Shown in pieces: positions 1 to 64,000 of a stretch of DNA of 64,000 nucleotides. The stretch's first letter is position 1. The number at the start of each line of letters is the position of its first letter. Both the position numbers and the translations under genes were made by a program. Source of the stretch: an uncultured Paracoccaceae bacterium (GTDB lineage Bacteria; Pseudomonadota; Alphaproteobacteria; Rhodobacterales; Rhodobacteraceae); assembly GCA_905182355.1 (NCBI GenBank), contig CAJJBH010000035.1:1-64000 (forward strand), written 5' to 3'. The notes beneath the pieces were generated by a model that was not told the DNA's origin, did not search any database, and saw only the letters and a list, made by a program, of their open reading frames with translations.

Positions 1-161
1 GATTGGACACTCTCATACCATTCGGCGCATCGTGTTGACGGATATGGCGCAGCTGCCGTTTCAAGTATTTCACCGAGTGGCCGCATCTCCTGTGCCTGAG
101 CCACGCTAACAGCGGGGGTAAGCATCAGCGCCACAACGGCGCAACGAATGAATTTCTTCAT
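1..161 (-). CDS. Exported protein, N-terminal part only (runs off left edge)
   Basis: This reading frame is too short for the ORF track. It starts at an ATG read leftward from 161 and stays open to the window edge (53 codons). The first 23 or so residues (MKKFIRCAVVALMLTPAVSVAQA) form a typical Sec signal peptide: Lys/Arg start, hydrophobic core, then an AQA-like cleavage site. The mature part visible (EMRPLGEILETAAAPYPSTR) gives no recognisable family. It is probably a small periplasmic or outer-membrane protein. The gene lies outside the integrase module to its right and is read away from it. Function unknown. Confidence 0.6.
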   Translation of the reverse strand, partial: MKKFIRCAVVALMLTPAVSVAQAQEMRPLGEILETAAAPYPSTRCAEWYESVQ

Positions 162-330
162 GGATTTGTCTTTCTCAAAATGGCCACCAGCTGCGCGGCC
201 TTTTCCTCAATGCTGGATCACTAGGGCTTTCAGGCGGGGGCAACATGCGCCGCACATCATCTAGGTGACGCTGTAGCGTTAAACGTCGCGGGTTGCCTAT
301 GGTGGACACCCAAAAGCGTATAGTGATTTA

Positions 331-369
331 AAAAGGCCAGAACCTCACAAAGGGAGACCGGGCTGGCCT
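331..369 (-). terminator. Hairpin terminator of the RHH gene
   Basis: Read on the minus strand, AGGCCAG pairs with CTGGCCT across a loop of about 22 bases and is followed by a run of five T. The left arm overlaps the stop codon of the ribbon-helix-helix gene at 368. The long loop makes this a moderate candidate. Confidence 0.4.
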
Positions 370-712
370 ATTCCTCGTTCCTAAACGGCGGGAGTGGATC
401 GGGTGGGTCACTAATATCCGCGTCAGGTCTGTCGAGTGCGATCTTTAATTCTCGAAACAACTGCTTAGCCGAACCTTCGACGATACGCCTGAGCTGCGCT
501 TCTTTAGGTAATCCAACAAGATTGAAGTTGTGTGGATCACTGAGGTCAGTTTCCCGTTCGTCAGTAATTCCTAAATACATCGAAAGGGCGACAATAATTT
601 CAGCATTCATGCTGCGCTTATTATCTTCTGCTGAAACCTTGATTTTATCGCGCATTCCGTCAGGCAGACGCAACATAAACTTATCACTCTCACGGCCTAT
701 CTTTTCCATCAT
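368..712 (-). CDS. Arc-type ribbon-helix-helix DNA-binding protein
   Basis: A 114-residue protein whose residues about 10 to 48 (DKFMLRLPDGMRDKIKVSAE then NKRSMNAEIIVALSMYL) fit the Arc/MetJ ribbon-helix-helix fold: a short DNA-contacting beta strand (FMLRLP), then two amphipathic helices with the SMNAEI turn typical of Arc-like phage repressors. The C-terminal 65 residues are polar and unassigned. It is divergent from a second, much smaller RHH gene at 816, and the 100-bp gap between them holds three copies of a palindrome, so the simplest inference is an autoregulated repressor of the integrase module. The antitoxin of a toxin-antitoxin pair is an alternative, but no toxin-like partner is visible. 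Confidence 0.75.
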   Translation of the reverse strand: MMEKIGRESDKFMLRLPDGMRDKIKVSAEDNKRSMNAEIIVALSMYLGITDERETDLSDPHNFNLVGLPKEAQLRRIVEGSAKQLFRELKIALDRPDADISDPPDPLPPFRNEE

Positions 713-734
713 ATTTACTCCACGAGACTACGTA

Positions 735-803
735 TGTCACGGTGATATCACTTTTAAGGTTGACTGCAATGGCGTCACGGTGACATAAGAAGTCACGGTG
801 ACT
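735..803. promoter_or_regulatory. Three-copy palindromic operator between divergent RHH genes
   Basis: TCACGGTGA occurs at 737-745, 775-783 and 793-801. The second copy extends to GTCACGGTGAC and the third to AGTCACGGTGACT, which are symmetric around a central G. The starts are 38 and 18 bp apart, all inside the 103-bp gap between two divergent ribbon-helix-helix genes. Short palindromes in tandem are what Arc/Mnt-type repressors bind. The third copy ends a few bases from the AGGAG ribosome-binding site of the right-hand gene, so occupancy would block that promoter. Confidence 0.6.
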
Positions 804-815
804 TAGGAGATCATT

Positions 816-968
816 TTGACCAAGCGCAAACCTTTGCAGCTACGCCTGCCCCCTGATTTGAAAACGTGGATTGCCGCGCAGGCGGAGGCAAACGTCCCTT
901 CTCAGAACAGCGAAATCATCCGCGCGATCCGCGAACGGATGGACTGCGTAGATGAGGCTAAAGCATGA
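816..968 (+). CDS. Small Arc-type ribbon-helix-helix protein, TTG start
   Basis: A 50-residue protein missed by the ORF track because it starts with TTG. The start is set by AGGAG six bases upstream. The sequence MTKRKPLQLRLPPDLKTWIA followed by QAEANVPSQNSEIIRAIRER is a minimal Arc-family domain: beta strand LQLRLP, helix A, turn with NSEI, helix B. This resembles RHH proteins found beside integrases in roseobacter islands. Its stop overlaps the ATG of the next frame (ATGA), indicating translational coupling. It probably controls the divergent promoter region with the larger RHH protein at 368-712. Confidence 0.7.
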   Translation: MTKRKPLQLRLPPDLKTWIAAQAEANVPSQNSEIIRAIRERMDCVDEAKA

Positions 969-1099
969 CTGAGCGCGAAACCATTGATGCACTGGAAAAC
1001 CGTCTGAATAAAATCGGCACAATGGTTACCCGCCTTGCCGCAAAGATGTTCATGAAGCATTTGAGCGCTTCGGCATCCTTGGCAGTAAGTGGCGACTAA
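965..1099 (+). pseudogene. Short ORF, probably the frameshifted 5' part of the excisionase-like gene
   Basis: The ATG overlaps the preceding stop (ATGA). The first 27 residues (MTERETIDALENRLNKIGTM and on) read as a helical N-terminus. After about codon 27 the frame gives a low-complexity tail, while the frame of the next gene gives DVHEAFERFGILGSKWRLMN, which runs directly into the ATG at 1099. Restoring one A in the AAA run near 1045 would join both parts into one protein of roughly 160 residues. I infer a one-base loss, natural or a sequence error. A genuine 44-residue protein is the alternative. Confidence 0.45.
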
Positions 1100-1452
1100 T
1101 GAACATGCGCCCAGCCATCATCCCCGAAACCATCACGCCAGACGAATTGGCGCTGAATCTTGGCGTGTCGCCAAGGCGGGTGAAGGATGATGTGCGGGCG
1201 CTTGGTTGTTTCTGCAAAATAGGTGCTAAAGTCGTGATGCGTGAACACCACGTTGAGGCGTATATGGAGGCGATGGAATGTCAGTCGAAATCTACAAGCG
1301 CGGCGCGATCTGGCACTACAGGGGTACCGTTGCCGGAAGGCGACTACGCGGCACTTGTGGCACGGAGAACAAAAAAATTGCCCAAAGAGTCGCGGCGGAA
1401 GCAGAAACTGCAAGCTGGCGTCGTCACCTTGATGGGCCGAGCGCACACGTGA
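1099..1452 (+). CDS. Excisionase-like helix-turn-helix protein overlapping the integrase gene
   Basis: A 117-residue frame. Residues about 8 to 55 (IIPETITPDELALNLGVSPR, then RVKDDVRALGCF) match the winged-helix/MerR-like fold of phage excisionases: a first helix, a GVSPRRVK recognition turn, and a following strand/helix region. Such proteins bind near attachment sites and direct the recombinase toward excision. The last 58 codons overlap the integrase gene out of phase, and the tail (PLPEGDYAALVARRTKKLPK) still looks protein-like. In-frame coding upstream of the ATG (AFERFGILGSKWRLMN) suggests the original start was at 965. DNA-binding call is fairly sure; the excisionase role is inferred from position. 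Confidence 0.6.
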   Translation: MNMRPAIIPETITPDELALNLGVSPRRVKDDVRALGCFCKIGAKVVMREHHVEAYMEAMECQSKSTSAARSGTTGVPLPEGDYAALVARRTKKLPKESRRKQKLQAGVVTLMGRAHT

Positions 1453-2303
1453 CATTCGCACAGGCCGCAAACGCATATCGTGACGCCGGGAAATCTGAAC
1501 GCTTCTTGGCTGCCATCGAAGATCATTGGAAAGATACGGCAATTCGTGAGGTCAGTGCGGGTGCAATCCGTCAATCCGCTCGCAAGCTGTATCCGAATGT
1601 AAAAGCGGCGACCCATAACCGCCAAGTCATTGTCCCAACGCAGGCGATCATTAATTTTGCCGCTGAGTTAGAATGGTGCGCCTCTATTAAGGTGAGGCGG
1701 TTCAAGACTGCAACGAAAACGAAGACACCTGCAACACGGGCTTGGATCGAGGCGTTTGGCGATCAGGCTAATGCTGATAGGTTGCCTCACTTAGCGGCGC
1801 TGGCCTATTTCATGTTTGGAACGGGGGCGCGACGTGGTGAGGCTTGCGGTCTGCTGTGGTCAGATGTTGATCTATTTGGAAAGAAAGCCACTATCCATCA
1901 ATCCAAGGTTGAGGACACCCGTACCGCGCACATGCCGCAAGCTGTCGTTGTCGCAATTGCCAACATTCCTACGAATCGCAACCCAGATGAACCTGTATTT
2001 GGATATGCCAGCGGCGAAAGCGTTGGTCAGGTTTGGGCGAATGTTTGTGAACGTGCGTGCATTGAAAAGTTGACCCCACATTCCTGTCGCCACGGATTCG
2101 CAACCACGATGCTACAGGCTGGAATTGATCCAAAGACCGTCGCCACGCGCGGCGGCTGGAAAGACGTTGGCACAGTGATGAAACACTATGCACACGCAAT
2201 GGATGACCCCACTGTCACGGATGTTCTTTTTGACACACCCGTGACACAGGGCCAACAGATATACCCCGTAACCTCTTATAAACAAAAAGGAAAATCAATA
2301 TGA
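1278..2303 (+). CDS. Tyrosine recombinase / phage-type integrase
   Basis: A 341-residue site-specific recombinase. The catalytic set is complete: Arg185 in GTGARRGEAC, Lys210 in the beta-hairpin, His268-x-x-Arg271 in HSCRHGF, Trp294 in RGGW, and nucleophile Tyr304 in KHYAH. The N-terminal 60 residues (IYKRGAIWHYRGTVAGRRLR) resemble the arm-binding domain of phage and island integrases, and residues about 60 to 140 the core-binding domain. It integrates or excises DNA by strand exchange at att sites. The start overlaps the excisionase-like frame. It is the last gene of the module, next to housekeeping serB. No tRNA or obvious direct repeat marks the att site in the 141 bp downstream. Confidence 0.9.
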   Translation: MSVEIYKRGAIWHYRGTVAGRRLRGTCGTENKKIAQRVAAEAETASWRRHLDGPSAHVTFAQAANAYRDAGKSERFLAAIEDHWKDTAIREVSAGAIRQSARKLYPNVKAATHNRQVIVPTQAIINFAAELEWCASIKVRRFKTATKTKTPATRAWIEAFGDQANADRLPHLAALAYFMFGTGARRGEACGLLWSDVDLFGKKATIHQSKVEDTRTAHMPQAVVVAIANIPTNRNPDEPVFGYASGESVGQVWANVCERACIEKLTPHSCRHGFATTMLQAGIDPKTVATRGGWKDVGTVMKHYAHAMDDPTVTDVLFDTPVTQGQQIYPVTSYKQKGKSI

Positions 2304-2444
2304 ACAAGGCCCTTCGTTGGGGAAGGGTGTCCCATTTATTGGGATAGGGGCTGATGCAGGCTGGCACAACAGATATAACGACGCTAGAACGCCCCATCGT
2401 CAATTTTTTGCGACATCAGTGACGCCAATCGGAAACTTTGCCTT

Positions 2445-3326
2445 ATGTTTATGTGCACATTATTAACCTCTCCTGAAAAACGGTCTTTGGATCCGGCGCT
2501 TGTCGAATCGCTACGCAATGCTTGGGGTGGGGGCGACGCTGTTTGGCTGTCGCCAGATGAGGCGGCCGAGTTTTCGTTACCTGCCGTTCCTGCCAATCGC
2601 TGGGATGTTTGGGCCGATTTGCAAAAGCTGGACGTGGATTTGGTTGTGCAACCCGATGAGGGGCGGCGCAAAAAGATGTTGCTGGCTGATATGGACAGCA
2701 CGATGATCCAACAGGAATGCATTGATGAGCTGGCGGATGAGGCAGGCGTTGGTGAACGCGTTAAAGATATTACAGCGCGTGCGATGAATGGTGAGTTGGA
2801 TTTTGACGGCGCACTGCGCGAGCGTGTTGGCTTGTTGGCGGGGTTGGATGCGGATGTTATCCAAACTGTATTACAGACGCGTATTTCGATGATGTCTGGG
2901 GGTGCAACTTTGCTTGCAACAATGAAGTCAAATAGCGCTTATGCTGCGCTTGTTTCAGGTGGTTTCACCGCGTTTACGGAATCTGTCGCGACGCATCTTG
3001 GCTTTGACGAAAACCGTGCAAATACAATGATTGTCAAAGACGGTGCTTTGACGGGCGAGGTTGGACTTCCGATATTGGGAAAACAGGCCAAGGTCGATGC
3101 GCTTGAGCAAATCACAGCCCGTTTGGGTTTATCAGACAGCGATGTGATGGCTGTTGGCGACGGCGCAAATGATTTGGGCATGTTGCACCGGGCAGGCACT
3201 GGCGTTGCTTTGCACGCCAAGCCAAGTGTTGCTGCAGAATGTGATGTGCGTATCAATCACGGGGATTTGACAGCGTTGTTGTATATCCAAGGATATTCAC
3301 GAGACGCATTTGTGGTGCCTGCTTAG
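2445..3326 (+). CDS. serB: Phosphoserine phosphatase SerB
   Basis: A 293-residue HAD-superfamily phosphatase that removes phosphate from L-phosphoserine, the last step of serine synthesis, in the cytoplasm. Motif I is DMDST (nucleophile Asp82, acid Asp84), motif II is SGG at 171-173, and the Mg-binding motif is GDGANDLGM around 238-246. The cap helix motif QQECIDELAD after motif I is characteristic of SerB. The N-terminal 75 residues form the degenerate ACT-like region usual in alphaproteobacterial SerB. The ribosome-binding site is weak. An alternative start two codons downstream (MCTLLTS) is equally possible. Confidence 0.93.
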   Translation: MFMCTLLTSPEKRSLDPALVESLRNAWGGGDAVWLSPDEAAEFSLPAVPANRWDVWADLQKLDVDLVVQPDEGRRKKMLLADMDSTMIQQECIDELADEAGVGERVKDITARAMNGELDFDGALRERVGLLAGLDADVIQTVLQTRISMMSGGATLLATMKSNSAYAALVSGGFTAFTESVATHLGFDENRANTMIVKDGALTGEVGLPILGKQAKVDALEQITARLGLSDSDVMAVGDGANDLGMLHRAGTGVALHAKPSVAAECDVRINHGDLTALLYIQGYSRDAFVVPA

Positions 3327-3334
3327 GGTTTTGA

Positions 3335-3352
3335 ATGGGGCTTTGCCCCAAA
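3335..3352. terminator. GC hairpin between convergent serB and asparaginase genes
   Basis: GGGGC-TTT-GCCCC lies in the short convergent gap. Neither strand has a good U-tract after the stem, so this is a weak bidirectional terminator candidate. Confidence 0.35.
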
Positions 3353-3393
3353 CCCCAAAGTTTATTTAGCAAGATGAATGCCGAAATTAGATT

Positions 3394-4374
3394 TTAAATC
3401 ATTGGAGGCGCAGCGCGTTGTGTGCCGGTTTGGACACCAAGCCAATTTCGGATTGGGGCGTTCAGGTATTTCATTGTTTCGGGATGTTCTGCATCAAGGA
3501 CGCCGAGCTTTACAAGAATCGCAGCAATTGCGCATTCTGCGGCGCGGGTTGTTCCATCTACTATCTTAAGCGCGACACCCATTTTCTTTTCAGGGATGAT
3601 TGCGATGAAGAACGCTTCGGCCCCGGTTTTGACAGCGACCTTACCACCCATTGCCCGCATAAGGTTGGTGCAGGCCCGTCCTTCACCAGCGACCAAATCA
3701 GGGTGTAGCATCATTGCAGAACGCAATCGTTCTTCGGCGCTTCCTTCTGGCGCTGCAGCGAAGGTTGCCATCGCGCGTGCCATGCCGTGCAGTGTTGTTG
3801 CGTAATTTGGCGCACTGCATCCATCGATGCCATATCCAGGGCTGGTTAACCCGGTGATGTCTTCAAAAGCGTCAAGGCACGCCATTTGCACAGGGTGCGC
3901 AGGGTCGACGTAATCAGGACCAGACTTTAGGTGTTTGGTCAGTGTCAAAAAGCCTGCGTGTTTGCCAGAACAGTTGTTGTGGATTTGGCACGGTTTCTCA
4001 AAGGCACGGATCAAACCGTTGCGGGCGTCTTCGTCACTGGGTGCTTGTGGTCCGCAACGAAAGGCATCGTCGGTCAGTTCTAGGTAGTCCAACCATTTGC
4101 CAACGCGGTCGGTGTGGATTGCGGCGCCTTGGTGCGAGGCGCAGGACAATGCGAGTTGTTCGGTGGTTAAATTGTGCGCATCTGCAGCCCCAGACCGGAT
4201 CAATGGCAGTGCTTGAATCATCTTTGAGGAGGATCTTGGTAGTATTATTGCCTCGGGATCACCCCAAGCGTGAACGATTTGTCCGCTGTCATCACAGACA
4301 ACGGCGTGGCCGTTATGGACGCTTTCAAGGAATGGACCACGCCAAATTTCGGCCATTGGTACTGAATTTGTCAT
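3394..4374 (-). CDS. L-asparaginase of the Rhizobium etli type (asparaginase II, PF06089 family)
   Basis: Hydrolyses L-asparagine to aspartate and ammonia. I use the ATG at 4374, 11 codons inside the track ORF, because AGGGA precedes it. With this start the key residues described for the R. etli enzyme fall at equivalent positions: Ser48-x-x-Lys51 (RSSSK), Ser80 (SHQG), and the metal-site Cys135 and Lys138 (NNCSGK), with a further Cys at 186 (DGCSAPN). The length (326 residues) and absence of a signal peptide fit a cytoplasmic enzyme. It is unrelated in fold to E. coli AnsA/AnsB. The gene is convergent with serB and apparently monocistronic. Confidence 0.88.
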   Translation of the reverse strand: MTNSVPMAEIWRGPFLESVHNGHAVVCDDSGQIVHAWGDPEAIILPRSSSKMIQALPLIRSGAADAHNLTTEQLALSCASHQGAAIHTDRVGKWLDYLELTDDAFRCGPQAPSDEDARNGLIRAFEKPCQIHNNCSGKHAGFLTLTKHLKSGPDYVDPAHPVQMACLDAFEDITGLTSPGYGIDGCSAPNYATTLHGMARAMATFAAAPEGSAEERLRSAMMLHPDLVAGEGRACTNLMRAMGGKVAVKTGAEAFFIAIIPEKKMGVALKIVDGTTRAAECAIAAILVKLGVLDAEHPETMKYLNAPIRNWLGVQTGTQRAAPPMI

Positions 4375-4550
4375 AATTTCCCTCACAACTGCGCGAAAAC
4401 CTGCCAATCAGGCTTTCGCAACTCGCTAGTTTTGCGCTAATGTGTTTCTTGTCGAGAAGAATACAGGCGCTGGCAAGAGTATGGTCGCAAAAAGAGCCAT
4501 ATAAAGCGATCTGACATATTGAGGTTACAGACGGTCTGGAGGCTGGACAG

Positions 4551-5081
4551 ATGGGAATTAAAACAACTTTTGCCGGGATGCTACTTACGGCATCATTGGT
4601 GGCGTCTGGCGCAATTGCGCAAGATAAAAGCACAAATTGGGTTGCAGAAAAGACCAATTGGAGTGTTTTCGTAGAAGACAATCCAACCGAATGCTGGAGC
4701 GTTTCGACACCAGAAGAGACGGTCAATTCACGTGGTGGGCGGGTTGTAGCTGTAACACGCAGCCAAATCTTGCTGATGGTGTCTTATCGCCCAAGCCAAG
4801 GGGCCAAAGGGCAGGTTGCCTTTACGGGCGGCTATCCCTTTGCTACTGGCAGCACGGTTAACGTTGATATCAGTGGCAACGAATTCGAGATGTTTACCGA
4901 AGGCGAGTGGGCATGGACAGCAAGCCCGTCAGACGACGCCAAAATGGTGACAGCAATGAAACGCGGCGCGAGTGCGGTTGTTTCAGCTGTGTCGGGACGT
5001 GGAACGGCAACTAAAGATACCTTTTCGCTATCTGGCTTCACCGCTGCCGTTGAAGATGCTGAAAAACGCTGCGGCGAATAA
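4551..5081 (+). CDS. Invasion-associated locus B (IalB) family periplasmic protein
   Basis: A 176-residue protein with a signal peptide (MGIKTTFAGMLLTASLVASG, cleaved after AIA), preceded by GGAGG eight bases before the ATG. The mature part has the family layout: NWVAEKTNWSVFVEDNPTEC near the start, a central beta-rich core (VVAVTRSQILLMVSYRP), and a second Cys at the C-terminus (EKRCGE), likely paired with Cys48. IalB was named in Bartonella, but members are widespread in free-living alphaproteobacteria and their biochemical role is unclear. The gene stands alone, followed by a strong terminator. Confidence 0.8.
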   Translation: MGIKTTFAGMLLTASLVASGAIAQDKSTNWVAEKTNWSVFVEDNPTECWSVSTPEETVNSRGGRVVAVTRSQILLMVSYRPSQGAKGQVAFTGGYPFATGSTVNVDISGNEFEMFTEGEWAWTASPSDDAKMVTAMKRGASAVVSAVSGRGTATKDTFSLSGFTAAVEDAEKRCGE

Positions 5082-5102
5082 TTAACGCCAATATTTGAAA
5101 CG

Positions 5103-5133
5103 ACGCGGCTTCAGTTTGAGGTCGCGTTTTTTT
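5103..5133 (+). terminator. Rho-independent terminator after the IalB-family gene
   Basis: ACGCGGCTTC pairs with GAGGTCGCGT (10 bp with two G-U pairs) across the loop AGTTT and is followed by six more T. It separates this gene from rlmN. Confidence 0.85.
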
Positions 5134-5213
5134 GTGTTCAGCTTTGAACATAGTCGAATCCTTTTGATCCCGCGCTAAATTCCTATATAGAGCAGGATCT
5201 AGCCATTATTCGG

Positions 5214-6407
5214 ATGAAAAATATGTCTGCCCCCAGCGCGCCGATTACCCAAGACCTTGTGACGATTCCACGCAAAATGCCGGATGGACCGATCAATTTG
5301 GTTGGTCTGACGCGCGAAGCGATGCGCGATCTATTGATCGAACACGGGACAAAGGAAAAGCAGGCGAAGATGCGTGTCGGTCAAATCTGGCAATGGATTT
5401 ACCAATGGGGCGTGCGTGATTTTGCCGAGATGACAAACCTGTCCAAAGATTTTCGTGCTCAATTGGCAGAGAAGTTTGTGATCGCTATTCCAGAAGTGGT
5501 AAACAAGCAGGTCAGCACCGATGGCACACGTAAGTATTTGGTCCGTATCGCAGGCGGTCACGAGGTTGAGGTGGTTTATATCCCCGAAGCTGATCGTGGA
5601 ACGCTGTGTGTGTCCAGCCAAGTTGGTTGCACGTTAACATGTTCGTTCTGCCACACGGGCACACAGAAACTTGTGCGCAATCTGACGGCTGGCGAGATTA
5701 TCGGCCAAGTCATGTTGGCGCGTGATGATCTGGGCGAATGGCCGGAACACGGCACCCGCACCTATGAAGCCCGCATGTTGTCCAACGTCGTTTTGATGGG
5801 GATGGGTGAACCGCTTTATAATTTTGAGAACGTACGTGACGCGATGAAGATTGCGATGGACCCCGAGGGGATTCAATTGTCGCGCCGTCGCATTACGCTG
5901 TCGACTTCAGGTGTGGTTCCAGAAATCGCACGCACTGCAGAAGAGATTGGTTGCCTACTGGCCGTGTCATTCCACGCAACCACGGACGAAGTGCGCGACA
6001 ATCTGGTGCCGATCAACAAGCGTTGGAATATCGAAACCTTGTTGGAAGCCTTGCGCACCTATCCAAAGGTGTCGAACTCTGAACGGATTACGTTCGAATA
6101 CGTGATGCTGGATGGTGTGAACGATACCGAAGAAGACGCGCATCGTTTGGTGAAATTGATCGAAGGTATTCCAGCCAAGATCAACCTGATTCCATTCAAC
6201 GAATGGCCAGGTGCACCGTACAAGCGGTCGTCGAATAATCGTATCCACCGCTTTGCGGATATTATCCATGCTGCGGGTTATCCAAGCCCAATCCGTAGAC
6301 CACGGGGTGAAGACATTTATGCAGCCTGCGGTCAGTTGAAGTCCGAGACCGTGCGCGAACGCAAATCGCGCAAGCAGATTGCTGAAGAAGCGGGCCTAGG
6401 GGCGTAA
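5214..6407 (+). CDS. rlmN: Dual-specificity RNA methyltransferase RlmN
   Basis: A radical-SAM enzyme that makes 2-methyladenosine at A2503 of 23S rRNA and A37 of some tRNAs. The [4Fe-4S]-binding motif CxxxCxxC is Cys139, Cys143 and Cys146 (CTLTCSFC). The second catalytic cysteine is Cys372 in DIYAACGQL near the C-terminus. GMGEPLYN is the conserved SAM-contact segment. Length 397 is normal for alphaproteobacteria. A start three codons later (MSAPSAP) is possible. It is monocistronic, bounded by a terminator upstream and a hairpin downstream. Confidence 0.95.
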
Positions 6408-6428
6408 GCAACCGAATCTAAAATGGAG

Positions 6429-6455
6429 ACAATGTGGCGGGTGGCGTCACATTGT
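6429..6455 (+). terminator. Hairpin after rlmN
   Basis: ACAATGTG pairs with CACATTGT around an 11-base GC-rich loop. Only a short T stretch follows, so it may act as a processing or partial termination signal. Confidence 0.45.
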
Positions 6456-6546
6456 TTGCATTCTGCCCTGTAATGACCCCAATTCTGGACGATTGGTGCC
6501 ATTTGTGGAAACGACAATGCTCCTTGTAAGATAACAGGAGAGGCCA

Positions 6547-6759
6547 ATGTCTATCATCTCAAGCCAAGACCAATTCGTAACAGCACAAATTATTGAACTC
6601 GTTTCGTCAGAGCGTTCCAAAGCCCTGTCCAAACGTGAATGGAAGCACCGCCTCGCAGGCTACGGTTACAGCATTCGCGAGACTGACGCAGGCGATGTGC
6701 TTGAAACACTACCGCACCACGTCAAAATTTGTATTTTGCCAGCTGTACTCTCTGCTTAA
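6547..6759 (+). CDS. Small conserved-looking protein of unknown function
   Basis: A 70-residue frame with a good ribosome-binding site (AGGAGAGG, five bases before the ATG). The sequence (ELVSSERSKALSKREWKHRL and AGYGYSIRETDAGDVLETLP) is basic and amphipathic with no signal peptide or membrane segment. The WKHRLAGYGYSI segment followed by an acidic patch suggests a small folded domain, possibly nucleic-acid binding, but I recognise no family. It is convergent with the LOG-family gene. The ribosome-binding site and protein-like composition support that it is real. Confidence 0.6.
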   Translation: MSIISSQDQFVTAQIIELVSSERSKALSKREWKHRLAGYGYSIRETDAGDVLETLPHHVKICILPAVLSA

Positions 6760-6784
6760 GCGATCTTTTGAGTAAGGGTTCAAT

Positions 6785-7627
6785 TTAGCGTCCGGGGACT
6801 TCCTCGCGCCGTGTGGTTGTTTCCCAGTTTTCGATCAGGTCCATCGCTTCAGCAGCCGTATCAACAAAGCGGAACAGGTCCAGATCTTCGTCTGAGATTG
6901 TGCCGGCCTCTGCCAGTACGTCCCAGTTGATGATTCCGTTCCAGAAGGCTTTGCCGAACAGTAAGAATGGTACGCGTTGCATGCGGCCCGTTTGAATGAG
7001 GGTTAGTGCCTCGAACATCTCGTCCAGCGTGCCAAAGCCGCCGGGGAACACGCAGATTGCACGTGCCCGCATCAGAAAATGCATTTTTCTGATCGCGAAG
7101 TAGTGAAAGTTAAAACACAGGTCGGGCGTGACGTATGCGTTCGGTGCCTGTTCAAACGGCAGAACGATGTTCAACCCGATAGATGGTCCATCGGCATCGA
7201 ACGCACCGCGGTTGCCCGCCTCCATCACACCGGGCCCACCGCCGGTGACAATAACATTTTCCGTGCCGCCGCTTTCCTTGGATTTCAGCGTCATCAGGCG
7301 CGAAAATTCTCGGGCCTCGTCATAAAACGATGACAAGTTAGCCAGCGTCTTTGTCCGCGCCGTTTCTTTCTTTGCTGGCTCTGGAATACGTGCACCACCA
7401 AACAAAACAATTGTGCTTCTAATGCCATGTTCGTCCAGCATTAATTCTGGCTTCAGCAATTCAAGCTGCAGGCGCACAGGGCGCAATTCATCACGACACA
7501 AAAATTCGTCATCTGCAAAGGCCAGCTTATAGGCGGGTGCCCGCGTTTGTGGTGTGTCTGGAACACCCTCGGCGGCAGTGCGATCCGTGTGAGCGTTGCG
7601 GAAAGGGTGGGCGCTGTTTTTGCTCAT
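6785..7627 (-). CDS. LOG-family protein (TIGR00730-type Rossmann fold)
   Basis: About 280 residues. The start at 7627 (MSKNSAHPF) is chosen over the longer track ORF because AAAGGA lies seven bases upstream. Two signatures mark the family: GGGPGVMEAGNRGA and the PGGFGTLDE motif that binds the nucleotide phosphate. The family includes cytokinin-activating phosphoribohydrolases (LOG) and bacterial nucleotide 5'-monophosphate nucleosidases of the PpnN type; these proteins were formerly misnamed lysine decarboxylases. The N-terminal 80 residues (helical, charged) are an extension found in the longer bacterial class. Probably a cytoplasmic nucleotide hydrolase; substrate unknown. Divergent from dapD. 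Confidence 0.8.
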   Translation of the reverse strand: MSKNSAHPFRNAHTDRTAAEGVPDTPQTRAPAYKLAFADDEFLCRDELRPVRLQLELLKPELMLDEHGIRSTIVLFGGARIPEPAKKETARTKTLANLSSFYDEAREFSRLMTLKSKESGGTENVIVTGGGPGVMEAGNRGAFDADGPSIGLNIVLPFEQAPNAYVTPDLCFNFHYFAIRKMHFLMRARAICVFPGGFGTLDEMFEALTLIQTGRMQRVPFLLFGKAFWNGIINWDVLAEAGTISDEDLDLFRFVDTAAEAMDLIENWETTTRREEVPGR

Positions 7628-7754
7628 GGTCGTGGTCCTTTGTTTCTTAATTGAAGACAGGCGTAACGTGCTGCAAGTGAGTTGCCCAGATATGATTGCA
7701 CTGTGCACAGGATTGCTGTCTAAGCGCTGCAACTAATTTTTTGGGGAACTGACA

Positions 7755-8582
7755 ATGTCAAACGTACAACTTGAGGCCGCAATCGAATCCGCATGGGACG
7801 CACGCGATACCATTTCACCTGCCACAACAGGTGAACAACGTGAGGCGATTGAAGATACTTTGGCTGCATTGGACGGTGGTAAACTGCGTGTTGCTGAACG
7901 TCAGGAAAATGGCGATTGGCATGTGAACCAATGGGCTAAGAAAGCCGTGCTTTTGGGGTTCCGTATCAAAGACATGGAACAACATGATGGCGGCGCACAA
8001 GGTGGTGGCTGGTGGGACAAAGTTGATTCCAAGTTCAAAGGTTGGGGCGAAGCTGAGTGGAAAACAGCAGGTTTCCGCGCTGTTCCAAACTGTGTTGTAC
8101 GCAAATCAGCGTTCATCGCTCCGGGCGTTGTTTTGATGCCATCCTTCGTAAACCTCGGCGCATATGTCGATGAGGGCACAATGGTGGACACATGGGCCAC
8201 GGTCGGTTCATGCGCACAAATCGGCAAAAACGTGCACCTGTCTGGTGGCGTTGGCATCGGCGGTGTTCTTGAGCCGATGCAAGCGGGTCCAACAATCATT
8301 GAAGACAACTGCTTTATCGGCGCGCGTTCCGAAGTTGTAGAAGGTTGCATCGTTCGTGAAGGGTCTGTTTTGGGCATGGGCGTGTTTATTGGCCAGTCTA
8401 CCAAAATTCTTGACCGTGAAACGGGCGAAGTTTTCTACGGCGAAGTTCCATCAGGGTCCGTTGTCGTTGCCGGTTCAATGCCGTCCAAAAACGGCGTGCA
8501 TTTGTATTGCGCAGTGATCGTGAAAAAAGTGGATGCCAAGACGCGTTCCAAAACGTCGATCAACGAATTGTTGCGCGACTAA
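7755..8582 (+). CDS. dapD: 2,3,4,5-tetrahydropyridine-2,6-dicarboxylate N-succinyltransferase DapD
   Basis: Transfers succinyl from succinyl-CoA to tetrahydrodipicolinate in the succinylase branch of lysine and diaminopimelate synthesis. The 275-residue protein has the usual N-terminal helical domain (about 1-100), then a left-handed beta-helix built of hexapeptide repeats ([20 protein letters not shown], then [20 protein letters not shown]) and the C-terminal beta segment ending SINELLRD. It acts as a trimer in the cytoplasm. dapE, which removes the succinyl group two steps later, is 4.4 kb downstream on the same strand, separated by a decayed three-gene operon. Confidence 0.96.
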
Positions 8583-8596
8583 AAAAGGAGGGTGGG

Positions 8597-8953
8597 TTGA
8601 ACCCCGCCTTACTGCCCATGACAGAGAAAAAGTTAAAGAAACCATCACGCCAGCAGGTGTTTACCCTGCTGGTGGAGATTGGCCGTAAAGACGGCGATGG
8701 CCTTCCCAAGAAAGCGACTGGCGCTGCATTGATGTGCTTTGCCAGCGGTGTGGACGAGGCTGAAGCTGTGCGCGAAACTGTGGCGATCCTGAAGCAAGCG
8801 GACACTGCCCCTTTGGATGTGTCAGGTTACGGCACATTGGAAGAACGCGAGGCTGAAGGTCACGAGATCGACGATGAAGAGCGCGCATTGATGCAGCGAG
8901 CTTTAGAGGAAAATTCGGTCATCATTGCGCAAATGACGCCGTTTTTCGACTAA
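8597..8953 (+). CDS. Uncharacterised protein co-transcribed with dapD, TTG start
   Basis: A 118-residue protein directly after dapD. The track ORF begins inside dapD; I choose TTG at 8597 because AAGGAGG ends six bases before it, while the first ATG (8618) is too far from that site. The sequence is charged with no signal peptide or membrane segment: KPSRQQVFTLLVEIGRKDGD then an Ala-rich helix and an acidic C-terminus (HEIDDEERALMQRALEENS). I recognise no family. The 14-base gap after dapD and the strong ribosome-binding site indicate the same operon. It is convergent, with a 1-bp gap, with the channel-like gene. Confidence 0.65.
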   Translation: MNPALLPMTEKKLKKPSRQQVFTLLVEIGRKDGDGLPKKATGAALMCFASGVDEAEAVRETVAILKQADTAPLDVSGYGTLEEREAEGHEIDDEERALMQRALEENSVIIAQMTPFFD

Positions 8954-8954
8954 C

Positions 8955-10007
8955 TTAAGGGTTCTCGCCAAACCACTTGAGATATATTTGTGCATAGGTT
9001 CCGTCTTCACGCAATTCCAACAGTGCTTGGTTGATCGGTTCAACCAATTCGCTGCCGGAAGGCAAAGCAATACCATAGTTTTCATGCTGAAATGTTGGTC
9101 CTGCAAGTTGCCCAAATCTGGCCCCGTCCGTCTTCACGTAATAGGCTAGGATCGGAGAATCAAAAACCACAGGATCCAAATCACCATCCTCAAATGCCCG
9201 TAAAAGGTCACTTAGATCGTTCAGTGCATACCCATTCAGGTCGCGATTTTGCAAGAATGCCTCTGCCGTGCTGCCTGCAACCTTGCCAACGCGTTTACCG
9301 TGTAGATCATTTACAGATGAGACAGAGCTTTCGATGGCGCTAATTGTCATTGCTGCTGTGATCCGCGCTACAAAAATAGACACGACAAAAAGAGATGAAA
9401 TCACTAACAGCACGCCGAAAATACGACCGAAGGGTGTGCGTGGCACACGTTCTTCAAAGCCACCATTTACAACAAGATTTAGGGCCCACCAAAATGCGGG
9501 AAACATGGCTTCATGTGCTGGTTTGTCGAAATAATCTTGGTGATTACGCTCAAGCCGCCACATCAGCATCCCGCCTGCCAAAAGCACACCGAAGGCGCCA
9601 ATAATGGCGAAGAATAACTCCCACGACACAATGGTGCTGATGAGCGAAAAGCTGGAATCTGGTTTAAGAGGGATCAACGTGCGCAACCCTGACGAAAAGA
9701 TGGGGTGGCTAAAATCCATTGCCTGTTCACGTGCCGAGGTGATCGAAATGTTTGCGATGGCGGCGTCGGATGTTCCAGATGTCACGGCGTTCAACATTTC
9801 TGAAAAGCTGTCGTGTCTTACAATTAGAATTTCAGAATCTAGATTTTGTGCAATTTATGCCAACAGCTCGATGTAAAACCCAGTGTTTTTATCGTCTATC
9901 ACCATAGAAAAGGGCTGACGGGTCACAGTCGAAACCGTTAAGTTCTGTGCAGCGAGAGGCCCAGAAAAAAACAAGGCGCATAGTACTGCGATCAAAATTT
10001 TGTACAT
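8955..10007 (-). pseudogene. Ionotropic-glutamate-receptor-like channel with one in-frame TAA
   Basis: Read from ATG 10007, 350 codons are in one frame with a single TAA at 9857-9855 (codon 51). The track shows only the part after it (280 residues). Layout: signal peptide (MYKILIAVLCALFFSGPLAA), first ligand-binding half ([20 protein letters not shown]), first membrane helix ([20 protein letters not shown]), pore-loop region ([20 protein letters not shown]), second helix ([20 protein letters not shown]), then the second ligand-binding half ([20 protein letters not shown]). This is the order in prokaryotic GluR0-type receptors. The potassium filter TVGYG is absent. It is the last gene of a three-gene operon. 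Loss of function is likely unless the stop is a sequence error or is read through. Confidence 0.72.
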
Positions 10008-10025
10008 ATGAAATCTCTTCAAGAA

Positions 10026-11120
10026 CTAGGCGGCGCGTTGGTCGGCAAGAGTTATAGCCTCAAACGATTTTAAGATAGGAAAAACTGGCTTGCCGTGTTC
10101 CGGCAGGCCAGTTCGTTCAAATAAAGCCAATAAACTTGCACTTAACTGGTCCGGTTTTCTTCGAATACGACCAATGTAGAGGCTTTCAAACGAGGAACCA
10201 GCCACTAACAACGTCTCATGTTCAGGAAGCAACAAATGTGTATATGTAACAGTTGAACCCGTCGGCTCGTACCGAGCGGCAAAACCGTTGACCAGATGGC
10301 GGGCAGGGACCAGGACGGCCTCTTGTCCGAACATATATTCGACGTCTGAACCACGAATTATCAATCTTTGATCTGGCGCGGCAATGATATCTTGGAGTAG
10401 GCCAAAATAGGGCGCGCGCAATCGAATTGGTGCAAAGCTACCCAGTGCCGGAACAGTTCTAGTCACCCGCTGAAGGATCGGAACAGCGCCGCGGCTTTCG
10501 GTCATAACTGTATCACCGCGTTCCAGATTTCGTATGTTTTTGAAACCCAAAGGTGTCGAAACAGGCGTATCACCCATCATTGTGGGCATTGGTCCAACGG
10601 GTTCAATCTGATCTGACAAAGCCACAAACACGGCATCACTGGAAAACGTTCGATCGCCCTTGCCAAGGATTGCATCGTGTAAGTCTTCGATAAAAAACGG
10701 TTTAGGGTTCTGAACTTACACCGATGTAACTGTTGAATCCTCTGGGCGTTCCAAAGACAGTCGGGCCCAGCCTGAAGGGGCATCCCACGAAAATGAAATG
10801 CGGATAACGTCCGCCCGTCCTATGCCGCGCCATCTTAACGCTGCATGGCAAACGTCACCGTGATCGCTGTGAACAAGCGTAATACCGCCCCCCGGAATTG
10901 CCTGAATAGAAAAGGCGCGGCTCCACGGGAACACGCGGTCATATCCGAACAAGACTTGCGGTTTTCCATTTGGGGACATCCGCGTTTCCAGCATCGGAGT
11001 GCCGCGGTCCAAAGCGGCACCCGGCGTCATATCTATTTGCGAAGCCGCGCGCCGATCAACGCCAAGACCATTGGGGCAAAATCGACCTTCTTTGTGATCT
11101 GCTGATGCGATCCACGTCAT
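10026..11120 (-). pseudogene. Hint-domain protein with one in-frame TAA
   Basis: The track gives two ORFs (10716-11120 and 10026-10631) but they share one frame: after DSTVTSV the TAA at 10718-10716 is followed by VQNPKPFFIEDLHDAILGKG and runs on without a break. The joined gene has 364 codons. The N-terminal half (MTWIASADHKEGRFCPNGLG, FSIQAIPGGGITLVHSDHGD) is a beta-rich domain that I recall before Hint domains in Rhodobacteraceae. The C-terminal half is a Hint (hedgehog/intein-like) domain: TPLGFKNIRNLERGDTVMTE, LRAPYFGLLQDIIAAPDQRL, FGQEAVLVPARHLVNG. The gene starts seven bases after the original end of the upstream Hint gene. One substitution would restore it. Confidence 0.72.
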
Positions 11121-11126
11121 TTCAAA

Positions 11127-12701
11127 TTAAGCCACATCTTGTCCGTTGACCAAAACCTTTGCCTCAAATTGGCGCAAAATACGGCGTGCTGCGGGACTGT
11201 AACCAAGTCCGGTATCAGGGTCTATTTACGGGAAAAGGGTGCAAATTTCTTCGACCACATTGTGTTCAAAACTTTTGGTAGTTTGTGGGCCAGGTAAGAA
11301 GCGTTCAGTCGCAAGACCAGCGGAATAAACAACCTGATGGCGATCAAACATGAGATGCACATAGGTGACATCACCGCCTTCACAGCGGGTTACGGACCTG
11401 TCGTTCACAAGGTCTTTGGCAGAGACAAGAACCTCTTGTTCACCAAACAGCAGTTCAGCAAGATTATCGCCGATTAAAATACGGTGCTCTGGCGACAGCA
11501 TCAATTCATCATGGGTGCCAAACGTGTTGGCGCAAATGTGGATTGGGGCAAAATTACCCTCAGCTGCGACGGTCCGTTGACCAATCCAGCGTAAGGGTTG
11601 CAGTCCCTCGTCCTTGGTCAACACAAGATCGCCCAACAGTAGGGTCTCAACACTGCGTTGACCTTGTTGGGTTGCGATCATAGTGCCCGCGACAAAACAT
11701 GGGATAGAACTGACATTAACAAAACCGATGTCGGTGTTTGTGCCATTGTCGATTGTGTAAGTGAAATTGAAGTCTTCAACATCTCCATCACCCAAAATGT
11801 TGACCGTACCATTAGCGTTAAGGGAGATGGTTTGACCTGTGTTTAGGAGGATTGGCACACCAACAGTGACGGGCTGACCATTCAGGTGTGTGATTGTTAG
11901 GCTGCCACCGCCGCCGTTGATGTCATTGGTAAGAACATCAAGGTCTTTGGACCCGTTTGGATACAGGTTTGTTGAATCTGTAATCGCAATAACTTGTGTC
12001 TGAACCGAGTTCCCCGCGATCAACAAGTTTGAATCGTAACTTGAGTCTGAAACATCGGCAACAGCGATGCGGATGGTGTTCGTCACACCTGAATTCACCG
12101 GAATGATCAGTGTCATCGTGACGGTAAAGCCATCCATCTCTGTGTTGTACTGATCTGATGTGTTGTCGATATAGAGGTTGGAGTTGTTGGTAGAGTTGAT
12201 GTTGCCCGGGTCGGTATCCCCGTTTCCAACAGCCATATCGACCAACGTTCCATTGATCCAAACGCCCACGAAATCCTGATAGACGGAGTTTTGGAATTCT
12301 GGGTATTCCTCGGATGAAAAGACAAACTGCATCGTCATGAAATCACCTGTCGGGGTGAAGTCGATATCCAGAATAGCCGCGTCACGGGTGTTTGTTCCCG
12401 CAGCTGCGTTAAGCTGACTGTCGTTGTTTATACCTCTGGTGTTTGTAGATGTGTTCGTCGACTGGTTTGATTGACCGGATGAATTTGTAAAATCGTCGGC
12501 GTCCCCCGTCGATAAAATTACCCCTGTGTCACCGGGTGTCACACCCGGTGCTACGGCATCCCCGTTTGTGTAAATGCCTGATGAATCGTTGTCGCCAAAG
12601 AACGTTGCCCCAGACACGACAACACCGTCTCCAAAGATATTCTGCGCCATTTGAAGCGCAGTTGCGTCCGTATCAATCGGAAGTTCCGATGCTGCTATCA
12701 T
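11127..12701 (-). pseudogene. Choice-of-anchor L / Hint protein with a late in-frame TAA
   Basis: The start at 12701 follows GAGG six bases upstream; the track ORF is 11 codons too long. Residues about 5-240 form a choice-of-anchor L domain (TALQMAQNIFGDGVVVSGAT, FVFSSEEYPEFQNSVYQDFV). Next come a beta-sandwich repeat region (DLDVLTNDINGGGGSLTITH) and a Hint domain from PCFVAGTMIATQQGQRSVET. A TAA at 11228-11226 cuts off 32 further in-frame codons (IDPDTGLGYSPAARRILRQF, then EAKVLVNGQDVA and a stop at 11127). That tail matches what I recall at the end of intact relatives. The protein has no Sec signal peptide; such proteins are often secreted by type I systems. Since only the tail is lost, partial function is possible. 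Confidence 0.72.
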
Positions 12702-12962
12702 GTCTACCTCTGCCCAGTTTAGGAGACAGCACACGTCAAACAGCCCACAGGTTATCCTGTGTTTTCAAACGTACATCATTGGTACGAAACGCCGTTCGTT
12801 GACGGCTTTACTGCTAAGTGCCCTGCCTCGGGTCATATTATTGCATAAATCATAGCACGAGAGTTTTTGTTTTGTTAATAATTTTCATAGGATAGGCCTT
12901 GGCATCGCGCCATTTTAGCCACATTCCTGTAGATGACCCTGATCCAAGCCTGAGGAAACACA

Positions 12963-14108
12963 ATGTCTGGTATCGACCCCGTTGCACTTACCGCAGATTT
13001 AGTACGCTGCCCTTCTGTCACGCCAGCCGATGCGGGGGCGTTAGATGTCTTGGCAAAGCTGTTAGATGACGCTGGTTTCGAACTGGCTTGGGCAGATCGG
13101 GGTGGTATTCGCAATTTATTCGCCCGTTGGGGTGCAAAAGGCCACGCGAAAACCTTTGGATTTAACGGCCACACTGATGTTGTTCCCGTGGGTGATGAAG
13201 CTGCTTGGACCATGCCGCCCTTTGGTGCCGAAATTAAAGACGGCGTAATGTATGGTCGGGGTACCACAGACATGAAGTCGGGTGTGGCTGCGTTTGCCGC
13301 TGCCGCCGTTGATTTTGTCAAAGATACACCGCCAGATGGCGCTGTAATCATTGCGATCACTGGTGATGAAGAAGGGGATGCCATCGATGGCACAACCGCG
13401 TTGCTTGAATATATGGACAAGAATGATGAGGCGATGAGCGTTTGCATTGTTGGCGAACCGACCTGCCCTAATGAAATGGGCGAGATGATCAAGATTGGGC
13501 GGCGCGGGTCGCTGACTGCATTCTTTAAGGTGATCGGGAAACAGGGCCATTCAGCTTACCCGCACCGTGCCAACAATCCGCTGCCTGCGATGGCCCGATT
13601 TATGGACCAGCTGGCATCACATGAACTAGATGCTGGAACAGATCATTTTGACGCCTCAACCTTGGCCGTTGTCACCATCGACACAGGTAATCCCGCGACA
13701 AACGTGATTCCTGCCGATTGCACAGCCACTGTGAACATTCGCTTCAACGATACCCATTCAGGTGCAGGCCTTAGTGATTGGTTACAAGTCGAAGCAGATA
13801 AAATCATCGCGCAGTTCGGGGTCGAGATTGAGTTGAAGGTAAAGATTTCAGGCGAAAGCTTTGTAACTCCACCGGGTCCGCTGTCCGCCCTTGTGAGTGC
13901 AGCGGTACAAGCCGAAACAAACGTGGTTCCACAGCTAAGCACAACAGGTGGGACGTCCGATGCCCGTTTTGTCAAAAACCACTGCCCCGTTGTTGAATTC
14001 GGGCTGGTGGGTCAGTCGATGCATCAGGTTGATGAACATATTCATGTAGCTCACATTCACCAGCTAAAAACCATTTATTCCCGCATCTTGTGCGACTATT
14101 TCGCATGA
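12963..14108 (+). CDS. dapE: Succinyl-diaminopimelate desuccinylase DapE
   Basis: Zinc-dependent M20-family amidohydrolase that removes succinate from N-succinyl-LL-diaminopimelate to give LL-diaminopimelate for lysine and peptidoglycan. The 381 residues show the di-zinc ligands: His in [10 protein letters not shown], bridging Asp in [10 protein letters not shown], catalytic Glu pair in [10 protein letters not shown], and the late His in [10 protein letters not shown] lid domain occupies about 180-295, beginning with the dimerisation motif [15 protein letters not shown]. The stop overlaps the ATG of the following acetyltransferase (ATGA), indicating one operon with the next genes. Confidence 0.95.
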
Positions 14109-14527
14109 CCGTCGATATTGCGCTTACCCGAAATATCGATGCTTGCCATGCGTTACGGCGAAGGGTGTTCATCGAGGAGCAGAATGTTTCTGAGGCCGAG
14201 GAAATTGACGGATTAGATGATAATGCAATGCATTTTATGGCCACCGTTGATGGCGTGCCTATGGGGACTGCACGGATAATAATAAAAGGGACAACGGCGA
14301 AAATTGGACGTGTATGTGTTTTGCGTGAACAGCGTGGCACGGGTTTAGGTGCGGCCATTATGCGTGCAGCGTTGGAGGTTTGCAAAAGCCAAGGAACAGT
14401 AAATAAAGTTGTATTAGGGTCACAATTACACGCTTTGAAGTTTTATGAACTGTTAGGTTTCGAAGCATTTGGCCCAATCTACCTAGATGCTGAAATCGAA
14501 CATCGTGATATGAAAATCGCAGTATGA
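14105..14527 (+). CDS. GNAT-family N-acetyltransferase (ElaA/YitI type)
   Basis: A 140-residue GCN5-related acetyltransferase. The start at 14105 overlaps the dapE stop. The pattern [22 protein letters not shown] is split here: [20 protein letters not shown] near residues 14-33 is typical of the ElaA/YitI group. The acetyl-CoA-binding loop is [14 protein letters not shown] (motif Q/RxxGxG/A), and the C-terminal signature is [15 protein letters not shown]. Substrate unknown. Its stop overlaps the next ATG (14524), so translation is probably coupled along the dapE operon. Confidence 0.85.
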
Positions 14528-15114
14528 GGCGTGGCACTTTGATTGTCATGCTCAAGGAACCGCGCGCTGGGCGGGTGAAAACGCGCCTTGGCAATGACAT
14601 TGGTATGACAGCTGCCGCATGGTGGTTTCGCCATCAAGTTAGGCGCCTTTTGCTTCGTGTTGAGGACTCGCGCTGGGACGTCGTGTTGGCAGTCGCACCA
14701 GATCGTGCGGGTTTGCTAAGCCGTGTTTGGCCATCTCACCTTGCCCGTATTCCGCAGGGACATGGTGATTTGGGGGATCGTATGGCACAGGCTATGCGCA
14801 GCATTTCTATTGGCCCTGTTTGCGTGATTGGCGCAGACATTCCCGATGTCGGCCCCAAACAAATCGCACGTGCATTTACAGTTCTTGGAGCATCCGAAGC
14901 GGTGTTTGGGCCAGCTCGTGATGGCGGGTACTGGTTGATTGGGTTGCGCCGGACACATCCCTTACCACCCAAGATTTTCCAAGATGTACGCTGGTCCACA
15001 GAACACGCATTGGCAGATACACGCGTCAGTTTAGGTGACTTAAAAGTCGCGCTGGTTGATGAACTACAGGACGTGGACACCATAGACGATTTGAAGATGA
15101 CGTCACTGCACTAG
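14524..15114 (+). CDS. TIGR04282 / DUF2064 family glycosyltransferase-like protein
   Basis: A 196-residue protein of the family related to nucleotide-diphospho-sugar transferases. Signatures are LIVMLKEPRAGRVKTRLGND at the start, the PQGHGDLGDRMAQAM loop, the IGADIPDV metal-binding DxD-like motif, and GPARDGGYWLIGLR. The family has been linked by genome context to arsenosugar synthesis (TIGR04282), but many members are outside such clusters and here no arsenic gene is adjacent. The function is therefore uncertain. It overlaps the preceding GNAT gene by four bases. Confidence 0.8.
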   Translation: MRRGTLIVMLKEPRAGRVKTRLGNDIGMTAAAWWFRHQVRRLLLRVEDSRWDVVLAVAPDRAGLLSRVWPSHLARIPQGHGDLGDRMAQAMRSISIGPVCVIGADIPDVGPKQIARAFTVLGASEAVFGPARDGGYWLIGLRRTHPLPPKIFQDVRWSTEHALADTRVSLGDLKVALVDELQDVDTIDDLKMTSLH

Positions 15115-15131
15115 CATGATACTTGAAGCGA

Positions 15132-17390
15132 ATGAGCCGTATTCCCACAAAGCCCGAAATTCTTGATTGGATCACATCCAATCCCACGCTGACTGCCAAA
15201 CGCGATATCGTGAAGGCCTTTGGGATCAAAGGGGCTGCGCGGATCGATCTGAAACGCATGCTCAAAGAACTAGAGGCCGAAGGGCATCTCGAGAAGCGTC
15301 AAAAGACCTATCAAGACCCAGATCGGCTGCCTCCTGTAAGTGTTTTGCAGGTTACAGGCGCGGAATCTGACGGCGATCTATACGCAAAACCGTTGGAATG
15401 GCACGGCACGGGCGCTGAACCAGTTGTGCTGCTGGTTACCAAAGCATCTGATCCTGCGCTGGGCGAAGGGGATCAAATCCTTGCGCGTGTGACTGCGGTT
15501 CAGGGTGAGAGCCACGAATATGAAGGGCGCATGATCCGTCGTATCGGCACGAATCCTGAACGTGTTCTGGGTGTTTTCCGCAAAACGGCAGAAGGTGGGC
15601 GTATTCTGCCGATCGATAAGGGCCACAGTGATGAATGGGCCGTTGGCGCAGGCGCTACAAACGGCGCTAAAGATGGCGAGTTGGTCGAGGCTGAACAATC
15701 CGGTCCAAAGGGTCGTATGGGTCTGCCACAAGCCCGCATTATTACACGTTTGGGCGACCCGTCCGCACCCAAAGCAGTGTCGCTGATTGCGATCCACCAA
15801 CACAACATTCCTGACGATTTTCCTGACGACGTTGTAGCTGAAGCTGACGCGCATACACCTGCGGATCTGGGTGACCGCAAAGACCTGCGTGAAATGCCGC
15901 TTGTCACGATTGACCCATCTGATGCGCGTGATCACGATGATGCATGTTATGCGCACGCAGACGATGATCCCTCGAATGAAGGTGGTCATATCGTCTGGGT
16001 CGCCATTGCTGACGTTGCGGCTTACGTCACACCGGGTTCGGCATTGGACCGTGAGGCGCGCAAACGCGGCAACTCAACGTATTTCCCAGATCGCGTCGTA
16101 CCTATGTTGCCGGACCGTCTTTCTGGTGATTTGTGCAGCCTGCACGAAGGTGTTCCACGGGCTTGTATTGCGGTGCGCATGAAGCTGGACGCGCATGGTC
16201 AAAAACTAAGCCATGAATTTGTGCGTGGTCTTATGCGTTCTCCTGCATCCCTGCACTACGAAGAGGTTCAAGAGGCGATCGATGGCAATCCATCTGAGCG
16301 AACAAAGGATCTATTAGAACCTGTTATCAAGCCGCTTTACGCGGCCTATGCCGCTCTACTGGAAGCCCGCGAACTGCGCCAACCGCTTGAACTGAACTTG
16401 CCAGAACGTCAGATTGTTTTGGGGGATGATGGAACCGTCCAATCGGTGAATTTCAAGGACCGCCTTGATGCGCACAAGTTGATTGAAGAACTGATGGTTC
16501 TGGCAAACGTTGCTGCTGCTGAAACGCTGATCGCTAAGAAAACTGCGCAGCTTTTCCGCGTCCACGAAGAGCCAACAAATGAGAAACTAAATGCACTGCG
16601 TGAAACCGCAAGTGCCGCTGGTTTGAATCTTGCCAAAGGCCAAGTTTTGCAGACATCACACCTAAACCGTTTGCTTGCACAAGCCGAAGGTACTGATGAT
16701 GCGGAGCTGATCAATATCACAACATTGCGGTGTATGACGCAGGCATATTATAGCCCGACAAATTTCGGGCACTTTGGTTTGGCACTCAAAAGTTACGCAC
16801 ACTTCACATCCCCAATCCGGCGTTATTCAGACCTGATTGTGCATCGTGCTTTGGTCACGACGCACGGTTGGGGTGACGATGGTTTGACCCCGGCAGACAT
16901 TGATGAGTTGGAGGGCACAGCGACCCATATTTCCGACACGGAACGCCGTTCTATGATGGCGGAACGGGACACGACAGATCGCTATCTTGCTAGCTATCTA
17001 TCCGAACGGGTTGGTGAAGAATTTACCGGTAAGATCAACGGGATCGCCAAATTCGGCATGTTTGTCAAATTAGACGATTCAGGCGCTGATGGCTTGGTCC
17101 CAATTCGCTCGCTTGGTGGGGAATACTTCCACTTTGATCGCGAGGCTGGAACATTGATGGGGGCCGATACGGGTATCACATACCGCATCGGACAGCGTGT
17201 GACGGCGAAGCTGACTGAGGCTGCGCCAATCACAGGGGGCGTCGCGTTAGAGTTGCTGACTGTTGAGGGCAAAGAGGTCCCGCGTGGCGGACGTTCTTCT
17301 CCCGCAGGTCGTTCGCCCCGCCGCAAAGCGGGACAAGCAAAACACAAAAGTGCAAAGTCGAAGCGCAAAGTGAACCGGTCGCGGCCCTAA
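15132..17390 (+). CDS. rnr: Ribonuclease R
   Basis: Processive 3'-to-5' exoribonuclease acting on structured RNA in the cytoplasm. I prefer ATG 15132 (MSRIPTKPEILDWI) over the TTG three codons upstream. Order: N-terminal winged helix (ILDWITSNPTLTAKRDIVKA), two cold-shock-like OB domains (about 65-230), RNB catalytic domain with the DPSDARDHDDACYA Asp cluster and FTSPIRRYSDLIVHR, and an S1 domain (EFTGKINGIAKFGMFVKLDD). The basic C-terminal tail is common in RNase R. About 750 residues is normal. Its stop overlaps the end of a decayed minus-strand GST gene. Confidence 0.95.
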   Translation: MSRIPTKPEILDWITSNPTLTAKRDIVKAFGIKGAARIDLKRMLKELEAEGHLEKRQKTYQDPDRLPPVSVLQVTGAESDGDLYAKPLEWHGTGAEPVVLLVTKASDPALGEGDQILARVTAVQGESHEYEGRMIRRIGTNPERVLGVFRKTAEGGRILPIDKGHSDEWAVGAGATNGAKDGELVEAEQSGPKGRMGLPQARIITRLGDPSAPKAVSLIAIHQHNIPDDFPDDVVAEADAHTPADLGDRKDLREMPLVTIDPSDARDHDDACYAHADDDPSNEGGHIVWVAIADVAAYVTPGSALDREARKRGNSTYFPDRVVPMLPDRLSGDLCSLHEGVPRACIAVRMKLDAHGQKLSHEFVRGLMRSPASLHYEEVQEAIDGNPSERTKDLLEPVIKPLYAAYAALLEARELRQPLELNLPERQIVLGDDGTVQSVNFKDRLDAHKLIEELMVLANVAAAETLIAKKTAQLFRVHEEPTNEKLNALRETASAAGLNLAKGQVLQTSHLNRLLAQAEGTDDAELINITTLRCMTQAYYSPTNFGHFGLALKSYAHFTSPIRRYSDLIVHRALVTTHGWGDDGLTPADIDELEGTATHISDTERRSMMAERDTTDRYLASYLSERVGEEFTGKINGIAKFGMFVKLDDSGADGLVPIRSLGGEYFHFDREAGTLMGADTGITYRIGQRVTAKLTEAAPITGGVALELLTVEGKEVPRGGRSSPAGRSPRRKAGQAKHKSAKSKRKVNRSRP

Positions 17391-18010
17391 CCCAAGGCGG
17401 CGTCCATACGGTTGATGTAGTCAGACAGGCATTGATCAGAGGCAATGCGGCGCGACAGGTCAGTTTTTGATCGGCGTCGCCCGCATAGATGCCAACATCT
17501 ATGCGAGGCTTGTGTCAGCAACGCATCGGCTGTGACCAAACAGAAACTTTCCTTGTGACAATTGCGTTTCTACGGCCGAAAGATCTGGTTCGAAGGGTTC
17601 CATTCGTTCAGATGGGGTTAGGCGGCCCAGACCTTGCACAATCATACCCTTCATCAATTTTGACGAAGCCCACTTGTGATGATCAGGCGGGGAAGTTTTG
17701 GTATTTGTTTGAAATAGATATCTCGGGTTGTCGGCCAAACCGCATCATTGCCCCAGCGATCTAACACCAGGTGAAAGTACATGTGTGCTTCGGCCATTCG
17801 TACGAAACTGTGGCTTTGCGCCTTTTCTAAACCGGAAAGCGCTGCATCAAAATTATGACCCTGCGCCTCTAGATAACGGGGAATACCATCACTGTCCCCT
17901 ATGATGCCCGTGCCTACTGAAATTGAGGCAGCGTGGCATTTGACCATTTGCGTGGATCATTCTCGTCTTTGCACTCGTGTTCCAAAATTAGCTGGTTAGG
18001 TTATGAGGGT
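17387..18010 (-). pseudogene. Decayed glutathione S-transferase-family gene
   Basis: Pieces of one protein appear in successive frames reading leftward. They are NDPRKWSNATLPQFQ (about 17960), VGTGIIGDSDGIPRYLEAQG with SFVRMAEAHMYFHLVLDRWG (17940-17660), KLMKGMIVQGLGRLTPSERM (about 17650), FEPDLSAVETQLSQGKFLFG, and finally TDLSRRIASDQCLSDYINRM DAALG split at the end, stopping at 17387. IIGDSDGIPRYLEAQG is the thiol-transferase-like thioredoxin end of a GST, and the rest is the helical domain. Lesions: apparent one-base losses near 17925 and 17655, a TAG at 17501-17499, and a shift in the A-run near 17465. The gene is divergent from a decayed WYL regulator. Confidence 0.65.
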
Positions 18011-18054
18011 AATCATTGATGGCGCATTTTTCTATTGGACAAGCTTTAGCAATC

Positions 18055-18089
18055 CATACTGACAATTTTTGGCAGCATATGTCGGTATG
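18055..18089. promoter_or_regulatory. Inverted repeat between decayed GST and WYL-regulator genes
   Basis: CATACTGAC (18055-18063) faces GTCGGTATG (18081-18089) with one mismatch. It lies 10 bases before the start of the regulator pseudogene and between two divergent genes, the expected place for the regulator's own operator. The site is better preserved than the genes around it. Confidence 0.4.
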
Positions 18090-18098
18090 ATAAAAACA

Positions 18099-18650
18099 AT
18101 GTCACGCACTCATCGTCTTTTCCAAGTGATGCAAACCCTACGACGGCTGCCGGCACCAGTGACGGCGGCCCAACTTGCTGAAGACGCTGCCATGCCGCCT
18201 TCGGGGTCCGACGTTGACGAACTGGTTCTGGGGTAGCGCAATGTTATGGTTGTGGGTGATCCCGCATTGTCAAAGGCTGCCAAAACTTCTCTTAGCAAAA
18301 TCAAGTCACGTGCTCCTTAACGTCAAACGCACGGGCTGAAATATGCGATTTTGGATGCCCGTGGGTTTCGCACACCAACACCGCCGATCATTGATGTCTC
18401 TGTCTTGCACAAAGCAACATGGAACGAAAATTATGTGGGGTTTGATTACGTAGATAACAATGAAAGAAGTTCGACCCACAGCGTAAAGCCGTGGGTATGG
18501 TCGATATGGATTTCGACAACTGCCTTTTGGCGTGGTGCATGCTGCGAAAAGATTTCCGGGGTTTTCGACTGGACAGGTTATTGTCACTTGTCGCCACAGA
18601 GGAAAGTTTCTACCGACATCGGGTTGCACTTTTACGTGACCATCTCAACC
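18099..18650 (+). pseudogene. Decayed YafY-type (HTH/WYL domain) transcriptional regulator
   Basis: The ATG frame begins with a normal YafY N-terminus (MSRTHRLFQVMQTLRRLPAP then VTAAQLAE). It then jumps to the WYL linker (MPPSGSDVDELVLG), implying loss of roughly 60 codons including most of the helix-turn-helix. A TAG at 18234-18236 and a TAA at 18318-18320 follow, then a frame change: VDYTDNN-like residues near 18450 and NCLLAWCMLRKDFRGFRLDR near 18510-18575, the classic WYL C-terminal signature. The original product would be about 230 residues. It sits divergent to the GST pseudogene it probably regulated. Confidence 0.65.
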
Positions 18651-18770
18651 CTATACGGGCTGAAACAGATGCGTCGGCGAAGGTTCGCAACCCTTTGGAT
18701 GATCGCTTTCTTGGACACTCAATTATGGCTAGGTTGGAAACATTGAGGCAACCAAAGGTGGGTCAACAGC

Positions 18771-20099
18771 ATGAAATTTCGACACCTAAGTCTTCTTGTT
18801 GGGAGTGTTATTGGGACAGCTCAATTGGCAGCAGCGGGAGTTACCGACCAGTCACCGCGCCCAAATTCGCGGCCTTTGATTGAGCAGGTTGCTTTCAAGT
18901 CAGTTGGACCTTTGCGCCCCCTTTTACGTCCAGAAGCTTTGGAGCCTGATATCAACAAGCTAGCACCGATAAAGACCGCTTCAAACACTGGGTTTCAACG
19001 CTGGATTAAGGGCTTTAAGAAACGGGCGCTTCGAGCGGGGATCAATGACGCCACGCTTGAAGGTGCATTCATGGGAATTAGCTATGATGCTAATGTTATC
19101 AAGCGGGATCGCAACCAATCCGAGTTCACCAAAACCATCTGGGACTACCTTGATACTGCCGTGTCAAACGCACGGATCAAGAACGGTAAAGCGGCCATAG
19201 CCAAGCATAACGACGCACTAATTCTGATCGAGGCAAGGTACGGGGTCGACAAAGAAGTTGTCGCTGCAATCTGGGGGCTAGAAAGCGCCTATGGCGGCTT
19301 TCGCGGCAGTAAAAGCGTCATTCGTTCGCTTGCGACCTTGGCCTATGATGGGCGACGTGGGAAATTCTTTGAGGAGCAGCTGTTGGCCGCGTTCAAGATC
19401 CTTGAGAACGGGGATATAACGCCGCAAAACATGACTGGTAGCTGGGCGGGTGCGATGGGGCACACGCAGTTCATCCCAACGTCATATTTGGACTATGCCG
19501 TTGATTTTACAGGCGATGGTAAGCGAAATATCTGGTCGAATGATCCATCCGACGCGCTGGCGTCAACGGCGGCCTACCTGAAACATTTTGGATGGATACA
19601 GGGACAGCCTTGGGGTGTGGAAGTCACTATTCCAAACGGGTTTGATTATACATTGGCAAACCGAACCATCAAAAAATCTCCATCTAAATGGGCTGCATTT
19701 GGGGTCAAGGGGACCAACGGTCCCATCGCCAATCACGGACCTGCATCGGTGCTTTTGCCAGCAGGTGGTGAGGGGGCCGCGTTCCTAATTTTCAACAACT
19801 TCAGTGTTATAGAGGCATACAACACGGCCGATGCTTATGTCATTGGTGTGGGGCATCTTAGTGACCGCCTTAAGGGTGGTCCTGCAATCAAATCTGATTG
19901 GCCGCGATGGGATCGGGCGCTGTCTTTTGACGAGCGCCAAGAGATGCAGCGCAGGCTTACCGCCCAAGGGTTTGATACAGATGGGATCGATGGCAAAATT
20001 GGACCCAAAACAATAGATGCGGTGCGTAAATTTCAGCAAAGCAAGGGTGTGCTGCCCGATGGATATGCATCGTTCGCTTTATTGAAAAAATTACGTTAA
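18771..20099 (+). CDS. MltB-family lytic murein transglycosylase with peptidoglycan-binding domain
   Basis: Cleaves glycan strands of peptidoglycan with formation of 1,6-anhydro ends, in the periplasm. Signal peptide: MKFRHLSLLVGSVIGTAQLA. The SLT_2/MltB catalytic domain covers about 70-370; the acid/base Glu lies in IWGLESAYGGFRGSKSVIR, followed by SWAGAMGHTQFIPTSYLDYA and the DFTGDGKRNIW signature. A PG_binding_1 domain closes the protein (MQRRLTAQGFDTDGIDGKIG, KTIDAVRKFQQSKG). The 442-residue length is normal for the soluble alphaproteobacterial form. Stand-alone gene; the 5' side follows the decayed WYL regulator. Confidence 0.9.
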   Translation: MKFRHLSLLVGSVIGTAQLAAAGVTDQSPRPNSRPLIEQVAFKSVGPLRPLLRPEALEPDINKLAPIKTASNTGFQRWIKGFKKRALRAGINDATLEGAFMGISYDANVIKRDRNQSEFTKTIWDYLDTAVSNARIKNGKAAIAKHNDALILIEARYGVDKEVVAAIWGLESAYGGFRGSKSVIRSLATLAYDGRRGKFFEEQLLAAFKILENGDITPQNMTGSWAGAMGHTQFIPTSYLDYAVDFTGDGKRNIWSNDPSDALASTAAYLKHFGWIQGQPWGVEVTIPNGFDYTLANRTIKKSPSKWAAFGVKGTNGPIANHGPASVLLPAGGEGAAFLIFNNFSVIEAYNTADAYVIGVGHLSDRLKGGPAIKSDWPRWDRALSFDERQEMQRRLTAQGFDTDGIDGKIGPKTIDAVRKFQQSKGVLPDGYASFALLKKLR

Positions 20100-20152
20100 G
20101 AGCGGCCTGTTAATCCGGCGTTTTGGCGTGCGCTGTTGGGGTGGCTTCAACT

Positions 20153-20261
20153 GAAAATGTACAATTCGATAGGCTATTTGTACATTTTCCATGACCCAAT
20201 AATCGCAAATTTTTGTGAAACCAAGCGTTTTGTACAATTCACGTTCCGATATATACAAAAC
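20153..20261. repeat. Inverted-repeat cluster built on TGTACA
   Basis: GAAAATGTACA (20153-20163) and TGTACATTTTC (20179-20189) form a perfect 11-bp inverted repeat with a 15-base spacer. TGTACAATTC occurs twice in direct orientation (20158 and 20231). GTTTTGTA (20227-20234) faces TACAAAAC (20254-20261). The region lies between convergent genes, so it is not an obvious promoter of either; a mobile-element remnant, a small RNA locus or a protein-binding site are possible. Confidence 0.5.
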
Positions 20262-20298
20262 AAACCTACGCTTAGGAAATTATGGTTAACGCGATGCA

Positions 20299-20370
20299 CT
20301 TCCCCCGTTCATTTTGCAAAATGAACTTCGGGGGAAGCTGCCGTAGGCAGGTGGGGGCTGGCCCCCTTTT
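20299..20370. terminator. Three successive hairpins between convergent genes
   Basis: First, CTTCCCCCG (20299-20307) pairs with CGGGGGAAG (20329-20337) and encloses the perfect palindrome TTCATTTTGCAAAATGAA. Second, CTGCC-GTA-GGCAG. Third, GGGGGC-TG-GCCCCC followed by TTTT. The last is a plausible terminator for the transglycosylase gene. The ensemble resembles dispersed intergenic hairpin repeats seen in roseobacters, which I recall only in general terms. Confidence 0.55.
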
Positions 20371-20377
20371 CCCCTGA

Positions 20378-21589
20378 CTAGGCTGGGCTCATCCCACGCA
20401 AACGTTCTGAACGGCGACGCAACAGTTCGACAACGGTCAGCAAACAGATAGACACAACAACAAGGATCGTGGCCACAGCTAGGATCGTTGGGCTGATCTG
20501 CTCACGCAGGCCAGTGAACATTTGCCAAGGCAATGTCTTTTGGCCAGCGGAACCGACAAACAGCACAACAACAACTTCATCAAAGGACGTGATGAAGGCG
20601 AACAGGCCGCCGGAAATTACACCTGGCAAAATCAATGGCATTTGGATGCGGAAGAATGTTGTAAGTGGGCCAGCACCCATGTTGGCCGCAGCGCGGGTCA
20701 ATGATTGGTCAAACCCGACAAGGGTCGCTGTCACTGTGATAATCACAAACGGAATACCAAGAACCGCGTGCGCCAAGATCACTTTAATATAACCGGCAAA
20801 ATTCTTACTCATGCCAAGGGTGTTTTCCATGAAGTTCCCAAGGTCGGAATAGAAAAAGAACATACCAGTTGCCGAGATGATCAAGGGAACAATCATCGGC
20901 GAAATCAGGATCGCCATGATGGTCCCTTTAAAGGGCATATGGCTTTGTGACAGACCAACTGCTGCAAGCGTTCCCAAGGACACGGAGATGATCGTCGCGA
21001 AGGGTGCGATGATCAATGAGTTCTTCATCGACCGCTGCCATTCGTTGTTGGTAAAGAAATCCTGATAATGCTTCAATGAATATGCATCAGGATCAAGGCG
21101 CAGCATTCCTGGTGTATAGGTAAAGAAATCCTGCGCATTAAAGCTAAGCGGAATGATCACAAGAATTGGCGTGATCAGAAAGATAAAGATTACGCCTGCG
21201 ATGCAGCGGAAGCCGTAATGCCACGCCACTTGACCGGGCGTGAGGTAGGGCAGCAATTTTGCGCGGTAACGCCCTTCGTACAGCCAATAAATCAGCCAAT
21301 GGTAAAACATGCCGATTAAACCCGCGGTAATTGCAAGAGCAACGCCACTATATATATACCCAACGAAGGCAAAGCCAACAATTGAGATCCATTTGGCCAA
21401 ACCTTCGTTCTTTATAACCACGATAAAGCCATAGGCTATCGCGGCGATGACGGCGGCACCCAGAAGGACGCCAATCAGGCCTGATCCGTTGCCTGTTCCA
21501 AGGAACAGGCCAAAGCCACCGCCGGCAGCCGCAGCTGTTGGCAATACAAACGAAAGCGGTTTGCGCGATATCGGTGTTAAAGCAGCCAT
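20378..21589 (-). CDS. Polyamine-type ABC transporter permease (PotC-like) with extra N-terminal helices
   Basis: A 403-residue inner-membrane permease. The C-terminal 270 residues are a normal PotC/PotI permease with the EAA loop RAAANMGAGPLTTFFRIQMP and the end LLRRRSERLRG. Unusually, the first 130 residues add several hydrophobic segments (VLLGAAVIAAIAYGFIVVIK, AKWISIVGFAFVGYIYSGVA) before the usual first helix (VIFIFLITPILVIIPLSFNA). Last gene of the operon potA-potD-potB-potC, four bases after its PotB-like partner. With it, it forms the channel for a polyamine or related cationic substrate. Confidence 0.85.
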   Translation of the reverse strand: MAALTPISRKPLSFVLPTAAAAGGGFGLFLGTGNGSGLIGVLLGAAVIAAIAYGFIVVIKNEGLAKWISIVGFAFVGYIYSGVALAITAGLIGMFYHWLIYWLYEGRYRAKLLPYLTPGQVAWHYGFRCIAGVIFIFLITPILVIIPLSFNAQDFFTYTPGMLRLDPDAYSLKHYQDFFTNNEWQRSMKNSLIIAPFATIISVSLGTLAAVGLSQSHMPFKGTIMAILISPMIVPLIISATGMFFFYSDLGNFMENTLGMSKNFAGYIKVILAHAVLGIPFVIITVTATLVGFDQSLTRAAANMGAGPLTTFFRIQMPLILPGVISGGLFAFITSFDEVVVVLFVGSAGQKTLPWQMFTGLREQISPTILAVATILVVVSICLLTVVELLRRRSERLRGMSPA

Positions 21590-21593
21590 TGTT

Positions 21594-23264
21594 CTATCCT
21601 AACTTCACGTTGTCGATGCCCACGATCCGGTCATACGCCCAATACAGCGCAAGAACGACGACCAGTAGGATGGTGCCAAGTGCCGCGGCCAACCCCCAGT
21701 TAAGCGAGGATGAAATGTGGTATGCGATCCGGTTCGAGATGAAGACCCCTTTGGTCCCTCCAACGATTTCCGGTGTAATATAGTAGCCAATCGACAGGAT
21801 GAACACTAGGATGGACCCCGCCCCGATGCCCGGAATGGACTGCGGGAAATAGACCCGCCAGAACGCGGTCCAGTTTGTTGCGCCCATTGATTTGGCGGCC
21901 CGCAGATAGACAGGAGGAATTGTCGACATCACAGAATACATAGGTAAGATCATGAATGGCAGCAGAATGTGTGTCATGGCAACGATGGTACCAAACTGGT
22001 TGTTGATAAGGATCAACCGCTCTGCGTCAGGCACTAGCCCGATCCACACAAGGACTTCGTTTATGACCCCGTTTTGTTGCAACATCACTTTCCACGCTGA
22101 TGTCCGCACCAAAAGCGAGGTCCAGAACGGCAGCAGTACAAGGATCAGCAACAGGTTCGCGTTACGTGCAGAGACGTTGGACAAAAGCCACGCAATTGGA
22201 TAGCCCAGCATGATGCATGACCCTGTGATGATCAGTGACATGATCAACGTGCGACCGAACAGCTTAAGCAAGATTTGCTTATTTTCAGGCTGCCACGCCA
22301 CGCCATCATCGGTTTTCTGCGCATCAATTGCGTTTAGAAAGTAACCGGATGTGTAAAGTCCAGAATGGGTTTGTATTGTTTTCCAAGGCACAGGCGTTGC
22401 CCAGTCCTTGTCCATATCAGCGAACGCTTCTGAGAAAGCTGGGACAGGTAAATCTGCGGCTTGCGCGGCTTTCAACAGGTCCTCGTTTGGTCCTGTATAA
22501 CCGCTTAAGTCTGCAGTTTTCAGGTCAAGGATAAGTGCCGTATATACGGATTCCCAAGGGTCTCGCGTGGCTGGGTCTTTTTCATCTTGAACGGCCGTAA
22601 ATATGGCCCACGCGGTGTACTCACGTGCGGCCTTTGGCAGCAATTTGGTAACGTCAGCGCGTGGACTGAAGTTTACATCACCCGAAGCAGGGTCTGATGT
22701 AAGCCGTTTAAGCAAGCCACGTTGAGATTTCATAAGGTTTTTGCTGGCCGGTGCGTCGCCTGCGTTAAAGATGGCGTACCATGTTTCGCCATCTTTCCAC
22801 GCGCTGTCGAATGCCTCGAGCGGCTTTTTTGTTACTTTACCGATATCATCCAGTTTTCGGCCAGTTTGGCGGAATAGAGATGAAATGCCGGTCTGTTCAT
22901 AGTTCAGTCGGGTGCCAAGCCGTGTGTGCCGCTTGGCCTCGGCGGCAATAAACATGTCAAAGAACATGGCCTCAAAGACGGGTTCTGGCGGCAGTTCACT
23001 GGTGCTTGCGTCCCATCGTCCCAATTCCTGAACCGTGTTGGGCAGGGTGTTGGATACGATGTCGTTTTCCACCGACCGAAACAGCATTGAAGCGATTGGA
23101 ACGATGAATGTCAAAAGAACAAAGATCAACAATGGTGCAACAAGCAGCAGAGCCCGCAGTTTCTGGCGGCGCATTGCGCGCGCAAGGCTGCGTTTCAGGG
23201 GGGTGCCGTCGGCGGCTAGGACAAGTCCGTTCGCGTCTAGGCCGTCTGCGCTGATATCGCTCAT
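21594..23264 (-). CDS. Polyamine-type ABC transporter permease (PotB-like) with a large periplasmic insertion
   Basis: A 556-residue permease. The first membrane helix (LLLVAPLLIFVLLTFIVPIA, about 39-58) is followed by some 260 residues without clear membrane segments, including WAIFTAVQDEKDPATRDPWE, before the transporter core resumes (RTLIMSLIITGSCIMLGYPI). The EAA loop is RAAKSMGATNWTAFWRVYFP. Typical PotB has about 285 residues, so nearly half the protein is an insertion predicted to face the periplasm, perhaps interacting with the binding protein. The sequence around the first helix has no frame break, so this is a design, not a fusion error. It follows potD in the operon. Confidence 0.85.
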   Translation of the reverse strand: MSDISADGLDANGLVLAADGTPLKRSLARAMRRQKLRALLLVAPLLIFVLLTFIVPIASMLFRSVENDIVSNTLPNTVQELGRWDASTSELPPEPVFEAMFFDMFIAAEAKRHTRLGTRLNYEQTGISSLFRQTGRKLDDIGKVTKKPLEAFDSAWKDGETWYAIFNAGDAPASKNLMKSQRGLLKRLTSDPASGDVNFSPRADVTKLLPKAAREYTAWAIFTAVQDEKDPATRDPWESVYTALILDLKTADLSGYTGPNEDLLKAAQAADLPVPAFSEAFADMDKDWATPVPWKTIQTHSGLYTSGYFLNAIDAQKTDDGVAWQPENKQILLKLFGRTLIMSLIITGSCIMLGYPIAWLLSNVSARNANLLLILVLLPFWTSLLVRTSAWKVMLQQNGVINEVLVWIGLVPDAERLILINNQFGTIVAMTHILLPFMILPMYSVMSTIPPVYLRAAKSMGATNWTAFWRVYFPQSIPGIGAGSILVFILSIGYYITPEIVGGTKGVFISNRIAYHISSSLNWGLAAALGTILLVVVLALYWAYDRIVGIDNVKLG

Positions 23265-23333
23265 CTTTAGTCTTTCAATAAAGGATAACGGGGGCTGGTG
23301 CGCCCCCGTCGGTATTTATGACTTTACGTCGAC

Positions 23334-24440
23334 TTACTTAGCCAACCACGCTTGGAATTTCGCGTCGATATCGTCGCGATAATCTGCCCAGAACTCGTAG
23401 TTATACAGGAACGTGTTCTTTGCGTTGTTTGGGTCTGTTGGCATGTGTGGTGCCATGTCGATGCCCAAAGAGATGTGCTTGCCAACAAGTGGTGCGGAAG
23501 ACTTACGTGCAGGACCATAAGAGATGTACTGCGCTTGGTCTGCCAGACGCTGTGTGTCTGTGGCGAACATGATGTAGTCTAAAGCACGTGCCTGACGCTC
23601 TGGGCTTAGGCCCGTTGGGATGATCCAACCATCAAGGTCAAATACTTGTGCGTCCCACAACATTGCCACTGGCAACTTTTGCTCTTCGATCGCTGCGAAC
23701 AGACGGCCGTTGTATGTGGAGCCCATGATGACTTCGCCATCAGCCAAAAGCTGTGGAGTGTCGGCGCCTGCTGACCACCAGATCACGTCGTCTTTGATCG
23801 TGTCTAGTTTAGCCAATGCTTTGTCTTGACCTTCTTGCGTGGCCAAAACGTCATACACGTCGCCTTTTGCTACGCCATCGCAAAGCAAAGCCCATTCCAT
23901 GTTGTTGATCGGACGCTTTTCAAGTGCACGTTTGCCTGGATAGGCGTCCGTGTCGAACACTGCGCAAACAGTTGTTGGTGCTGTGTCGCCAACTAGGTCT
24001 GTGCGATAACCGAATGTTGTTGAATAAACGATCTGTGGAATGAAGCAGTCGGAAACCAACAGGTCGCCGAAGTCTTCAGATGCTTTTGTGCCGTCTGGCG
24101 CGTCTGCAAGCATTGTGTCCGCGTCGATTTCCATTGCAAGACCTTCGTCGCACAAGCGGATCGCGTCGGCTGCTACAACGTCAACAACGTCCCATGTCAC
24201 GTTGTCAGCTTCTGACATCGCGCGCAATTTTGCTACGGCTTCAGCAGAAGAGTCATCGTTGATGATCGTTACGCCATTCGCTTCGGCATAGGGGTCGTGA
24301 TATGCGCCTTTTTGGGAAGCAGAGTAAGCGCCGCCCCAAGATACGATTGTCAATTCAGATGACATGTGACCGTCGGCGTTAACCATGCCAGCCGCAACTG
24401 TAAGGGCCGTCGTAGCCAACAATGTTTTGGTTAGTTTCAT
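23334..24440 (-). CDS. PotD-like periplasmic substrate-binding protein
   Basis: A 368-residue extracellular solute-binding protein with signal peptide MKLTKTLLATTALTVAAGMV (cleaved near NADG). The mature start (SELTIVSWGGAYSASQKGAY) and segments such as DVVDVVAADAIRLCDEGLAM and GWIIPTGLSPERQARALDYI place it with the PotD/PotF spermidine/putrescine family (SBP_bac_8-like). Substrate specificity cannot be read directly. It is preceded by potA and followed by two permeases; the 107-base gap after potA may allow separate, higher expression, usual for binding proteins. Confidence 0.85.
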   Translation of the reverse strand: MKLTKTLLATTALTVAAGMVNADGHMSSELTIVSWGGAYSASQKGAYHDPYAEANGVTIINDDSSAEAVAKLRAMSEADNVTWDVVDVVAADAIRLCDEGLAMEIDADTMLADAPDGTKASEDFGDLLVSDCFIPQIVYSTTFGYRTDLVGDTAPTTVCAVFDTDAYPGKRALEKRPINNMEWALLCDGVAKGDVYDVLATQEGQDKALAKLDTIKDDVIWWSAGADTPQLLADGEVIMGSTYNGRLFAAIEEQKLPVAMLWDAQVFDLDGWIIPTGLSPERQARALDYIMFATDTQRLADQAQYISYGPARKSSAPLVGKHISLGIDMAPHMPTDPNNAKNTFLYNYEFWADYRDDIDAKFQAWLAK

Positions 24441-24547
24441 ATGATGTCTCCGTTGTTTTTACCCGGGTTTATTTTGAGGCTGGGGTACGGGCTTGTTCCC
24501 AACCTCTTATTCATCGCGGCATGAGTGTTGCGCGACGTATTATACCG

Positions 24548-25648
24548 CTACGCGTCGAGCGCGCGGCAATCCTCTGCCAACCAACCGATGTCGATTATTT
24601 GGCCTGGCGTCAAACGTACCTGATCGGGCGCGTTGCGTGTTTTGATGACAAAATCATCTTTGCCAGCCACACGAAGGCGTGTGCGGAAAATATCACCCAT
24701 ATAGATGAATTCCAGCACTTCGGCTTTCAGCGTGTGCGCGTCTGGCTGCAGACGTGACTTGTCCATCTCAACCCGTTCTGGACGGATGGAAACACGTGTG
24801 CGTTGACCTGCTTGGGCTACGTTAATCGGCTTGGCATCAATCAGGTCGCCATTGTCCAACTGAACAAGTGCAACGCCACCTTTGATTTCCTTAACAACAC
24901 CTTCAAGGGTGTTATTTTCACCGATGAATTGCGCGACAAAGCTGTTTTCAGGTTCTTCATACAACTTATCCGGTGGAGCCAATTGCTGGATGCGACCATC
25001 GTCAAACACTGCAACGCGATCTGACATTGTCAGCGCTTCGGTTTGGTCATGGGTCACGTAAACCGTGGTGATGCCCAGCTCGTGCGCCAATTTTGTAATC
25101 TCAAACTGCAAGGTTTCGCGCAGCTGTTTGTCCAAAGCACCAAGCGGCTCATCCATAAGAACCAGTTCAGGTTCAAAGACCAAGGCACGCGAAAGGGCGA
25201 TCCTCTGTTGCTGACCGCCAGACAATTGCGAAGGACGACGTCCTGCAAAGTCCTGCATCTGAACCATTCCAAGAGCGCGCATAACTTTTTCTTCACGCTC
25301 GGACTTGCCGATTTTGCGGACTTCCAATGGGAAGGCAAGGTTTTCAGCTACCGTCATGTGTGGGAACAAAGCGTAGTTTTGGAACACCATGCCAATGCCG
25401 CGTTTGTGCGGTGGGATGTTATTGATCGAGGTGCCACCAAGACGAATATCGCCGTGGGTTGCTGTCTCGAAACCTGCAAGCATCATAAGGCAGGTGGTTT
25501 TGCCAGATCCTGATGGGCCAAGCATAGTCAGGAATTCACCACGAGGCATCGAAAGGTTCAAATCTTTGACGACTAGATTAACGCCGTCATAGCTTTTCTG
25601 AACGCGTTCAAATTCAACAAACGCATCGTTGTTTTTAGTATCCGCCAA
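24548..25648 (-). CDS. potA: PotA-like ABC transporter ATP-binding protein
   Basis: Energises the polyamine-type transporter. I use the TTG at 25648 (MADTKNNDAFVEFERV) because GGGGAG lies about six bases before it; the longer track start lacks one. Walker A is GPSGSGKTT (44-52), the Q-loop is in GMVFQNYALFPHMTVAENLA, the signature is LSGGQQQR, Walker B is ELVLMDEP, and the switch His is in VYVTHDQTEALTMSD. The C-terminal 100 residues are the TOBE_2 regulatory domain (RVSIRPERVEMDKS). First gene of the operon. Total 366 residues, normal for PotA. Confidence 0.9.
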   Translation of the reverse strand: MADTKNNDAFVEFERVQKSYDGVNLVVKDLNLSMPRGEFLTMLGPSGSGKTTCLMMLAGFETATHGDIRLGGTSINNIPPHKRGIGMVFQNYALFPHMTVAENLAFPLEVRKIGKSEREEKVMRALGMVQMQDFAGRRPSQLSGGQQQRIALSRALVFEPELVLMDEPLGALDKQLRETLQFEITKLAHELGITTVYVTHDQTEALTMSDRVAVFDDGRIQQLAPPDKLYEEPENSFVAQFIGENNTLEGVVKEIKGGVALVQLDNGDLIDAKPINVAQAGQRTRVSIRPERVEMDKSRLQPDAHTLKAEVLEFIYMGDIFRTRLRVAGKDDFVIKTRNAPDQVRLTPGQIIDIGWLAEDCRALDA

Positions 25649-25920
25649 GTGTGGCTCCCCGAAATGATCCGCGATTTTTCGCGTGTGTTGGCGATTAGTA
25701 AACGCAGGCACCTTCAGTTTTGCAACCTGATAAATTTAGTAACCCTACAAAAAAGGCCGATTCACTTATGATTGTTGGCAATTTGCCTGTTTGACCCGCG
25801 TTCCACGAAACAATTCTTAAAAAAACGTCAACTGAACAGTCGATCCAGTAAGCGATTGTTCAGTGAAATCCGTCAAATTCCCCAAAACACCACAATCAAT
25901 GCCGTAATAAAGGGGTCACC

Positions 25921-26996
25921 ATGTCTCAAAATTTGCCGAATCTTAGCCTGCCGCTTATGCAAGCCTCGCAAGCACAAAAGCACGTCACACATAATGAGGC
26001 GCTGAATATCCTGGACACGGTTGCCCAGCTTAGCGTGCTGAGCAGCAGCGTTTCCACACCACCGATTGCACAAGATGGCGACCGCTATTTGGTGCCTGCA
26101 GGTGGAACAGGGGACTGGTCAGATCAAGAAGGGACAGTTTCGTTGTTTGACGGAAATGCTTGGCTGTTTTTTGCACCATCTGTTGGCTGGTTGGGTTTGA
26201 TCAATCGATTGGTGATTACCTGTATTTCAACGGCATTGGTTGGGACGAGCTGCCCAAAGATACCGAACTGGCGAATCTTCAAAATGTCGGGATCAACACA
26301 ACGGCGGATGTGATCAATCGGTTTAGCATCAGTGCGTCTGCAACGCTGTTTTCACACGAAGGGGCAGGCCATCAGATCAAGGTGAACAAGGCAGGGGTTA
26401 GTGACACTGCCAGTCTATTGTTTCAAAGCAATTGGTCAGGCTGTGCGGAAATGGGCCTGAACGGGTCGAACAATTGGTCGCTTAAAATCAGCCCTGATGG
26501 GTCGACTTGGCAAGATGCGCTTAGCTTTGATGCGGCAAGTGGTGCGGTATCGGGTGTGTCAGTTCAATCCGGCCCAACCGATACAACAGAGGGTCGATTG
26601 ATGCGTGCGGATTATGGGTATGGGCCGGGCAATGTTGTGGGAACTGTTGCGCAAGTTGGTGGGGTACCAGCCGGTGCGGTCATTGAAAGTGGCAGCACGG
26701 TTGATGGGAATTACACAAAGTTTGCCGATGGTTCTTTGATCTGCACATCCATGGTGATTTCTTTAGATGTGAACGTTAGCGCCGGTGCGTTGTTCAAGTC
26801 GACATTACAAACCTGGACATATCCAAGCGTATTTATCACGGCCCCTACGGTTGGGGGTGGGAATGTCAGCGATGTGGAAAACTTATGGATCACCGCGGGG
26901 CAGGCGGGTGTCGCAGATTGCAGCGCGGTTGCGTTTGGCCATGCCAGTGCAACAGGTGCTTCGTTCACTTTGATGGCAATTGGTCGCTGGTTCTGA
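25921..26996 (+). pseudogene. DUF2793 protein gene with one frameshift
   Basis: The ATG frame starts with a standard DUF2793 N-terminus (NLSLPLMQASQAQKHVTHNE then ALNILDTVAQL, DGDRYLVPAGGTGDWSDQEG). Near 26196 coding moves to the frame of the second track ORF, where FDQSIGDYLYFNGIGWDELP continues the domain and a long beta-rich tail runs to GRWF at 26996. Restoring one T in the TTT run at 26196-26198 joins both into about 358 residues. DUF2793 proteins are usually tail- or GTA-associated in Rhodobacterales, but no such genes are nearby, so this is an orphan. Sequence error remains possible. Confidence 0.75.
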
Positions 26997-27058
26997 TTTT
27001 GATTTCTGATTTCGCCTGATATGGTGTGGTCGCAGATTGGACGCAAAAGGACCGATGA

Positions 27059-28237
27059 ATGATTGCCAAACGATTGCCCTTTGATCAGGCCGAATATGAT
27101 CGCCGCTTGTTGATGACACGTATGGCGATGGCGCTTGCTGGATTGGACGCGCTGTATGTCAGTGATCCGTCGAATATGGCGTGGCTGACGGGCTATGATG
27201 CTTGGACGTTTAACGTTCATCAAGGGGTAGTTGTTCTACAGGACGCTGACCCGATTTGGTGGGGCCGCGATCATGATTGCGAAGGCGCGCGGCGCACCGT
27301 TTGGATGCCAGATGCCTGTGTGATTGGATATGTGGATGGTTTCGTTCAATCGACGCAGCAGCATCCAATGGAGGACCTGGCCCGCCATCTGGATGGCATG
27401 GGTGTCCAGAACCTTGGCGTTGAAATGGACAACTACTATTTCTCGGCCAAGGCGTTCTCGGTTCTTTTGCAGACCTTACCTAACATTGGTTTCGCTGATG
27501 CGACGGGCATGGTGAACCTGCAACGCCTGATAAAGTCTGCGCCAGAGATTGCGTTTATGCGCAAAGCCACCGCGATTTCTGAGCGGATCATCGAGGGGTT
27601 TATTGAACGTGTCGACGTTGGTGTCCCTAAGAACGCGGTGATTGCCGAAGTGTACCGTGATGCAATGCGTGGGGTCGAAGGTGCCGGGGGGGATTACCCT
27701 GCAGTTGCGCCAATGTTGGTGTCTGCGTTGGATGGTGCTGCGCCCAATTTGAATTGGAATGAAGAGCCATTTGTTGCAGATAAGGCCACGACCCTTAAGA
27801 TTTCAGGATGCTATCGTCGGTATCATGCGCCGCTGACACAGACGATATTTCTGGGAACACCACCCGATCAGATGAAACGGATCGAGGCTGCAGTCGTAGA
27901 TGGGTTAGAGGCCGGGATTGATGCCGCTCATGCGGGCGAACCTGCCAGCAATGTGGCAAATGCGTTGGCGGGATCAATGGAACGTGCGGGGTTTGAGTGG
28001 TCTGGCCGATGTGGCTATCCAGTTGGATTAAGCTATCCACCAGATTTGGGTGAACGCACGATTTCTCTGTGGGCGAACGACGATAGTGTATTAGAGCCAA
28101 ACATGACGTTTCAAATCACGTCAGGGCTTTGGATCGACGGCTTTGCGGTCGAGATCGCGGAATGCATTCGTATCACGCAAGACGGTGCCGCAGAGGTATT
28201 CAGCAACCGACAAAAAGGGATCATTGTGAAGGCGTGA
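27059..28237 (+). CDS. M24-family creatinase-like hydrolase, resembles ectoine hydrolase DoeA
   Basis: A 392-residue pita-bread-fold protein. The N-terminal creatinase domain carries DPSNMAWLTGYDAWTFNVHQ, close to the SNPANMNWLTGYD-type motif of DoeA. The C-terminal domain starts at LQRLIKSAPEIAFMRKATAI and ends with WIDGFAVEIAECIRIT. The five metal ligands of true aminopeptidases are not evident, consistent with metal-independent members such as creatinase and DoeA. DoeA opens the ectoine ring, but the usual partners (doeB, doeX, eutABC) are absent here, so another cyclic-amide or amino-acid derivative is possible. The ribosome-binding site is poor. Confidence 0.65.
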   Translation: MIAKRLPFDQAEYDRRLLMTRMAMALAGLDALYVSDPSNMAWLTGYDAWTFNVHQGVVVLQDADPIWWGRDHDCEGARRTVWMPDACVIGYVDGFVQSTQQHPMEDLARHLDGMGVQNLGVEMDNYYFSAKAFSVLLQTLPNIGFADATGMVNLQRLIKSAPEIAFMRKATAISERIIEGFIERVDVGVPKNAVIAEVYRDAMRGVEGAGGDYPAVAPMLVSALDGAAPNLNWNEEPFVADKATTLKISGCYRRYHAPLTQTIFLGTPPDQMKRIEAAVVDGLEAGIDAAHAGEPASNVANALAGSMERAGFEWSGRCGYPVGLSYPPDLGERTISLWANDDSVLEPNMTFQITSGLWIDGFAVEIAECIRITQDGAAEVFSNRQKGIIVKA

Positions 28238-28500
28238 ACCCTTGATGGGTGGCGGGGGGCTGTCTGCCCCCAAGGCGCTGCGCACCTCCCCCGAGGATAT
28301 TTTAGGCCAAAAGAAAATGGGGGACACCAATCAAGACATCCCCCATAAAAGAAACCTTAGCTTCTTCCGGCACGGCCATCGGCGTCCCAGCCTGTTCCGC
28401 CTAAATATAAGACACCAATGTGGTTAATATTCCGTTGTTTCTTTTGGCCGAAAATATCCTGGGGAGTTTGAGGGGCTAGCCCCTCATTGCTGTTACCAAA
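28238..28500. repeat. Intergenic region with inverted dispersed-repeat copies and hairpins
   Basis: No gene is visible. GGGGGC-TGTCT-GCCCCC (28255-28271) follows the hydrolase stop. A copy of a repeat with core GAGGATATTTTAGGCCAAAA lies at 28286-28315. Its reverse, TTTCTTTTGGCCGAAAATAT, lies at 28438-28466. Between them ATGGGGGA (28317) pairs with TCCCCCAT (28339). GAGGGGCTAGCCCCTC (28470-28485) is a perfect palindrome just after the aminotransferase stop and can terminate it. The GGATATTTTxGGCCAAAAGAA core is a motif I associate with Rhodobacteraceae intergenic repeats. Confidence 0.65.
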
Positions 28501-29898
28501 TTAACTTGCAGCCTTTAGTAGACCCAAGTCTTTCATCTGCACATAAGCTTCATCCAGTGCGGTCCGGGCGCGTTGCCCCAGCAAGGTGATTTCTTCTGGC
28601 GTAATGACCAATGGTGGCGAGATAACCAGTCGGTCATATACATGGCGCATGATCAGGTTGTTGGCAAAGCTGCGCTCGCGACACATGAAGCCCGCTGTTC
28701 CAGCATCAGCTGCAAACTTGGCGCGGGTTTCTTTGTTAGGCGTAAGCGCAAGGGATGCCATCATGCCGATGATTTTAGTTTCGCCAACCAGGGGGTGGCC
28801 GCCTAGCCCGTTCCACATTTCCGCAAGCGCTGGGCCCGCGACATTGCGCACGTGATCCAGCACATTCTCATCTTGAAGAATTCGTAGGTTTTCCAAAGCA
28901 ACTGCTGCTGCGACGGGGTGACCAGAATACGTATATCCGTGATTGAATTCGCCGGAATTGATCACTGCGGCAACTTCGTCGGACACTATCGATCCGCCGA
29001 TGGGTTGATAGCCAGAGCTGAGGCCCTTGGCGATTGTCATGATGTCGGGCCGAATGCCGAGGGTTTCTGATCCAAACCAATTTCCGGTCCGTCCAAACCC
29101 ACAAATGACTTCGTCTGCGATCAGCAGTATTTCGTATTTATCACAGATACGCTGGATCTCTGGCCAGTAGGTGTTGGGCGGAATAATAACGCCGCCTGCA
29201 CCTTGGATCGGCTCTGCGATGAACGCGGCGACACGGTCTTCACCCATTTGCAAAATCGCCGCCTCAAGTTCCTGTGCGCAAGCCAGACCGAAATCTTCTG
29301 GCGTAGCATCACCGCCTTCAGCCCACCAATGGGGTTGATTGATGTGCATAATGTCAGGGATCGGCAGACCGCCTTGTTCGTGCATTGGTGTCATGCCGCC
29401 AAGTGATCCCGAACCAACAGAAGACCCATGATAGGCGTTTTTGCGACTGATAATAATGGATTTGGTCGGCTTGCCTTTCATCGCCCAATAGGTGCGCACC
29501 ATCCGCAGATTGGTGTCATTCGCCTCGGATCCCGACCCTGCAAAGAAGACTTGGTTCAGATGGTCTGGTGCAAGAGATGCGATCTCTTTCGCCAGCGCAA
29601 TTGCGGGCACGTGCGTTGTCATGAAAAAGGTGTTGTAGTAAGGTAGTTCTTTCATCTGGCGCGCCGCCACGTCGGCCAGTTCTTCGCGGCCGTAGCCGAT
29701 GTTTACGCACCAAAGCCCCGCCATGCCGTCAAGGATTTCGTTGCCTTCACTGTCGTGCAAATAGACGCCATTGGCCCGTGTAATGATCCGCGCACCTTTG
29801 GCCGCCAAATCGTCGTTTGTTGTGAAAGGGTGCATGTGGTGCGCGGCATCTAGGGCCTGCAATTCTGCAGTCGGGAGGTGGTTGGTAATTGCGGACAT
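28501..29898 (-). CDS. Class III aminotransferase, probably polyamine (putrescine)-pyruvate type
   Basis: A 465-residue PLP enzyme. The start at 29898 (MSAITNHLPTAEL) follows GAAGGAAAG; the track start is an upstream TTG. Key features: FFAGSGSEANDTNLRMVRTY (cofactor phosphate region), IAEPIQGAGGVIIPPNTYWP, DEVICGFGRTGNWFGS, PLP-binding Lys in TIAKGLSSGYQPIGG, and FNHGYTYSGHPVAAAVALEN. This layout is shared by SpuC-type putrescine/spermidine-pyruvate aminotransferases and by beta-alanine or taurine aminotransferases. The surrounding polyamine transporters favour a polyamine role: conversion of putrescine to 4-aminobutanal. Divergent from the GntR regulator gene is not the case; both read leftward, with the regulator upstream. 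Confidence 0.8.
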   Translation of the reverse strand: MSAITNHLPTAELQALDAAHHMHPFTTNDDLAAKGARIITRANGVYLHDSEGNEILDGMAGLWCVNIGYGREELADVAARQMKELPYYNTFFMTTHVPAIALAKEIASLAPDHLNQVFFAGSGSEANDTNLRMVRTYWAMKGKPTKSIIISRKNAYHGSSVGSGSLGGMTPMHEQGGLPIPDIMHINQPHWWAEGGDATPEDFGLACAQELEAAILQMGEDRVAAFIAEPIQGAGGVIIPPNTYWPEIQRICDKYEILLIADEVICGFGRTGNWFGSETLGIRPDIMTIAKGLSSGYQPIGGSIVSDEVAAVINSGEFNHGYTYSGHPVAAAVALENLRILQDENVLDHVRNVAGPALAEMWNGLGGHPLVGETKIIGMMASLALTPNKETRAKFAADAGTAGFMCRERSFANNLIMRHVYDRLVISPPLVITPEEITLLGQRARTALDEAYVQMKDLGLLKAAS

Positions 29899-30010
29899 AA
29901 GACTTTCCTTCAAAGGGCTGGCCCTTGATAGGGTCCACTTTCAACGTGGTGTAAGAATATGATCATATTATTTCAAGTCAATTTTAAACCGTCGAATCGC
30001 ACATGAAGAT

Positions 30011-30715
30011 TTATTTTGCCAGTGCTGACATGATCTGCACCATGCCTTGTTGAACATCACCTGACATTGCCACACCTGCTGCATTTACATCGCGATCATC
30101 CAATGCCTGCAATAGCTCGTGATGTTTGTCTGGCAGATTTTGAGTTCCAAAACGCCCGCAGACAACCCGTAGGGATGGGCCGAACCGCAACCACAAGCGA
30201 TCAGCTGCATCCGCCATAATTGGTGCATTTGCACCTGCATAAATATTTGCATGAAACGCGTGATTTTGGCGAAGATACCCGAAAACATCCCCCATTTCGA
30301 TTGCGGTATTCAGCAGTCCGTCGATCAGGCGAAGTTTGGCAATACCCTGTGCATCGACGTGTTCCGTAAAGCGCCGCGTCAATTCGGGTTCTAAAGAAAG
30401 CCGCATAAACTCAAGCTCTTGAACGCTGCTTTGGGTCAGTTCGGGGACAGTCACACGCCGGTTGCCATGCATTTCTAACGCCCCTTGCGACACAAGCCTG
30501 CGCAGCGCCTCGCGCACTGGCGTTATGCCCGCATCCAAAAGTTTGGTCAGCCCCTGGATTGTGACTGCTTGTCCTGGAGTGAGTTCACCGAACAAAATGG
30601 CATCCCGCAGGCGCAAGTAGACCGCCTGATGCGTCGGGATTTTTGCAGTTCCGATTTCCGAAATTTTTGTAGGTTTCTTGAGCATCAGCTGTCTATTAGT
30701 TCCGGTTTTGGGCAA
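30011..30715 (-). CDS. GntR-family (FadR/VanR type) transcriptional regulator
   Basis: A 234-residue repressor-type protein. The winged helix occupies about 25-95 (HQAVYLRLRDAILFGELTPG, LTKLLDAGITPVREALRRLV) and a FCD ligand-binding domain follows (LEFMRLSLEPELTRRFTEHV, HAFHANIYAGANAPIMADAA), with His ligands likely for a metal that helps bind small carboxylates or amines. A start ten codons later (MLKKPTK) is possible. It is upstream of the aminotransferase on the same strand and divergent from the potF operon, with which it shares a 127-bp promoter region. It probably controls both. Confidence 0.85.
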   Translation of the reverse strand: MPKTGTNRQLMLKKPTKISEIGTAKIPTHQAVYLRLRDAILFGELTPGQAVTIQGLTKLLDAGITPVREALRRLVSQGALEMHGNRRVTVPELTQSSVQELEFMRLSLEPELTRRFTEHVDAQGIAKLRLIDGLLNTAIEMGDVFGYLRQNHAFHANIYAGANAPIMADAADRLWLRFGPSLRVVCGRFGTQNLPDKHHELLQALDDRDVNAAGVAMSGDVQQGMVQIMSALAK

Positions 30716-30842
30716 TATAAGCTTATTAGCTTGCGTGGTTTAATTTGTCATGGAACCATATGAAGTCTTGATCAAACATGCAAAACTTGATCAAATTAAT
30801 CGAAGTCGGGAACAACCCGACCCGAAACCACGGGAGAATACC

Positions 30843-31925
30843 ATGAAATATATGCTAGGCACCGTCGCCGTATTGGCGATCACATCCGCCGCAGCACTTG
30901 CCGAAGAAGTTCGGGTTTATAACTGGTCCGACTATATCGATGAAGAATTGCTGACGAAATTTGAATCTGAAACTGGCATCAAGCTGATCTATGACGTTTT
31001 CGACAGCAACGAAGTTTTGGAAACCAAAATGTTGGCGGGTTCATCCGGCTATGATGTAGTGGTTCCATCAGGTGAATTCTTGCAACGTCAGATCACCGCA
31101 GGTGCTTTTCAGCCGCTTGATATGTCAAAGCTGCCAAACGCCGCTAATCTTTGGGATGTGATCAAAGATCGCACAGCCCAATATGACGCAGGCAATACGC
31201 ACTCTATCAACTACATGTGGGGCACGACTGGCCTTGGCGTGAACACGGGTAAAGTGGCTGAAGCCTTGGGTGACGACGCGCCGATTGGTTCGCTTGAATT
31301 GGTGTTTAATCCTGCAAACATGAAAAAACTGTCTGAATGTGGGGTTCACTTCTTAGACGCCCCATCAGAAATGATCCCTGCTGCGTTGAAATACATCGGG
31401 GAAGATCCAAACACACAAGACCCCGATGTGATCAAAAAGGCCGAAGCCATGTTGGCTGGCGTGCGTCCCTACATCACAAAATTCCACAGTTCCGAATATA
31501 TCAACGCGCTTGCCAACGGTGACATCTGCGTTGCCTTCGGTTGGTCCGGTGATATTCTTCAAGCCCGCGATCGTGCAGCTGAAGCTGAAAATGGTGTGAA
31601 CATCGCATACAACGCCCCATCCGAGGGTGCGCTGATGTGGTTTGACCAAATGGCGATTCCGGTGGACGCGCCAAATCCTGATGCTGCGCATAAGTTCTTG
31701 AACTTTATCATGGACGCGCAGAATATGGCAGATGCGTCAAACTACGTTTATTACGCCAACGGCAACAAAGCCTCGCAAGAGTTTTTGGTTGAAGACGTAA
31801 TTGGTGACACAGCGATTTATCCAGACGCCGCAACACTGGAAAACCTGTACACAAAATCACCATATGCACAAAAAGTGCAGCGTGTTGTGACACGTATGTG
31901 GACCAAGATTAAGTCAGGTACCTAA
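30843..31925 (+). CDS. potF: PotF-like putrescine-binding periplasmic protein
   Basis: A 360-residue binding protein. The start at 30843 is chosen over the track ORF because GGGAGA is seven bases upstream and a signal peptide begins there (MKYMLGTVAVLAITSAAALA). The mature N-terminus EEVRVYNWSDYIDEELLTKF is the hallmark of PotF, with the substrate-contacting NWSDYI. Other conserved parts are YDVVVPSGEFLQRQI, WGTTGLGVNTGKV and VAFGWSGDILQARDRA. It delivers putrescine or a related diamine to the PotGHI complex encoded just downstream. Confidence 0.93.
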   Translation: MKYMLGTVAVLAITSAAALAEEVRVYNWSDYIDEELLTKFESETGIKLIYDVFDSNEVLETKMLAGSSGYDVVVPSGEFLQRQITAGAFQPLDMSKLPNAANLWDVIKDRTAQYDAGNTHSINYMWGTTGLGVNTGKVAEALGDDAPIGSLELVFNPANMKKLSECGVHFLDAPSEMIPAALKYIGEDPNTQDPDVIKKAEAMLAGVRPYITKFHSSEYINALANGDICVAFGWSGDILQARDRAAEAENGVNIAYNAPSEGALMWFDQMAIPVDAPNPDAAHKFLNFIMDAQNMADASNYVYYANGNKASQEFLVEDVIGDTAIYPDAATLENLYTKSPYAQKVQRVVTRMWTKIKSGT

Positions 31926-31936
31926 TCTAAATCTAA

Positions 31937-31961
31937 AGGGCGCGGCATACGTCGCGCCCTT
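31937..31961 (+). terminator. Attenuator-like hairpin between potF and potG
   Basis: AGGGCGCG and CGCGCCCT pair perfectly over an eight-base loop, 12 bases after the potF stop, with no real U-tract. Such structures protect the 3' end of the binding-protein message and reduce expression of the membrane genes. Confidence 0.6.
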
Positions 31962-31982
31962 CCCCCTAATTAAGGATTACTT

Positions 31983-33104
31983 GTGGTAGAGACTGTTTTC
32001 GCACCCTGGGAAGATCCTAACGCGTCCCCCCTTATTTCGTTCAAGAATGTCACCAAACGCTTTGGCACCTTCGTAGCCATTGATGATTTGACGTTGGACA
32101 TTTATGAACAAGAATTCTTTGCCCTGCTTGGCCCGTCTGGCTGCGGCAAGACCACGATGATGCGCATGTTGGCTGGGTTTGAAAATCCGTCCGAGGGATC
32201 GATGTCCCTGTCGGGTCAAGACATTGCAGGCATCCCGCCAAACAAACGCGCGGTGAACATGATGTTCCAATCTTATGCGCTGTTCCCCCATCTATCCGTC
32301 TGGGAAAATATCGCCTTTGGATTGCGCCGTGATGGTGTTGCCAAAGACGCGTTAAGTGCCCGTGTTGACGAGATGCTGAAACTGACGCGGCTTGAAAAAT
32401 TCGCCCGCCGCAAACCCCACCAGATTTCTGGTGGTCAACGTCAGCGTGTTGCTTTGGCCCGTTCCTTGGCGAAAGCACCTAAGCTATTGTTGCTGGACGA
32501 ACCGTTGGGTGCGCTGGACAAAAAGCTGCGCCAAGACACCCAATTTGAACTGATGGATATTCAAGAGAAAACGGGCACCACGTTTGTGATTGTTACGCAC
32601 GATCAAGAAGAGGCGATGACTGTCGCCTCTCGCGTTGCAGTGATGGACGAGGGCCGCATTGTTCAGGTGGCGACGCCACAGAAAATTTATGAAGCACCTG
32701 ACTCAATTTATGTGGCTGATTTCATTGGCGATGTGAATATTCTAACGGGCCCTGTGAAGGCCACGGGTGCTGAAACTTATACATTAGATTTCGGCGGCGC
32801 TGCGCCGGTTGTAGCGACCAGTGAGCGCCCGTTTTCTGATGGCCAAACTGGACACTTGGCCATTCGACCCGAAAAAATTGGCATCCATGCGGAAAGGCCT
32901 GACGCCCCAAATACAGTGCAAGGTAAGGTGTTGGACATCGCCTATTTGGGGAACCTTAGCACCTACTATGTCGAGCTGCCGAATGCCCAAATCATCAAGG
33001 CCCAAACCGCAAACACCCAACGTATTTCGCGCCGTGCCTTCACATGGGAAGACCCCGTTTGGGTAAGTTGGAGCGCTACTGCTGGCGTGCTATTGGATCA
33101 GTAA
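31983..33104 (+). CDS. potG: PotG-like ABC transporter ATP-binding protein, GTG start
   Basis: ATPase of the second polyamine-type transporter. GTG at 31983 is preceded by AAGGA with six bases between. Walker A is GPSGCGKTT (50-58), the Q-loop is in MMFQSYALFPHLSVWENIAF, the signature is ISGGQRQRVALARSLA, Walker B is KLLLLDEPLGALDKKLR, and the switch His is in FVIVTHDQEEAMTVASR. A TOBE_2 domain follows (GHLAIRPEKIGIHAERP). Length 373 is normal for PotG. One base separates its stop from the PotH start, so translation is coupled. Confidence 0.93.
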   Translation: MVETVFAPWEDPNASPLISFKNVTKRFGTFVAIDDLTLDIYEQEFFALLGPSGCGKTTMMRMLAGFENPSEGSMSLSGQDIAGIPPNKRAVNMMFQSYALFPHLSVWENIAFGLRRDGVAKDALSARVDEMLKLTRLEKFARRKPHQISGGQRQRVALARSLAKAPKLLLLDEPLGALDKKLRQDTQFELMDIQEKTGTTFVIVTHDQEEAMTVASRVAVMDEGRIVQVATPQKIYEAPDSIYVADFIGDVNILTGPVKATGAETYTLDFGGAAPVVATSERPFSDGQTGHLAIRPEKIGIHAERPDAPNTVQGKVLDIAYLGNLSTYYVELPNAQIIKAQTANTQRISRRAFTWEDPVWVSWSATAGVLLDQ

Positions 33105-33105
33105 T

Positions 33106-33981
33106 TTGAAACGCGCAGTCCTCATAGCGGTGCCGTATTTTTGGCTGCTGGCCTTGTTCATGATCCCGTTTCTGATCGTGTTCAAAATCTCGCTGTCCGA
33201 CGCCGCACTGGCGATCCCACCCTACATGCCAACGATGAAAGAGGGCCTGGGCGCGATGCTGTCCCAGCTTGATTTTGAGAACTTCATCTTTCTGACCGAA
33301 GACGACCTGTATTGGAAAGCCTACCTTAGCAGCCTGAAGATCGCGTTTATATCGACAGTGTTTACGTTTTTGGTTGGCTATCCAATCGCCTATGCGATGG
33401 CCCGTGCCCCAACGCAATGGCGTGCGACGTTGATGATGTTGATTATCCTACCGTTCTGGACCAGCTTTTTGATCCGCGTTTACGCGTGGGTTGGTATCTT
33501 AAGCACCGAAGGTTTATTGAACCGCTTCCTGATGTGGATTGGTATCATCAGCGATCCCTTGATAATTTTGAACACGTCAACAGCGGTCTATATCGGGATT
33601 GTCTACACCTATGTGCCGTTCATGATCTTGCCGATTTATGCGGCTCTTGAGCGGTTGGATGAATCCCTTATTGAAGCCGCTGAAGACTTGGGATGTTCAC
33701 GGATGAAAGCCTTTTGGTTGATAACAGTTCCCCTTTCCAAAGGTGGCATTATCGCTGGCTGCTTCCTTGTGTTTATCCCCGCGCTGGGCGAGTTCGTGAT
33801 CCCGTCGCTATTGGGTGGATCTGGCACGTTGATGATCGGAAAAGTGCTGTTTGAAGAATTCTTTTCCAACCGTGATTGGCCCGTAGCAAGTGCAGTTGCT
33901 GTGATCCTTTTGATCATCCTGATCATTCCGATCATCCTGTTCCAGCGCAACGAACAACGCCAACAGGAGGCAGAGGAATGA
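33106..33981 (+). CDS. potH: PotH-like permease, TTG start
   Basis: A 291-residue inner-membrane permease with six predicted helices, from PYFWLLALFMIPFLIVFKIS to VAVILLIILIIPIILFQ. The EAA loop is IEAAEDLGCSRMKAFWLITV and GEFVIPSLLGG is the conserved PotH region. The first helix and cytoplasmic start (MKRAVLIAV) argue for the TTG at 33106. It overlaps the PotI start by four bases and forms the channel with PotI. Confidence 0.92.
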   Translation: MKRAVLIAVPYFWLLALFMIPFLIVFKISLSDAALAIPPYMPTMKEGLGAMLSQLDFENFIFLTEDDLYWKAYLSSLKIAFISTVFTFLVGYPIAYAMARAPTQWRATLMMLIILPFWTSFLIRVYAWVGILSTEGLLNRFLMWIGIISDPLIILNTSTAVYIGIVYTYVPFMILPIYAALERLDESLIEAAEDLGCSRMKAFWLITVPLSKGGIIAGCFLVFIPALGEFVIPSLLGGSGTLMIGKVLFEEFFSNRDWPVASAVAVILLIILIIPIILFQRNEQRQQEAEE

Positions 33982-34796
33982 ACCGCCTTAGCCCCTTCAA
34001 CGTAGTGTCGCTGACGTTCGGCTTTGCGTTCTTGTATTTGCCGATGCTGATCCTTGTGATTTACAGCTTCAACAAATCTAAACTGGTAACCGTCTGGGCG
34101 GGCTTTTCGACCAAATGGTACGGCGAGTTGTTGCGAAACGAGGCGTTCTTGGACGCGGCATGGGTGACTTTGAAAGTCGCCATAATCTCGTCCTCAATTG
34201 CGACAGTGTTAGGCACGATGGCGGCCTATACGTTGGTGCGCGGTGGCCGCTTTTTTGGACGCACATTGTTTTCCGGAATGATCTACGCACCACTCGTGAT
34301 GCCGGAAGTGATCACTGGCCTGTCGTTGTTATTGCTGTTCATCGGTATCGGAATGGACCGCGGCGTGATGACAATTGTGTTGGCCCATACGACGTTTTCG
34401 ATGTGCTTCGTTTCGGTCGTTGTGTCATCGCGATTGGCAACATTTGATAAATCACTTGAAGAAGCCGCGCTTGATCTTGGGGCCTCGCCATTACAGGCGT
34501 TTCGATTGGTCACACTTCCGATCATAGCACCTGCGGTGGTGGCAGGTTGGTTGTTGGCATTTACCTTGTCGCTGGATGATCTGGTGATAGCGTCCTTTGC
34601 GACAGGTCCATCAGCTACGACATTGCCAATGAAAATCTGGTCATCGGTGCGTTTGGGCGTAAGTCCTGAAATTAATGCGTTAAGTTCGATCCTCATTGGA
34701 TTGGTATCAATTGGCGTTATTTGTGCATCGTTGGCATCTAAACGGCATACATTGCGCATCCAACGCGAAGAACGTGAAGCCGAACGCGCTGTCTGA
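33978..34796 (+). CDS. potI: PotI-like permease
   Basis: A 272-residue permease. The start at 33978 (MNRLSPFNVVSLTFGFAFLY) follows GGAGGCAGAGGA and overlaps the potH stop as ATGA; the track ORF extends too far upstream. Membrane helices include LYLPMLILVIYSFNKSKLV and LIGLVSIGVICASLASK. The EAA loop is EEAALDLGASPLQAFRLVTL. LDDLVIASFATGPSATTLPM is the conserved PotI region. It ends the operon. Confidence 0.92.
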   Translation: MNRLSPFNVVSLTFGFAFLYLPMLILVIYSFNKSKLVTVWAGFSTKWYGELLRNEAFLDAAWVTLKVAIISSSIATVLGTMAAYTLVRGGRFFGRTLFSGMIYAPLVMPEVITGLSLLLLFIGIGMDRGVMTIVLAHTTFSMCFVSVVVSSRLATFDKSLEEAALDLGASPLQAFRLVTLPIIAPAVVAGWLLAFTLSLDDLVIASFATGPSATTLPMKIWSSVRLGVSPEINALSSILIGLVSIGVICASLASKRHTLRIQREEREAERAV

Positions 34797-34913
34797 TCCG
34801 ATGTGCTGTGATGGGCGCCATCTTTTGGAAAATGCGCAAAACTTGCACCGATTGTTGACAGTTTTGCATCATTCGATCATCTCAAAAGAAAAAGATGTTA
34901 AAGAGGTAAGCAG

Positions 34914-36239
34914 ATGAAAATTGCGATGGTTGGTACGGGATATGTTGGCCTTGTTTCGGGGGTCTGTTTTTCGGATTTCGGGCATGATGTTATCTGCGTT
35001 GACAAAGATCCCGCAAAAATCAAGATGCTGGAAGCGGGTAAGGTACCGATATATGAACCTGGGCTAGACGAATTGATGGCCAAAAACGTGGCCGCTGGCC
35101 GCTTGTCTTTTTCGGGAAATTTGGCTGAAGCCGTTGACGGTGCAGATGCAGTTTTTATCGCGGTTGGCACACCCACGCGCCGTGGAGGCGGTCATGCCGA
35201 CTTGACTTATGTTATGGCCGCTGCCGAAGAAATTGCACATGCAATAACAGGCTATACTGTCGTTGTGACAAAATCGACGGTTCCAGTCGGGACAAACCGT
35301 CAGGTCAAAAAAACTATTTCCAAAACCAACCCAAAAGCCGAATTTGATGTCGCGTCAAATCCTGAATTTTTACGAGAAGGGGCGGCGATTGACGACTTCA
35401 TGCACCCAGATCGCGTTGTTGTTGGTGTACAACATGAACGTGCAGCAGAGGTTATGGCCGACGTTTACCGTCCGCTTTACTTGCGTGATTTCCCGATTAT
35501 GACGACAGATTTGGAAAGCGCCGAAATGATTAAGTATGCGGCGAACGCATTTTTGGCGACCAAGATTACCTTCATAAACGAGATCGCGGCATTGTGCGAA
35601 CGTACGGGTGCAGACGTCAAAATGGTTTCCAAAGGTATGGGAATGGATGGGCGTATTGGGAACAAGTTCCTGCATGCGGGTCCGGGATATGGCGGAAGTT
35701 GTTTCCCCAAAGACACCCAAGCCTTGGCGCGTATGGGCCAAGACCACGCGATACCGATGCAGATCACCGAAGCTGTGATTAAAGTGAATGACGAGATCAA
35801 GCGTCGCATGATCGATAAAATAGTCGATATTTGTGAGGGGAACGTGAATGGTAAAATTATCGCGATCCTTGGTGTGACGTTTAAGCCAAACACCGATGAC
35901 ATGCGAGATGCGCCTGCCTTAACCATTGTTCCGGCATTGGTTGGTGCGGGTGCGAAGGTGCGTGTGGTTGACCCTCAAGGTTTCCGTGAGGGAGAGGAAT
36001 TATTGCCTGGTGTGAACTGGGTTGATGACGTTTATAAAGCTGCGCAGAACGCTGATGCTGTTGTGATCTTAACCGAGTGGAACGAGTTTCGCGCGTTGGA
36101 CCTGAAGCGTTTAGCAAAACGTATGGCTACCCCCGCGATGGCGGATCTGCGCAATGTGTATTCACAAAAAGATGCCAGACGTGCGGGTTTTACTGCATAC
36201 ACGTCAGTTGGACGCCTTGATTACGGTATTGAACGATAA
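34914..36239 (+). CDS. ugd: UDP-glucose 6-dehydrogenase
   Basis: Oxidises UDP-glucose to UDP-glucuronate with two NAD+, supplying precursors for polysaccharides. The 441 residues carry the Rossmann motif GTGYVGLVSG (8-17), NPEFLREGAAIDDF in the substrate site, and catalytic Cys263 in GPGYGGSCFPKD. The C-terminal UDP-binding domain has TFKPNTDDMRDAPALTIVP. The ATG follows a ribosome-binding site AGAGG. Its neighbours are the pot operon upstream and convergent flgD downstream with a one-base gap; no polysaccharide cluster is near except the broken glycosyltransferase 17 kb away. Confidence 0.95.
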   Translation: MKIAMVGTGYVGLVSGVCFSDFGHDVICVDKDPAKIKMLEAGKVPIYEPGLDELMAKNVAAGRLSFSGNLAEAVDGADAVFIAVGTPTRRGGGHADLTYVMAAAEEIAHAITGYTVVVTKSTVPVGTNRQVKKTISKTNPKAEFDVASNPEFLREGAAIDDFMHPDRVVVGVQHERAAEVMADVYRPLYLRDFPIMTTDLESAEMIKYAANAFLATKITFINEIAALCERTGADVKMVSKGMGMDGRIGNKFLHAGPGYGGSCFPKDTQALARMGQDHAIPMQITEAVIKVNDEIKRRMIDKIVDICEGNVNGKIIAILGVTFKPNTDDMRDAPALTIVPALVGAGAKVRVVDPQGFREGEELLPGVNWVDDVYKAAQNADAVVILTEWNEFRALDLKRLAKRMATPAMADLRNVYSQKDARRAGFTAYTSVGRLDYGIER

Positions 36240-36240
36240 G

Positions 36241-36906
36241 TTATAATGTCTCCCGCAGTGCAGTGACCCCAGATGTAGGCACTGTTTGACCGCCTGCAAG
36301 CACTAGAAGCGTTGTGCCCGCCTCATTGCGGGCTTCGGTGATGCGGGCATAGGTTTCAGCGGGCACTGCGCTTAACAATTCACCCTGCCCGCGGGCCTCT
36401 ATTTCCAGCGTGTAGGTTCCAGTTTTAAATGGCGTGCCGCTATCCCCGACACCGGCCCATAGGAAGGGTTCGTTGGACGTAGGCAAGGCTTGTCGTTGCA
36501 CCTGTGCACCGTCATCATCGTAAACCACAAGGAACATTTCGTCTGCTCCGATCGGGATGGTTGGCGCAACTGTGATCGGTGCGCCAACAAAATAGGTGGG
36601 GGCCGCTGTGCGCGCCTCCATGCCGATCCAGTTGGCCATGCCAGCCATATTGCTACCGCCCAACTGTTCGGTCAGATGTGCAAGAAGTTCGTTGGATTGG
36701 ACCTGTTGTTCGACCATGGAAAATTGCGCCAGTTGCGCCGCATATTCAGAAGAATCAATTGGTTCTAAAGGATCTTGGTATTTCGCCTGCGTGGTTAACA
36801 TTTTTATAAATGTCTCAAAGTCTGATGATAAAACACTGCTGTTTTTACTTGATGGCAAAGTTAAGGCTGCAGCGGCTTGAGAGACGTTTGATGTCGTGAT
36901 TTCCAT
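36241..36906 (-). CDS. flgD: Flagellar hook assembly protein FlgD
   Basis: Scaffold/cap that allows hook subunits to assemble and is removed once the hook is complete. The 221-residue protein has the family N-terminus with FETFIKMLTTQAKYQDPLEP (about 29-48) and SSEYAAQLAQFSMVEQQVQS. A hybrid FlgD Ig/tudor-like region follows. It is transcribed after fliK, eight bases away, the usual fliK-flgD order. This copy is intact, unlike several flagellar genes to the right. Confidence 0.88.
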   Translation of the reverse strand: MEITTSNVSQAAAALTLPSSKNSSVLSSDFETFIKMLTTQAKYQDPLEPIDSSEYAAQLAQFSMVEQQVQSNELLAHLTEQLGGSNMAGMANWIGMEARTAAPTYFVGAPITVAPTIPIGADEMFLVVYDDDGAQVQRQALPTSNEPFLWAGVGDSGTPFKTGTYTLEIEARGQGELLSAVPAETYARITEARNEAGTTLLVLAGGQTVPTSGVTALRETL

Positions 36907-36914
36907 AGGGTTTC

Positions 36915-38396
36915 TTAAACTCGAATGTCTATGCCAACGGGGGTGGTAAGATCATGGGGATGTTGATTGGAAAGCTTAGGTATCAAGGTTACTTGATCTG
37001 ACCGATCTACATCATCTGAATGGGCTTCAGTGTGTTGCCGCGTCGCTTGATCTTTGAAGCCATCATGCTGATCGAACGAAAACGTAATGTTTTCGTGCCC
37101 CATTTCTGAAAAAGCTTTTTCCAGGTCCGCTAGGTTACGGCGCACCATTTCGATAGTCTCTGCCCGTTCAGCCATGACGTTGATAATCAGGCCATTTTCA
37201 GCTGGTGTTAGGCTTAGCTTTAAGCGTCCAAGTTCTGCGGGATTTAATGAAACCTCAATCACCTTCTCTGCGGTTATGCGGGCCTGAATTGCATCCACTA
37301 TTTGCCGTGTGACAGGTGATGCGAACTCAGGCCGATTGGCCGCGTATTGTTGCGAGGTATGTGTCGGTGCCCTTGTTTCTAGCAGCGTATCAAGACGCAT
37401 TTCTGAAACATCTTTTGGCCCATCAAGAACAGGTTTCAGAACTGTTGTTTTACCGTCTTTCAGAATCGAGGTTGATGGCACCGTAATTGAATATTGGGGG
37501 GATTTGACCAGTTCAGAAATTGGACGTTGGCCGATTGGTTCAGTTTCCGAAAAACTATACGAACGCTCGGCACGCAGTGAAAATTTTCGCGGATTGTTGG
37601 GTTCAAACGCGATGAGTTTTCCCAAAACCTCGGATGACTTTGTATTGTGAGGGTTGTGCTCCTGCAGTTCATTTAGAAACAGTATAGGTTCAATTATTGG
37701 GCTTTTGCCCACATTTTTTGACATTGGAACACTCTGAGCCAGTTCTGCGAGGACGAATTTGGTGTCAGAGTTTTGGACATTTTCGGATTGAAAAGTAGCG
37801 CTAAGGGTTAGCTGCTTTTGGGGAACTGAATTGGGCACTGCTATCGAATGTTGCATAGGCAATTGTTGAGACAGCATTGCAAGTTCAACAGGGCTACGTA
37901 ATGCCATCAAATCGAAGTGCTGGTTGGTCTGGTCTTTCACTTCACTTTGAAGTGGGGAAAATCCATGTTTTTTTACAGTTTGAGGAGGGGAAACTATTTC
38001 CCTAAATTCCGGCTGATCACCTTTAGTGGGCACCGTTGCCGTCACAGACGATTCCGCAGTGAATAGACGGTTCGGCAGCGTATTGTGCGGCGCGGCGGAT
38101 GTGTCTTTTTCAATGGCTTCAGCTGGCAATTGATCGGATGTTTCCTTGTCATCAGAAACCACCACAAGGTTGTCAGTTTCTTCAATGCCCTGCTCACTGG
38201 ACGTAGAAATTTGGTTGTCAGTTTCATCAATATCTTTGACTACATCAGGCGCGGCAGCATCAGGCAACAATGGAAAGTAGTCTTCGAATGGGATCGCTTC
38301 CTTATCTGCGCTGACGTTAAAAATCACACCAGTAATTGCTGTTTCTGGGGATGTCCGATCGGCTCTATTCGGTGTTGGAAGTGATAGTATTTGCAT
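36915..38396 (-). CDS. fliK: Flagellar hook-length control protein FliK
   Basis: Measures hook length and switches export specificity. The 493-residue protein has a long low-conservation N-terminal part rich in Ser, Thr, Glu and Pro. The conserved Flg_hook C-terminal domain is near 375-460: VIEVSLNPAELGRLKLSLTP, then AENGLIINVMAERAETIEMV and RRNLADLEKAFSEMGHENIT. It is divergent from the flgJ-like gene with a 118-bp shared promoter region. Assignment rests on the C-terminal domain and position next to flgD. Confidence 0.87.
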   Translation of the reverse strand: MQILSLPTPNRADRTSPETAITGVIFNVSADKEAIPFEDYFPLLPDAAAPDVVKDIDETDNQISTSSEQGIEETDNLVVVSDDKETSDQLPAEAIEKDTSAAPHNTLPNRLFTAESSVTATVPTKGDQPEFREIVSPPQTVKKHGFSPLQSEVKDQTNQHFDLMALRSPVELAMLSQQLPMQHSIAVPNSVPQKQLTLSATFQSENVQNSDTKFVLAELAQSVPMSKNVGKSPIIEPILFLNELQEHNPHNTKSSEVLGKLIAFEPNNPRKFSLRAERSYSFSETEPIGQRPISELVKSPQYSITVPSTSILKDGKTTVLKPVLDGPKDVSEMRLDTLLETRAPTHTSQQYAANRPEFASPVTRQIVDAIQARITAEKVIEVSLNPAELGRLKLSLTPAENGLIINVMAERAETIEMVRRNLADLEKAFSEMGHENITFSFDQHDGFKDQATRQHTEAHSDDVDRSDQVTLIPKLSNQHPHDLTTPVGIDIRV

Positions 38397-38514
38397 CCAT
38401 TGGCTCCGGGATTTTTTTCCACGTTTATCTGTAATATGGAGATGTATGGTTACCAGTTCTTTACTGATCGCGGATTATGGTCAGCGAAATAATTAGAATT
38501 GAACGGAGTATTTT

Positions 38515-38790
38515 ATGACCCCTATTCCACAAATCAATGCAATTCCTTTTCAGGCACCGACCCGAGACGCTGCTCTTTTGGATGCCGCAAAAAAGCTGGA
38601 GGCGACATTCCTTGCAGAAATGCTGAAAGCTGCTGGCTTCGGAGAAGCCCGCGATACCTTTGGCGGCGGTGAAGGTGAGGATCAATTTGCGTCGTTCCTT
38701 GTACAAGAACAAGCGACTGCAATGGTTGACGCAGGCGGAATTGGGTTGGCCGAAAACTTATTCCGATCTTTAAAGGAAAGGGGTGAATGA
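38515..38790 (+). CDS. flgJ: FlgJ N-terminal-type rod-binding protein
   Basis: A 91-residue protein equal to the rod-binding domain of FlgJ, without the muramidase domain, as is usual in alphaproteobacteria. Signature: DAAKKLEATFLAEMLKAAGF then FGGGEGEDQFASFLVQEQAT and GGIGLAENLFRSL. It helps assemble the flagellar rod in the periplasm. The end overlaps the FlgN start. Confidence 0.82.
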   Translation: MTPIPQINAIPFQAPTRDAALLDAAKKLEATFLAEMLKAAGFGEARDTFGGGEGEDQFASFLVQEQATAMVDAGGIGLAENLFRSLKERGE

Positions 38791-39145
38791 AGTGACTAAA
38801 TTGCAAGATACTGTCGATTCATTAGATGATCTTTTGGACGAGGAACGTGCGGCCCTTCTGGATGGAAATCTGGATCAAATTGGGCGCATGCTGAAACGAA
38901 AAGAGCGTTTGATTAATGCGTTAAACGATTCCGATCAGCCAGAGATCGGAGCATTGACCAAATTAAATATTAAAGTTGTGCGCAATCAGGCTCTTTTGAC
39001 TTCGGCACTTGAAGGTATCCAAAATGTTGCGGATCGTTTGACTGCAATGCGACGAATTAAAGATTCACTAGATACTTATGACGCTCGGGGTCTGCGCAAA
39101 AGAATAGACATGCCTTCAAAATGGAAGGTTGAGAGGCGAGCGTAA
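38783..39145 (+). CDS. flgN: FlgN-like flagellar chaperone, GTG start
   Basis: A 120-residue helical protein with charge-rich coiled-coil character (LDDLLDEERAALLDGNLDQI, then RMLKRKERLINAL), matching FlgN, the export chaperone of hook-associated proteins FlgK and FlgL. The start GTG at 38783 overlaps the flgJ-like gene; an alternative GTG lies three codons on (MTKLQD). flgK and flgL, its expected clients, are not in this cluster. Confidence 0.75.
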   Translation: MNEVTKLQDTVDSLDDLLDEERAALLDGNLDQIGRMLKRKERLINALNDSDQPEIGALTKLNIKVVRNQALLTSALEGIQNVADRLTAMRRIKDSLDTYDARGLRKRIDMPSKWKVERRA

Positions 39146-39312
39146 TCTGTTTGAATAAAATCATCGGCAAAGCAGGGAGGGAGTTTAGGAATCCATTAGC
39201 ACTTTTCGACGCACAGTTATCAGGCACTCGATCATGAGTGGCGCATCCTCTTTGGGGATGCATCGGTCAGAACGACATCTTGTCGATCCCGAAAAAGGAT
39301 AGGACACAATTT

Positions 39313-39325
39313 GGCGCAAAGCGCC
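39313..39325 (+). promoter_or_regulatory. Hairpin in the flagellin mRNA leader
   Basis: GGCGC-AAA-GCGCC lies seven bases before the AAAGGA ribosome-binding site of the flagellin gene. It could affect flagellin mRNA stability or translation; FlbT of Caulobacter acts on the flagellin 5' leader and flbT is in this operon. Confidence 0.45.
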
Positions 39326-39345
39326 GTTAAAAAGGAAAAGTGCAA

Positions 39346-40548
39346 ATGTCGAGCATACTAACAAACAACAGCGCAATGGTCGCGCTTCAAACATTGAAGT
39401 CCATCAACAAAGACCTGTCTATGACACAAAGCGAGATTTCGACTGGTAAGTCAGTTGCTTCTGCGAAAGATAATTCCGCTGTGTGGGCAATTTCCAAAGT
39501 TATGGAATCTGACGTTAAAGGTTTTAAAGCTATTTCTGATAGCTTGTCCTTGGGTGAAGCATCTGTTTCGGTTGCCCGTAACGCGTCTGAATCTATCACT
39601 GATTTGTTGACGGATATGAAAGGTAAAATCGTTGCGGCACAAGAAGACAATGTTGATCGTGGCAAAATCAATGATGACGTGAGCGCGCTGAAGGATCAGA
39701 TTGCGTCGGTTGTTGCAGCTGCACAATTTAACGGTCTAAATTTGGTAAATGGGAATACCGCATCTACAAATGTTCTTTCCTCGTTGGATCGTGATGCAAC
39801 AGGTGGTGTTACCGCATCTTCAATCGCAGTTGCAGGGCAAAACCTGTCTACTGGCGCCTATGTAGCACGTGATGTGTTCACTCTTACGACGGGTACAGCC
39901 GCCGCAGGCGGTGACAGCTTTGGTGTCTCTCTTGATGCAGCGGGTGGCAGTGACACTATCACTATTGACGACACTGCACTTGTTGCAGGTGACAGCATTT
40001 CAATGCGTTTTGGCGATACTGAAATTTCGTATACCGTCACAGTGGAAGATGTTGCTTCTACCACAACTGCTGATGTTGTTGCGCTTGGATTGAAGGCGGC
40101 CATCGAAGCGAACACGACGGATATTGAAGTCGATTATGATGCCGGTACTCCCGGTGACATTGTGATTACGAACAACCAAGCAGACTCGGTGTCTGTATCT
40201 GCTCAAGTGACCAATGCGAACGCTGGTGGTTTAGGCACCTTGGCTGCCATTGCTGTTTCGACAGCGGTAGGTGCAGCAGCGGCATTGGGCTCAATCGAAA
40301 CCTTGATAAATACCGCAATTGATGCGTCAGCATCTTTCGGTTCAGTTGAGGGCCGAATCCAAACCCAAGGGGAATTCATCTCGGGCCTGACGGATTCTTT
40401 GAAGTCAGGTATTGGGTCGATGGTGGATGCCAATATGGAAGAAGTGTCGGCGCGCTTGCAGGCGTTGCAAACCCAACAACAGCTTGGTGTACAGTCACTT
40501 TCCATTGCGAACCAGGCACCACAGACACTGCTGTCCTTGTTCCGATAA
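39346..40548 (+). CDS. fliC: Flagellin
   Basis: Filament subunit, 400 residues. I choose ATG 39346 (MSSILTNNSAMVALQTLKSI); the track GTG two codons earlier is possible. The conserved N-terminal D0/D1 helices (about 1-140, DLSMTQSEISTGKSVASAKD) and the C-terminal helix (RLQALQTQQQLGVQSLSIAN, ending QTLLSLFR) are intact. The middle is a Thr/Ala/Gly/Asp-rich beta domain with no Cys, exposed on the filament. It is followed by a strong hairpin, then by flaF and flbT. Codon use looks like the neighbours'. Confidence 0.93.
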   Translation: MSSILTNNSAMVALQTLKSINKDLSMTQSEISTGKSVASAKDNSAVWAISKVMESDVKGFKAISDSLSLGEASVSVARNASESITDLLTDMKGKIVAAQEDNVDRGKINDDVSALKDQIASVVAAAQFNGLNLVNGNTASTNVLSSLDRDATGGVTASSIAVAGQNLSTGAYVARDVFTLTTGTAAAGGDSFGVSLDAAGGSDTITIDDTALVAGDSISMRFGDTEISYTVTVEDVASTTTADVVALGLKAAIEANTTDIEVDYDAGTPGDIVITNNQADSVSVSAQVTNANAGGLGTLAAIAVSTAVGAAAALGSIETLINTAIDASASFGSVEGRIQTQGEFISGLTDSLKSGIGSMVDANMEEVSARLQALQTQQQLGVQSLSIANQAPQTLLSLFR

Positions 40549-40556
40549 GAAAATGA

Positions 40557-40582
40557 GTTGGGGCGCATTCGTGCGCCCCAAC
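40557..40582 (+). terminator. Strong 11-bp hairpin with TTCG loop after flagellin
   Basis: GTTGGGGCGCA and TGCGCCCCAAC are perfectly complementary around TTCG. There is no U-tract, so it probably acts as an mRNA 3'-end stabiliser that separates abundant flagellin message from flaF-flbT. Confidence 0.75.
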
Positions 40583-40625
40583 ATTCTGCAATTCGAAAAA
40601 ATCCAATTATTCAGAAAGTTGCAAT

Positions 40626-41003
40626 GTGAACGCATTTTCAACAGCTCAACGTGGCTATTCAGCAAGTGCTGCTACAACCCAAACTGATCGTCGTGCAGAA
40701 TATGATCTTATTGCCCGATTGACCCATAGGTTGCGGGCGACTGCGCTTAAGGCCAAAGAATCTTATCCAGAATATGCACAAGCTTTGCATGACAATCGGA
40801 AACTATGGAATACGCTTGCTGTGGATGTCGCCGACAAGGACAATGGGCTGCCAAGCGAGCTTAAAGCGCAAGTGTTCTATTTGGCGGAATTCACCGCCCA
40901 GCACACAACAAAAATATTGAAAAACGGTGCGCCGATTATGCCATTGCTGGAGATCAATATGGCAGTCTTACGCGGCTTAAAAATTGAAGGAATGGCGAAA
41001 TGA
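40626..41003 (+). CDS. flaF: Flagellar biosynthesis regulator FlaF, GTG start
   Basis: A 125-residue protein matching FlaF, which with FlbT controls flagellin synthesis or secretion in alphaproteobacteria. Characteristic parts: RGYSASAATTQTDRRAEYDL, IARLTHRLRATALKAKES, LHDNRKLWNTLAVDVADKDN and ELKAQVFYLAEFTAQHTTKI. The GTG start is the only sensible one in frame. It overlaps flbT by four bases. Confidence 0.9.
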   Translation: MNAFSTAQRGYSASAATTQTDRRAEYDLIARLTHRLRATALKAKESYPEYAQALHDNRKLWNTLAVDVADKDNGLPSELKAQVFYLAEFTAQHTTKILKNGAPIMPLLEINMAVLRGLKIEGMAK

Positions 41004-41401
41004 GTGGCCTTATTCTGAAATTAGGTCCCAAAGAGCGAATTTTAATTAACGGTGCGGTGATCGAAAATGGCGATCGCCGAAGCCGACTGGCTATAATGAC
41101 GCCTGATGCGAATATTCTTAGGTTACGTGATGCGATCCATCCAGAAGACGCAAAGACGCCGGTCAGACGTGTTTGTTACGCGGTACAGCTCGTTTTGTCG
41201 GGCGATGTGACGGCAGAAGATAGTAAACATGCGCTTTTGCGAAATGTTGAAGAATTAAGTCAGGTTTTTGTGGATGATGACAGTCGACAACTGATCGACG
41301 CTGCCTCAGGTGCGTTGACACGCGGCGATCATTATCACTGTTTGAAGTCGCTACGATCTTTGCTTCCCCGAGAAGAACGTCTGCTAGCGGTCAGGAATTG
41401 A
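41000..41401 (+). CDS. flbT: Flagellin synthesis regulator FlbT
   Basis: A 133-residue protein with the FlbT signature: LILKLGPKERILINGAVIEN, RLRDAIHPEDAKTPVRRVCY and YAVQLVLSGDVTAEDSKHAL. In Caulobacter, FlbT binds the 5' leader of flagellin mRNA and promotes its decay until assembly permits synthesis. Its start overlaps flaF (ATGA). One base separates its stop from the next, truncated, frame. Confidence 0.9.
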   Translation: MSGLILKLGPKERILINGAVIENGDRRSRLAIMTPDANILRLRDAIHPEDAKTPVRRVCYAVQLVLSGDVTAEDSKHALLRNVEELSQVFVDDDSRQLIDAASGALTRGDHYHCLKSLRSLLPREERLLAVRN

Positions 41402-41402
41402 G

Positions 41403-41690
41403 ATGTTTCAACCTATTGTCCCTTCAGGTGGATTGGTCGGATGGCGGTTCCTTCAACGCACTTATGAAAGCCAAGCTGACAACTTCAATCAATCCACCCA
41501 ACTACAGCGCGACACCGAATATTTTCGCGAGAACATAGCAAGTATTTCAAATGCAGAGGACCTTGTAGCAGATCGCCGTCTATTGACCGTGGCGCTTGGA
41601 GCATTTGGATTGGATGCTGACCTTGGCAATAAGTTTTTCATAAAAAAAATGTTGGAAGAGGGAACTCTAGCCGACGATGCCCTATGGTCA
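41403..41690 (+). pseudogene. 5' part of a DUF1217 flagellar-cluster gene, cut by a deletion
   Basis: The first 95 or so residues (SGGLVGWRFLQRTYESQADN, FREN then ISNAEDLVADRRLLTVALGA, FGLDADLGNKFFIKKMLEEG) match the start of DUF1217 proteins, which are usually about 260 residues and follow flbT in Rhodobacteraceae. Homology stops after TLADDA, and the frame ends 20 codons later in unrelated sequence (LWSGRIRTKPSR, stop at 41720). The sequence after about 41690 belongs, in another frame, to the end of a FliH-like gene. A deletion of several genes is inferred. Confidence 0.7.
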
Positions 41691-41932
41691 GGGAGAATTC
41701 GGACCAAGCCATCGAGATAATCGTATCGCCATCCGAAATTGAAGCGTTGCAAAGCTTGCTGCAAGATCAGATATCCGATCCCTTTGTTTTGCTCGCGCAA
41801 CCTGATCTGAATGAAGGTCAAGTATATATTCGCCTTGGTTCTCACGAGCGCGAGATTAATCTTAAGGAAATGGTGCAAAGAATCCGTAGCAGCACACATA
41901 ATATATTTGAACAGGAGCAAGCTAATGGATGA
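41690..41932 (+). pseudogene. 3' part of a FliH-like flagellar export gene
   Basis: The track ORF starting at 41684 has only 82 residues. From SDQAIEIIVSPSEIEALQSL to VLLAQPDLNEGQVYIRLGSH and EREINLKEMVQRIRSS it resembles the C-terminal domain of FliH, the regulator of the FliI ATPase, whose full length is about 200 residues or more. The N-terminal part is missing and replaced by the DUF1217 fragment. The stop overlaps the ATG of fliN as in an intact fliH-fliN pair. FliH assignment is inferred from pattern and position. Confidence 0.55.
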
Positions 41933-42221
41933 AGTCATTTCACCCAAACCGTACGCAATGGATGAAAAGAATCCCTTTACGTCAGTCCCAATCGAAATAA
42001 CTGTTTCGGTTGGAAAAGCGCGACCAATTGTACGTGACCTTGTGATGTTAGGTGCGAATGCCGTACTCAAGTTGGACAAAAAAATAGATGACCCTGTTGA
42101 CCTGTTTGTCGGTGACAAGTTGATAGCGCGCGGGACGTTAGAGGAAGACACAGAAAGTGAAAATGGACAACTTCTGGTACGCTTAACGCAGGTTATTGAC
42201 ATGAAATCGGGCATTGAGTGA
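41925..42221 (+). CDS. fliN: Flagellar motor switch protein FliN
   Basis: A 98-residue SpoA-domain protein: FTSVPIEITVSVGKARPIVR, DLVMLGANAVLKLDKKIDDP and VDLFVGDKLIARGTLEEDTE. It forms the lower part of the C-ring with FliM and FliG. I start at ATG 41925, which overlaps the fliH-like stop; the track ORF is longer upstream in noise. The end overlaps the GTG of fliP (GTGA). The gene itself is intact, although its partners are damaged or absent here. Confidence 0.88.
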   Translation: MDEVISPKPYAMDEKNPFTSVPIEITVSVGKARPIVRDLVMLGANAVLKLDKKIDDPVDLFVGDKLIARGTLEEDTESENGQLLVRLTQVIDMKSGIE

Positions 42222-42952
42222 AATCGATACTCTGCGCTGCATTGATAGGTACTTTAATGGTTATTCTGCCGACAGGTGGATTTGCTCAAGACTAGTCATT
42301 TTCACTGGGTGATGGTGGTTCTTTGAGCGCACGAACGATTCAGTTGTTCATGCTAGTGACAGTTCTTAGTTTAGCACCTGGACTGGCCATTATGATAACC
42401 TGTTTTCCATTTATTGTAACAGTTTTATCTATTCTACGGCAGGCAATCGGACTTCAGTCCTCACCCCCAAATATGATGATCGTTAGTCTTGCATTATTCC
42501 TGACTTACTTCGTGATGGAGCCGGTATTCACAGTTGCATGGCAACAAGGGTTGGAACCATTTGCAAGCCAAGAACTTGACGCAGAAACCGCGTTTATCAA
42601 AACACTTGAGCCATTTCGTGAATTTATGGCATCGCGCTTAGATCCCGAAACATATGCCGAAATGGCAGTATTAAGGCCGGACACCCAGGCAATAGATTTA
42701 AGTCCCGAATCACCATTATCGCTGTTGGTCCCTAGCTTCCTATTGTCCGAAATTTCACGTGCTTTCCAAGTAGGGTTTTTGGTGTTTTTACCTTTTTTGA
42801 TTATTGATCTGGTTGTTGCAGCCGTACTTATGTCGATGGGAATGATGATGGTACCGCCGGCGATAGTTTCGCTACCGTTTAAGTTGGCTTTCTTTGTTGT
42901 GGCAGATGGGTGGAGTTTGATTGCAGGAAGCCTGGTTCGAAGCTACCTTTAG
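42218..42952 (+). pseudogene. fliP: fliP with an in-frame TAG in the leader region
   Basis: FliP is an inner-membrane core protein of the flagellar export gate. From GTG 42218 (overlapping the fliN stop) the frame gives a signal peptide (MKSILCAALIGTLMVILPTG, then GFAQD), a TAG at 42293-42295, then SFSLGDGGSLSARTIQLFML and the full FliP body: LSLAPGLAIMITCFPFIVTV, LRQAIGLQSSPPNMMIVSLA, SEISRAFQVGFLVFLPFLII. The whole is 244 codons, the normal length. The track shows only the part after the stop. A TTG or similar Leu codon changed to TAG would explain it. Reinitiation at an internal TTG would lack the signal peptide. Confidence 0.85.
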
Positions 42953-43412
42953 CGAGAGTTGATCACCTCAAGGTTTTGGGAAATAGCTGTTTTGGCCTTC
43001 TGTGAAGGCGCAATAGAAGTAGGCGGCTGAAGATCCGGCTATGATTTCTAGCCCCTTTTTTCGTCGAATTTAAAAACATTTCGACCGTGGTTCTATCATG
43101 GGTGGCGACCCTCTTTTGGTGTTTCTCGAAGATACTAGACGCCCAGTTGATTGGAAACATCGTGTACCTTTGACGGGTAACAACCAGATTACACCCCTTA
43201 CGCAATGGAAACTTAGTCGCGTATTAAAGGCTTGGGCAGCGTTTGCGTAGCTTCTAGAAAAGCGAAAAAGCCTTTCAAGTGGTATTCGGGACCGCGGCTT
43301 ACAGGAGGGGTTTTTGGGTATGCGGGGTAAACCAAAAGACTGAAGGAACTGGCAAAATTGGGCAATGTTCTAAGGTAAACCCCCCATTTCTAATGGGGTT
43401 CAGCTGTAGAAT
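42953..43412. other. Gap after fliP without a recognised gene
   Basis: This stretch of 460 bases holds no gene I recognise. The best frame is 43098-43250 on the plus strand (50 residues, GDPLLVFLEDTRRPVDWKHR then VPLTGNNQITPLTQWKL); it reads like a protein fragment but has no ribosome-binding site or known family. With the IS remnant to its right, the region looks like debris of rearrangement, where further flagellar genes would be expected. Confidence 0.4.
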
Positions 43413-43712
43413 TCACGCAGCTGTCTTCAGTTCCATTGGGTTTGTTATGCTGCAAATGCCCATGTGGGGTCGCTCGTAGTTGTAAGTCCAGAGCCATTGT
43501 GTTGTTGGGTTCAGCGTCTCATCAATGGTTTCAAAGATGTATTGGCTCAGCCGTTCGTCGCGGACGGTGCGATTTTGACGCTCGATATAAGCGTTCTGTT
43601 GGGGTTTGTTTGGCTGGATGTGTTCGAGCCAAACGCCGATTATTTTCACTTGCTGCATACGGGTTGAAGGTGGCTTTGACGCTAGGCGTGGTGAGTCCCG
43701 CCTGCGACACAA
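43413..43712 (-). mobile_element. IS3-family transposase remnant (3' end of the DDE subunit)
   Basis: Residues about 22-99 of the minus-strand frame (VWLEHIQPNKPQQNAYIERQ, NRTVRDERLSQYIFETIDET, TQWLWTYNYERPHMGI) are the C-terminal end of the IS3-family OrfB integrase, including the late Glu region of the DDE motif. The first about 21 residues are unrelated, and OrfA and most of OrfB are missing. Terminal inverted repeats were not found. It lies 460 bp past the damaged fliP, so the element may have driven the deletion there. Confidence 0.8.
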
Positions 43713-43804
43713 ATCAAATATTTCCCCTTTGTTTTAGGATAATTGGATTCTAACCTAATGCATGAGGCCTGAAAGCATGGCCAGTCCTAGGAGGGAGATT
43801 TACA

Positions 43805-44146
43805 ATGGGCAAACGCGACGACTTGATCGTGCAATACGCGGACGATCTTAAAAATAAATGCAACATAACGCCAGATATGGTCTTGTTGACAAAAGTTACA
43901 ATCGGTTGCGGTCCTGCAATCTACAATGCAGACGCTTCAACTGTTGCTGGTTCACAACCTTCGGAATTAGAAACGGTCAAAAATAATTTTCTCATCAAGA
44001 AGCTGGGCCTGAATGACGGACCGCAATTGATGGAAGGAATTAATTCTGTCATCGAAGTTTATGGCCGTTCTGAGCGCAATAAATACCGTGCAGTGGTCTA
44101 CTATATGCTGACAAAACACTTTGGCAAAGAAGCGGTTTACAGCTAA
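43805..44146 (+). CDS. DUF2853-family protein
   Basis: A 113-residue soluble protein with the family pattern: DDLIVQYADDLKNKCNITPD near the start, a central acidic helix (SELETVKNNFLIKKLGLNDG) and RSERNKYRAVVYYMLTKHFG at the end. The function is unknown; a structure-genomics helical fold is described for the family. The ribosome-binding site is strong (AGGAGGGAG). It is monocistronic and followed by a good terminator. Confidence 0.85.
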   Translation: MGKRDDLIVQYADDLKNKCNITPDMVLLTKVTIGCGPAIYNADASTVAGSQPSELETVKNNFLIKKLGLNDGPQLMEGINSVIEVYGRSERNKYRAVVYYMLTKHFGKEAVYS

Positions 44147-44162
44147 GTTTTTGATATGATTT

Positions 44163-44200
44163 AATAAGGGTCTGCTTGGTTAAGTGGGCCCTTATTTTTT
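44163..44200 (+). terminator. Rho-independent terminator after the DUF2853 gene
   Basis: AATAAGGG pairs with CCCTTATT around an 18-base loop, followed by TTTT; further pairing inside (GTC/GGGC) is possible. Confidence 0.75.
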
Positions 44201-44209
44201 GATTGGCTT

Positions 44210-44366
44210 TTGACATAGTCAAAAATTGAAACTTGATCGGCTTTGAGTTATCAGTGTTTCATCAGGCCAGTATGGCCGGAACCGATATCATATACGCGTG
44301 CGGTGGTTATGGGAGCACACGGGGTGAAGAAGGGTTCCGGCGTTTTATGTTGGAACCCTTCATTTT
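44210..44366 (+). ncRNA. Candidate small RNA between the DUF2853 and DUF1761 genes
   Basis: No ORF here looks real, yet the plus strand has TTGACA at 44210 and, further on, GGCCAGTATGGCC and a 10-bp hairpin (GAAGGGTTCC with GGAACCCTTC) followed by ATTTTTT ending at the next gene's stop. The T-tract is on the plus strand, so it does not serve the minus-strand DUF1761 gene, and the DUF2853 gene already has its own terminator. A -10 box is not clear. I recognise no RNA family. Confidence 0.35.
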
Positions 44367-44762
44367 TTAGAACAACATTAATACTGCGCCGATAACGGTG
44401 CACCCCAATGTTGCGTAGCCGCCATCGATTAACGTCAATAGGCGCGGTTTGCCACCAAACCCATAAAAGGTTGCGATCCAAGGTGTGACCAAGAATAGAC
44501 CAACGCCAAAACCAGAAACCGCACCTTTGCCGAACGTATCGATGCCGCTGAGTGCAAAAACATGGCGCATCATACCAGCGACCAACACTGCGGCGATGAA
44601 GCTGGTAATGTAGGGTATTAGGTCCGATCGGTTTGAAGGCTGCCCATTTTCGCCCAAGACCACTCCAGATGCCGCCATCCAGGGTTTCGCCAGTGCCATG
44701 TACCACACAGACCCAAATGCAAAGTTCGCGATAGCCGCTAAAAGTACGCCAAAAAATGCCAT
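44367..44762 (-). CDS. DUF1761-family membrane protein
   Basis: A 131-residue protein with four predicted membrane helices: FFGVLLAAIANFAFGSVWYM at the start, then ITSFIAAVLVAGMMRHVFAL, GAVSGFGVGLFLVTPWIATF and LGCTVIGAVLMLF. The ANFAFGSVWYMALAKPWM start is typical of DUF1761. Function unknown; an inner-membrane location is expected. The stop is adjacent to the plus-strand hairpin described before. Confidence 0.8.
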   Translation of the reverse strand: MAFFGVLLAAIANFAFGSVWYMALAKPWMAASGVVLGENGQPSNRSDLIPYITSFIAAVLVAGMMRHVFALSGIDTFGKGAVSGFGVGLFLVTPWIATFYGFGGKPRLLTLIDGGYATLGCTVIGAVLMLF

Positions 44763-44819
44763 TGTTGTCCCTCATTTTTGTTATTGTGACGCGAGGGTGC
44801 CTTAAATTTATCAATTTAC

Positions 44820-45239
44820 CTAGTCAGAAATTCCAGCAAGCTGACAAACGATATTCCACTCAGCGTCACTAACCGGTTGTACCGACAACCTAGAGTTCCG
44901 AACCAAGATCATGTCATCTAAACGTCCATCGGCCTTGATTATTTCAAGGGTTATGGGCGATTTGACTGGCTTCACCGCTCGAATATCTACGCAATCCCAT
45001 CGATCGTCGTTTATTGTGCTGTCAGAATGTGCCTCGGCGACAACGGTGACGATCCCAACAACAGCTTTTTCAGATTGCGAGTGATAGAAGAAACCAAGGT
45101 CGCCAACTTTCATTTTACGCATGAAATTCCGGGCTTGGTAGTTGCGCACGCCGTCCCATTCTTCACCTTGCGCGCCCTTTGCAACTTGATCATCCCAACT
45201 CCAAGTTGTGGGTTCAGATTTGAAAAGCCAATACGCCAT
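44820..45239 (-). CDS. EVE-domain protein
   Basis: A 139-residue protein of the EVE (PUA-like) superfamily, which binds modified bases in RNA or DNA. Signatures: AYWLFKSEPTTWSWDDQVAK at the start, GVRNYQARNFMRKMKVGDLG, FFYHSQSEKAVVGIVTVVAE and VRNSRLSVQPVSDAEW near the end. This matches the YTHDC1/thymocyte nuclear protein 1-like bacterial group. It overlaps the YciI-family gene by one base, so they are co-translated with gpsA and tsaD. Confidence 0.9.
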   Translation of the reverse strand: MAYWLFKSEPTTWSWDDQVAKGAQGEEWDGVRNYQARNFMRKMKVGDLGFFYHSQSEKAVVGIVTVVAEAHSDSTINDDRWDCVDIRAVKPVKSPITLEIIKADGRLDDMILVRNSRLSVQPVSDAEWNIVCQLAGISD

Positions 45240-45511
45240 TAACCGATGACCCTATTCCACGGAATCAATGAAACCTCGCGGAATAATCCAGCGATTGCGT
45301 AGGGATCATTTGTCGCCCACTCATGCGCAGCCTCGAAATTTGGAACATCTAGGATAATAAGAGATCCACACATTTCACCAGCGTCATCTAAGAATGGTCC
45401 AGCCTGTTGCACCACATTGCTACTTTTTAGATACGCAACATGCGCGTCGCGGTTTGCTTTTCGCACTTCAAGTGCGCCGTTTTTGTCGAAGGCCATCAGT
45501 GCAACAAGCAT
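45239..45511 (-). CDS. YciI-family protein
   Basis: A 90-residue ferredoxin-like-fold protein. Typical features are the start MLVALMAFDKNGALEVRKAN, the segment AHVAYLKSSNVVQQAGPFLD with its conserved His, and FEAAHEWATNDPYAIAGLFR containing the WxxxDP-like motif. YciI proteins are thought to be small enzymes with a His-Asp pair; the role of this group is unknown. It sits in the common order tsaD-gpsA-yciI-EVE. Confidence 0.88.
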   Translation of the reverse strand: MLVALMAFDKNGALEVRKANRDAHVAYLKSSNVVQQAGPFLDDAGEMCGSLIILDVPNFEAAHEWATNDPYAIAGLFREVSLIPWNRVIG

Positions 45512-45512
45512 T

Positions 45513-46475
45513 TTATTCTTCCTTTAGTGGACGTGAGAGTAGATGTTCAATTTCGATGCTTACAGTGGATTTTCCGCCCGCTATCGCGGCGATGCTTAGG
45601 GTAATCGGCATGTCTAGTTGATGTGTTTGAGACAATGACTGAACCGCAAGGGAGGTGGCAGCACCTTCAACGGTTGTAGCCGAATCGAATTGTTCACCAG
45701 CTCCCAAAGCAAGGCCATACCTGTAATTGCGCGACGACGCTGAGGTACAGGTTAGCGCCAAATCACCAAAGCCTGATAGTCCAGCCAATGTCTGAGGGTG
45801 CGCACCAAAATGCATAGCGAAGCGGTTCATCTCAGCAAACCCGCGTGTCATCAATGCAGCGCGCGCGCTCTCGCCCAACCCAGCCCCCATAACAGCCCCA
45901 CACGCAATTGCGATTACGTTTTTTAACGCTCCGCCCAATTGCGCACCGACAATGTCAGTCGTTCGGTAGAGGCGTAGGGCTGGCGTTGATAACTGCGATT
46001 GCAACGCAGTACATAAAGCTTCATCAGCGCACGCTATGCTAAGTGCTGTGGGCATCCCACGTGCGATATCGACCGCAAAGCTAGGGCCAGTTAATACAGC
46101 TGCCAAAGCGGTCGGAACCTTCGTAATAATAAGATCAATAGGCCCGCTGCTTGTTGCACGATCGATTCCCTTACAGCATGCGACCAATTTCTTTCCGGCA
46201 AGTATTTGGGCGTTTTCGTCCAAAAATCCGCCCAGCAATTGCATAGGTACGGCTACTAAAATGACTTTGCTTTTTGTAGCCTCGCCTATCGAAGAAGAAA
46301 TTTTAAGGTCTTTGGGGAATGGCGCATTTGGCAGCCGTCGTTTGTTTATGCGATCAGATTGCATTTCAGCTGCGTGTTCAGCGTTCCTTGCCCACAAAGT
46401 CACGGCGGTTTTTTGAGCTAATGCAATTGCTAAACTAGTGCCAAAAGCGCCCGCTCCAAGAATAGAAATAGTCAT
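45513..46475 (-). CDS. gpsA: NAD(P)+-dependent glycerol-3-phosphate dehydrogenase
   Basis: Reduces dihydroxyacetone phosphate to sn-glycerol 3-phosphate for phospholipid synthesis. The 320-residue protein has the Rossmann motif [16 protein letters not shown], the [18 protein letters not shown] segment, [20 protein letters not shown], catalytic Lys in [13 protein letters not shown], and the C-terminal helical domain with [20 protein letters not shown]. Its start overlaps the tsaD stop (ATGA), a standard arrangement in this family of bacteria. Confidence 0.95.
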
Positions 46476-47581
46476 GCTTTGGCCCCTTTTTTTCCATGCC
46501 CTAACATTGTTGGACTTGAAGTATCTAACGGCATCCGTGGCTTGGCTGAAAGGCCCATATCGTCAGGTTCACGGTAGGGCATTTGGGCCAACCCAGCGTA
46601 GGCAATCATGGCTGCATTGTCGGTGCACAGCGCCAAGGGTGGTGCGGTAAACTCGACATCAAACTCTGCACAAACTTGCTTTAGCGCAGTGCGGATCGCC
46701 ATATTAGCAGCGACACCACCTGCAACGCAAAGTGTCGGATGTTGCGGTAATAGCTTTAAATATTCGCGTAAAGCCCGACGGCTTTTTTCTGCCAGAACGT
46801 CAGAGACAGCCGCTTGAAAACTTGCGGCTAGGTCGGCCTGATCTTGGGGGGTTAGACCTTGGCTTTCAGCGATCACTTCGTCACGGGTGCGCAGTGTCGC
46901 AGTTTTTAAACCAGAAAAAGACATGTCGCATCCGGCTCTGTCCAATAGGGGGCGTGGTAATTTAAATCGTTTTGGGTCGCCATCATAAGCGCGTTTTTCG
47001 ATTGCGGGTCCACCCGGTTGATCAAGACTGATTAACCGCGCAACCTTATCAAACGCCTCGCCGGGCGCGTCGTCGATCGTACCGCCAAGTCGGTGAAAAG
47101 TTAGAGCGTCTTGAGCGATCAAGAATTGGCAATGACCGCCAGAGACCAGCAACATTAAGTAAGGGAACGAAACGTTACCGGTTAGGCGTGGTGTTAATGC
47201 GTGGCCGGCCAAATGATTGACGCCATACAGTGGTTTGCCAGTTGCTGCTGCAAGCGCTTTGGCAAGCATGACGCCAGACACAACGCCACCTATTAGACCT
47301 GGGCCTGCTGTCACAGCAATTGCGTCGATTTGGTCCATTCTTAGCTGCGCATATGCGAGCGCTTGGCCGACGCTGACATCTAGTTTTTCAACATGCGCAC
47401 GGGCTGCAATTTCAGGCACAACGCCCCCGAAGGCAGAATGCAGTTCTGTTTGTCCGACAACGATGGATGATAATACTTCTGCAGACCCGCCAGCATAGCC
47501 ACAGACCACGGCCGCTGCGGTGTCATCACAACTGCTTTCAATGCCCAGAATGTTAAGTTTTTCAGACAACTGAAGCTCCAT
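46472..47581 (-). CDS. tsaD: tRNA threonylcarbamoyltransferase subunit TsaD
   Basis: Transfers threonylcarbamoyl to A37 of ANN-decoding tRNAs together with TsaB and TsaE. The 369 residues carry the ASKHA signature [18 protein letters not shown], the metal-binding His pair in [18 protein letters not shown], the ATP-binding [10 protein letters not shown], and the end region [20 protein letters not shown]. The start is [11 protein letters not shown] or the Met-less short form a few codons in; the track start is kept. It is divergent from hemD with 36 bp between them, as in many Rhodobacterales. Confidence 0.95.
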
Positions 47582-47617
47582 TGCGCCGACCTAAAGCTCA
47601 AGGTAACATTCTAAGCT

Positions 47618-48334
47618 GTGGCGAACAATGCAAAGCACCCGCAGATCAATCTGCTTTTGACTCGGCCAATGGCCGCTTCCCACGCGTTTTGGGAGGCCTT
47701 GAAGTTTGAAACGCGCCAATTGCTTCTTCCAATTGTTAGCCCTTTGATCAAAATAATCCCACTAACTGGGAATTTTGAAATTTCAGGTTCGGTTATTTTC
47801 TCATCGGTAAATGGGGTTCTCAACGGTCCAGCGGGTGATGGGCGCATTGCGTATTGTGTGGGTGCGATGACAACGCAGGCTGCGTTAACCGCAGGATGGT
47901 CCGCGATCCAAGCAGGAGAGACGGCCAATCAGCTTGTCTCAAATCTTTTGAACCGAAATGTGGACGTGTCATTAACGCATCTTTCTGGGTTTCATACCCG
48001 TGGAAATATTGCAGAAATATTGTCTGCAGCAGGGGTGAATACAAAGCGTATTGTGGTCTACGATCAGGAAAACTGCGCGCTTACGTCTCAGGCCACTGAG
48101 GCGCTGACCGTAAATTTCCCCTTGTTGGTACCACTGTTTTCCCCTCGAACTGCACATAATTTTGCGGGTCAACACAATGGGCAAGCGGGGCTGCACATCA
48201 TTGCTCTAAGTCAGGACGTTGCGGACCAAGTCAGCGACCTAACGTTGGAGACGTTAACTCTGCTAGACCATCCAACGCGTTTGGCTATGATTGATAAGAC
48301 TCAAAAGGTCGCATCTGCCCTGACCTTGGGTTGA
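47618..48334 (+). CDS. hemD: Uroporphyrinogen-III synthase HemD, GTG start
   Basis: Cyclises hydroxymethylbilane to uroporphyrinogen III, the branch point to haem, sirohaem and bacteriochlorophyll. This family is poorly conserved; the call rests on the start LLLTRPMAASHAFWEALKFE, the region VGAMTTQAALTAGWSAIQAG, the PLFSPRTAHNFAGQ motif (typical FFSPRSA) and the downstream mic60-like and hemY genes. At 238 residues it is normal. The GTG at 47618 is the only start close enough upstream. hemC is not adjacent in the window. Confidence 0.85.
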   Translation: MANNAKHPQINLLLTRPMAASHAFWEALKFETRQLLLPIVSPLIKIIPLTGNFEISGSVIFSSVNGVLNGPAGDGRIAYCVGAMTTQAALTAGWSAIQAGETANQLVSNLLNRNVDVSLTHLSGFHTRGNIAEILSAAGVNTKRIVVYDQENCALTSQATEALTVNFPLLVPLFSPRTAHNFAGQHNGQAGLHIIALSQDVADQVSDLTLETLTLLDHPTRLAMIDKTQKVASALTLG

Positions 48335-48406
48335 GGGGCGGCCAGCGCCCGCGTAAAGTAAAGTAAGTTGTTTCAAATGTTCCGAAAGATTCGGGAAGGT
48401 TGTATT

Positions 48407-49513
48407 ATGGCTAAGAAAAAGAAACCTGTCGAAACCATTGATGTGGTCGAAATCCAAGAGCCTGTGATTGAAGAAATTTCAGTCATGGATGAGGTCGAAG
48501 TCGACATCGCAGATGATTTTGCTGAACCAGACGTAATCGATCGAGAAGTTATCGCGGACGAGGTCGAAACCACAACAGAAGAATTGCCGGAAAAATCACC
48601 CAAATCTGGCGTCTTGCCATTGATTTTTGGTGGTGTTGTTGCCGCAATTATAGGTTTTTCTGCCGCCCGCTCGAACGTGGTCGACAACTTTTTGCCGCCC
48701 TCTTGGCGCATGAACGCAGGTGAGGTTGCCCTACAAGATCAGATCACTTCTGCGCAGTCACAAATTGACTCGTTGAATGAAAAGCTATTGGCTGTTTCGT
48801 CTGGGTTAGCGGATATGCCAACGCCTGATGACAGTCTGAATGCACAAATCAATGAATTAACAGAGCGTATGAGCGTTGTTGAGAAACGCCCAATAGCCGC
48901 CAGTACCAGTAGTTCAGATGTTAGCGGTGATTTTGCGGCTTTACGTGCAACTGCGGAAGAGCAACAGGCTGAAATTGACGCCTTATTGGCTGATGCACGT
49001 ATCGAAAAGCAGACCGCAAATGATGCGGCTAGCAGTACGCTTGCCCGTGCTGCTGCTACGCGAATTGTTACTGCGATTGAAAGTGGTGCACCTTTCGCGG
49101 GTGCCGTTAGTGATCTTGAGGCGACAGGCACAAACGATATCCCAGAAGTTTTGCGCAATGTCGCTACCGATGGTGTCATAACGCTTGCTAAGCTTCAGAA
49201 TGGGTTCCCTGATGCGTCCCGCGCGGCGTTGGCAGCTAGCCCCGTGGACACAGCTGGCGGCTTAGGTGGCTTTTTAAAACGCCAACTTGGCGCACGTTCG
49301 GTTGCACCGCGTGAGGGGACCGATCCCGACGCAATTTTGTCACGTGTTGAGGGCGCCGTTCGGGAAGGTCGTCTTACCGATGCTTTGGCCGAGGTCGAAA
49401 CCCTGCCTCAAGACTCCAAATCCGCCATGTCAGGCTGGATAGAAACTGCCAAAACCCGTTTGGCAGTTACATCTGCATCGCAGGCGTTAATGCAACGTCT
49501 CGTCGCGAACTAA
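48407..49513 (+). CDS. Alphaproteobacterial mitofilin/Mic60-like protein (COG4223)
   Basis: A 368-residue inner-membrane protein. The start at 48407 (MAKKKKPVETIDVV) follows GGAAGG. After an acidic, disordered 75-residue N-terminus there is one membrane helix (GVLPLIFGGVVAAIIGFSAA), then a long coiled coil in the periplasm (ALQDQITSAQSQIDSLNEKL, MSVVEKR, EEQQAEIDALLADARI), and a conserved mitofilin-like end (LSRVEGAVREGRLTDALAEV, ETLPQDSKSAMSGWIETAKT). The Rhodobacter homologue, Orf52, is the bacterial relative of mitochondrial Mic60 and shapes intracytoplasmic membranes. It lies between hemD and hemY as there. Confidence 0.87.
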   Translation: MAKKKKPVETIDVVEIQEPVIEEISVMDEVEVDIADDFAEPDVIDREVIADEVETTTEELPEKSPKSGVLPLIFGGVVAAIIGFSAARSNVVDNFLPPSWRMNAGEVALQDQITSAQSQIDSLNEKLLAVSSGLADMPTPDDSLNAQINELTERMSVVEKRPIAASTSSSDVSGDFAALRATAEEQQAEIDALLADARIEKQTANDAASSTLARAAATRIVTAIESGAPFAGAVSDLEATGTNDIPEVLRNVATDGVITLAKLQNGFPDASRAALAASPVDTAGGLGGFLKRQLGARSVAPREGTDPDAILSRVEGAVREGRLTDALAEVETLPQDSKSAMSGWIETAKTRLAVTSASQALMQRLVAN

Positions 49514-49522
49514 GGAAATAGT

Positions 49523-50977
49523 ATGCTTTGGTCACTCATTAAAATTATCCTTTTCGTTTGTGTTGTTGCGGCCGCCGCGTTGGGCGCTGGTGCCTTGTTA
49601 GAGACAGATGGTGGTCTGCGTATTGAGTTTGCGGGAACCGAATTTTCGCTCGGACCGCTTCAGGCTGTCGTAGCGCTTATATTGCTGGTTTTAGCAGTTT
49701 GGATATTCCTAAAACTTGTGGGCCTGTTGGTCGCGATTTGGAAGTTTCTTAACGGAGCTGAAACAGCACTTTCACGGCACTTTGAACGTAATCGCGAAGC
49801 CAAAGGTTATGACGCTTTGGCCGAAGGTATGATGGCGCTTGCCTCTGGCGAAGGTCGTACAGCTATGGCTAAGGCGGCCAAGGCTGAAAGATATTTGAAC
49901 AAACCTGGGCTGACGAACCTGCTGACTGCACAGGCTGCTGAATTGGCTGGCGATCACAAGAAGGCCGAAGAAACCTATCGCAAGCTGGTCGCTGATGACG
50001 CTACACGATTTGTTGGCGTGCGTGGGATTATGAAGCAAAAATTGGCGAATGGTGATACAGGCACTGCTCTTAAATTGGCAAAGAAAGCGTTCGAACTGAA
50101 GCCCAAACATGAGGACACGCAAGACGTCCTGCTTAAGCTTCAAGCGCAATCTGCTGATTGGACTGGAGCGCGTGAAACTTTGAATGCAAAGCTCAGGCAC
50201 GGTAATCTGCCACGCGACGTACACAAACGCCGCGACGCCGTCTTGGCCCTCTCAGAAGCACGAAAAGTATTCGATGCGGATCAAACGATTGAAGCACGCG
50301 AAGCCGCGATAGAAGCAAATCGCTTGTCGCCAGATTTAATCCCAGCAGCCGTGATGGCGGCACATGGATATGTCGAACAGGATCAAAAACGGTATGCGAC
50401 CCGGGTGATCAAGAAGGCGTGGGATGTGTCACCTCATCCTGATCTTGCTGCGGCCTATGCTGCGATTGAGCCTGATGAAGAAGCCAAGGCGCGATTGAAG
50501 CGGTTCATATGGTTGACGAAAGGGCAAGCCAAGCACGCTGAATCCAGAATGCTGATGGCAGAATTGCATATGGCGAACGAGGACTTTCCAGGGGCGCGTC
50601 GCGCCCTTGGTGATCTGTTCGAAACTGACCCAACGGCACGCTCTGCCACATTGATGGCGGCAATTGAACGAGGTGAAGGGGCTGGAGACACTGTTGTTAA
50701 AGGTTGGCTGACACGTGCGCTTTCCTTGCCGCGTGGTCCACAATGGATCTGTGACAACTGCCAGCACATCCATGCTGAATGGGCCCCAATGTGCGACAAT
50801 TGTGACAGCTTTGATACGCTATCTTGGAAGTCACCGCCACAATCCGAAGTTGCGATGCCAAGCGGTTTGCAGATGCTGCCGTTAATCGTAGGTTCAGGAC
50901 GCGAGAATAGCACTGATGTAGTAATTATCGAAGATGCTGAGATTGTTGAGGATGAGGTGAAACCTGCGGACAAATGA
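49523..50977 (+). CDS. hemY: HemY-like tetratricopeptide protein with C-terminal zinc ribbon
   Basis: A 484-residue membrane-anchored protein. Two hydrophobic segments near the start (IKIILFVCVVAAAALGAGAL, LQAVVALILLVLAVWIFLKL) form the HemY_N domain. TPR-like helices follow (LTNLLTAQAAELAGDHKKAE, LKLQAQSADWTGARETLNAK). Near the end, WICDNCQHIHAEWAPMCDNC is a four-Cys rubredoxin/zinc-ribbon-like motif common in this clade. This HemY is not protoporphyrinogen oxidase; its role in haem synthesis is indirect and possibly scaffold-like. Nine bases separate it from the mic60-like gene, indicating an operon. Confidence 0.87.
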   Translation: MLWSLIKIILFVCVVAAAALGAGALLETDGGLRIEFAGTEFSLGPLQAVVALILLVLAVWIFLKLVGLLVAIWKFLNGAETALSRHFERNREAKGYDALAEGMMALASGEGRTAMAKAAKAERYLNKPGLTNLLTAQAAELAGDHKKAEETYRKLVADDATRFVGVRGIMKQKLANGDTGTALKLAKKAFELKPKHEDTQDVLLKLQAQSADWTGARETLNAKLRHGNLPRDVHKRRDAVLALSEARKVFDADQTIEAREAAIEANRLSPDLIPAAVMAAHGYVEQDQKRYATRVIKKAWDVSPHPDLAAAYAAIEPDEEAKARLKRFIWLTKGQAKHAESRMLMAELHMANEDFPGARRALGDLFETDPTARSATLMAAIERGEGAGDTVVKGWLTRALSLPRGPQWICDNCQHIHAEWAPMCDNCDSFDTLSWKSPPQSEVAMPSGLQMLPLIVGSGRENSTDVVIIEDAEIVEDEVKPADK

Positions 50978-51025
50978 TGCCGCAGGTCTATATCTTTCTA
51001 TCCTCTACCTAAGGGCTTAAAGGTT

Positions 51026-51424
51026 TTAGTAAGACAAAAGCACTAGATTATAAATCGCACTTATCGCAATCGGAATAACTGTAAAAAGGAAGCCGCCTGC
51101 ACGTGCTGGTGCATTGCTTTGTGAAAACGCCAAGGCATATCCATGGGCTAATCGGGCAATCATAAATGTAATGGCAAGCGCGCCCAGTAAATAATAATTG
51201 CCTCTTTGAAGCTCACCAATAAGCACTAATATGATAAACATAGGCGCAAATTCGGTCAGGTTGGCCTGTGCACGAATTGCACGGGTCAACGGTACATCGC
51301 CCCCATCGCCCAAGGATTGGCCAGATACCTGTCTCGCTTTGACGACCTTGACGGTGAGTATCAGCAACCAAAGAGCAAGGCCACTTGTTAACATCGTTGT
51401 AATTGGGATCGAGAGTTCGGACAT
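51026..51424 (-). CDS. MAPEG-family membrane protein
   Basis: A 132-residue protein with four predicted helices (LTSGLALWLLILTVKVVKAR, MFIILVLIGELQRGNYYLLG, ALAITFMIARLAHGYALAFS, GFLFTVIPIAISAIYNLVLL). The pattern RAIRAQANLTEFAPMFII (with AN-x-x-E) and the RxxHGY segment are hallmarks of MAPEG proteins, the membrane family of glutathione transferases and related enzymes. Substrate unknown. It is separated from ahcY, on the same strand, by 147 bp. Confidence 0.87.
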   Translation of the reverse strand: MSELSIPITTMLTSGLALWLLILTVKVVKARQVSGQSLGDGGDVPLTRAIRAQANLTEFAPMFIILVLIGELQRGNYYLLGALAITFMIARLAHGYALAFSQSNAPARAGGFLFTVIPIAISAIYNLVLLSY

Positions 51425-51518
51425 CGGTTTATTCCTATAAGTAGATGGGAGGTATCGAGGTAATTGTCTGGCGTAAGGACTTCAATAGCGGGGTTGCGGT
51501 CAATCTGTTCAATGGAAT

Positions 51519-51547
51519 ACGCCCCCGCATTACTGCGAGGGCGTTTT
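51519..51547. terminator. GC-rich hairpin downstream of ahcY
   Basis: ACGCCCCCGCA and TGCGAGGGCGT pair with one C-A mismatch around TTAC. It lies 25 bases after the ahcY stop. The T-run follows on the plus strand, so on the minus strand it is a U-poor terminator or processing signal. Confidence 0.55.
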
Positions 51548-51571
51548 GTGATTTAACCGTAATTAAGTCGC

Positions 51572-52960
51572 TTAATAGCGATAGTGCTCTGGTTTGAACG
51601 GACCATCTGGTGACACGCCAATGTAAGCGGCTTGTTCTGCGTTCAGTTTTGAAAGTTTCACACCAATGCGGTCCAAGTGCAGGCGCGCAACTTTTTCGTC
51701 CAAATGCTTTGGCAAGATGTAAACGCCAGGCTGGTATTCGTCGCCTTTTGTGAACAATTCGATTTGTGCCAGAACTTGGTTGGTGAAGGATGCAGACATA
51801 ACAAACGATGGGTGACCTGTCGCATTACCAAGGTTCAACAAACGACCTTCAGAAAGCAGGATCAAGCGATGTCCATTCGGCATCTCGATCATGTCGACCT
51901 GTTCTTTGATGTTGGTCCACTTGTGATTCTTCAATGAAGCGACTTGGATTTCGTTGTCGAAGTGACCGATGTTGCCAACGATCGCCATGTCTTTCATTTT
52001 CCGCATGTGTTCGATGCGGATCACGTCTTTGTTTCCGGTTGTCGTGATAAAGATGTCAGCTGTTTCCAGCGCATCTTCTAGCAAGACAACTTCAAATCCG
52101 TCCATTGCTGCCTGAAGGGCGCAAATTGGGTCAACTTCAGTAACTTTTACACGTGCGCCAGCGCCTGCAAGTGAAGCGGCAGAACCTTTGCCAACATCGC
52201 CGTAGCCCATGACAACCGCAACTTTACCGGCCATCATTGTGTCTGTGGCGCGACGTATGCCATCGACCAAAGATTCTTTACAGCCATATTTGTTGTCGAA
52301 TTTTGACTTGGTCACTGAGTCGTTCACATTGATCGCTGGAAATGGCAATTCGCCCTTTTTGTGCAGATCGTATAAGCGATGAACGCCTGTTGTTGTCTCT
52401 TCTGAAACGCCCTGGATGGCTTCACGTGTCTTGGTGAACCAGCCCGGTGTTTCCTTCATGCGTTTTGCAATCTGAACCTTGATCGCTTCCTCTTCTTCAG
52501 ACTGTGGAACAGCAAGAATTTCTTCGCCCGCTTCCGCACGTGCACCCAACAGGATGTATAATGTTGCGTCGCCACCATCGTCCAAAATCATATTCGCGCC
52601 TTCTGGGAACATGAAGGATTTGTCTAGATAATCCCAATGTTCTGTCAACGATTGACCTTTGATTGCAAACACAGGTGTTCCGCCAGCCGCAATTGCCGCA
52701 GCAGCGTGATCTTGGGTCGAGAAGATGTTGCAAGATGCCCAACGAACGTCAGCGCCCAGTTCGACCAGTGTTTCGATCAAAACAGCAGTTTGGATCGTCA
52801 TATGGAGAGAGCCAACGATGCGTGCACCCGTCAAAGGTTTGGTTGTCCCGAATTCTTCGCGGCAGGCCATCAGGCCAGGCATTTCAGTTTCAGCAATATC
52901 CAGCTCTTTACGGCCGAAGTCCGCAAGTGCGATGTCTTTTACGATATAGTCCTGGGCCAT
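51572..52960 (-). CDS. ahcY: Adenosylhomocysteinase
   Basis: Hydrolyses S-adenosylhomocysteine to adenosine and homocysteine, recycling the product of all methyltransferases. The 462-residue length with the bacterial insertion (about 40 residues near 150-190) is normal. Motifs: [40 protein letters not shown], substrate Lys/Asp in [21 protein letters not shown]-binding [20 protein letters not shown], and the C-terminal [16 protein letters not shown] with PFKPEHYRY. It has GAAAACC upstream rather than a strong ribosome-binding site. No S-adenosylhomocysteine riboswitch was recognised upstream. Confidence 0.97.
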
Positions 52961-53166
52961 TTAGGTTTTCCTTTGAAGATATTTTTGTGTCGGATAAACG
53001 GTTCTAGCGTTAATCTCAATAGGTCTGGGCGACTAACGGAAAAGGCCTGCTAAACACAACTGTGGGTGTTCAAATTGCAACGAAACCGGTTTTAGTATGG
53101 GGCCAGCCCTAAATTTAACCCGAAAACTAATTCTTCAAAAGTGATACCGCTCAGTAAAGGGGCAAT

Positions 53167-54412
53167 TTATGGGAAAGAAATCCGCTTACTTTCAGGGACC
53201 AATGCGTTGATCTGCTTTAGGTGTTCAGGCAAACATACAGTTAAAAAATCGTAGGTGGCGATAGCGTGTTTGCGGGCGTTTGGGCCTATGTGTGAATAGG
53301 TCGCAGGGTTTGCCAGTATATCTGACACTTGTAACGCCAACGCGTCTGTATCAAAGAAATCGACCAGCAGTCCTGTTTCGCCATGTGTGATCGCCTCACG
53401 AACAGACGCGACGTCGCTGGCCACGATCGTCGACTGCATCGACATGGATTCCAACAATGACCAAGACAACACAAACGGCATCGTTAGGTAGATGTGACAA
53501 CGGCTGACTTGGATGATTTTTGATAGTCTTCAAAATGAACCTGACCCAAAAAATGAACCCTTTCCCAATCTACGTCATGCCCGACTTCGGCTTCCATTTG
53601 CGCACGTAGGCCGCCCAAATGTTTAGACTTGCCTCCATAAGAAATATCATTGCCACCGATGACTAGAAACCGTGCATTTGGTCGCGCGGTCTGTATTTTG
53701 GGCAGGGCACGCATGAACTGATGAAAGCCGCGTGTGGTTTCCAAGTTTCGGGCCATAAAAGTGACTATCTCATCCGTACGAGTGATTGGCTTTTTTAAAC
53801 GGCCAAGTGTGATTTCCGCATCAGGATTTGGTAACATTTTATCAGTGCGAATGCCATCATGACAGACATAGACGCGGTCATGAAAGCTTTTTGGGAAACG
53901 ATCCCGTTGCCAGTAGGTTGGGCAGTGTCCCAAATCCACAACTTCGATGTTCACCAATGGCACAGCATTATGTGCGGCCATTAGGTAGGGGGCATGGTCG
54001 GAAACGGGACTTTCAGGGTCAAAGCCCAAAGGCCCATCCTTGGTGCTATAGAAGTATTCGAAGAAACCAATGACGGGTGTATCTGGATATATCTCTTTGA
54101 TGAAAGTTAATTACCCCCGCCAACATGCCCAATGATGATATCTGGTGTGAACCCTTCGTTGCGCAGCTTCTTTGCGGCTTGGGCCGTGCCAAATCCTGAT
54201 CCTGTGGTATTCTCCCATGTGCGGGTAAGACCGTATGCTTTCTCATCTGCAACGTGATGCGGTTTGTAGATGATGGCTTTCACACCCTCAAAAACGGGAG
54301 GCTTTTTACTCTGTGTAATAAATACAATCTCGTGTTCTTTTTTGTCAGCTAGCCACTGGACCAACTCGCGGTATTGGCCGGGCATGTTCTGATGGACAAA
54401 AAGGAACCTCAT
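53167..54412 (-). pseudogene. Family-4-type glycosyltransferase gene broken by two frameshifts
   Basis: Three minus-strand ORFs are consecutive pieces of one protein of about 415 residues. The first (54412-54107) has the start MRFLFVHQNMPGQYRELVQW. The intergenic bases then give FIKEIYPDTPVIGFFEYFYS in another frame, joining the second ORF (GFDPESPVSDHAPYLMAAHN, ETTRGFHQFMRALPKIQTAR). The third (VLSWSLLESMSMQSTIVASD, EAITHGETGLLVDFFDTDAL) is the nucleotide-sugar-binding end. One base is missing near 54110 (TTT to TT) and one near 53497, where HIYLTMPF bridges the ends in the shifted frame. No polysaccharide genes flank it. Confidence 0.8.
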
Positions 54413-54439
54413 AATCGATCTCGTTAATTTAGGGCCAGT

Positions 54440-54841
54440 TTATGCAGCGACGGCCGCATCCAGAAAGGTACGCATCTTCCGTTCATAAGGTTCATTCACA
54501 ATTCGGGTCACCTCGGAACCATTTTTCATAACGATTAGGGTTGAGTGGCGCTTGACCTCAAGGCTGCTTGCCATAACGGATTGGCCAAAATGATCCCAAT
54601 CCACATCGACAAATGTTAAGCTGTCGTAGTTAGAGTTTTGGCCGATCAATTGTGCAATCAACTCAAGTTTTTGATTGCAAGTCAGAGACCCGTTGGCCCG
54701 AAAATTTAAAATCACAGTTTGGTTGGTTTTCTTCAATTCTGCCCAAGCGGCGGGCGTGTATTGAACAAATGAATATGCGTTGGCACACATTGGCAAAAGG
54801 AGTGTTGTGGCTTTAGCCATCAAAAAGGTGCGGCGGTTCAT
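54440..54841 (-). CDS. Thioredoxin-fold periplasmic protein lacking the CxxC pair
   Basis: A 133-residue protein. The start MNRRTFLMAKATTLLLPMCA looks like a twin-arginine-type signal (NRRTFLMA) with a Sec-like core. The rest has the thioredoxin fold pattern of DsbD-gamma-like proteins: TVILNFRANGSLTCNQK where the active site would be, FVDVDWD, STLIVMKNGSEV. The site reads Ser52-Leu-Thr-Cys55, so only the second cysteine remains and normal disulfide exchange is not expected. It may bind partners, act by a single Cys, or be degenerating. It ends 27 bases before the broken glycosyltransferase gene. Confidence 0.65.
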   Translation of the reverse strand: MNRRTFLMAKATTLLLPMCANAYSFVQYTPAAWAELKKTNQTVILNFRANGSLTCNQKLELIAQLIGQNSNYDSLTFVDVDWDHFGQSVMASSLEVKRHSTLIVMKNGSEVTRIVNEPYERKMRTFLDAAVAA

Positions 54842-54910
54842 TTATGGGCTTCAGCATGAAAACAATTTGGAAAGACTAGTGAACAAAAAAGGCGATGATA
54901 AGGTCGACAT

Positions 54911-55780
54911 TCAGGTTTTTCTTTGGCGTGATAGTTGCACAGCTAAAATACCTGCGGCGATAATGGTAACACCAATGATGTCGTAAAGACCCAGGTTTTC
55001 GCCCAAGATGGCTGCGGCGATTGCCACACCAAAGAAGGGGTTTAAAAAGTGGAAGGTGGCCGCACGCACGGCTCCAATGCGCTCAACCAGCTTGAACCAT
55101 ATCCAAGTTGCAAAAAGGCCAGGTGCGAGGGTTGTGTAAATAAACGCGATGATCAGCGGCGCGCTTAGGGTCACGTTGATGGTTTCGGTTCCAGCGGAAA
55201 CGACTGCCAAGATCGCGGCCCCAACCAACATCTGCAACCCAACGACCATTAAAAGATTGCCGCCAGAAGATAGGTTGCGCATGGACAGCGTTGCGACGGT
55301 CAAAGCGATCGCAGCGATAACGCAATAAATTACGCCGCGAATATCAATCCCATCCTCAATTCGTGATGCCATGATCATCGTGACACCGATAATCCCTAAG
55401 GCCAATCCAGAGACGCCAAAAAGTGGCAGACGTTCGCGGAAAATTAGCCAAGTCGACAGGGCAACCATTAGGGGCATGCTGGACGCAATAATGGACGCTG
55501 CAGATGCCTCGATCGTTTGCATGGCAAAGAAGTTCAGACCAAGATACAGCGCGTTTTGACACAGCCCAAATACAAGTGTGGCTTTCCATTGATCGCGAGT
55601 AAGACGCATGGATTGGCCAAAGGCCTTTGCAATTGCGATACCGATAACACCCGACACCAAAAACCTAAGCGCAAGGGATGCCAATGGCGGAGCATCCGCG
55701 ACAATAATACGGGCTGATGTAAAGGCGGATGACCAGATAAGAGCAAACAAGAGCCCCATGCCGATTGCGCGTAAATCCAT
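54911..55780 (-). CDS. EamA/DMT-family transporter
   Basis: A 289-residue inner-membrane protein with ten predicted helices in two EamA repeats: first MGLLFALIWSSAFTSARIIV onward, second RGVIYCVIAAIALTVATLSM onward. Signatures include PPLASLALRFLVSGVIGIAI and FFGVAIAAAILGENLGLYDI. The family exports metabolites or amino acids in drug/metabolite transporter fashion; the substrate is unknown. Stand-alone gene. Confidence 0.9.
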   Translation of the reverse strand: MDLRAIGMGLLFALIWSSAFTSARIIVADAPPLASLALRFLVSGVIGIAIAKAFGQSMRLTRDQWKATLVFGLCQNALYLGLNFFAMQTIEASAASIIASSMPLMVALSTWLIFRERLPLFGVSGLALGIIGVTMIMASRIEDGIDIRGVIYCVIAAIALTVATLSMRNLSSGGNLLMVVGLQMLVGAAILAVVSAGTETINVTLSAPLIIAFIYTTLAPGLFATWIWFKLVERIGAVRAATFHFLNPFFGVAIAAAILGENLGLYDIIGVTIIAAGILAVQLSRQRKT

Positions 55781-55853
55781 TGCTCGTGCCCCGCCTGATT
55801 ACCAAAGGGAACTTCTCTGATAATGCACTGGGGTACAAGGTGGGATGGGCAAA

Positions 55854-55885
55854 CAAAAAAGGGCCACCAAATTGGCAACCCTTTT
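55854..55885 (-). terminator. Terminator of the HU gene
   Basis: On the minus strand AAAAGGGTTGCCAA pairs with TTGGTGGCCC (with G-U pairs) and is followed by TTTTTT. It lies between the HU gene and the EamA gene. Confidence 0.75.
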
Positions 55886-55908
55886 CATAATCCATGCAGA
55901 ATGAAGGC

Positions 55909-56196
55909 TTAGCCGTTCACGCTGTCTTTCAATGCTTTCGCAATTGTCATTTTGACAACTTTGTCTGCATCTTTTTTGAACTGTTCGCCAGTTGCAGGGT
56001 TACGTACCATGCGCTCTGGACGTTCGCGGCAATAGATTTTGCCAACACCCGGAAGTGTCACAGCGCCACCGCCAGAAACTTCTGTAGTGATCAGCGCACA
56101 TACCGCGTCTAGCGCTGCGCCTGCGGCTTTTTTGTCTGCGCCCATTTGTTCAGCCAGTGTGGCGACGAGTTGGGTTTTTGTCATTGGTTTTGCCAT
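55909..56196 (-). CDS. HU-family DNA-binding protein
   Basis: A 95-residue histone-like protein: helical start (MTKTQLVATLAEQMGADKKA), then the beta arm region (VTLPGVGKIYCRERPERMVR) with the signature NPATGEQFKKDADKVVKM. HU dimers bend DNA and organise the nucleoid. Slightly longer and less canonical than HupB, with a Cys in the arm region (IYCRERPER), so it may be the HU-like variant common in Rhodobacteraceae. Preceded by GGAG and followed by a terminator, it is monocistronic. Confidence 0.9.
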   Translation of the reverse strand: MAKPMTKTQLVATLAEQMGADKKAAGAALDAVCALITTEVSGGGAVTLPGVGKIYCRERPERMVRNPATGEQFKKDADKVVKMTIAKALKDSVNG

Positions 56197-56281
56197 TTTC
56201 AGGTCTCCTTCGTCCGCCCGATGTTGGGCCTCATTTCAGGAATGTAACGGAATGTAGTGTATGAACACAACGAATAGTGAA

Positions 56282-56312
56282 GCAGAAACGCCATAAAATA
56301 TGCGTTTTCTGC
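56282..56312 (-). terminator. Hairpin downstream of amn
   Basis: GCAGAAAACGC and GCGTTTCTGC (minus-strand sense, one bulge) pair around about 10 bases, 15 bases after the AMP nucleosidase stop. The following U-tract is weak. Confidence 0.5.
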
Positions 56313-56326
56313 GATTTTACCCCATT

Positions 56327-57793
56327 TTAGAGGAAAGCGGTTTCCTCAAACGATCGTAATTTACGACTATGGATGCGTTCAAGCGGCATTTCTCGCAAAT
56401 GCTCCATTGCGCGAATACCAATCATTAAGTGGTTCGCAACCTGTGTTTTGTAGAAATCAGACGCCATTCCAGGCAGTTTCAACTCGCCGTGCAGCGGTTT
56501 ATCAGAAACGCAAAGCAAGGTGCCATATGGAACACGGAACCGATATCCGTTGGCGGCAATCGTTGCACTTTCCATATCCAAGGCCACGGCGCGTGATTGG
56601 CTTAAACGTTGCACGGGGCCGGACTGATCACGCAGTTCCCAGTTTCTGTTGTCAATTGTTGCAACTGTACCCGTCCGCATAATCCGCTTTAATTCGAATC
56701 CTTCCAGTTTCGTCACCTGTGCCACTGCCTTTTCCAAAGCGATCTGCATTTCGGCCAAGGCAGGGATCGGGATCCAAATAGGCAGGTCGTCATCCAGAAC
56801 GTGATCCTCGCGCAAATAGGCGTGGGCAAGGACAAAATCACCCAAAGCCTGAGTGTTACGCAGCCCCGCACAGTGACCAACCATCAACCATGCATGAGGG
56901 CGCAAAACGGCAATATGGTCCGTTGCCGTTTTTGCATTGGATGGGCCAACACCAATGTTTACCAAGGTGATGCCTGAACCGTCCGCACGTTTAAGGTGGT
57001 AGGTCGGCATTTGTGGTGTTTTTAGCGAGACTTCTAAAGTCTCATCGCTTTTGGTGATGATCTTGTTGTCGGTCGACACGAAAGCGACGTAGCCGCTGTT
57101 TGGGTCGTCGAGCTGGCTGCGGGCATATGATTCAAATTCTGACACGTAGAATTGGTAGTTTGTGAACAAAACGTGGTTCTGAAAATGGCAGGGATCAGTG
57201 GCCGTATAGTGGGACAAACGCGCCAGTGAATAATCGACACGTTGCGCTGTGAACGGGGCCAGCGGACCCGTGTCATCTGGTGACACGTAGGTGCCATTCA
57301 CGATGTCATCGTTTGTTGTGCTTAAATCGGGGACATCGAAGAAATCGCGTAACGTAAACTCTGCAGCGCCATCATGTGGCACAGTGATGCTTGGATCATT
57401 TGCTACTGCAAAGTGAACAGGGATAGGGGTTTCGGACGGGGCGATTTGTACGGATGTGTTGTGGTTGCCAATTAACAGTCCGATTTGGTCGATCAGATAG
57501 TTGCGAAACAAATCCGGTCTTGTCACCGTCGTGGCATAGGTCCCTGGCGTGGAAACGTGACCATATGATAGCCGCGTGTCGACCTGTTCAAAACTGGTCG
57601 TTGTGATGCGCACTTCGGGATAAAACGCACGGATGCGGCCGTCTGGCGCACCTTCGAGCATGGCCTTTGAAAAAGCTTCACCAAGATATTGCGTTGCTTC
57701 GGTGTATAGCTTTTCAAGCTGATCAACAGCTTCGGTTGCATCGCTGAAGTGCTCGGGTGTGGCGGTGTCAGTTAATGTAATAGTGCTGTCCAT
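56327..57793 (-). CDS. amn: AMP nucleosidase
   Basis: Splits AMP into adenine and ribose 5-phosphate. The 488-residue protein has the N-terminal Amn-specific domain (RIRAFYPEVRITTTSFEQVD, RLSYGHVSTPGTYATTVTRP) and the C-terminal nucleoside-phosphorylase-like domain (NIGVGPSNAKTATDHIAVLR, HAWLMVGHCAGLRNTQALGD, and VALDMESATIAANGYRFRVP with the purine-binding Glu). Two bases separate it from the adenine deaminase gene, so both form one operon that converts AMP via adenine to hypoxanthine. Confidence 0.95.
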   Translation of the reverse strand: MDSTITLTDTATPEHFSDATEAVDQLEKLYTEATQYLGEAFSKAMLEGAPDGRIRAFYPEVRITTTSFEQVDTRLSYGHVSTPGTYATTVTRPDLFRNYLIDQIGLLIGNHNTSVQIAPSETPIPVHFAVANDPSITVPHDGAAEFTLRDFFDVPDLSTTNDDIVNGTYVSPDDTGPLAPFTAQRVDYSLARLSHYTATDPCHFQNHVLFTNYQFYVSEFESYARSQLDDPNSGYVAFVSTDNKIITKSDETLEVSLKTPQMPTYHLKRADGSGITLVNIGVGPSNAKTATDHIAVLRPHAWLMVGHCAGLRNTQALGDFVLAHAYLREDHVLDDDLPIWIPIPALAEMQIALEKAVAQVTKLEGFELKRIMRTGTVATIDNRNWELRDQSGPVQRLSQSRAVALDMESATIAANGYRFRVPYGTLLCVSDKPLHGELKLPGMASDFYKTQVANHLMIGIRAMEHLREMPLERIHSRKLRSFEETAFL

Positions 57794-57795
57794 TT

Positions 57796-59592
57796 CTATG
57801 TCTCGATCAAGGGTATAAATTCAAATGTACGCACATCGACCAATCCAAGGTCTGAAATGCGCAGTTCTGGTATGACCACAAGGGCAAGCAATGAATGCTG
57901 CATGTAGGCGTTGTTTAAGGTGCAGCCGCAGTCGCGCATCGCTTGCATCATTGCATCAGCTTTTGCGGCGACTTCGGTGGCGGGTTGGTCGGACATAAGG
58001 CCAGCGATGGGCAGCTCCACCAGCGCCGTCTCTTGTCCGTCTTTAAATATAGTAATGCCGCCACCAACTTCGGCCAAGCGATTGGCAGCCATTGCCATTT
58101 GCTCGCGGTCTGTACCGACAACAATCATGTGGTGACTGTCCTGCGCCACTGTTGAGGCCATCGCCCTTTTACCGCCATAGCCAAAGCCTGCGACAAAGGC
58201 ATTGACCACGCCACCTGTCGCTTGGTGTCGTTCGACCAATGCGATTTGGCAGCTGCCATTTGCGCCCTCAACTAATCCATCGGAAACGGGCAGGTCCATT
58301 TTTAGGGCTTTGGTGGGGGCTTGGTTCTCGACCACACCGATGACATTTGCAGTCACTGAATTTGCGCCTTCAGGTGCAATGATCTCAAAGTTGGAACCGT
58401 TCAGGACTTTACCCATGTGCACGGTTTGACGGGCGGAAGCAGGCCAATCCAAATGTGGGCAATCAACGGTGATCTTTCCATCGACCGCGACAACTTGCCC
58501 ACGGGCAACTACTTTCTCAATGGTTAACGTCCGCAGATCAGAGGTAAGGATCACGTCAGCGCGCCGCCCCGGTGTCAGCGATCCAATCTCGCGCTCCAAC
58601 CCAAAGTGGGTCGCCGTGTTGATCGTCGCCATTTGCAAAGCAATCAACGGCTCGCATCCACATTCAATCGCGTGACGCACCACGCGGTTCATGTGACCCT
58701 CGTTGACCAATGTTCCGGAATGGCAATCATCTGTGCACAAGATCATGTTGCGTGAATCCAGCCCTTTTTCGGTGATTGCGGTGATCTGACTTTCAACGTC
58801 GTACCACGCAGATCCAAGGCGGATCATCGACCGCATCCCTTGACGCATCCGCGCAATGGCATCTGCCTCACAAGTTCCTTCGTGATCATCCGCAGGACCA
58901 CCCGCAACATATGCCGCAAAAGCTGGTCCAAGGTCGGGCGAGGCATAATGCCCACCAACTGTTTTGCCCGCATTTTGGGTGGCCGCAATTTCGGCTAACA
59001 TCTTTGGATCACCAGCGCTCACACCGGGGAAATTCATCATCTCGCCCAGCCCAACGATACCGGGCCAGTTCATCGCTTCAGCCACATCCTCAGCGCTGAT
59101 TTCAAAGCCAGTGGTTTCCATTCCGGGGGCGGATGGCGCGCAGGAAGGCATCTGGGTGAACACGTTGACAGGCTGAAGCAGCGCTTCGTCGTGCATAAGC
59201 CGCACGCCCTCAAGGCCAAGAACATTGGCGATCTCGTGCGGGTCAGTGAACATAGACGTGGTGCCATGTGGGATCACGGCACGGGCAAATTCGGCGGGGG
59301 TCAACATCCCGGATTCGATGTGCATGTGACCATCACAAAGGCCGGGGATCATGTAACGTCCTTCCGCTTCGATCACTTCGGTTTCATCGCCGATGCAATA
59401 GCTAGCATCTGGAACAATACAGGCAATGCGGCCATGTGTGATCGCGATATCATGATCTGGAAGGGTTTCGCGGGTGTGCACATTTACCCAAATACCACCA
59501 CGAATAACCATCTGTGCGGGGGTGCGACCTGCAGCGACTTCGATTAAATGGGGGGCGACGTCGGGCCAACTTGGGAAGATGTTGATTTTCAT
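57796..59592 (-). CDS. ade: Adenine deaminase
   Basis: Deaminates adenine to hypoxanthine, releasing ammonia. The 598-residue amidohydrolase has the metal-binding start YMIPGLCDGHMHIESGMLTP (about 82-101), TTSMFTDPHEIANVLGLEGV, the ILCTDDCHSGTLVNEGHMNR segment with catalytic metal ligands, and the C-terminal adenine deaminase domain (GGVVNAFVAGFGYGGKRAMA, STVAQDSHHMIVVGTD). First gene of the ade-amn operon, divergent from arsC with 87 bp between them. Confidence 0.94.
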   Translation of the reverse strand: MKINIFPSWPDVAPHLIEVAAGRTPAQMVIRGGIWVNVHTRETLPDHDIAITHGRIACIVPDASYCIGDETEVIEAEGRYMIPGLCDGHMHIESGMLTPAEFARAVIPHGTTSMFTDPHEIANVLGLEGVRLMHDEALLQPVNVFTQMPSCAPSAPGMETTGFEISAEDVAEAMNWPGIVGLGEMMNFPGVSAGDPKMLAEIAATQNAGKTVGGHYASPDLGPAFAAYVAGGPADDHEGTCEADAIARMRQGMRSMIRLGSAWYDVESQITAITEKGLDSRNMILCTDDCHSGTLVNEGHMNRVVRHAIECGCEPLIALQMATINTATHFGLEREIGSLTPGRRADVILTSDLRTLTIEKVVARGQVVAVDGKITVDCPHLDWPASARQTVHMGKVLNGSNFEIIAPEGANSVTANVIGVVENQAPTKALKMDLPVSDGLVEGANGSCQIALVERHQATGGVVNAFVAGFGYGGKRAMASTVAQDSHHMIVVGTDREQMAMAANRLAEVGGGITIFKDGQETALVELPIAGLMSDQPATEVAAKADAMMQAMRDCGCTLNNAYMQHSLLALVVIPELRISDLGLVDVRTFEFIPLIET

Positions 59593-59679
59593 GTTCTGAT
59601 TATTCAGAGATTTAGGGCAGGCGCAAGGGGGGCAAAGCCGTATCTTGAAACTGTTACACTGCGTAGGCTATTCAGGCGC

Positions 59680-60105
59680 ATGGACATTACAATTTATCAC
59701 TTCTCTGAATGTGGGACATCTACCCATGCCCTGAAAATCATCCGCGATGCTGGGTATGACCCAATTGTTGTGGATTACATTAAAACAGGGTGGACCAAAC
59801 CACAGTTGCAAAAACTATTTGGCGATGCTGGTATGACTGCGCGGAGGGCGTTGCGCATCCACAAGACCAACGCCAAGGCACTGGGTTTGACAGATATGGG
59901 TGTCACAGAAACTGCGATCTTGGATGCGATGGTTCAATTCCCAAAATTGGTGAACCGACCAATTGTTGTCTGTGAAAATGGTACGGCATTGTGCCGTCCA
60001 TCAGAAATGGTTTTAGACTTTCTTCCAAAATGGCCCGCTGGCCCGTACCAAGGCAAAGACGGGTCGCTTTTGATTGATGAAGACGGAAACCGTGTCGATT
60101 CTTGA
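59680..60105 (+). CDS. ArsC-family arsenate reductase-like protein
   Basis: A 141-residue thioredoxin-fold protein of the glutaredoxin-dependent arsenate reductase family (YfgD/ArsC type). The start at 59680 (MDITIYHFSECGTSTHALKI) gives the normal length. Catalytic Cys is in ECGTSTHALKIIRDAG, followed by YIKTGWTKPQLQKLFGDAGM and the RPIVVCENGTALCRPSEMVL signature with the conserved Arg. It may reduce arsenate; no arsenite exporter or ArsR is adjacent, so a different role is possible. The next gene follows in the same direction. Confidence 0.85.
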   Translation: MDITIYHFSECGTSTHALKIIRDAGYDPIVVDYIKTGWTKPQLQKLFGDAGMTARRALRIHKTNAKALGLTDMGVTETAILDAMVQFPKLVNRPIVVCENGTALCRPSEMVLDFLPKWPAGPYQGKDGSLLIDEDGNRVDS

Positions 60106-60140
60106 TGACCAATCGGATTTGCCTCTGCCATACTGATTGC

Positions 60141-60560
60141 ATGAATTATGAAACAGTAAGTGCAGGCGACTTTGGTAAATCACTTCGTGGGATAGGGTTG
60201 AACCTATTGGTGAGCGATGTGATTGCGCAGTGTCGTTTTTTAGAAGCGGTGTTCGAGGTGAAATCGCACCGCGTTTCGACAGATTTTGCAATAGTGACCT
60301 ATGGTGACCATGTGTTCCAACTGCATAGTGATGGAGCGTACCATTCAAACCCCATGTTAGGGATTTTGCCTGAAAACCCACCACGTGGTGGGGGCGTTGA
60401 AATTAGAATGTTTGAGACAGACCCCGAAGACGCGGTGGCACGGGCCAAGGCATTGAATGCTGTGATCTTGCAGGAACCAACTGACAAACCGCATGGTTTG
60501 CGCGAGGCGTATATCTTGTGCGAAAATGGCTATGCTTGGGTGCCGTCGCGTTCGTTGTAA
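60141..60560 (+). CDS. VOC/glyoxalase-superfamily protein
   Basis: A 139-residue protein. The start at 60141 (MNYETVSAGDFGKSLRGIGL) is preferred; the track ORF starts 13 codons earlier without a ribosome-binding site either. The single-module VOC pattern is visible: LNLLVSDVIAQCRFLEAVFE, FAIVTYGDHVFQLHSDGAYH and the second half GGGVEIRMFETDPEDAVARA to EAYILCENGYAWVPS. Metal-ligand positions look partly lost (His in FQLH, Glu in VEIR), so the activity is uncertain. The last 31 bases overlap the end of the convergent LysR gene. Confidence 0.8.
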   Translation: MNYETVSAGDFGKSLRGIGLNLLVSDVIAQCRFLEAVFEVKSHRVSTDFAIVTYGDHVFQLHSDGAYHSNPMLGILPENPPRGGGVEIRMFETDPEDAVARAKALNAVILQEPTDKPHGLREAYILCENGYAWVPSRSL

Positions 60561-61426
60561 TCAGCAGCCATTTCAGTCCGCAGCCAATCTGCAAATTGTG
60601 ATGCTTGGGGATTACGTTCCGCGCGGGGATTAAGGGTCAAATAGTAGGCTTCGGGCATCGCAACAGAGTGGGTGAAGGGGCGAACCAAGCGCCCGCTGTC
60701 TATCGAATTTTTGACCGTGCAATCGTGCGCCATTGCCAACCCTACACCGGCCTCTGCAGCCGCCAATGCGGTGCCTAACACCTGACAATGTGTGATCTTG
60801 GGGCATTTAGCGATTGTCTGATTTTCTGCCCAAGCGTCCCATGTTGTCATCATGGCAGTGCAGTAAAACAATCGATGTTGATTGATCTGTTTCAGGTCTA
60901 CTTGGTAATCTGGCGCGCAAACCGGATAGAAATGATCCCAAGTTAAACGCTCTGCGTTCAAATCCACCTCTGGCGAAATCAAAAATCTGATTTCAATATC
61001 CGCTTCCTCCACCCTTTCCATAGGGTCCCAGATGGCAGTTGAGATGTGCAAATGAATGTCAGGATGCTGTGCATACAGCCTAGGTAGGCGCGGGGCGAGC
61101 CAGTGGTTCGCGAATGTCAAATTTGTCTGGATATGCAGCTCGTTTGCGACGCCTCCATCTACCAACATGCGGGTGCCACGGCTTAGGGTTTGAAACGCCT
61201 CTCGGACAACAGGCACGTAGTTCAAACCCATTACGGTCAATTCCAAAGCGCGAGGACGGCGAAAAAAAAGCGCTTGCCCAAGATGGGTTTCAAGAGATTT
61301 TATCTGCTGACTGACGGCGCTTTGGGTCATGTTCAGCTCACCAGCAGCTGCGGTGAAAGACAGGTGACGAGCTGCGGCGTCAAAGGCACGAAGATGGTTC
61401 AGCGGGGGCAGGGCACGGGTGTTCAT
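60530..61426 (-). CDS. LysR-family transcriptional regulator (GcvA-like)
   Basis: A 298-residue regulator. The N-terminal winged helix is classic: LPPLNHLRAFDAAARHLSFT, AAAGELNMTQSAVSQQIKSL, ETHLGQALFFRRPRALELTV. The LysR substrate domain follows from residue 90 (ANELHIQTNLTFANHWLAPR, LPRLYAQHPDIHLHIST). The start Leu-Asn-x-Leu-Arg-Ala-Phe pattern is typical of GcvA/AmpR-type. It is divergent from the aldolase/acyl-CoA dehydrogenase genes with about 100 bp between and is likely their regulator. Confidence 0.9.
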   Translation of the reverse strand: MNTRALPPLNHLRAFDAAARHLSFTAAAGELNMTQSAVSQQIKSLETHLGQALFFRRPRALELTVMGLNYVPVVREAFQTLSRGTRMLVDGGVANELHIQTNLTFANHWLAPRLPRLYAQHPDIHLHISTAIWDPMERVEEADIEIRFLISPEVDLNAERLTWDHFYPVCAPDYQVDLKQINQHRLFYCTAMMTTWDAWAENQTIAKCPKITHCQVLGTALAAAEAGVGLAMAHDCTVKNSIDSGRLVRPFTHSVAMPEAYYLTLNPRAERNPQASQFADWLRTEMAADYNERDGTQA

Positions 61427-61527
61427 AAGTAATGCATTAGCAAAACTTATGCCAAGGCAACAGTTTTATCGTTGGTCACTTTTCGTCACCTTCGTCAGTG
61501 TCACGCCTAATGAAAAGGAGACGGCTA

Positions 61528-62283
61528 ATGGCATCATCTGAAACACGCACGAAAATGGACCACTGGCAGGAAAGGGTCGATATGGCTGCGGCCTTCCGTT
61601 GGACTGTGCGCTTGAACATGCACGAAGCTGTAGCAAATCACTTTTCCCTTGCGATTGATGACGATGGCACCAAATTCTTGATGAACCCCAATCAGGTTCA
61701 TTTTAGCCGGATCAAAGCCAGCGATTTGATCGTTGTCGACGCCAATGATCCAGCCAGCATGGAGGTGCCAAACGCACCCGATCCAACCGCGTGGGGATTG
61801 CATGGCGGCATGCACCGTCACTGCGCCCACGCCCGTTGTGCGATGCATGTTCATTCACCCTATGCCACTGCATTGGCAGCCTTGGCAGACAGCCGGTTGC
61901 CGCCTGTGGATCAGAACGGGTGTACGTTTTTTAACCGCTACGTTGTCGACGAAAATTACGGCGGTTTGGCGTTCGAGGAAGAGGGTGCACGCTGCGCCCA
62001 ACTGCTTGATGACCCCAAGAAGAAGGTGATGATCATGGGCAACCACGGCATCATGATCGTTGGCGATACCGTCGCGGATACCTTTAATAGGCTCTATTAT
62101 TTCGAACGGGCTTGTATGACTTACATCATGGCCTTGCAGACGGGACGGCCGTTGCGGGTGATCCCAGACGATATAGCGGAAAAGACGGCGCAGGAATTGG
62201 ACGGCTATCCAGAGCAAGACGCAAGTCACTTGTCTGAATTAAAGGCAATTTTGGATGATGAAGGATCCAATTACGCTAGTTAA
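61528..62283 (+). CDS. Class II aldolase/adducin-family protein
   Basis: A 251-residue enzyme. The start at 61528 (MASSETRTKMDHW) follows AAGGAGA by seven bases. The zinc-binding pattern is present: MHVHSPYATALAALADSRLP (two His) and the later His in MIMGNHGIMIVGDTVADTFN. The nucleophile-side LNMHEAVANHFSLAI (family HxxxNxS-like) is seen near residue 30. Family members include fuculose-phosphate aldolase and decarboxylases or epimerases; the substrate is unknown. It leads a gene set with an acyl-CoA dehydrogenase and an acyl-CoA synthetase. Confidence 0.87.
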   Translation: MASSETRTKMDHWQERVDMAAAFRWTVRLNMHEAVANHFSLAIDDDGTKFLMNPNQVHFSRIKASDLIVVDANDPASMEVPNAPDPTAWGLHGGMHRHCAHARCAMHVHSPYATALAALADSRLPPVDQNGCTFFNRYVVDENYGGLAFEEEGARCAQLLDDPKKKVMIMGNHGIMIVGDTVADTFNRLYYFERACMTYIMALQTGRPLRVIPDDIAEKTAQELDGYPEQDASHLSELKAILDDEGSNYAS

Positions 62284-62335
62284 CGCAGCCCCTCCCAATC
62301 TCGCTACTACGCGCTTTTACAAAGAAGATGAACTT

Positions 62336-63496
62336 ATGATTTACGGCCTGACAGACGAACAAAATATGATTGCTGACACCGTCCGATCCTTTGTGGAAAA
62401 AGAGATTTACCCACATGAGGACCTGGTTGAACGGACAGGCGAAGTGCCTGCGGAAATCGCGCAAGAGATCAAGAAAAAGACGTTGGACTTGGGTTTTTAC
62501 GCCTGTAACTTTCCCGAAAGTGTCGGATGCGCAGGGCTGAACCACGTTGAATTTGCGCTGGTCGAACGGGAATTGGGGCGCGGTTCAATGGCGTTGAACC
62601 ACTTCTTTGGACGTCCGCAAAATATCCTGATGGCATGTGAGGGGGAGCAGGTTGATCGCTACTTGATGCCCGCAGTGCGGGGCGAACGTATGGACGCGCT
62701 GGCGATGACTGAACCGGGTGCAGGGTCTGACGTGCGTGGCATGAAATGTTCAGCGGTACGTGACGGCGGTGATTGGGTTGTGAACGGTACAAAACATTTC
62801 ATCTCTGGTGCCGAACATGCGGATTTCATTATCGTGTTTATTGCCACGGGCGAAGACGAGACACCGCGTGGCCCAAAGAAACGCATTACTACTTTCCTAG
62901 TAGATCGTGGGACGCCGGGCTTTACCATTCGTGATGGATATAAATCCGTCAGCCACCGTGGTTATAAAAACATGATACTTGAATTTGACGATTGTCGTCT
63001 GCCGGATGCTCAAGTTTTGGGTGAAGTCGATGGTGGTTTCGAAGTTATGAATACATGGCTTTATGCCACACGGATTACGGTTGCGGCAATGTCCGTCGGA
63101 CGGGCGCGCCGCGCGTTTAACTACGCGCTTGATTACGCGGCGCAGCGCGAGCAGTTTGGTCAGCCGATTGGGAAATTCCAAGGGGTTAGTTTTCAACTTG
63201 CGGACATGATCACTGAAATTGATGCGGCAGATTTGCTGACGATAGCAGCGGCTGATCGTTTGGACAAAGGCTTGCCTGCGAACCGCGAAATTGCGTCAGC
63301 CAAATTATACGCCAGCGAGATGTTGTCACGGGTGACCGACGCTGCAATTCAAATCCACGGCGGCATGGGATTGATGGACGATTACCCGTTGGAACGGTTC
63401 TGGCGTGATGCCCGTGTTGAACGCATTTGGGATGGCACGTCTGAAATCCAACGTCACATTATCAGCCGTGATCTGCTGCGTCCTTTAGGCGCTTAA
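62336..63496 (+). CDS. Acyl-CoA dehydrogenase
   Basis: FAD-dependent alpha,beta-dehydrogenation of an acyl-CoA thioester. The start at 62336 (MIYGLTDEQNMIADTVRSFV) gives 386 residues, the family norm; the track ORF begins inside the preceding gene. N-terminal helical part, then the beta region with ALAMTEPGAGSDVRGMKCSA and WVVNGTKHFISGAEHADFII. The C-terminal part has YAAQREQFGQPIGKFQGVSF, IQIHGGMGLMDDYPLERFWR and VERIWDGTSEIQRHIISRDL. The residue equivalent to the catalytic Glu should be in the GGMGLMDDYPLERF loop; here Asp/Asp/Glu are available but the exact base is not sure. Substrate class unclear. Confidence 0.9.
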   Translation: MIYGLTDEQNMIADTVRSFVEKEIYPHEDLVERTGEVPAEIAQEIKKKTLDLGFYACNFPESVGCAGLNHVEFALVERELGRGSMALNHFFGRPQNILMACEGEQVDRYLMPAVRGERMDALAMTEPGAGSDVRGMKCSAVRDGGDWVVNGTKHFISGAEHADFIIVFIATGEDETPRGPKKRITTFLVDRGTPGFTIRDGYKSVSHRGYKNMILEFDDCRLPDAQVLGEVDGGFEVMNTWLYATRITVAAMSVGRARRAFNYALDYAAQREQFGQPIGKFQGVSFQLADMITEIDAADLLTIAAADRLDKGLPANREIASAKLYASEMLSRVTDAAIQIHGGMGLMDDYPLERFWRDARVERIWDGTSEIQRHIISRDLLRPLGA

Positions 63497-63499
63497 CTG

Positions 63500-64000
63500 A
63501 TGCGTAATCTTTCCCGGCTTTTGCGGCCCAAATCGATTGCCGTTGTTGGTGGCGGCGCGTGGTGCGCGCAGATCATTTTGCAATGTCAGAAGATGGGGTT
63601 CGCAGGACATCTATGGATGGTGCACCCCAAGGAAATCGAAGTGTGTGGCGTTAAAGCGGTGGCATCCTTAGGCCATTTGCCGTCACCCCCCGACGCTGTT
63701 TTTGTCGGCGTGAATCGTCACCTGACGATTGATTTAGTGCGGGAGCTGTCCGCAATGGGCGTGGGTGGTGCTGTTTGTTTTGCGTCGGGATTCTCAGAAG
63801 CCGCGGCCGAAGACGCAGCTGGGACTGACCTGCAATCTGCATTGGTAGAGGCCGCTGGCGACATGCCAATATTGGGGCCAAATTGTTACGGCTTCGTCAA
63901 TGCGCTTGATAACGCATTGCTTTGGCCAGACCAGCATGGTTGCGCCACCGTGAAAACTGGTGTTGCGATCCTTACCCAGTCCTCGAATATAGCCATTAAC
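63500..64000 (+). CDS. NDP-forming acyl-CoA synthetase-like protein, 5' part (runs off right edge)
   Basis: No stop before the edge, so absent from the ORF track. The ATG at 63500 follows the dehydrogenase stop by three bases. 167 codons are visible: LSRLLRPKSIAVVGGGAWCA is the CoA-binding Rossmann domain of the ADP-forming acetate-CoA ligase family, followed by GVKAVASLGHLPSPPDAVFV and the second domain (ILGPNCYGFVNALDNALLWP). The glycine loop (GGGAWCAQ) lacks the usual S/N of GAS. It should activate a carboxylic acid as CoA ester, feeding the acyl-CoA dehydrogenase encoded just upstream. Confidence 0.8.
   Translation, partial: MRNLSRLLRPKSIAVVGGGAWCAQIILQCQKMGFAGHLWMVHPKEIEVCGVKAVASLGHLPSPPDAVFVGVNRHLTIDLVRELSAMGVGGAVCFASGFSEAAAEDAAGTDLQSALVEAAGDMPILGPNCYGFVNALDNALLWPDQHGCATVKTGVAILTQSSNIAIN

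Follow-up and report, generated by a model that had tools for sequence, protein, structure and literature searches.

The operator palindromes between two divergent ribbon-helix-helix (RHH) genes covary with residues of one of the two encoded proteins, RHH1. This covariation is statistical, and it is the result of widest interest in the present analysis. In the window, which is the whole 64,000-nucleotide stretch of DNA analysed, RHH1 is most likely a Mnt-like repressor of a rightward operon encoding the second RHH protein (RHH2), an excisionase-like protein (xis) and an integrase (int). This assignment is proposed because the operator sequence tracks RHH1 and agrees with the AmrZ-DNA structure, and because the window obeys the same rule. 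It is probable that the window carries an immI-type head, as in phage P22, ahead of an integration module, and that this head is read by RHH1, which would repress both the rightward operon and its own gene.

Genes and attachment sites of the prophage end

The features considered are listed below by window position.

368-712, - strand: RHH1, 114-aa Arc-family putative repressor in Mnt-like position (PF03869, 1.8e-13, 50.6 bits; cut-off 20.4)
735-747: candidate operator O1, TGTCACGGTGATA, one arm imperfect; 29 bp upstream of the RHH1 start codon; relatives have a site at the same position
760-765, + strand: TTGACT, probable -35 box of the rightward promoter; the O2 centre is 19 bp downstream of its first base
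774-784: candidate operator O2, GTCACGGTGAC, within the promoter spacer
792-802: candidate operator O3, GTCACGGTGAC, near the expected transcription start; its place equals that of Omnt in P22 immI
816-968, + strand: RHH2, 50-aa Arc-family protein in Arc-like position (PF03869, 7.6e-5, 22.9 bits; cut-off 20.4)
965-1099, + strand: orf44, a small 44-aa ORF (ORF call only), overlapping the RHH2 stop and the xis start
1099-1452, + strand: excisionase-like protein of HTH_17/AlpA type (PHROG excisionase, 1.2e-6)
1278-2303, + strand: tyrosine integrase, 341 aa (PF00589, 1.1e-24)
2298-2337, - strand: damaged serC leader RNA copy left by integration (RF00517, 36.8 bits)
2309-2334: attR core, 26 bp, GCCCTTCGTTGGGGAAGGGTGTCCCA, with an identical attL on contig C16 of this genome

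The window holds one end of a prophage of a marine bacterium, located between serC and serB, in the serC leader; this is concluded because an integrase, the 26-bp attL/attR repeat and a terminase gene were all found. Both the prophage nature of the DNA and its P22 immI-like layout had been overlooked in the initial annotation. The prophage is split between contigs C35 and C16, and its middle lies on other contigs. The serC gene of the same genome, on C16, has an intact leader with the same 26-bp core. The gene for the terminase small subunit (PF03592, 3e-24) is also on this attL contig, about 2 kb deeper in the element. Thus the features by which an integrated prophage is recognised, namely an integrase, attachment sites in direct repeat and a virion gene, are all present. 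In species of the same genus, the serB-side DNA downstream of int occurs without the element, and homology begins at window positions 2306-2309. The shared core is part of the serC leader RNA (RF00517). Empty sites have this leader intact, and in a general Rfam scan of the window it was the only match.

The location of the attachment core inside the serC leader (window 2298-2337; 2891-2942 in locus L358) means that a structured leader RNA serves as phage attachment site, which may be unusual. Related elements in other genera end near tRNA genes. One version of the module, KFIVRLP/PMQLRLP (L060, L063, L071 and L080), has int about 200 bp after RHH2 and ends near tRNA-Cys at equal distance in several Rhodobacteraceae genera; it is apparently one widespread element.

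RHH2, which heads the rightward operon, starts with a TTG codon preceded by AGGAG. It overlaps orf44, orf44 overlaps the xis-like gene, and int overlaps xis. The orf44 product had no family match in Pfam or PHROG. The excisionase-like protein has a 57% identical homologue ahead of int in a same-genus element. In a sister species of the same genus (L352, genome G682), the same xis, int and attachment site were found, and RHH1 and RHH2 are replaced by an XRE-type repressor plus another HTH_17 protein, which argues that the switch head is exchangeable. The xis-like and int ORFs share a 175-base overlap in different frames, and an overlap of the same size occurs in L352.

Two other regions of the window may be mentioned. 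The ORF at 3-161 (- strand) is signal-peptide-like and cut by the contig end; it is probably prophage cargo, since no relative was found among 40 related genomes. The two proteins encoded at 10026-10631 and 11226-12734 (- strand) contain CFVAGT/GDLVLTKD-like stretches, and by eye resemble Hint-type domains.

The control region and its relatives

RHH1 is read leftward and RHH2 rightward, with the operators between them. The initial annotation had described three palindrome copies within 65 bp between two Arc-type genes of 114 and 50 residues, with the right copies extended, and these points were all confirmed. TCACGGTGA occurs on the + strand at 737-745, 775-783 and 793-801; copies 2 and 3 extend to GTCACGGTGAC, and copy 3 further to AGTCACGGTGACT (791-803). 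Both proteins score above the PF03869 cut-off. The only other TCACGGTGA copy in the window, the fourth, is at 10855. Dinucleotide shuffles contained 0.47 copies per window and never four, and the chance of three copies inside 65 bp, calculated from base composition, is about 1e-8 per window. The 11-base GTCACNGTGAC has nine sites in the 2.74-Mb genome: seven are inside coding genes, and two are those of the window, whose operator region is the sole intergenic cluster. No other chromosomal RHH1 target was found among the genome-wide GTCACNGTGAC sites. The operator form is GTC-AC-G-GT-GAC, with spacings of 38 (O1-O2) and 18 (O2-O3).

RHH1 relatives were found in 18 of 298 genomes of the family, mostly beside a divergent RHH partner; wider scans gathered 194 distinct divergent RHH pairs. 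Repeated palindromes of the form XYZ-N5-X'Y'Z' were present in 135 of the 194 intergenic regions, as compared with 12 in dinucleotide shuffles. The spacings in these 194 regions were enriched at odd values only, with a peak at 5. O1-O2 distances in relatives are mostly 34-37, and O2-O3 distances mostly 16-20. Conservation of the palindrome in relatives with the same gene pair had been set beforehand as a refutation test of the initial annotation, and the pair was found to recur widely with palindromes at matching places. A window-type integrase lies within 2.5 kb downstream of RHH2 in at least 83 of the 194 pairs, and an antirepressor in at least 15 (lower bounds, since few seed proteins were used for detection); none was seen with both.

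The sequence TTGAC precedes an operator in 126 of 158 called regions, and in 110 it lies 18-20 bp from the O2 centre; on the other strand the count was 20. O2 and O3 are thereby placed on the putative rightward promoter. A generic sigma-70 consensus scan gave no full promoter match in the operator region, and the -10 box is weak; the promoter assignment is supported by the conserved TTGAC placement in relatives, not by the consensus scan.

The layout matches that recorded for P22 immI, where the divergent mnt and arc genes have Oarc placed between -35 and -10 and Omnt at the start site, with ant after arc. Both systems have a long (Mnt, 82 aa; RHH1, 114) and a short (Arc, 53 aa; RHH2, 50) divergent RHH gene round a short control region. 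In both, the -35/-10 spacer contains one operator and the start site another, as judged for the window by sequence position only. The P22 Omnt core, ACGGT, is also the core of the window operator; however, the arms are GTC in the window and TCC in P22. The window also differs in having three copies of one operator rather than one per protein, and orf44-xis-int rather than an antirepressor downstream of the short RHH gene. Divergent Arc-family pairs are also present in Paracoccus phage vB_PyeM_Pyei1, Edwardsiella phage GF-2, Klebsiella phage ST11-VIM1phi8.1 and Pseudomonas phage UFJF_PfDIW6; unlike the window, these phages have an antirepressor-type gene (Ant, KilAC/Rha or Bro-N) after RHH2, and not xis-int.

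Covariation of operator sequence and RHH1

The nearest solved proteins to RHH1 are AmrZ (3qoq, 8e-7) of Pseudomonas aeruginosa, then Mnt. In the AmrZ structure, the strand contacts are K18, V20 and R22, and the half-sites of the repressor site are five bases apart (PMC3325190). Val20 is said to exclude thymine, and a change from GGC to GTC costs 9.8-fold in affinity (PMC3325190). K18, V20 and R22 correspond to K11, M13 and R15 of RHH1, and the half-site spacing of five is the peak among the 194 regions. AmrZ combines Val with GGC half-sites, whereas the window RHH1 combines Met with GTC. Autoregulation, a property of AmrZ, is predicted for RHH1; unlike RHH1, AmrZ is a chromosomal regulator with distant sites.

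The specificity residues assigned to RHH1 are R7 in the N-terminal arm, and K11, M13 and R15 in the strand (GRESD-KFMLR). In the non-redundant set, K.M.R strands were found with GTC arms in 26 of 29 cases and K.[IV].R strands with GGC in 22 of 23 (Fisher 4.6e-13); Q.N strands occur with AGC arms, and Q.K with ACC. The top mutual-information links pair arm base 1 with residue 18 and arm base 2 with residue 20, the same as the contacts in the AmrZ structure. Near-identical RHH1 proteins that differ at the Met or Ile/Val position of the strand have different operators (L015/L193, L050/L051 and L144/L129). The P.Q.R-type RHH2 strands are unchanged across GTC arms (18 regions) and GGC arms (45); RHH2 family members in relatives have the form KPLQLRLP...SQNSE.

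The inner bases follow the N-terminal arm: GR.[SA][DE] goes with AC (14/14), PSD..D with GA (6/6), and R[TS]L.D with CA or CT (8/8). This link persists within the GTC-armed regions alone. Arm and strand determinants combine freely; for example, GR.SD was found with K.M, Q.M, Q.P and Q.A. The window fits the rule, with GRESD-KFMLR facing GTC-AC-G-GT-GAC. These data suggest a two-part code for Arc-family RHH proteins, which we hold to be somewhat more probable than its opposite. Strand residue 1 would specify arm base 1 (Lys, G; Gln, A), residue 2 would specify arm base 2 (Val or Ile, G; Met, T; Asn, G; Lys, C), and Arg would specify C; the N-terminal arm would specify the inner dinucleotide (GR.S[DE], AC; PS...., GA; R[TS]L.D, CA or CT). 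Prophages might swap these parts, so changing immunity specificity while the promoter layout is kept. No published RHH recognition code was found in a literature search that reached few subscription journals.

Outer-arm predictions were recorded before the out-of-sample test. The first test set consisted of PF03869 genes of 399 Pseudomonadota genomes and phage records; among its loci with strong tandem sites 8 agreed and 2 disagreed, a small sample with a score threshold picked after viewing. In a second set of new loci, outer arms were correct in 34 of 38, as compared with a mean of 25.9 and a maximum of 33 for permuted labels, and Q.N proteins dominate this set. Its loci with no inner-base prediction also have mostly AC. 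The best tree of the domains has 16 residue switches, only 2 of them on supported branches since the domain is short; independence of the switches on the tree is weak, and shared ancestry may contribute to the covariation.

Several groups lie at the edge of the rules. P22 Mnt (H.N.R, arm TCC) does not fit the tendency of N to go with G at the second base, and its outer arm is outside the rule; its N-terminal arm (ARDDP) goes with inner AC. Near the start codons of the amrZ orthologues (L268-L283) tandem sites are absent; since the known sites are distant from the gene, these orthologues are no test of the code. QRKVRFP proteins are the RHH2-side partners of Q.R.R proteins and have their own site class (CCC or CAC). 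The QLRIRLP/QRKVRFP pairs, which include many of L370-L421, have CCC-ACSGT-GGG or CAC-type operators, a class outside the rules. Some K.M.R relatives have asymmetric operators with one AGC arm. AGC-N5-GAC operators were seen in L032, L034, L094, L134, L165, L167 and L248, mostly with a PSD-type RHH1 N-terminal arm, and mixed RHH1/RHH2 binding is a possible origin.

Proposed switch and alternative readings

RHH1 binding, repression, the role of RHH2 and the inactivation of RHH1 are inferred steps of the following scheme. RHH1 would bind each GTC-N5-GAC palindrome as two dimers, with the GTC arms read by Lys11, Met13 and Arg15 of the strand, and with the inner AC linked to Arg7 in the N-terminal arm. 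In a lysogen, RHH1 would fill O1-O3. Occupancy of O2 and O3 would cover the rightward promoter and shut off the genes for RHH2, the 44-aa product, excisionase and integrase; at O1, RHH1 would control its own gene and limit its own synthesis. RHH2 stands at the place of P22 Arc, and as an Arc or Cro counterpart might limit its own operon after RHH1 is lost.

The initial annotation had placed a switch of two RHH proteins ahead of xis and int. The switch itself is supported by the overlapping operon genes, the position of O2 and O3 on the promoter, and the XRE-type repressor at the same place in the same-genus element; the use of the sites by both proteins is not supported as stated, as the operator follows the strand and N-terminal arm of RHH1, and identical RHH2 strands occur with different operators, but RHH2 may still bind. 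A form of that proposal, in which RHH1 and RHH2 would compete for all three operators like CI and Cro, is rather doubtful. Both are Arc-family proteins facing the same sites, and the two P22 repressors use neighbouring sites. Gln at the first contact position of RHH1 is usually matched by Gln in RHH2 (23 of 28 non-redundant Gln regions), and position 18 of RHH2 is informative on the first arm base; however, this link may reflect only co-inheritance with RHH1. The same P.Q.R strands accompany both GTC and GGC, and with Pro as first contact residue the Lys contact of AmrZ is impossible. It is less likely still that RHH2 binds another element, such as the conserved TTGACnGCAAT block, as an activator or an Arc-like repressor. 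Here TTGACGCAAT reaches past the -35 box and is constant across operator classes with P.Q.R RHH2, but the block can be accounted for by a -35 box, or perhaps by a divergent, overlapping pair of them, and unlike RHH sites it is not palindromic.

Two further readings are very improbable. The module adjoins xis and int, and the palindromes might be accessory sites for integrase or excisionase instead of operators; yet they are 1.5 kb from the attachment core and on a promoter, their sequence changes with RHH1, and they also occur in pairs with an antirepressor and no integrase downstream. A plasmid-type partition or antitoxin module, which we regard as equally remote, is hinted at by matched PHROG families labelled partition protein and by weak scores for HicB or FitA antitoxin RHH models. 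However, those PHROG families are Arc-like phage proteins, no toxin or ParA gene was found alongside the pair or in relatives, and xis and int lie downstream.

Repression of the RHH2-xis-int operon by RHH1 remains our preferred reading, in which an immI-type switch head of the window governs excision and integration, and not antirepressor synthesis. The presence of such a head on an excision/integration module suggests that the heads of phage switches can be exchanged as parts. Phages, plasmids and toxin-antitoxin systems often carry RHH repressors, but operators are known for few of them. Genomes yield about 150 natural repressor-operator pairs, which indicate that a few residues predict the site. 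If this holds true at the bench, the operators of unstudied RHH repressors, and the immunity groups of prophages, would be predictable from sequence.
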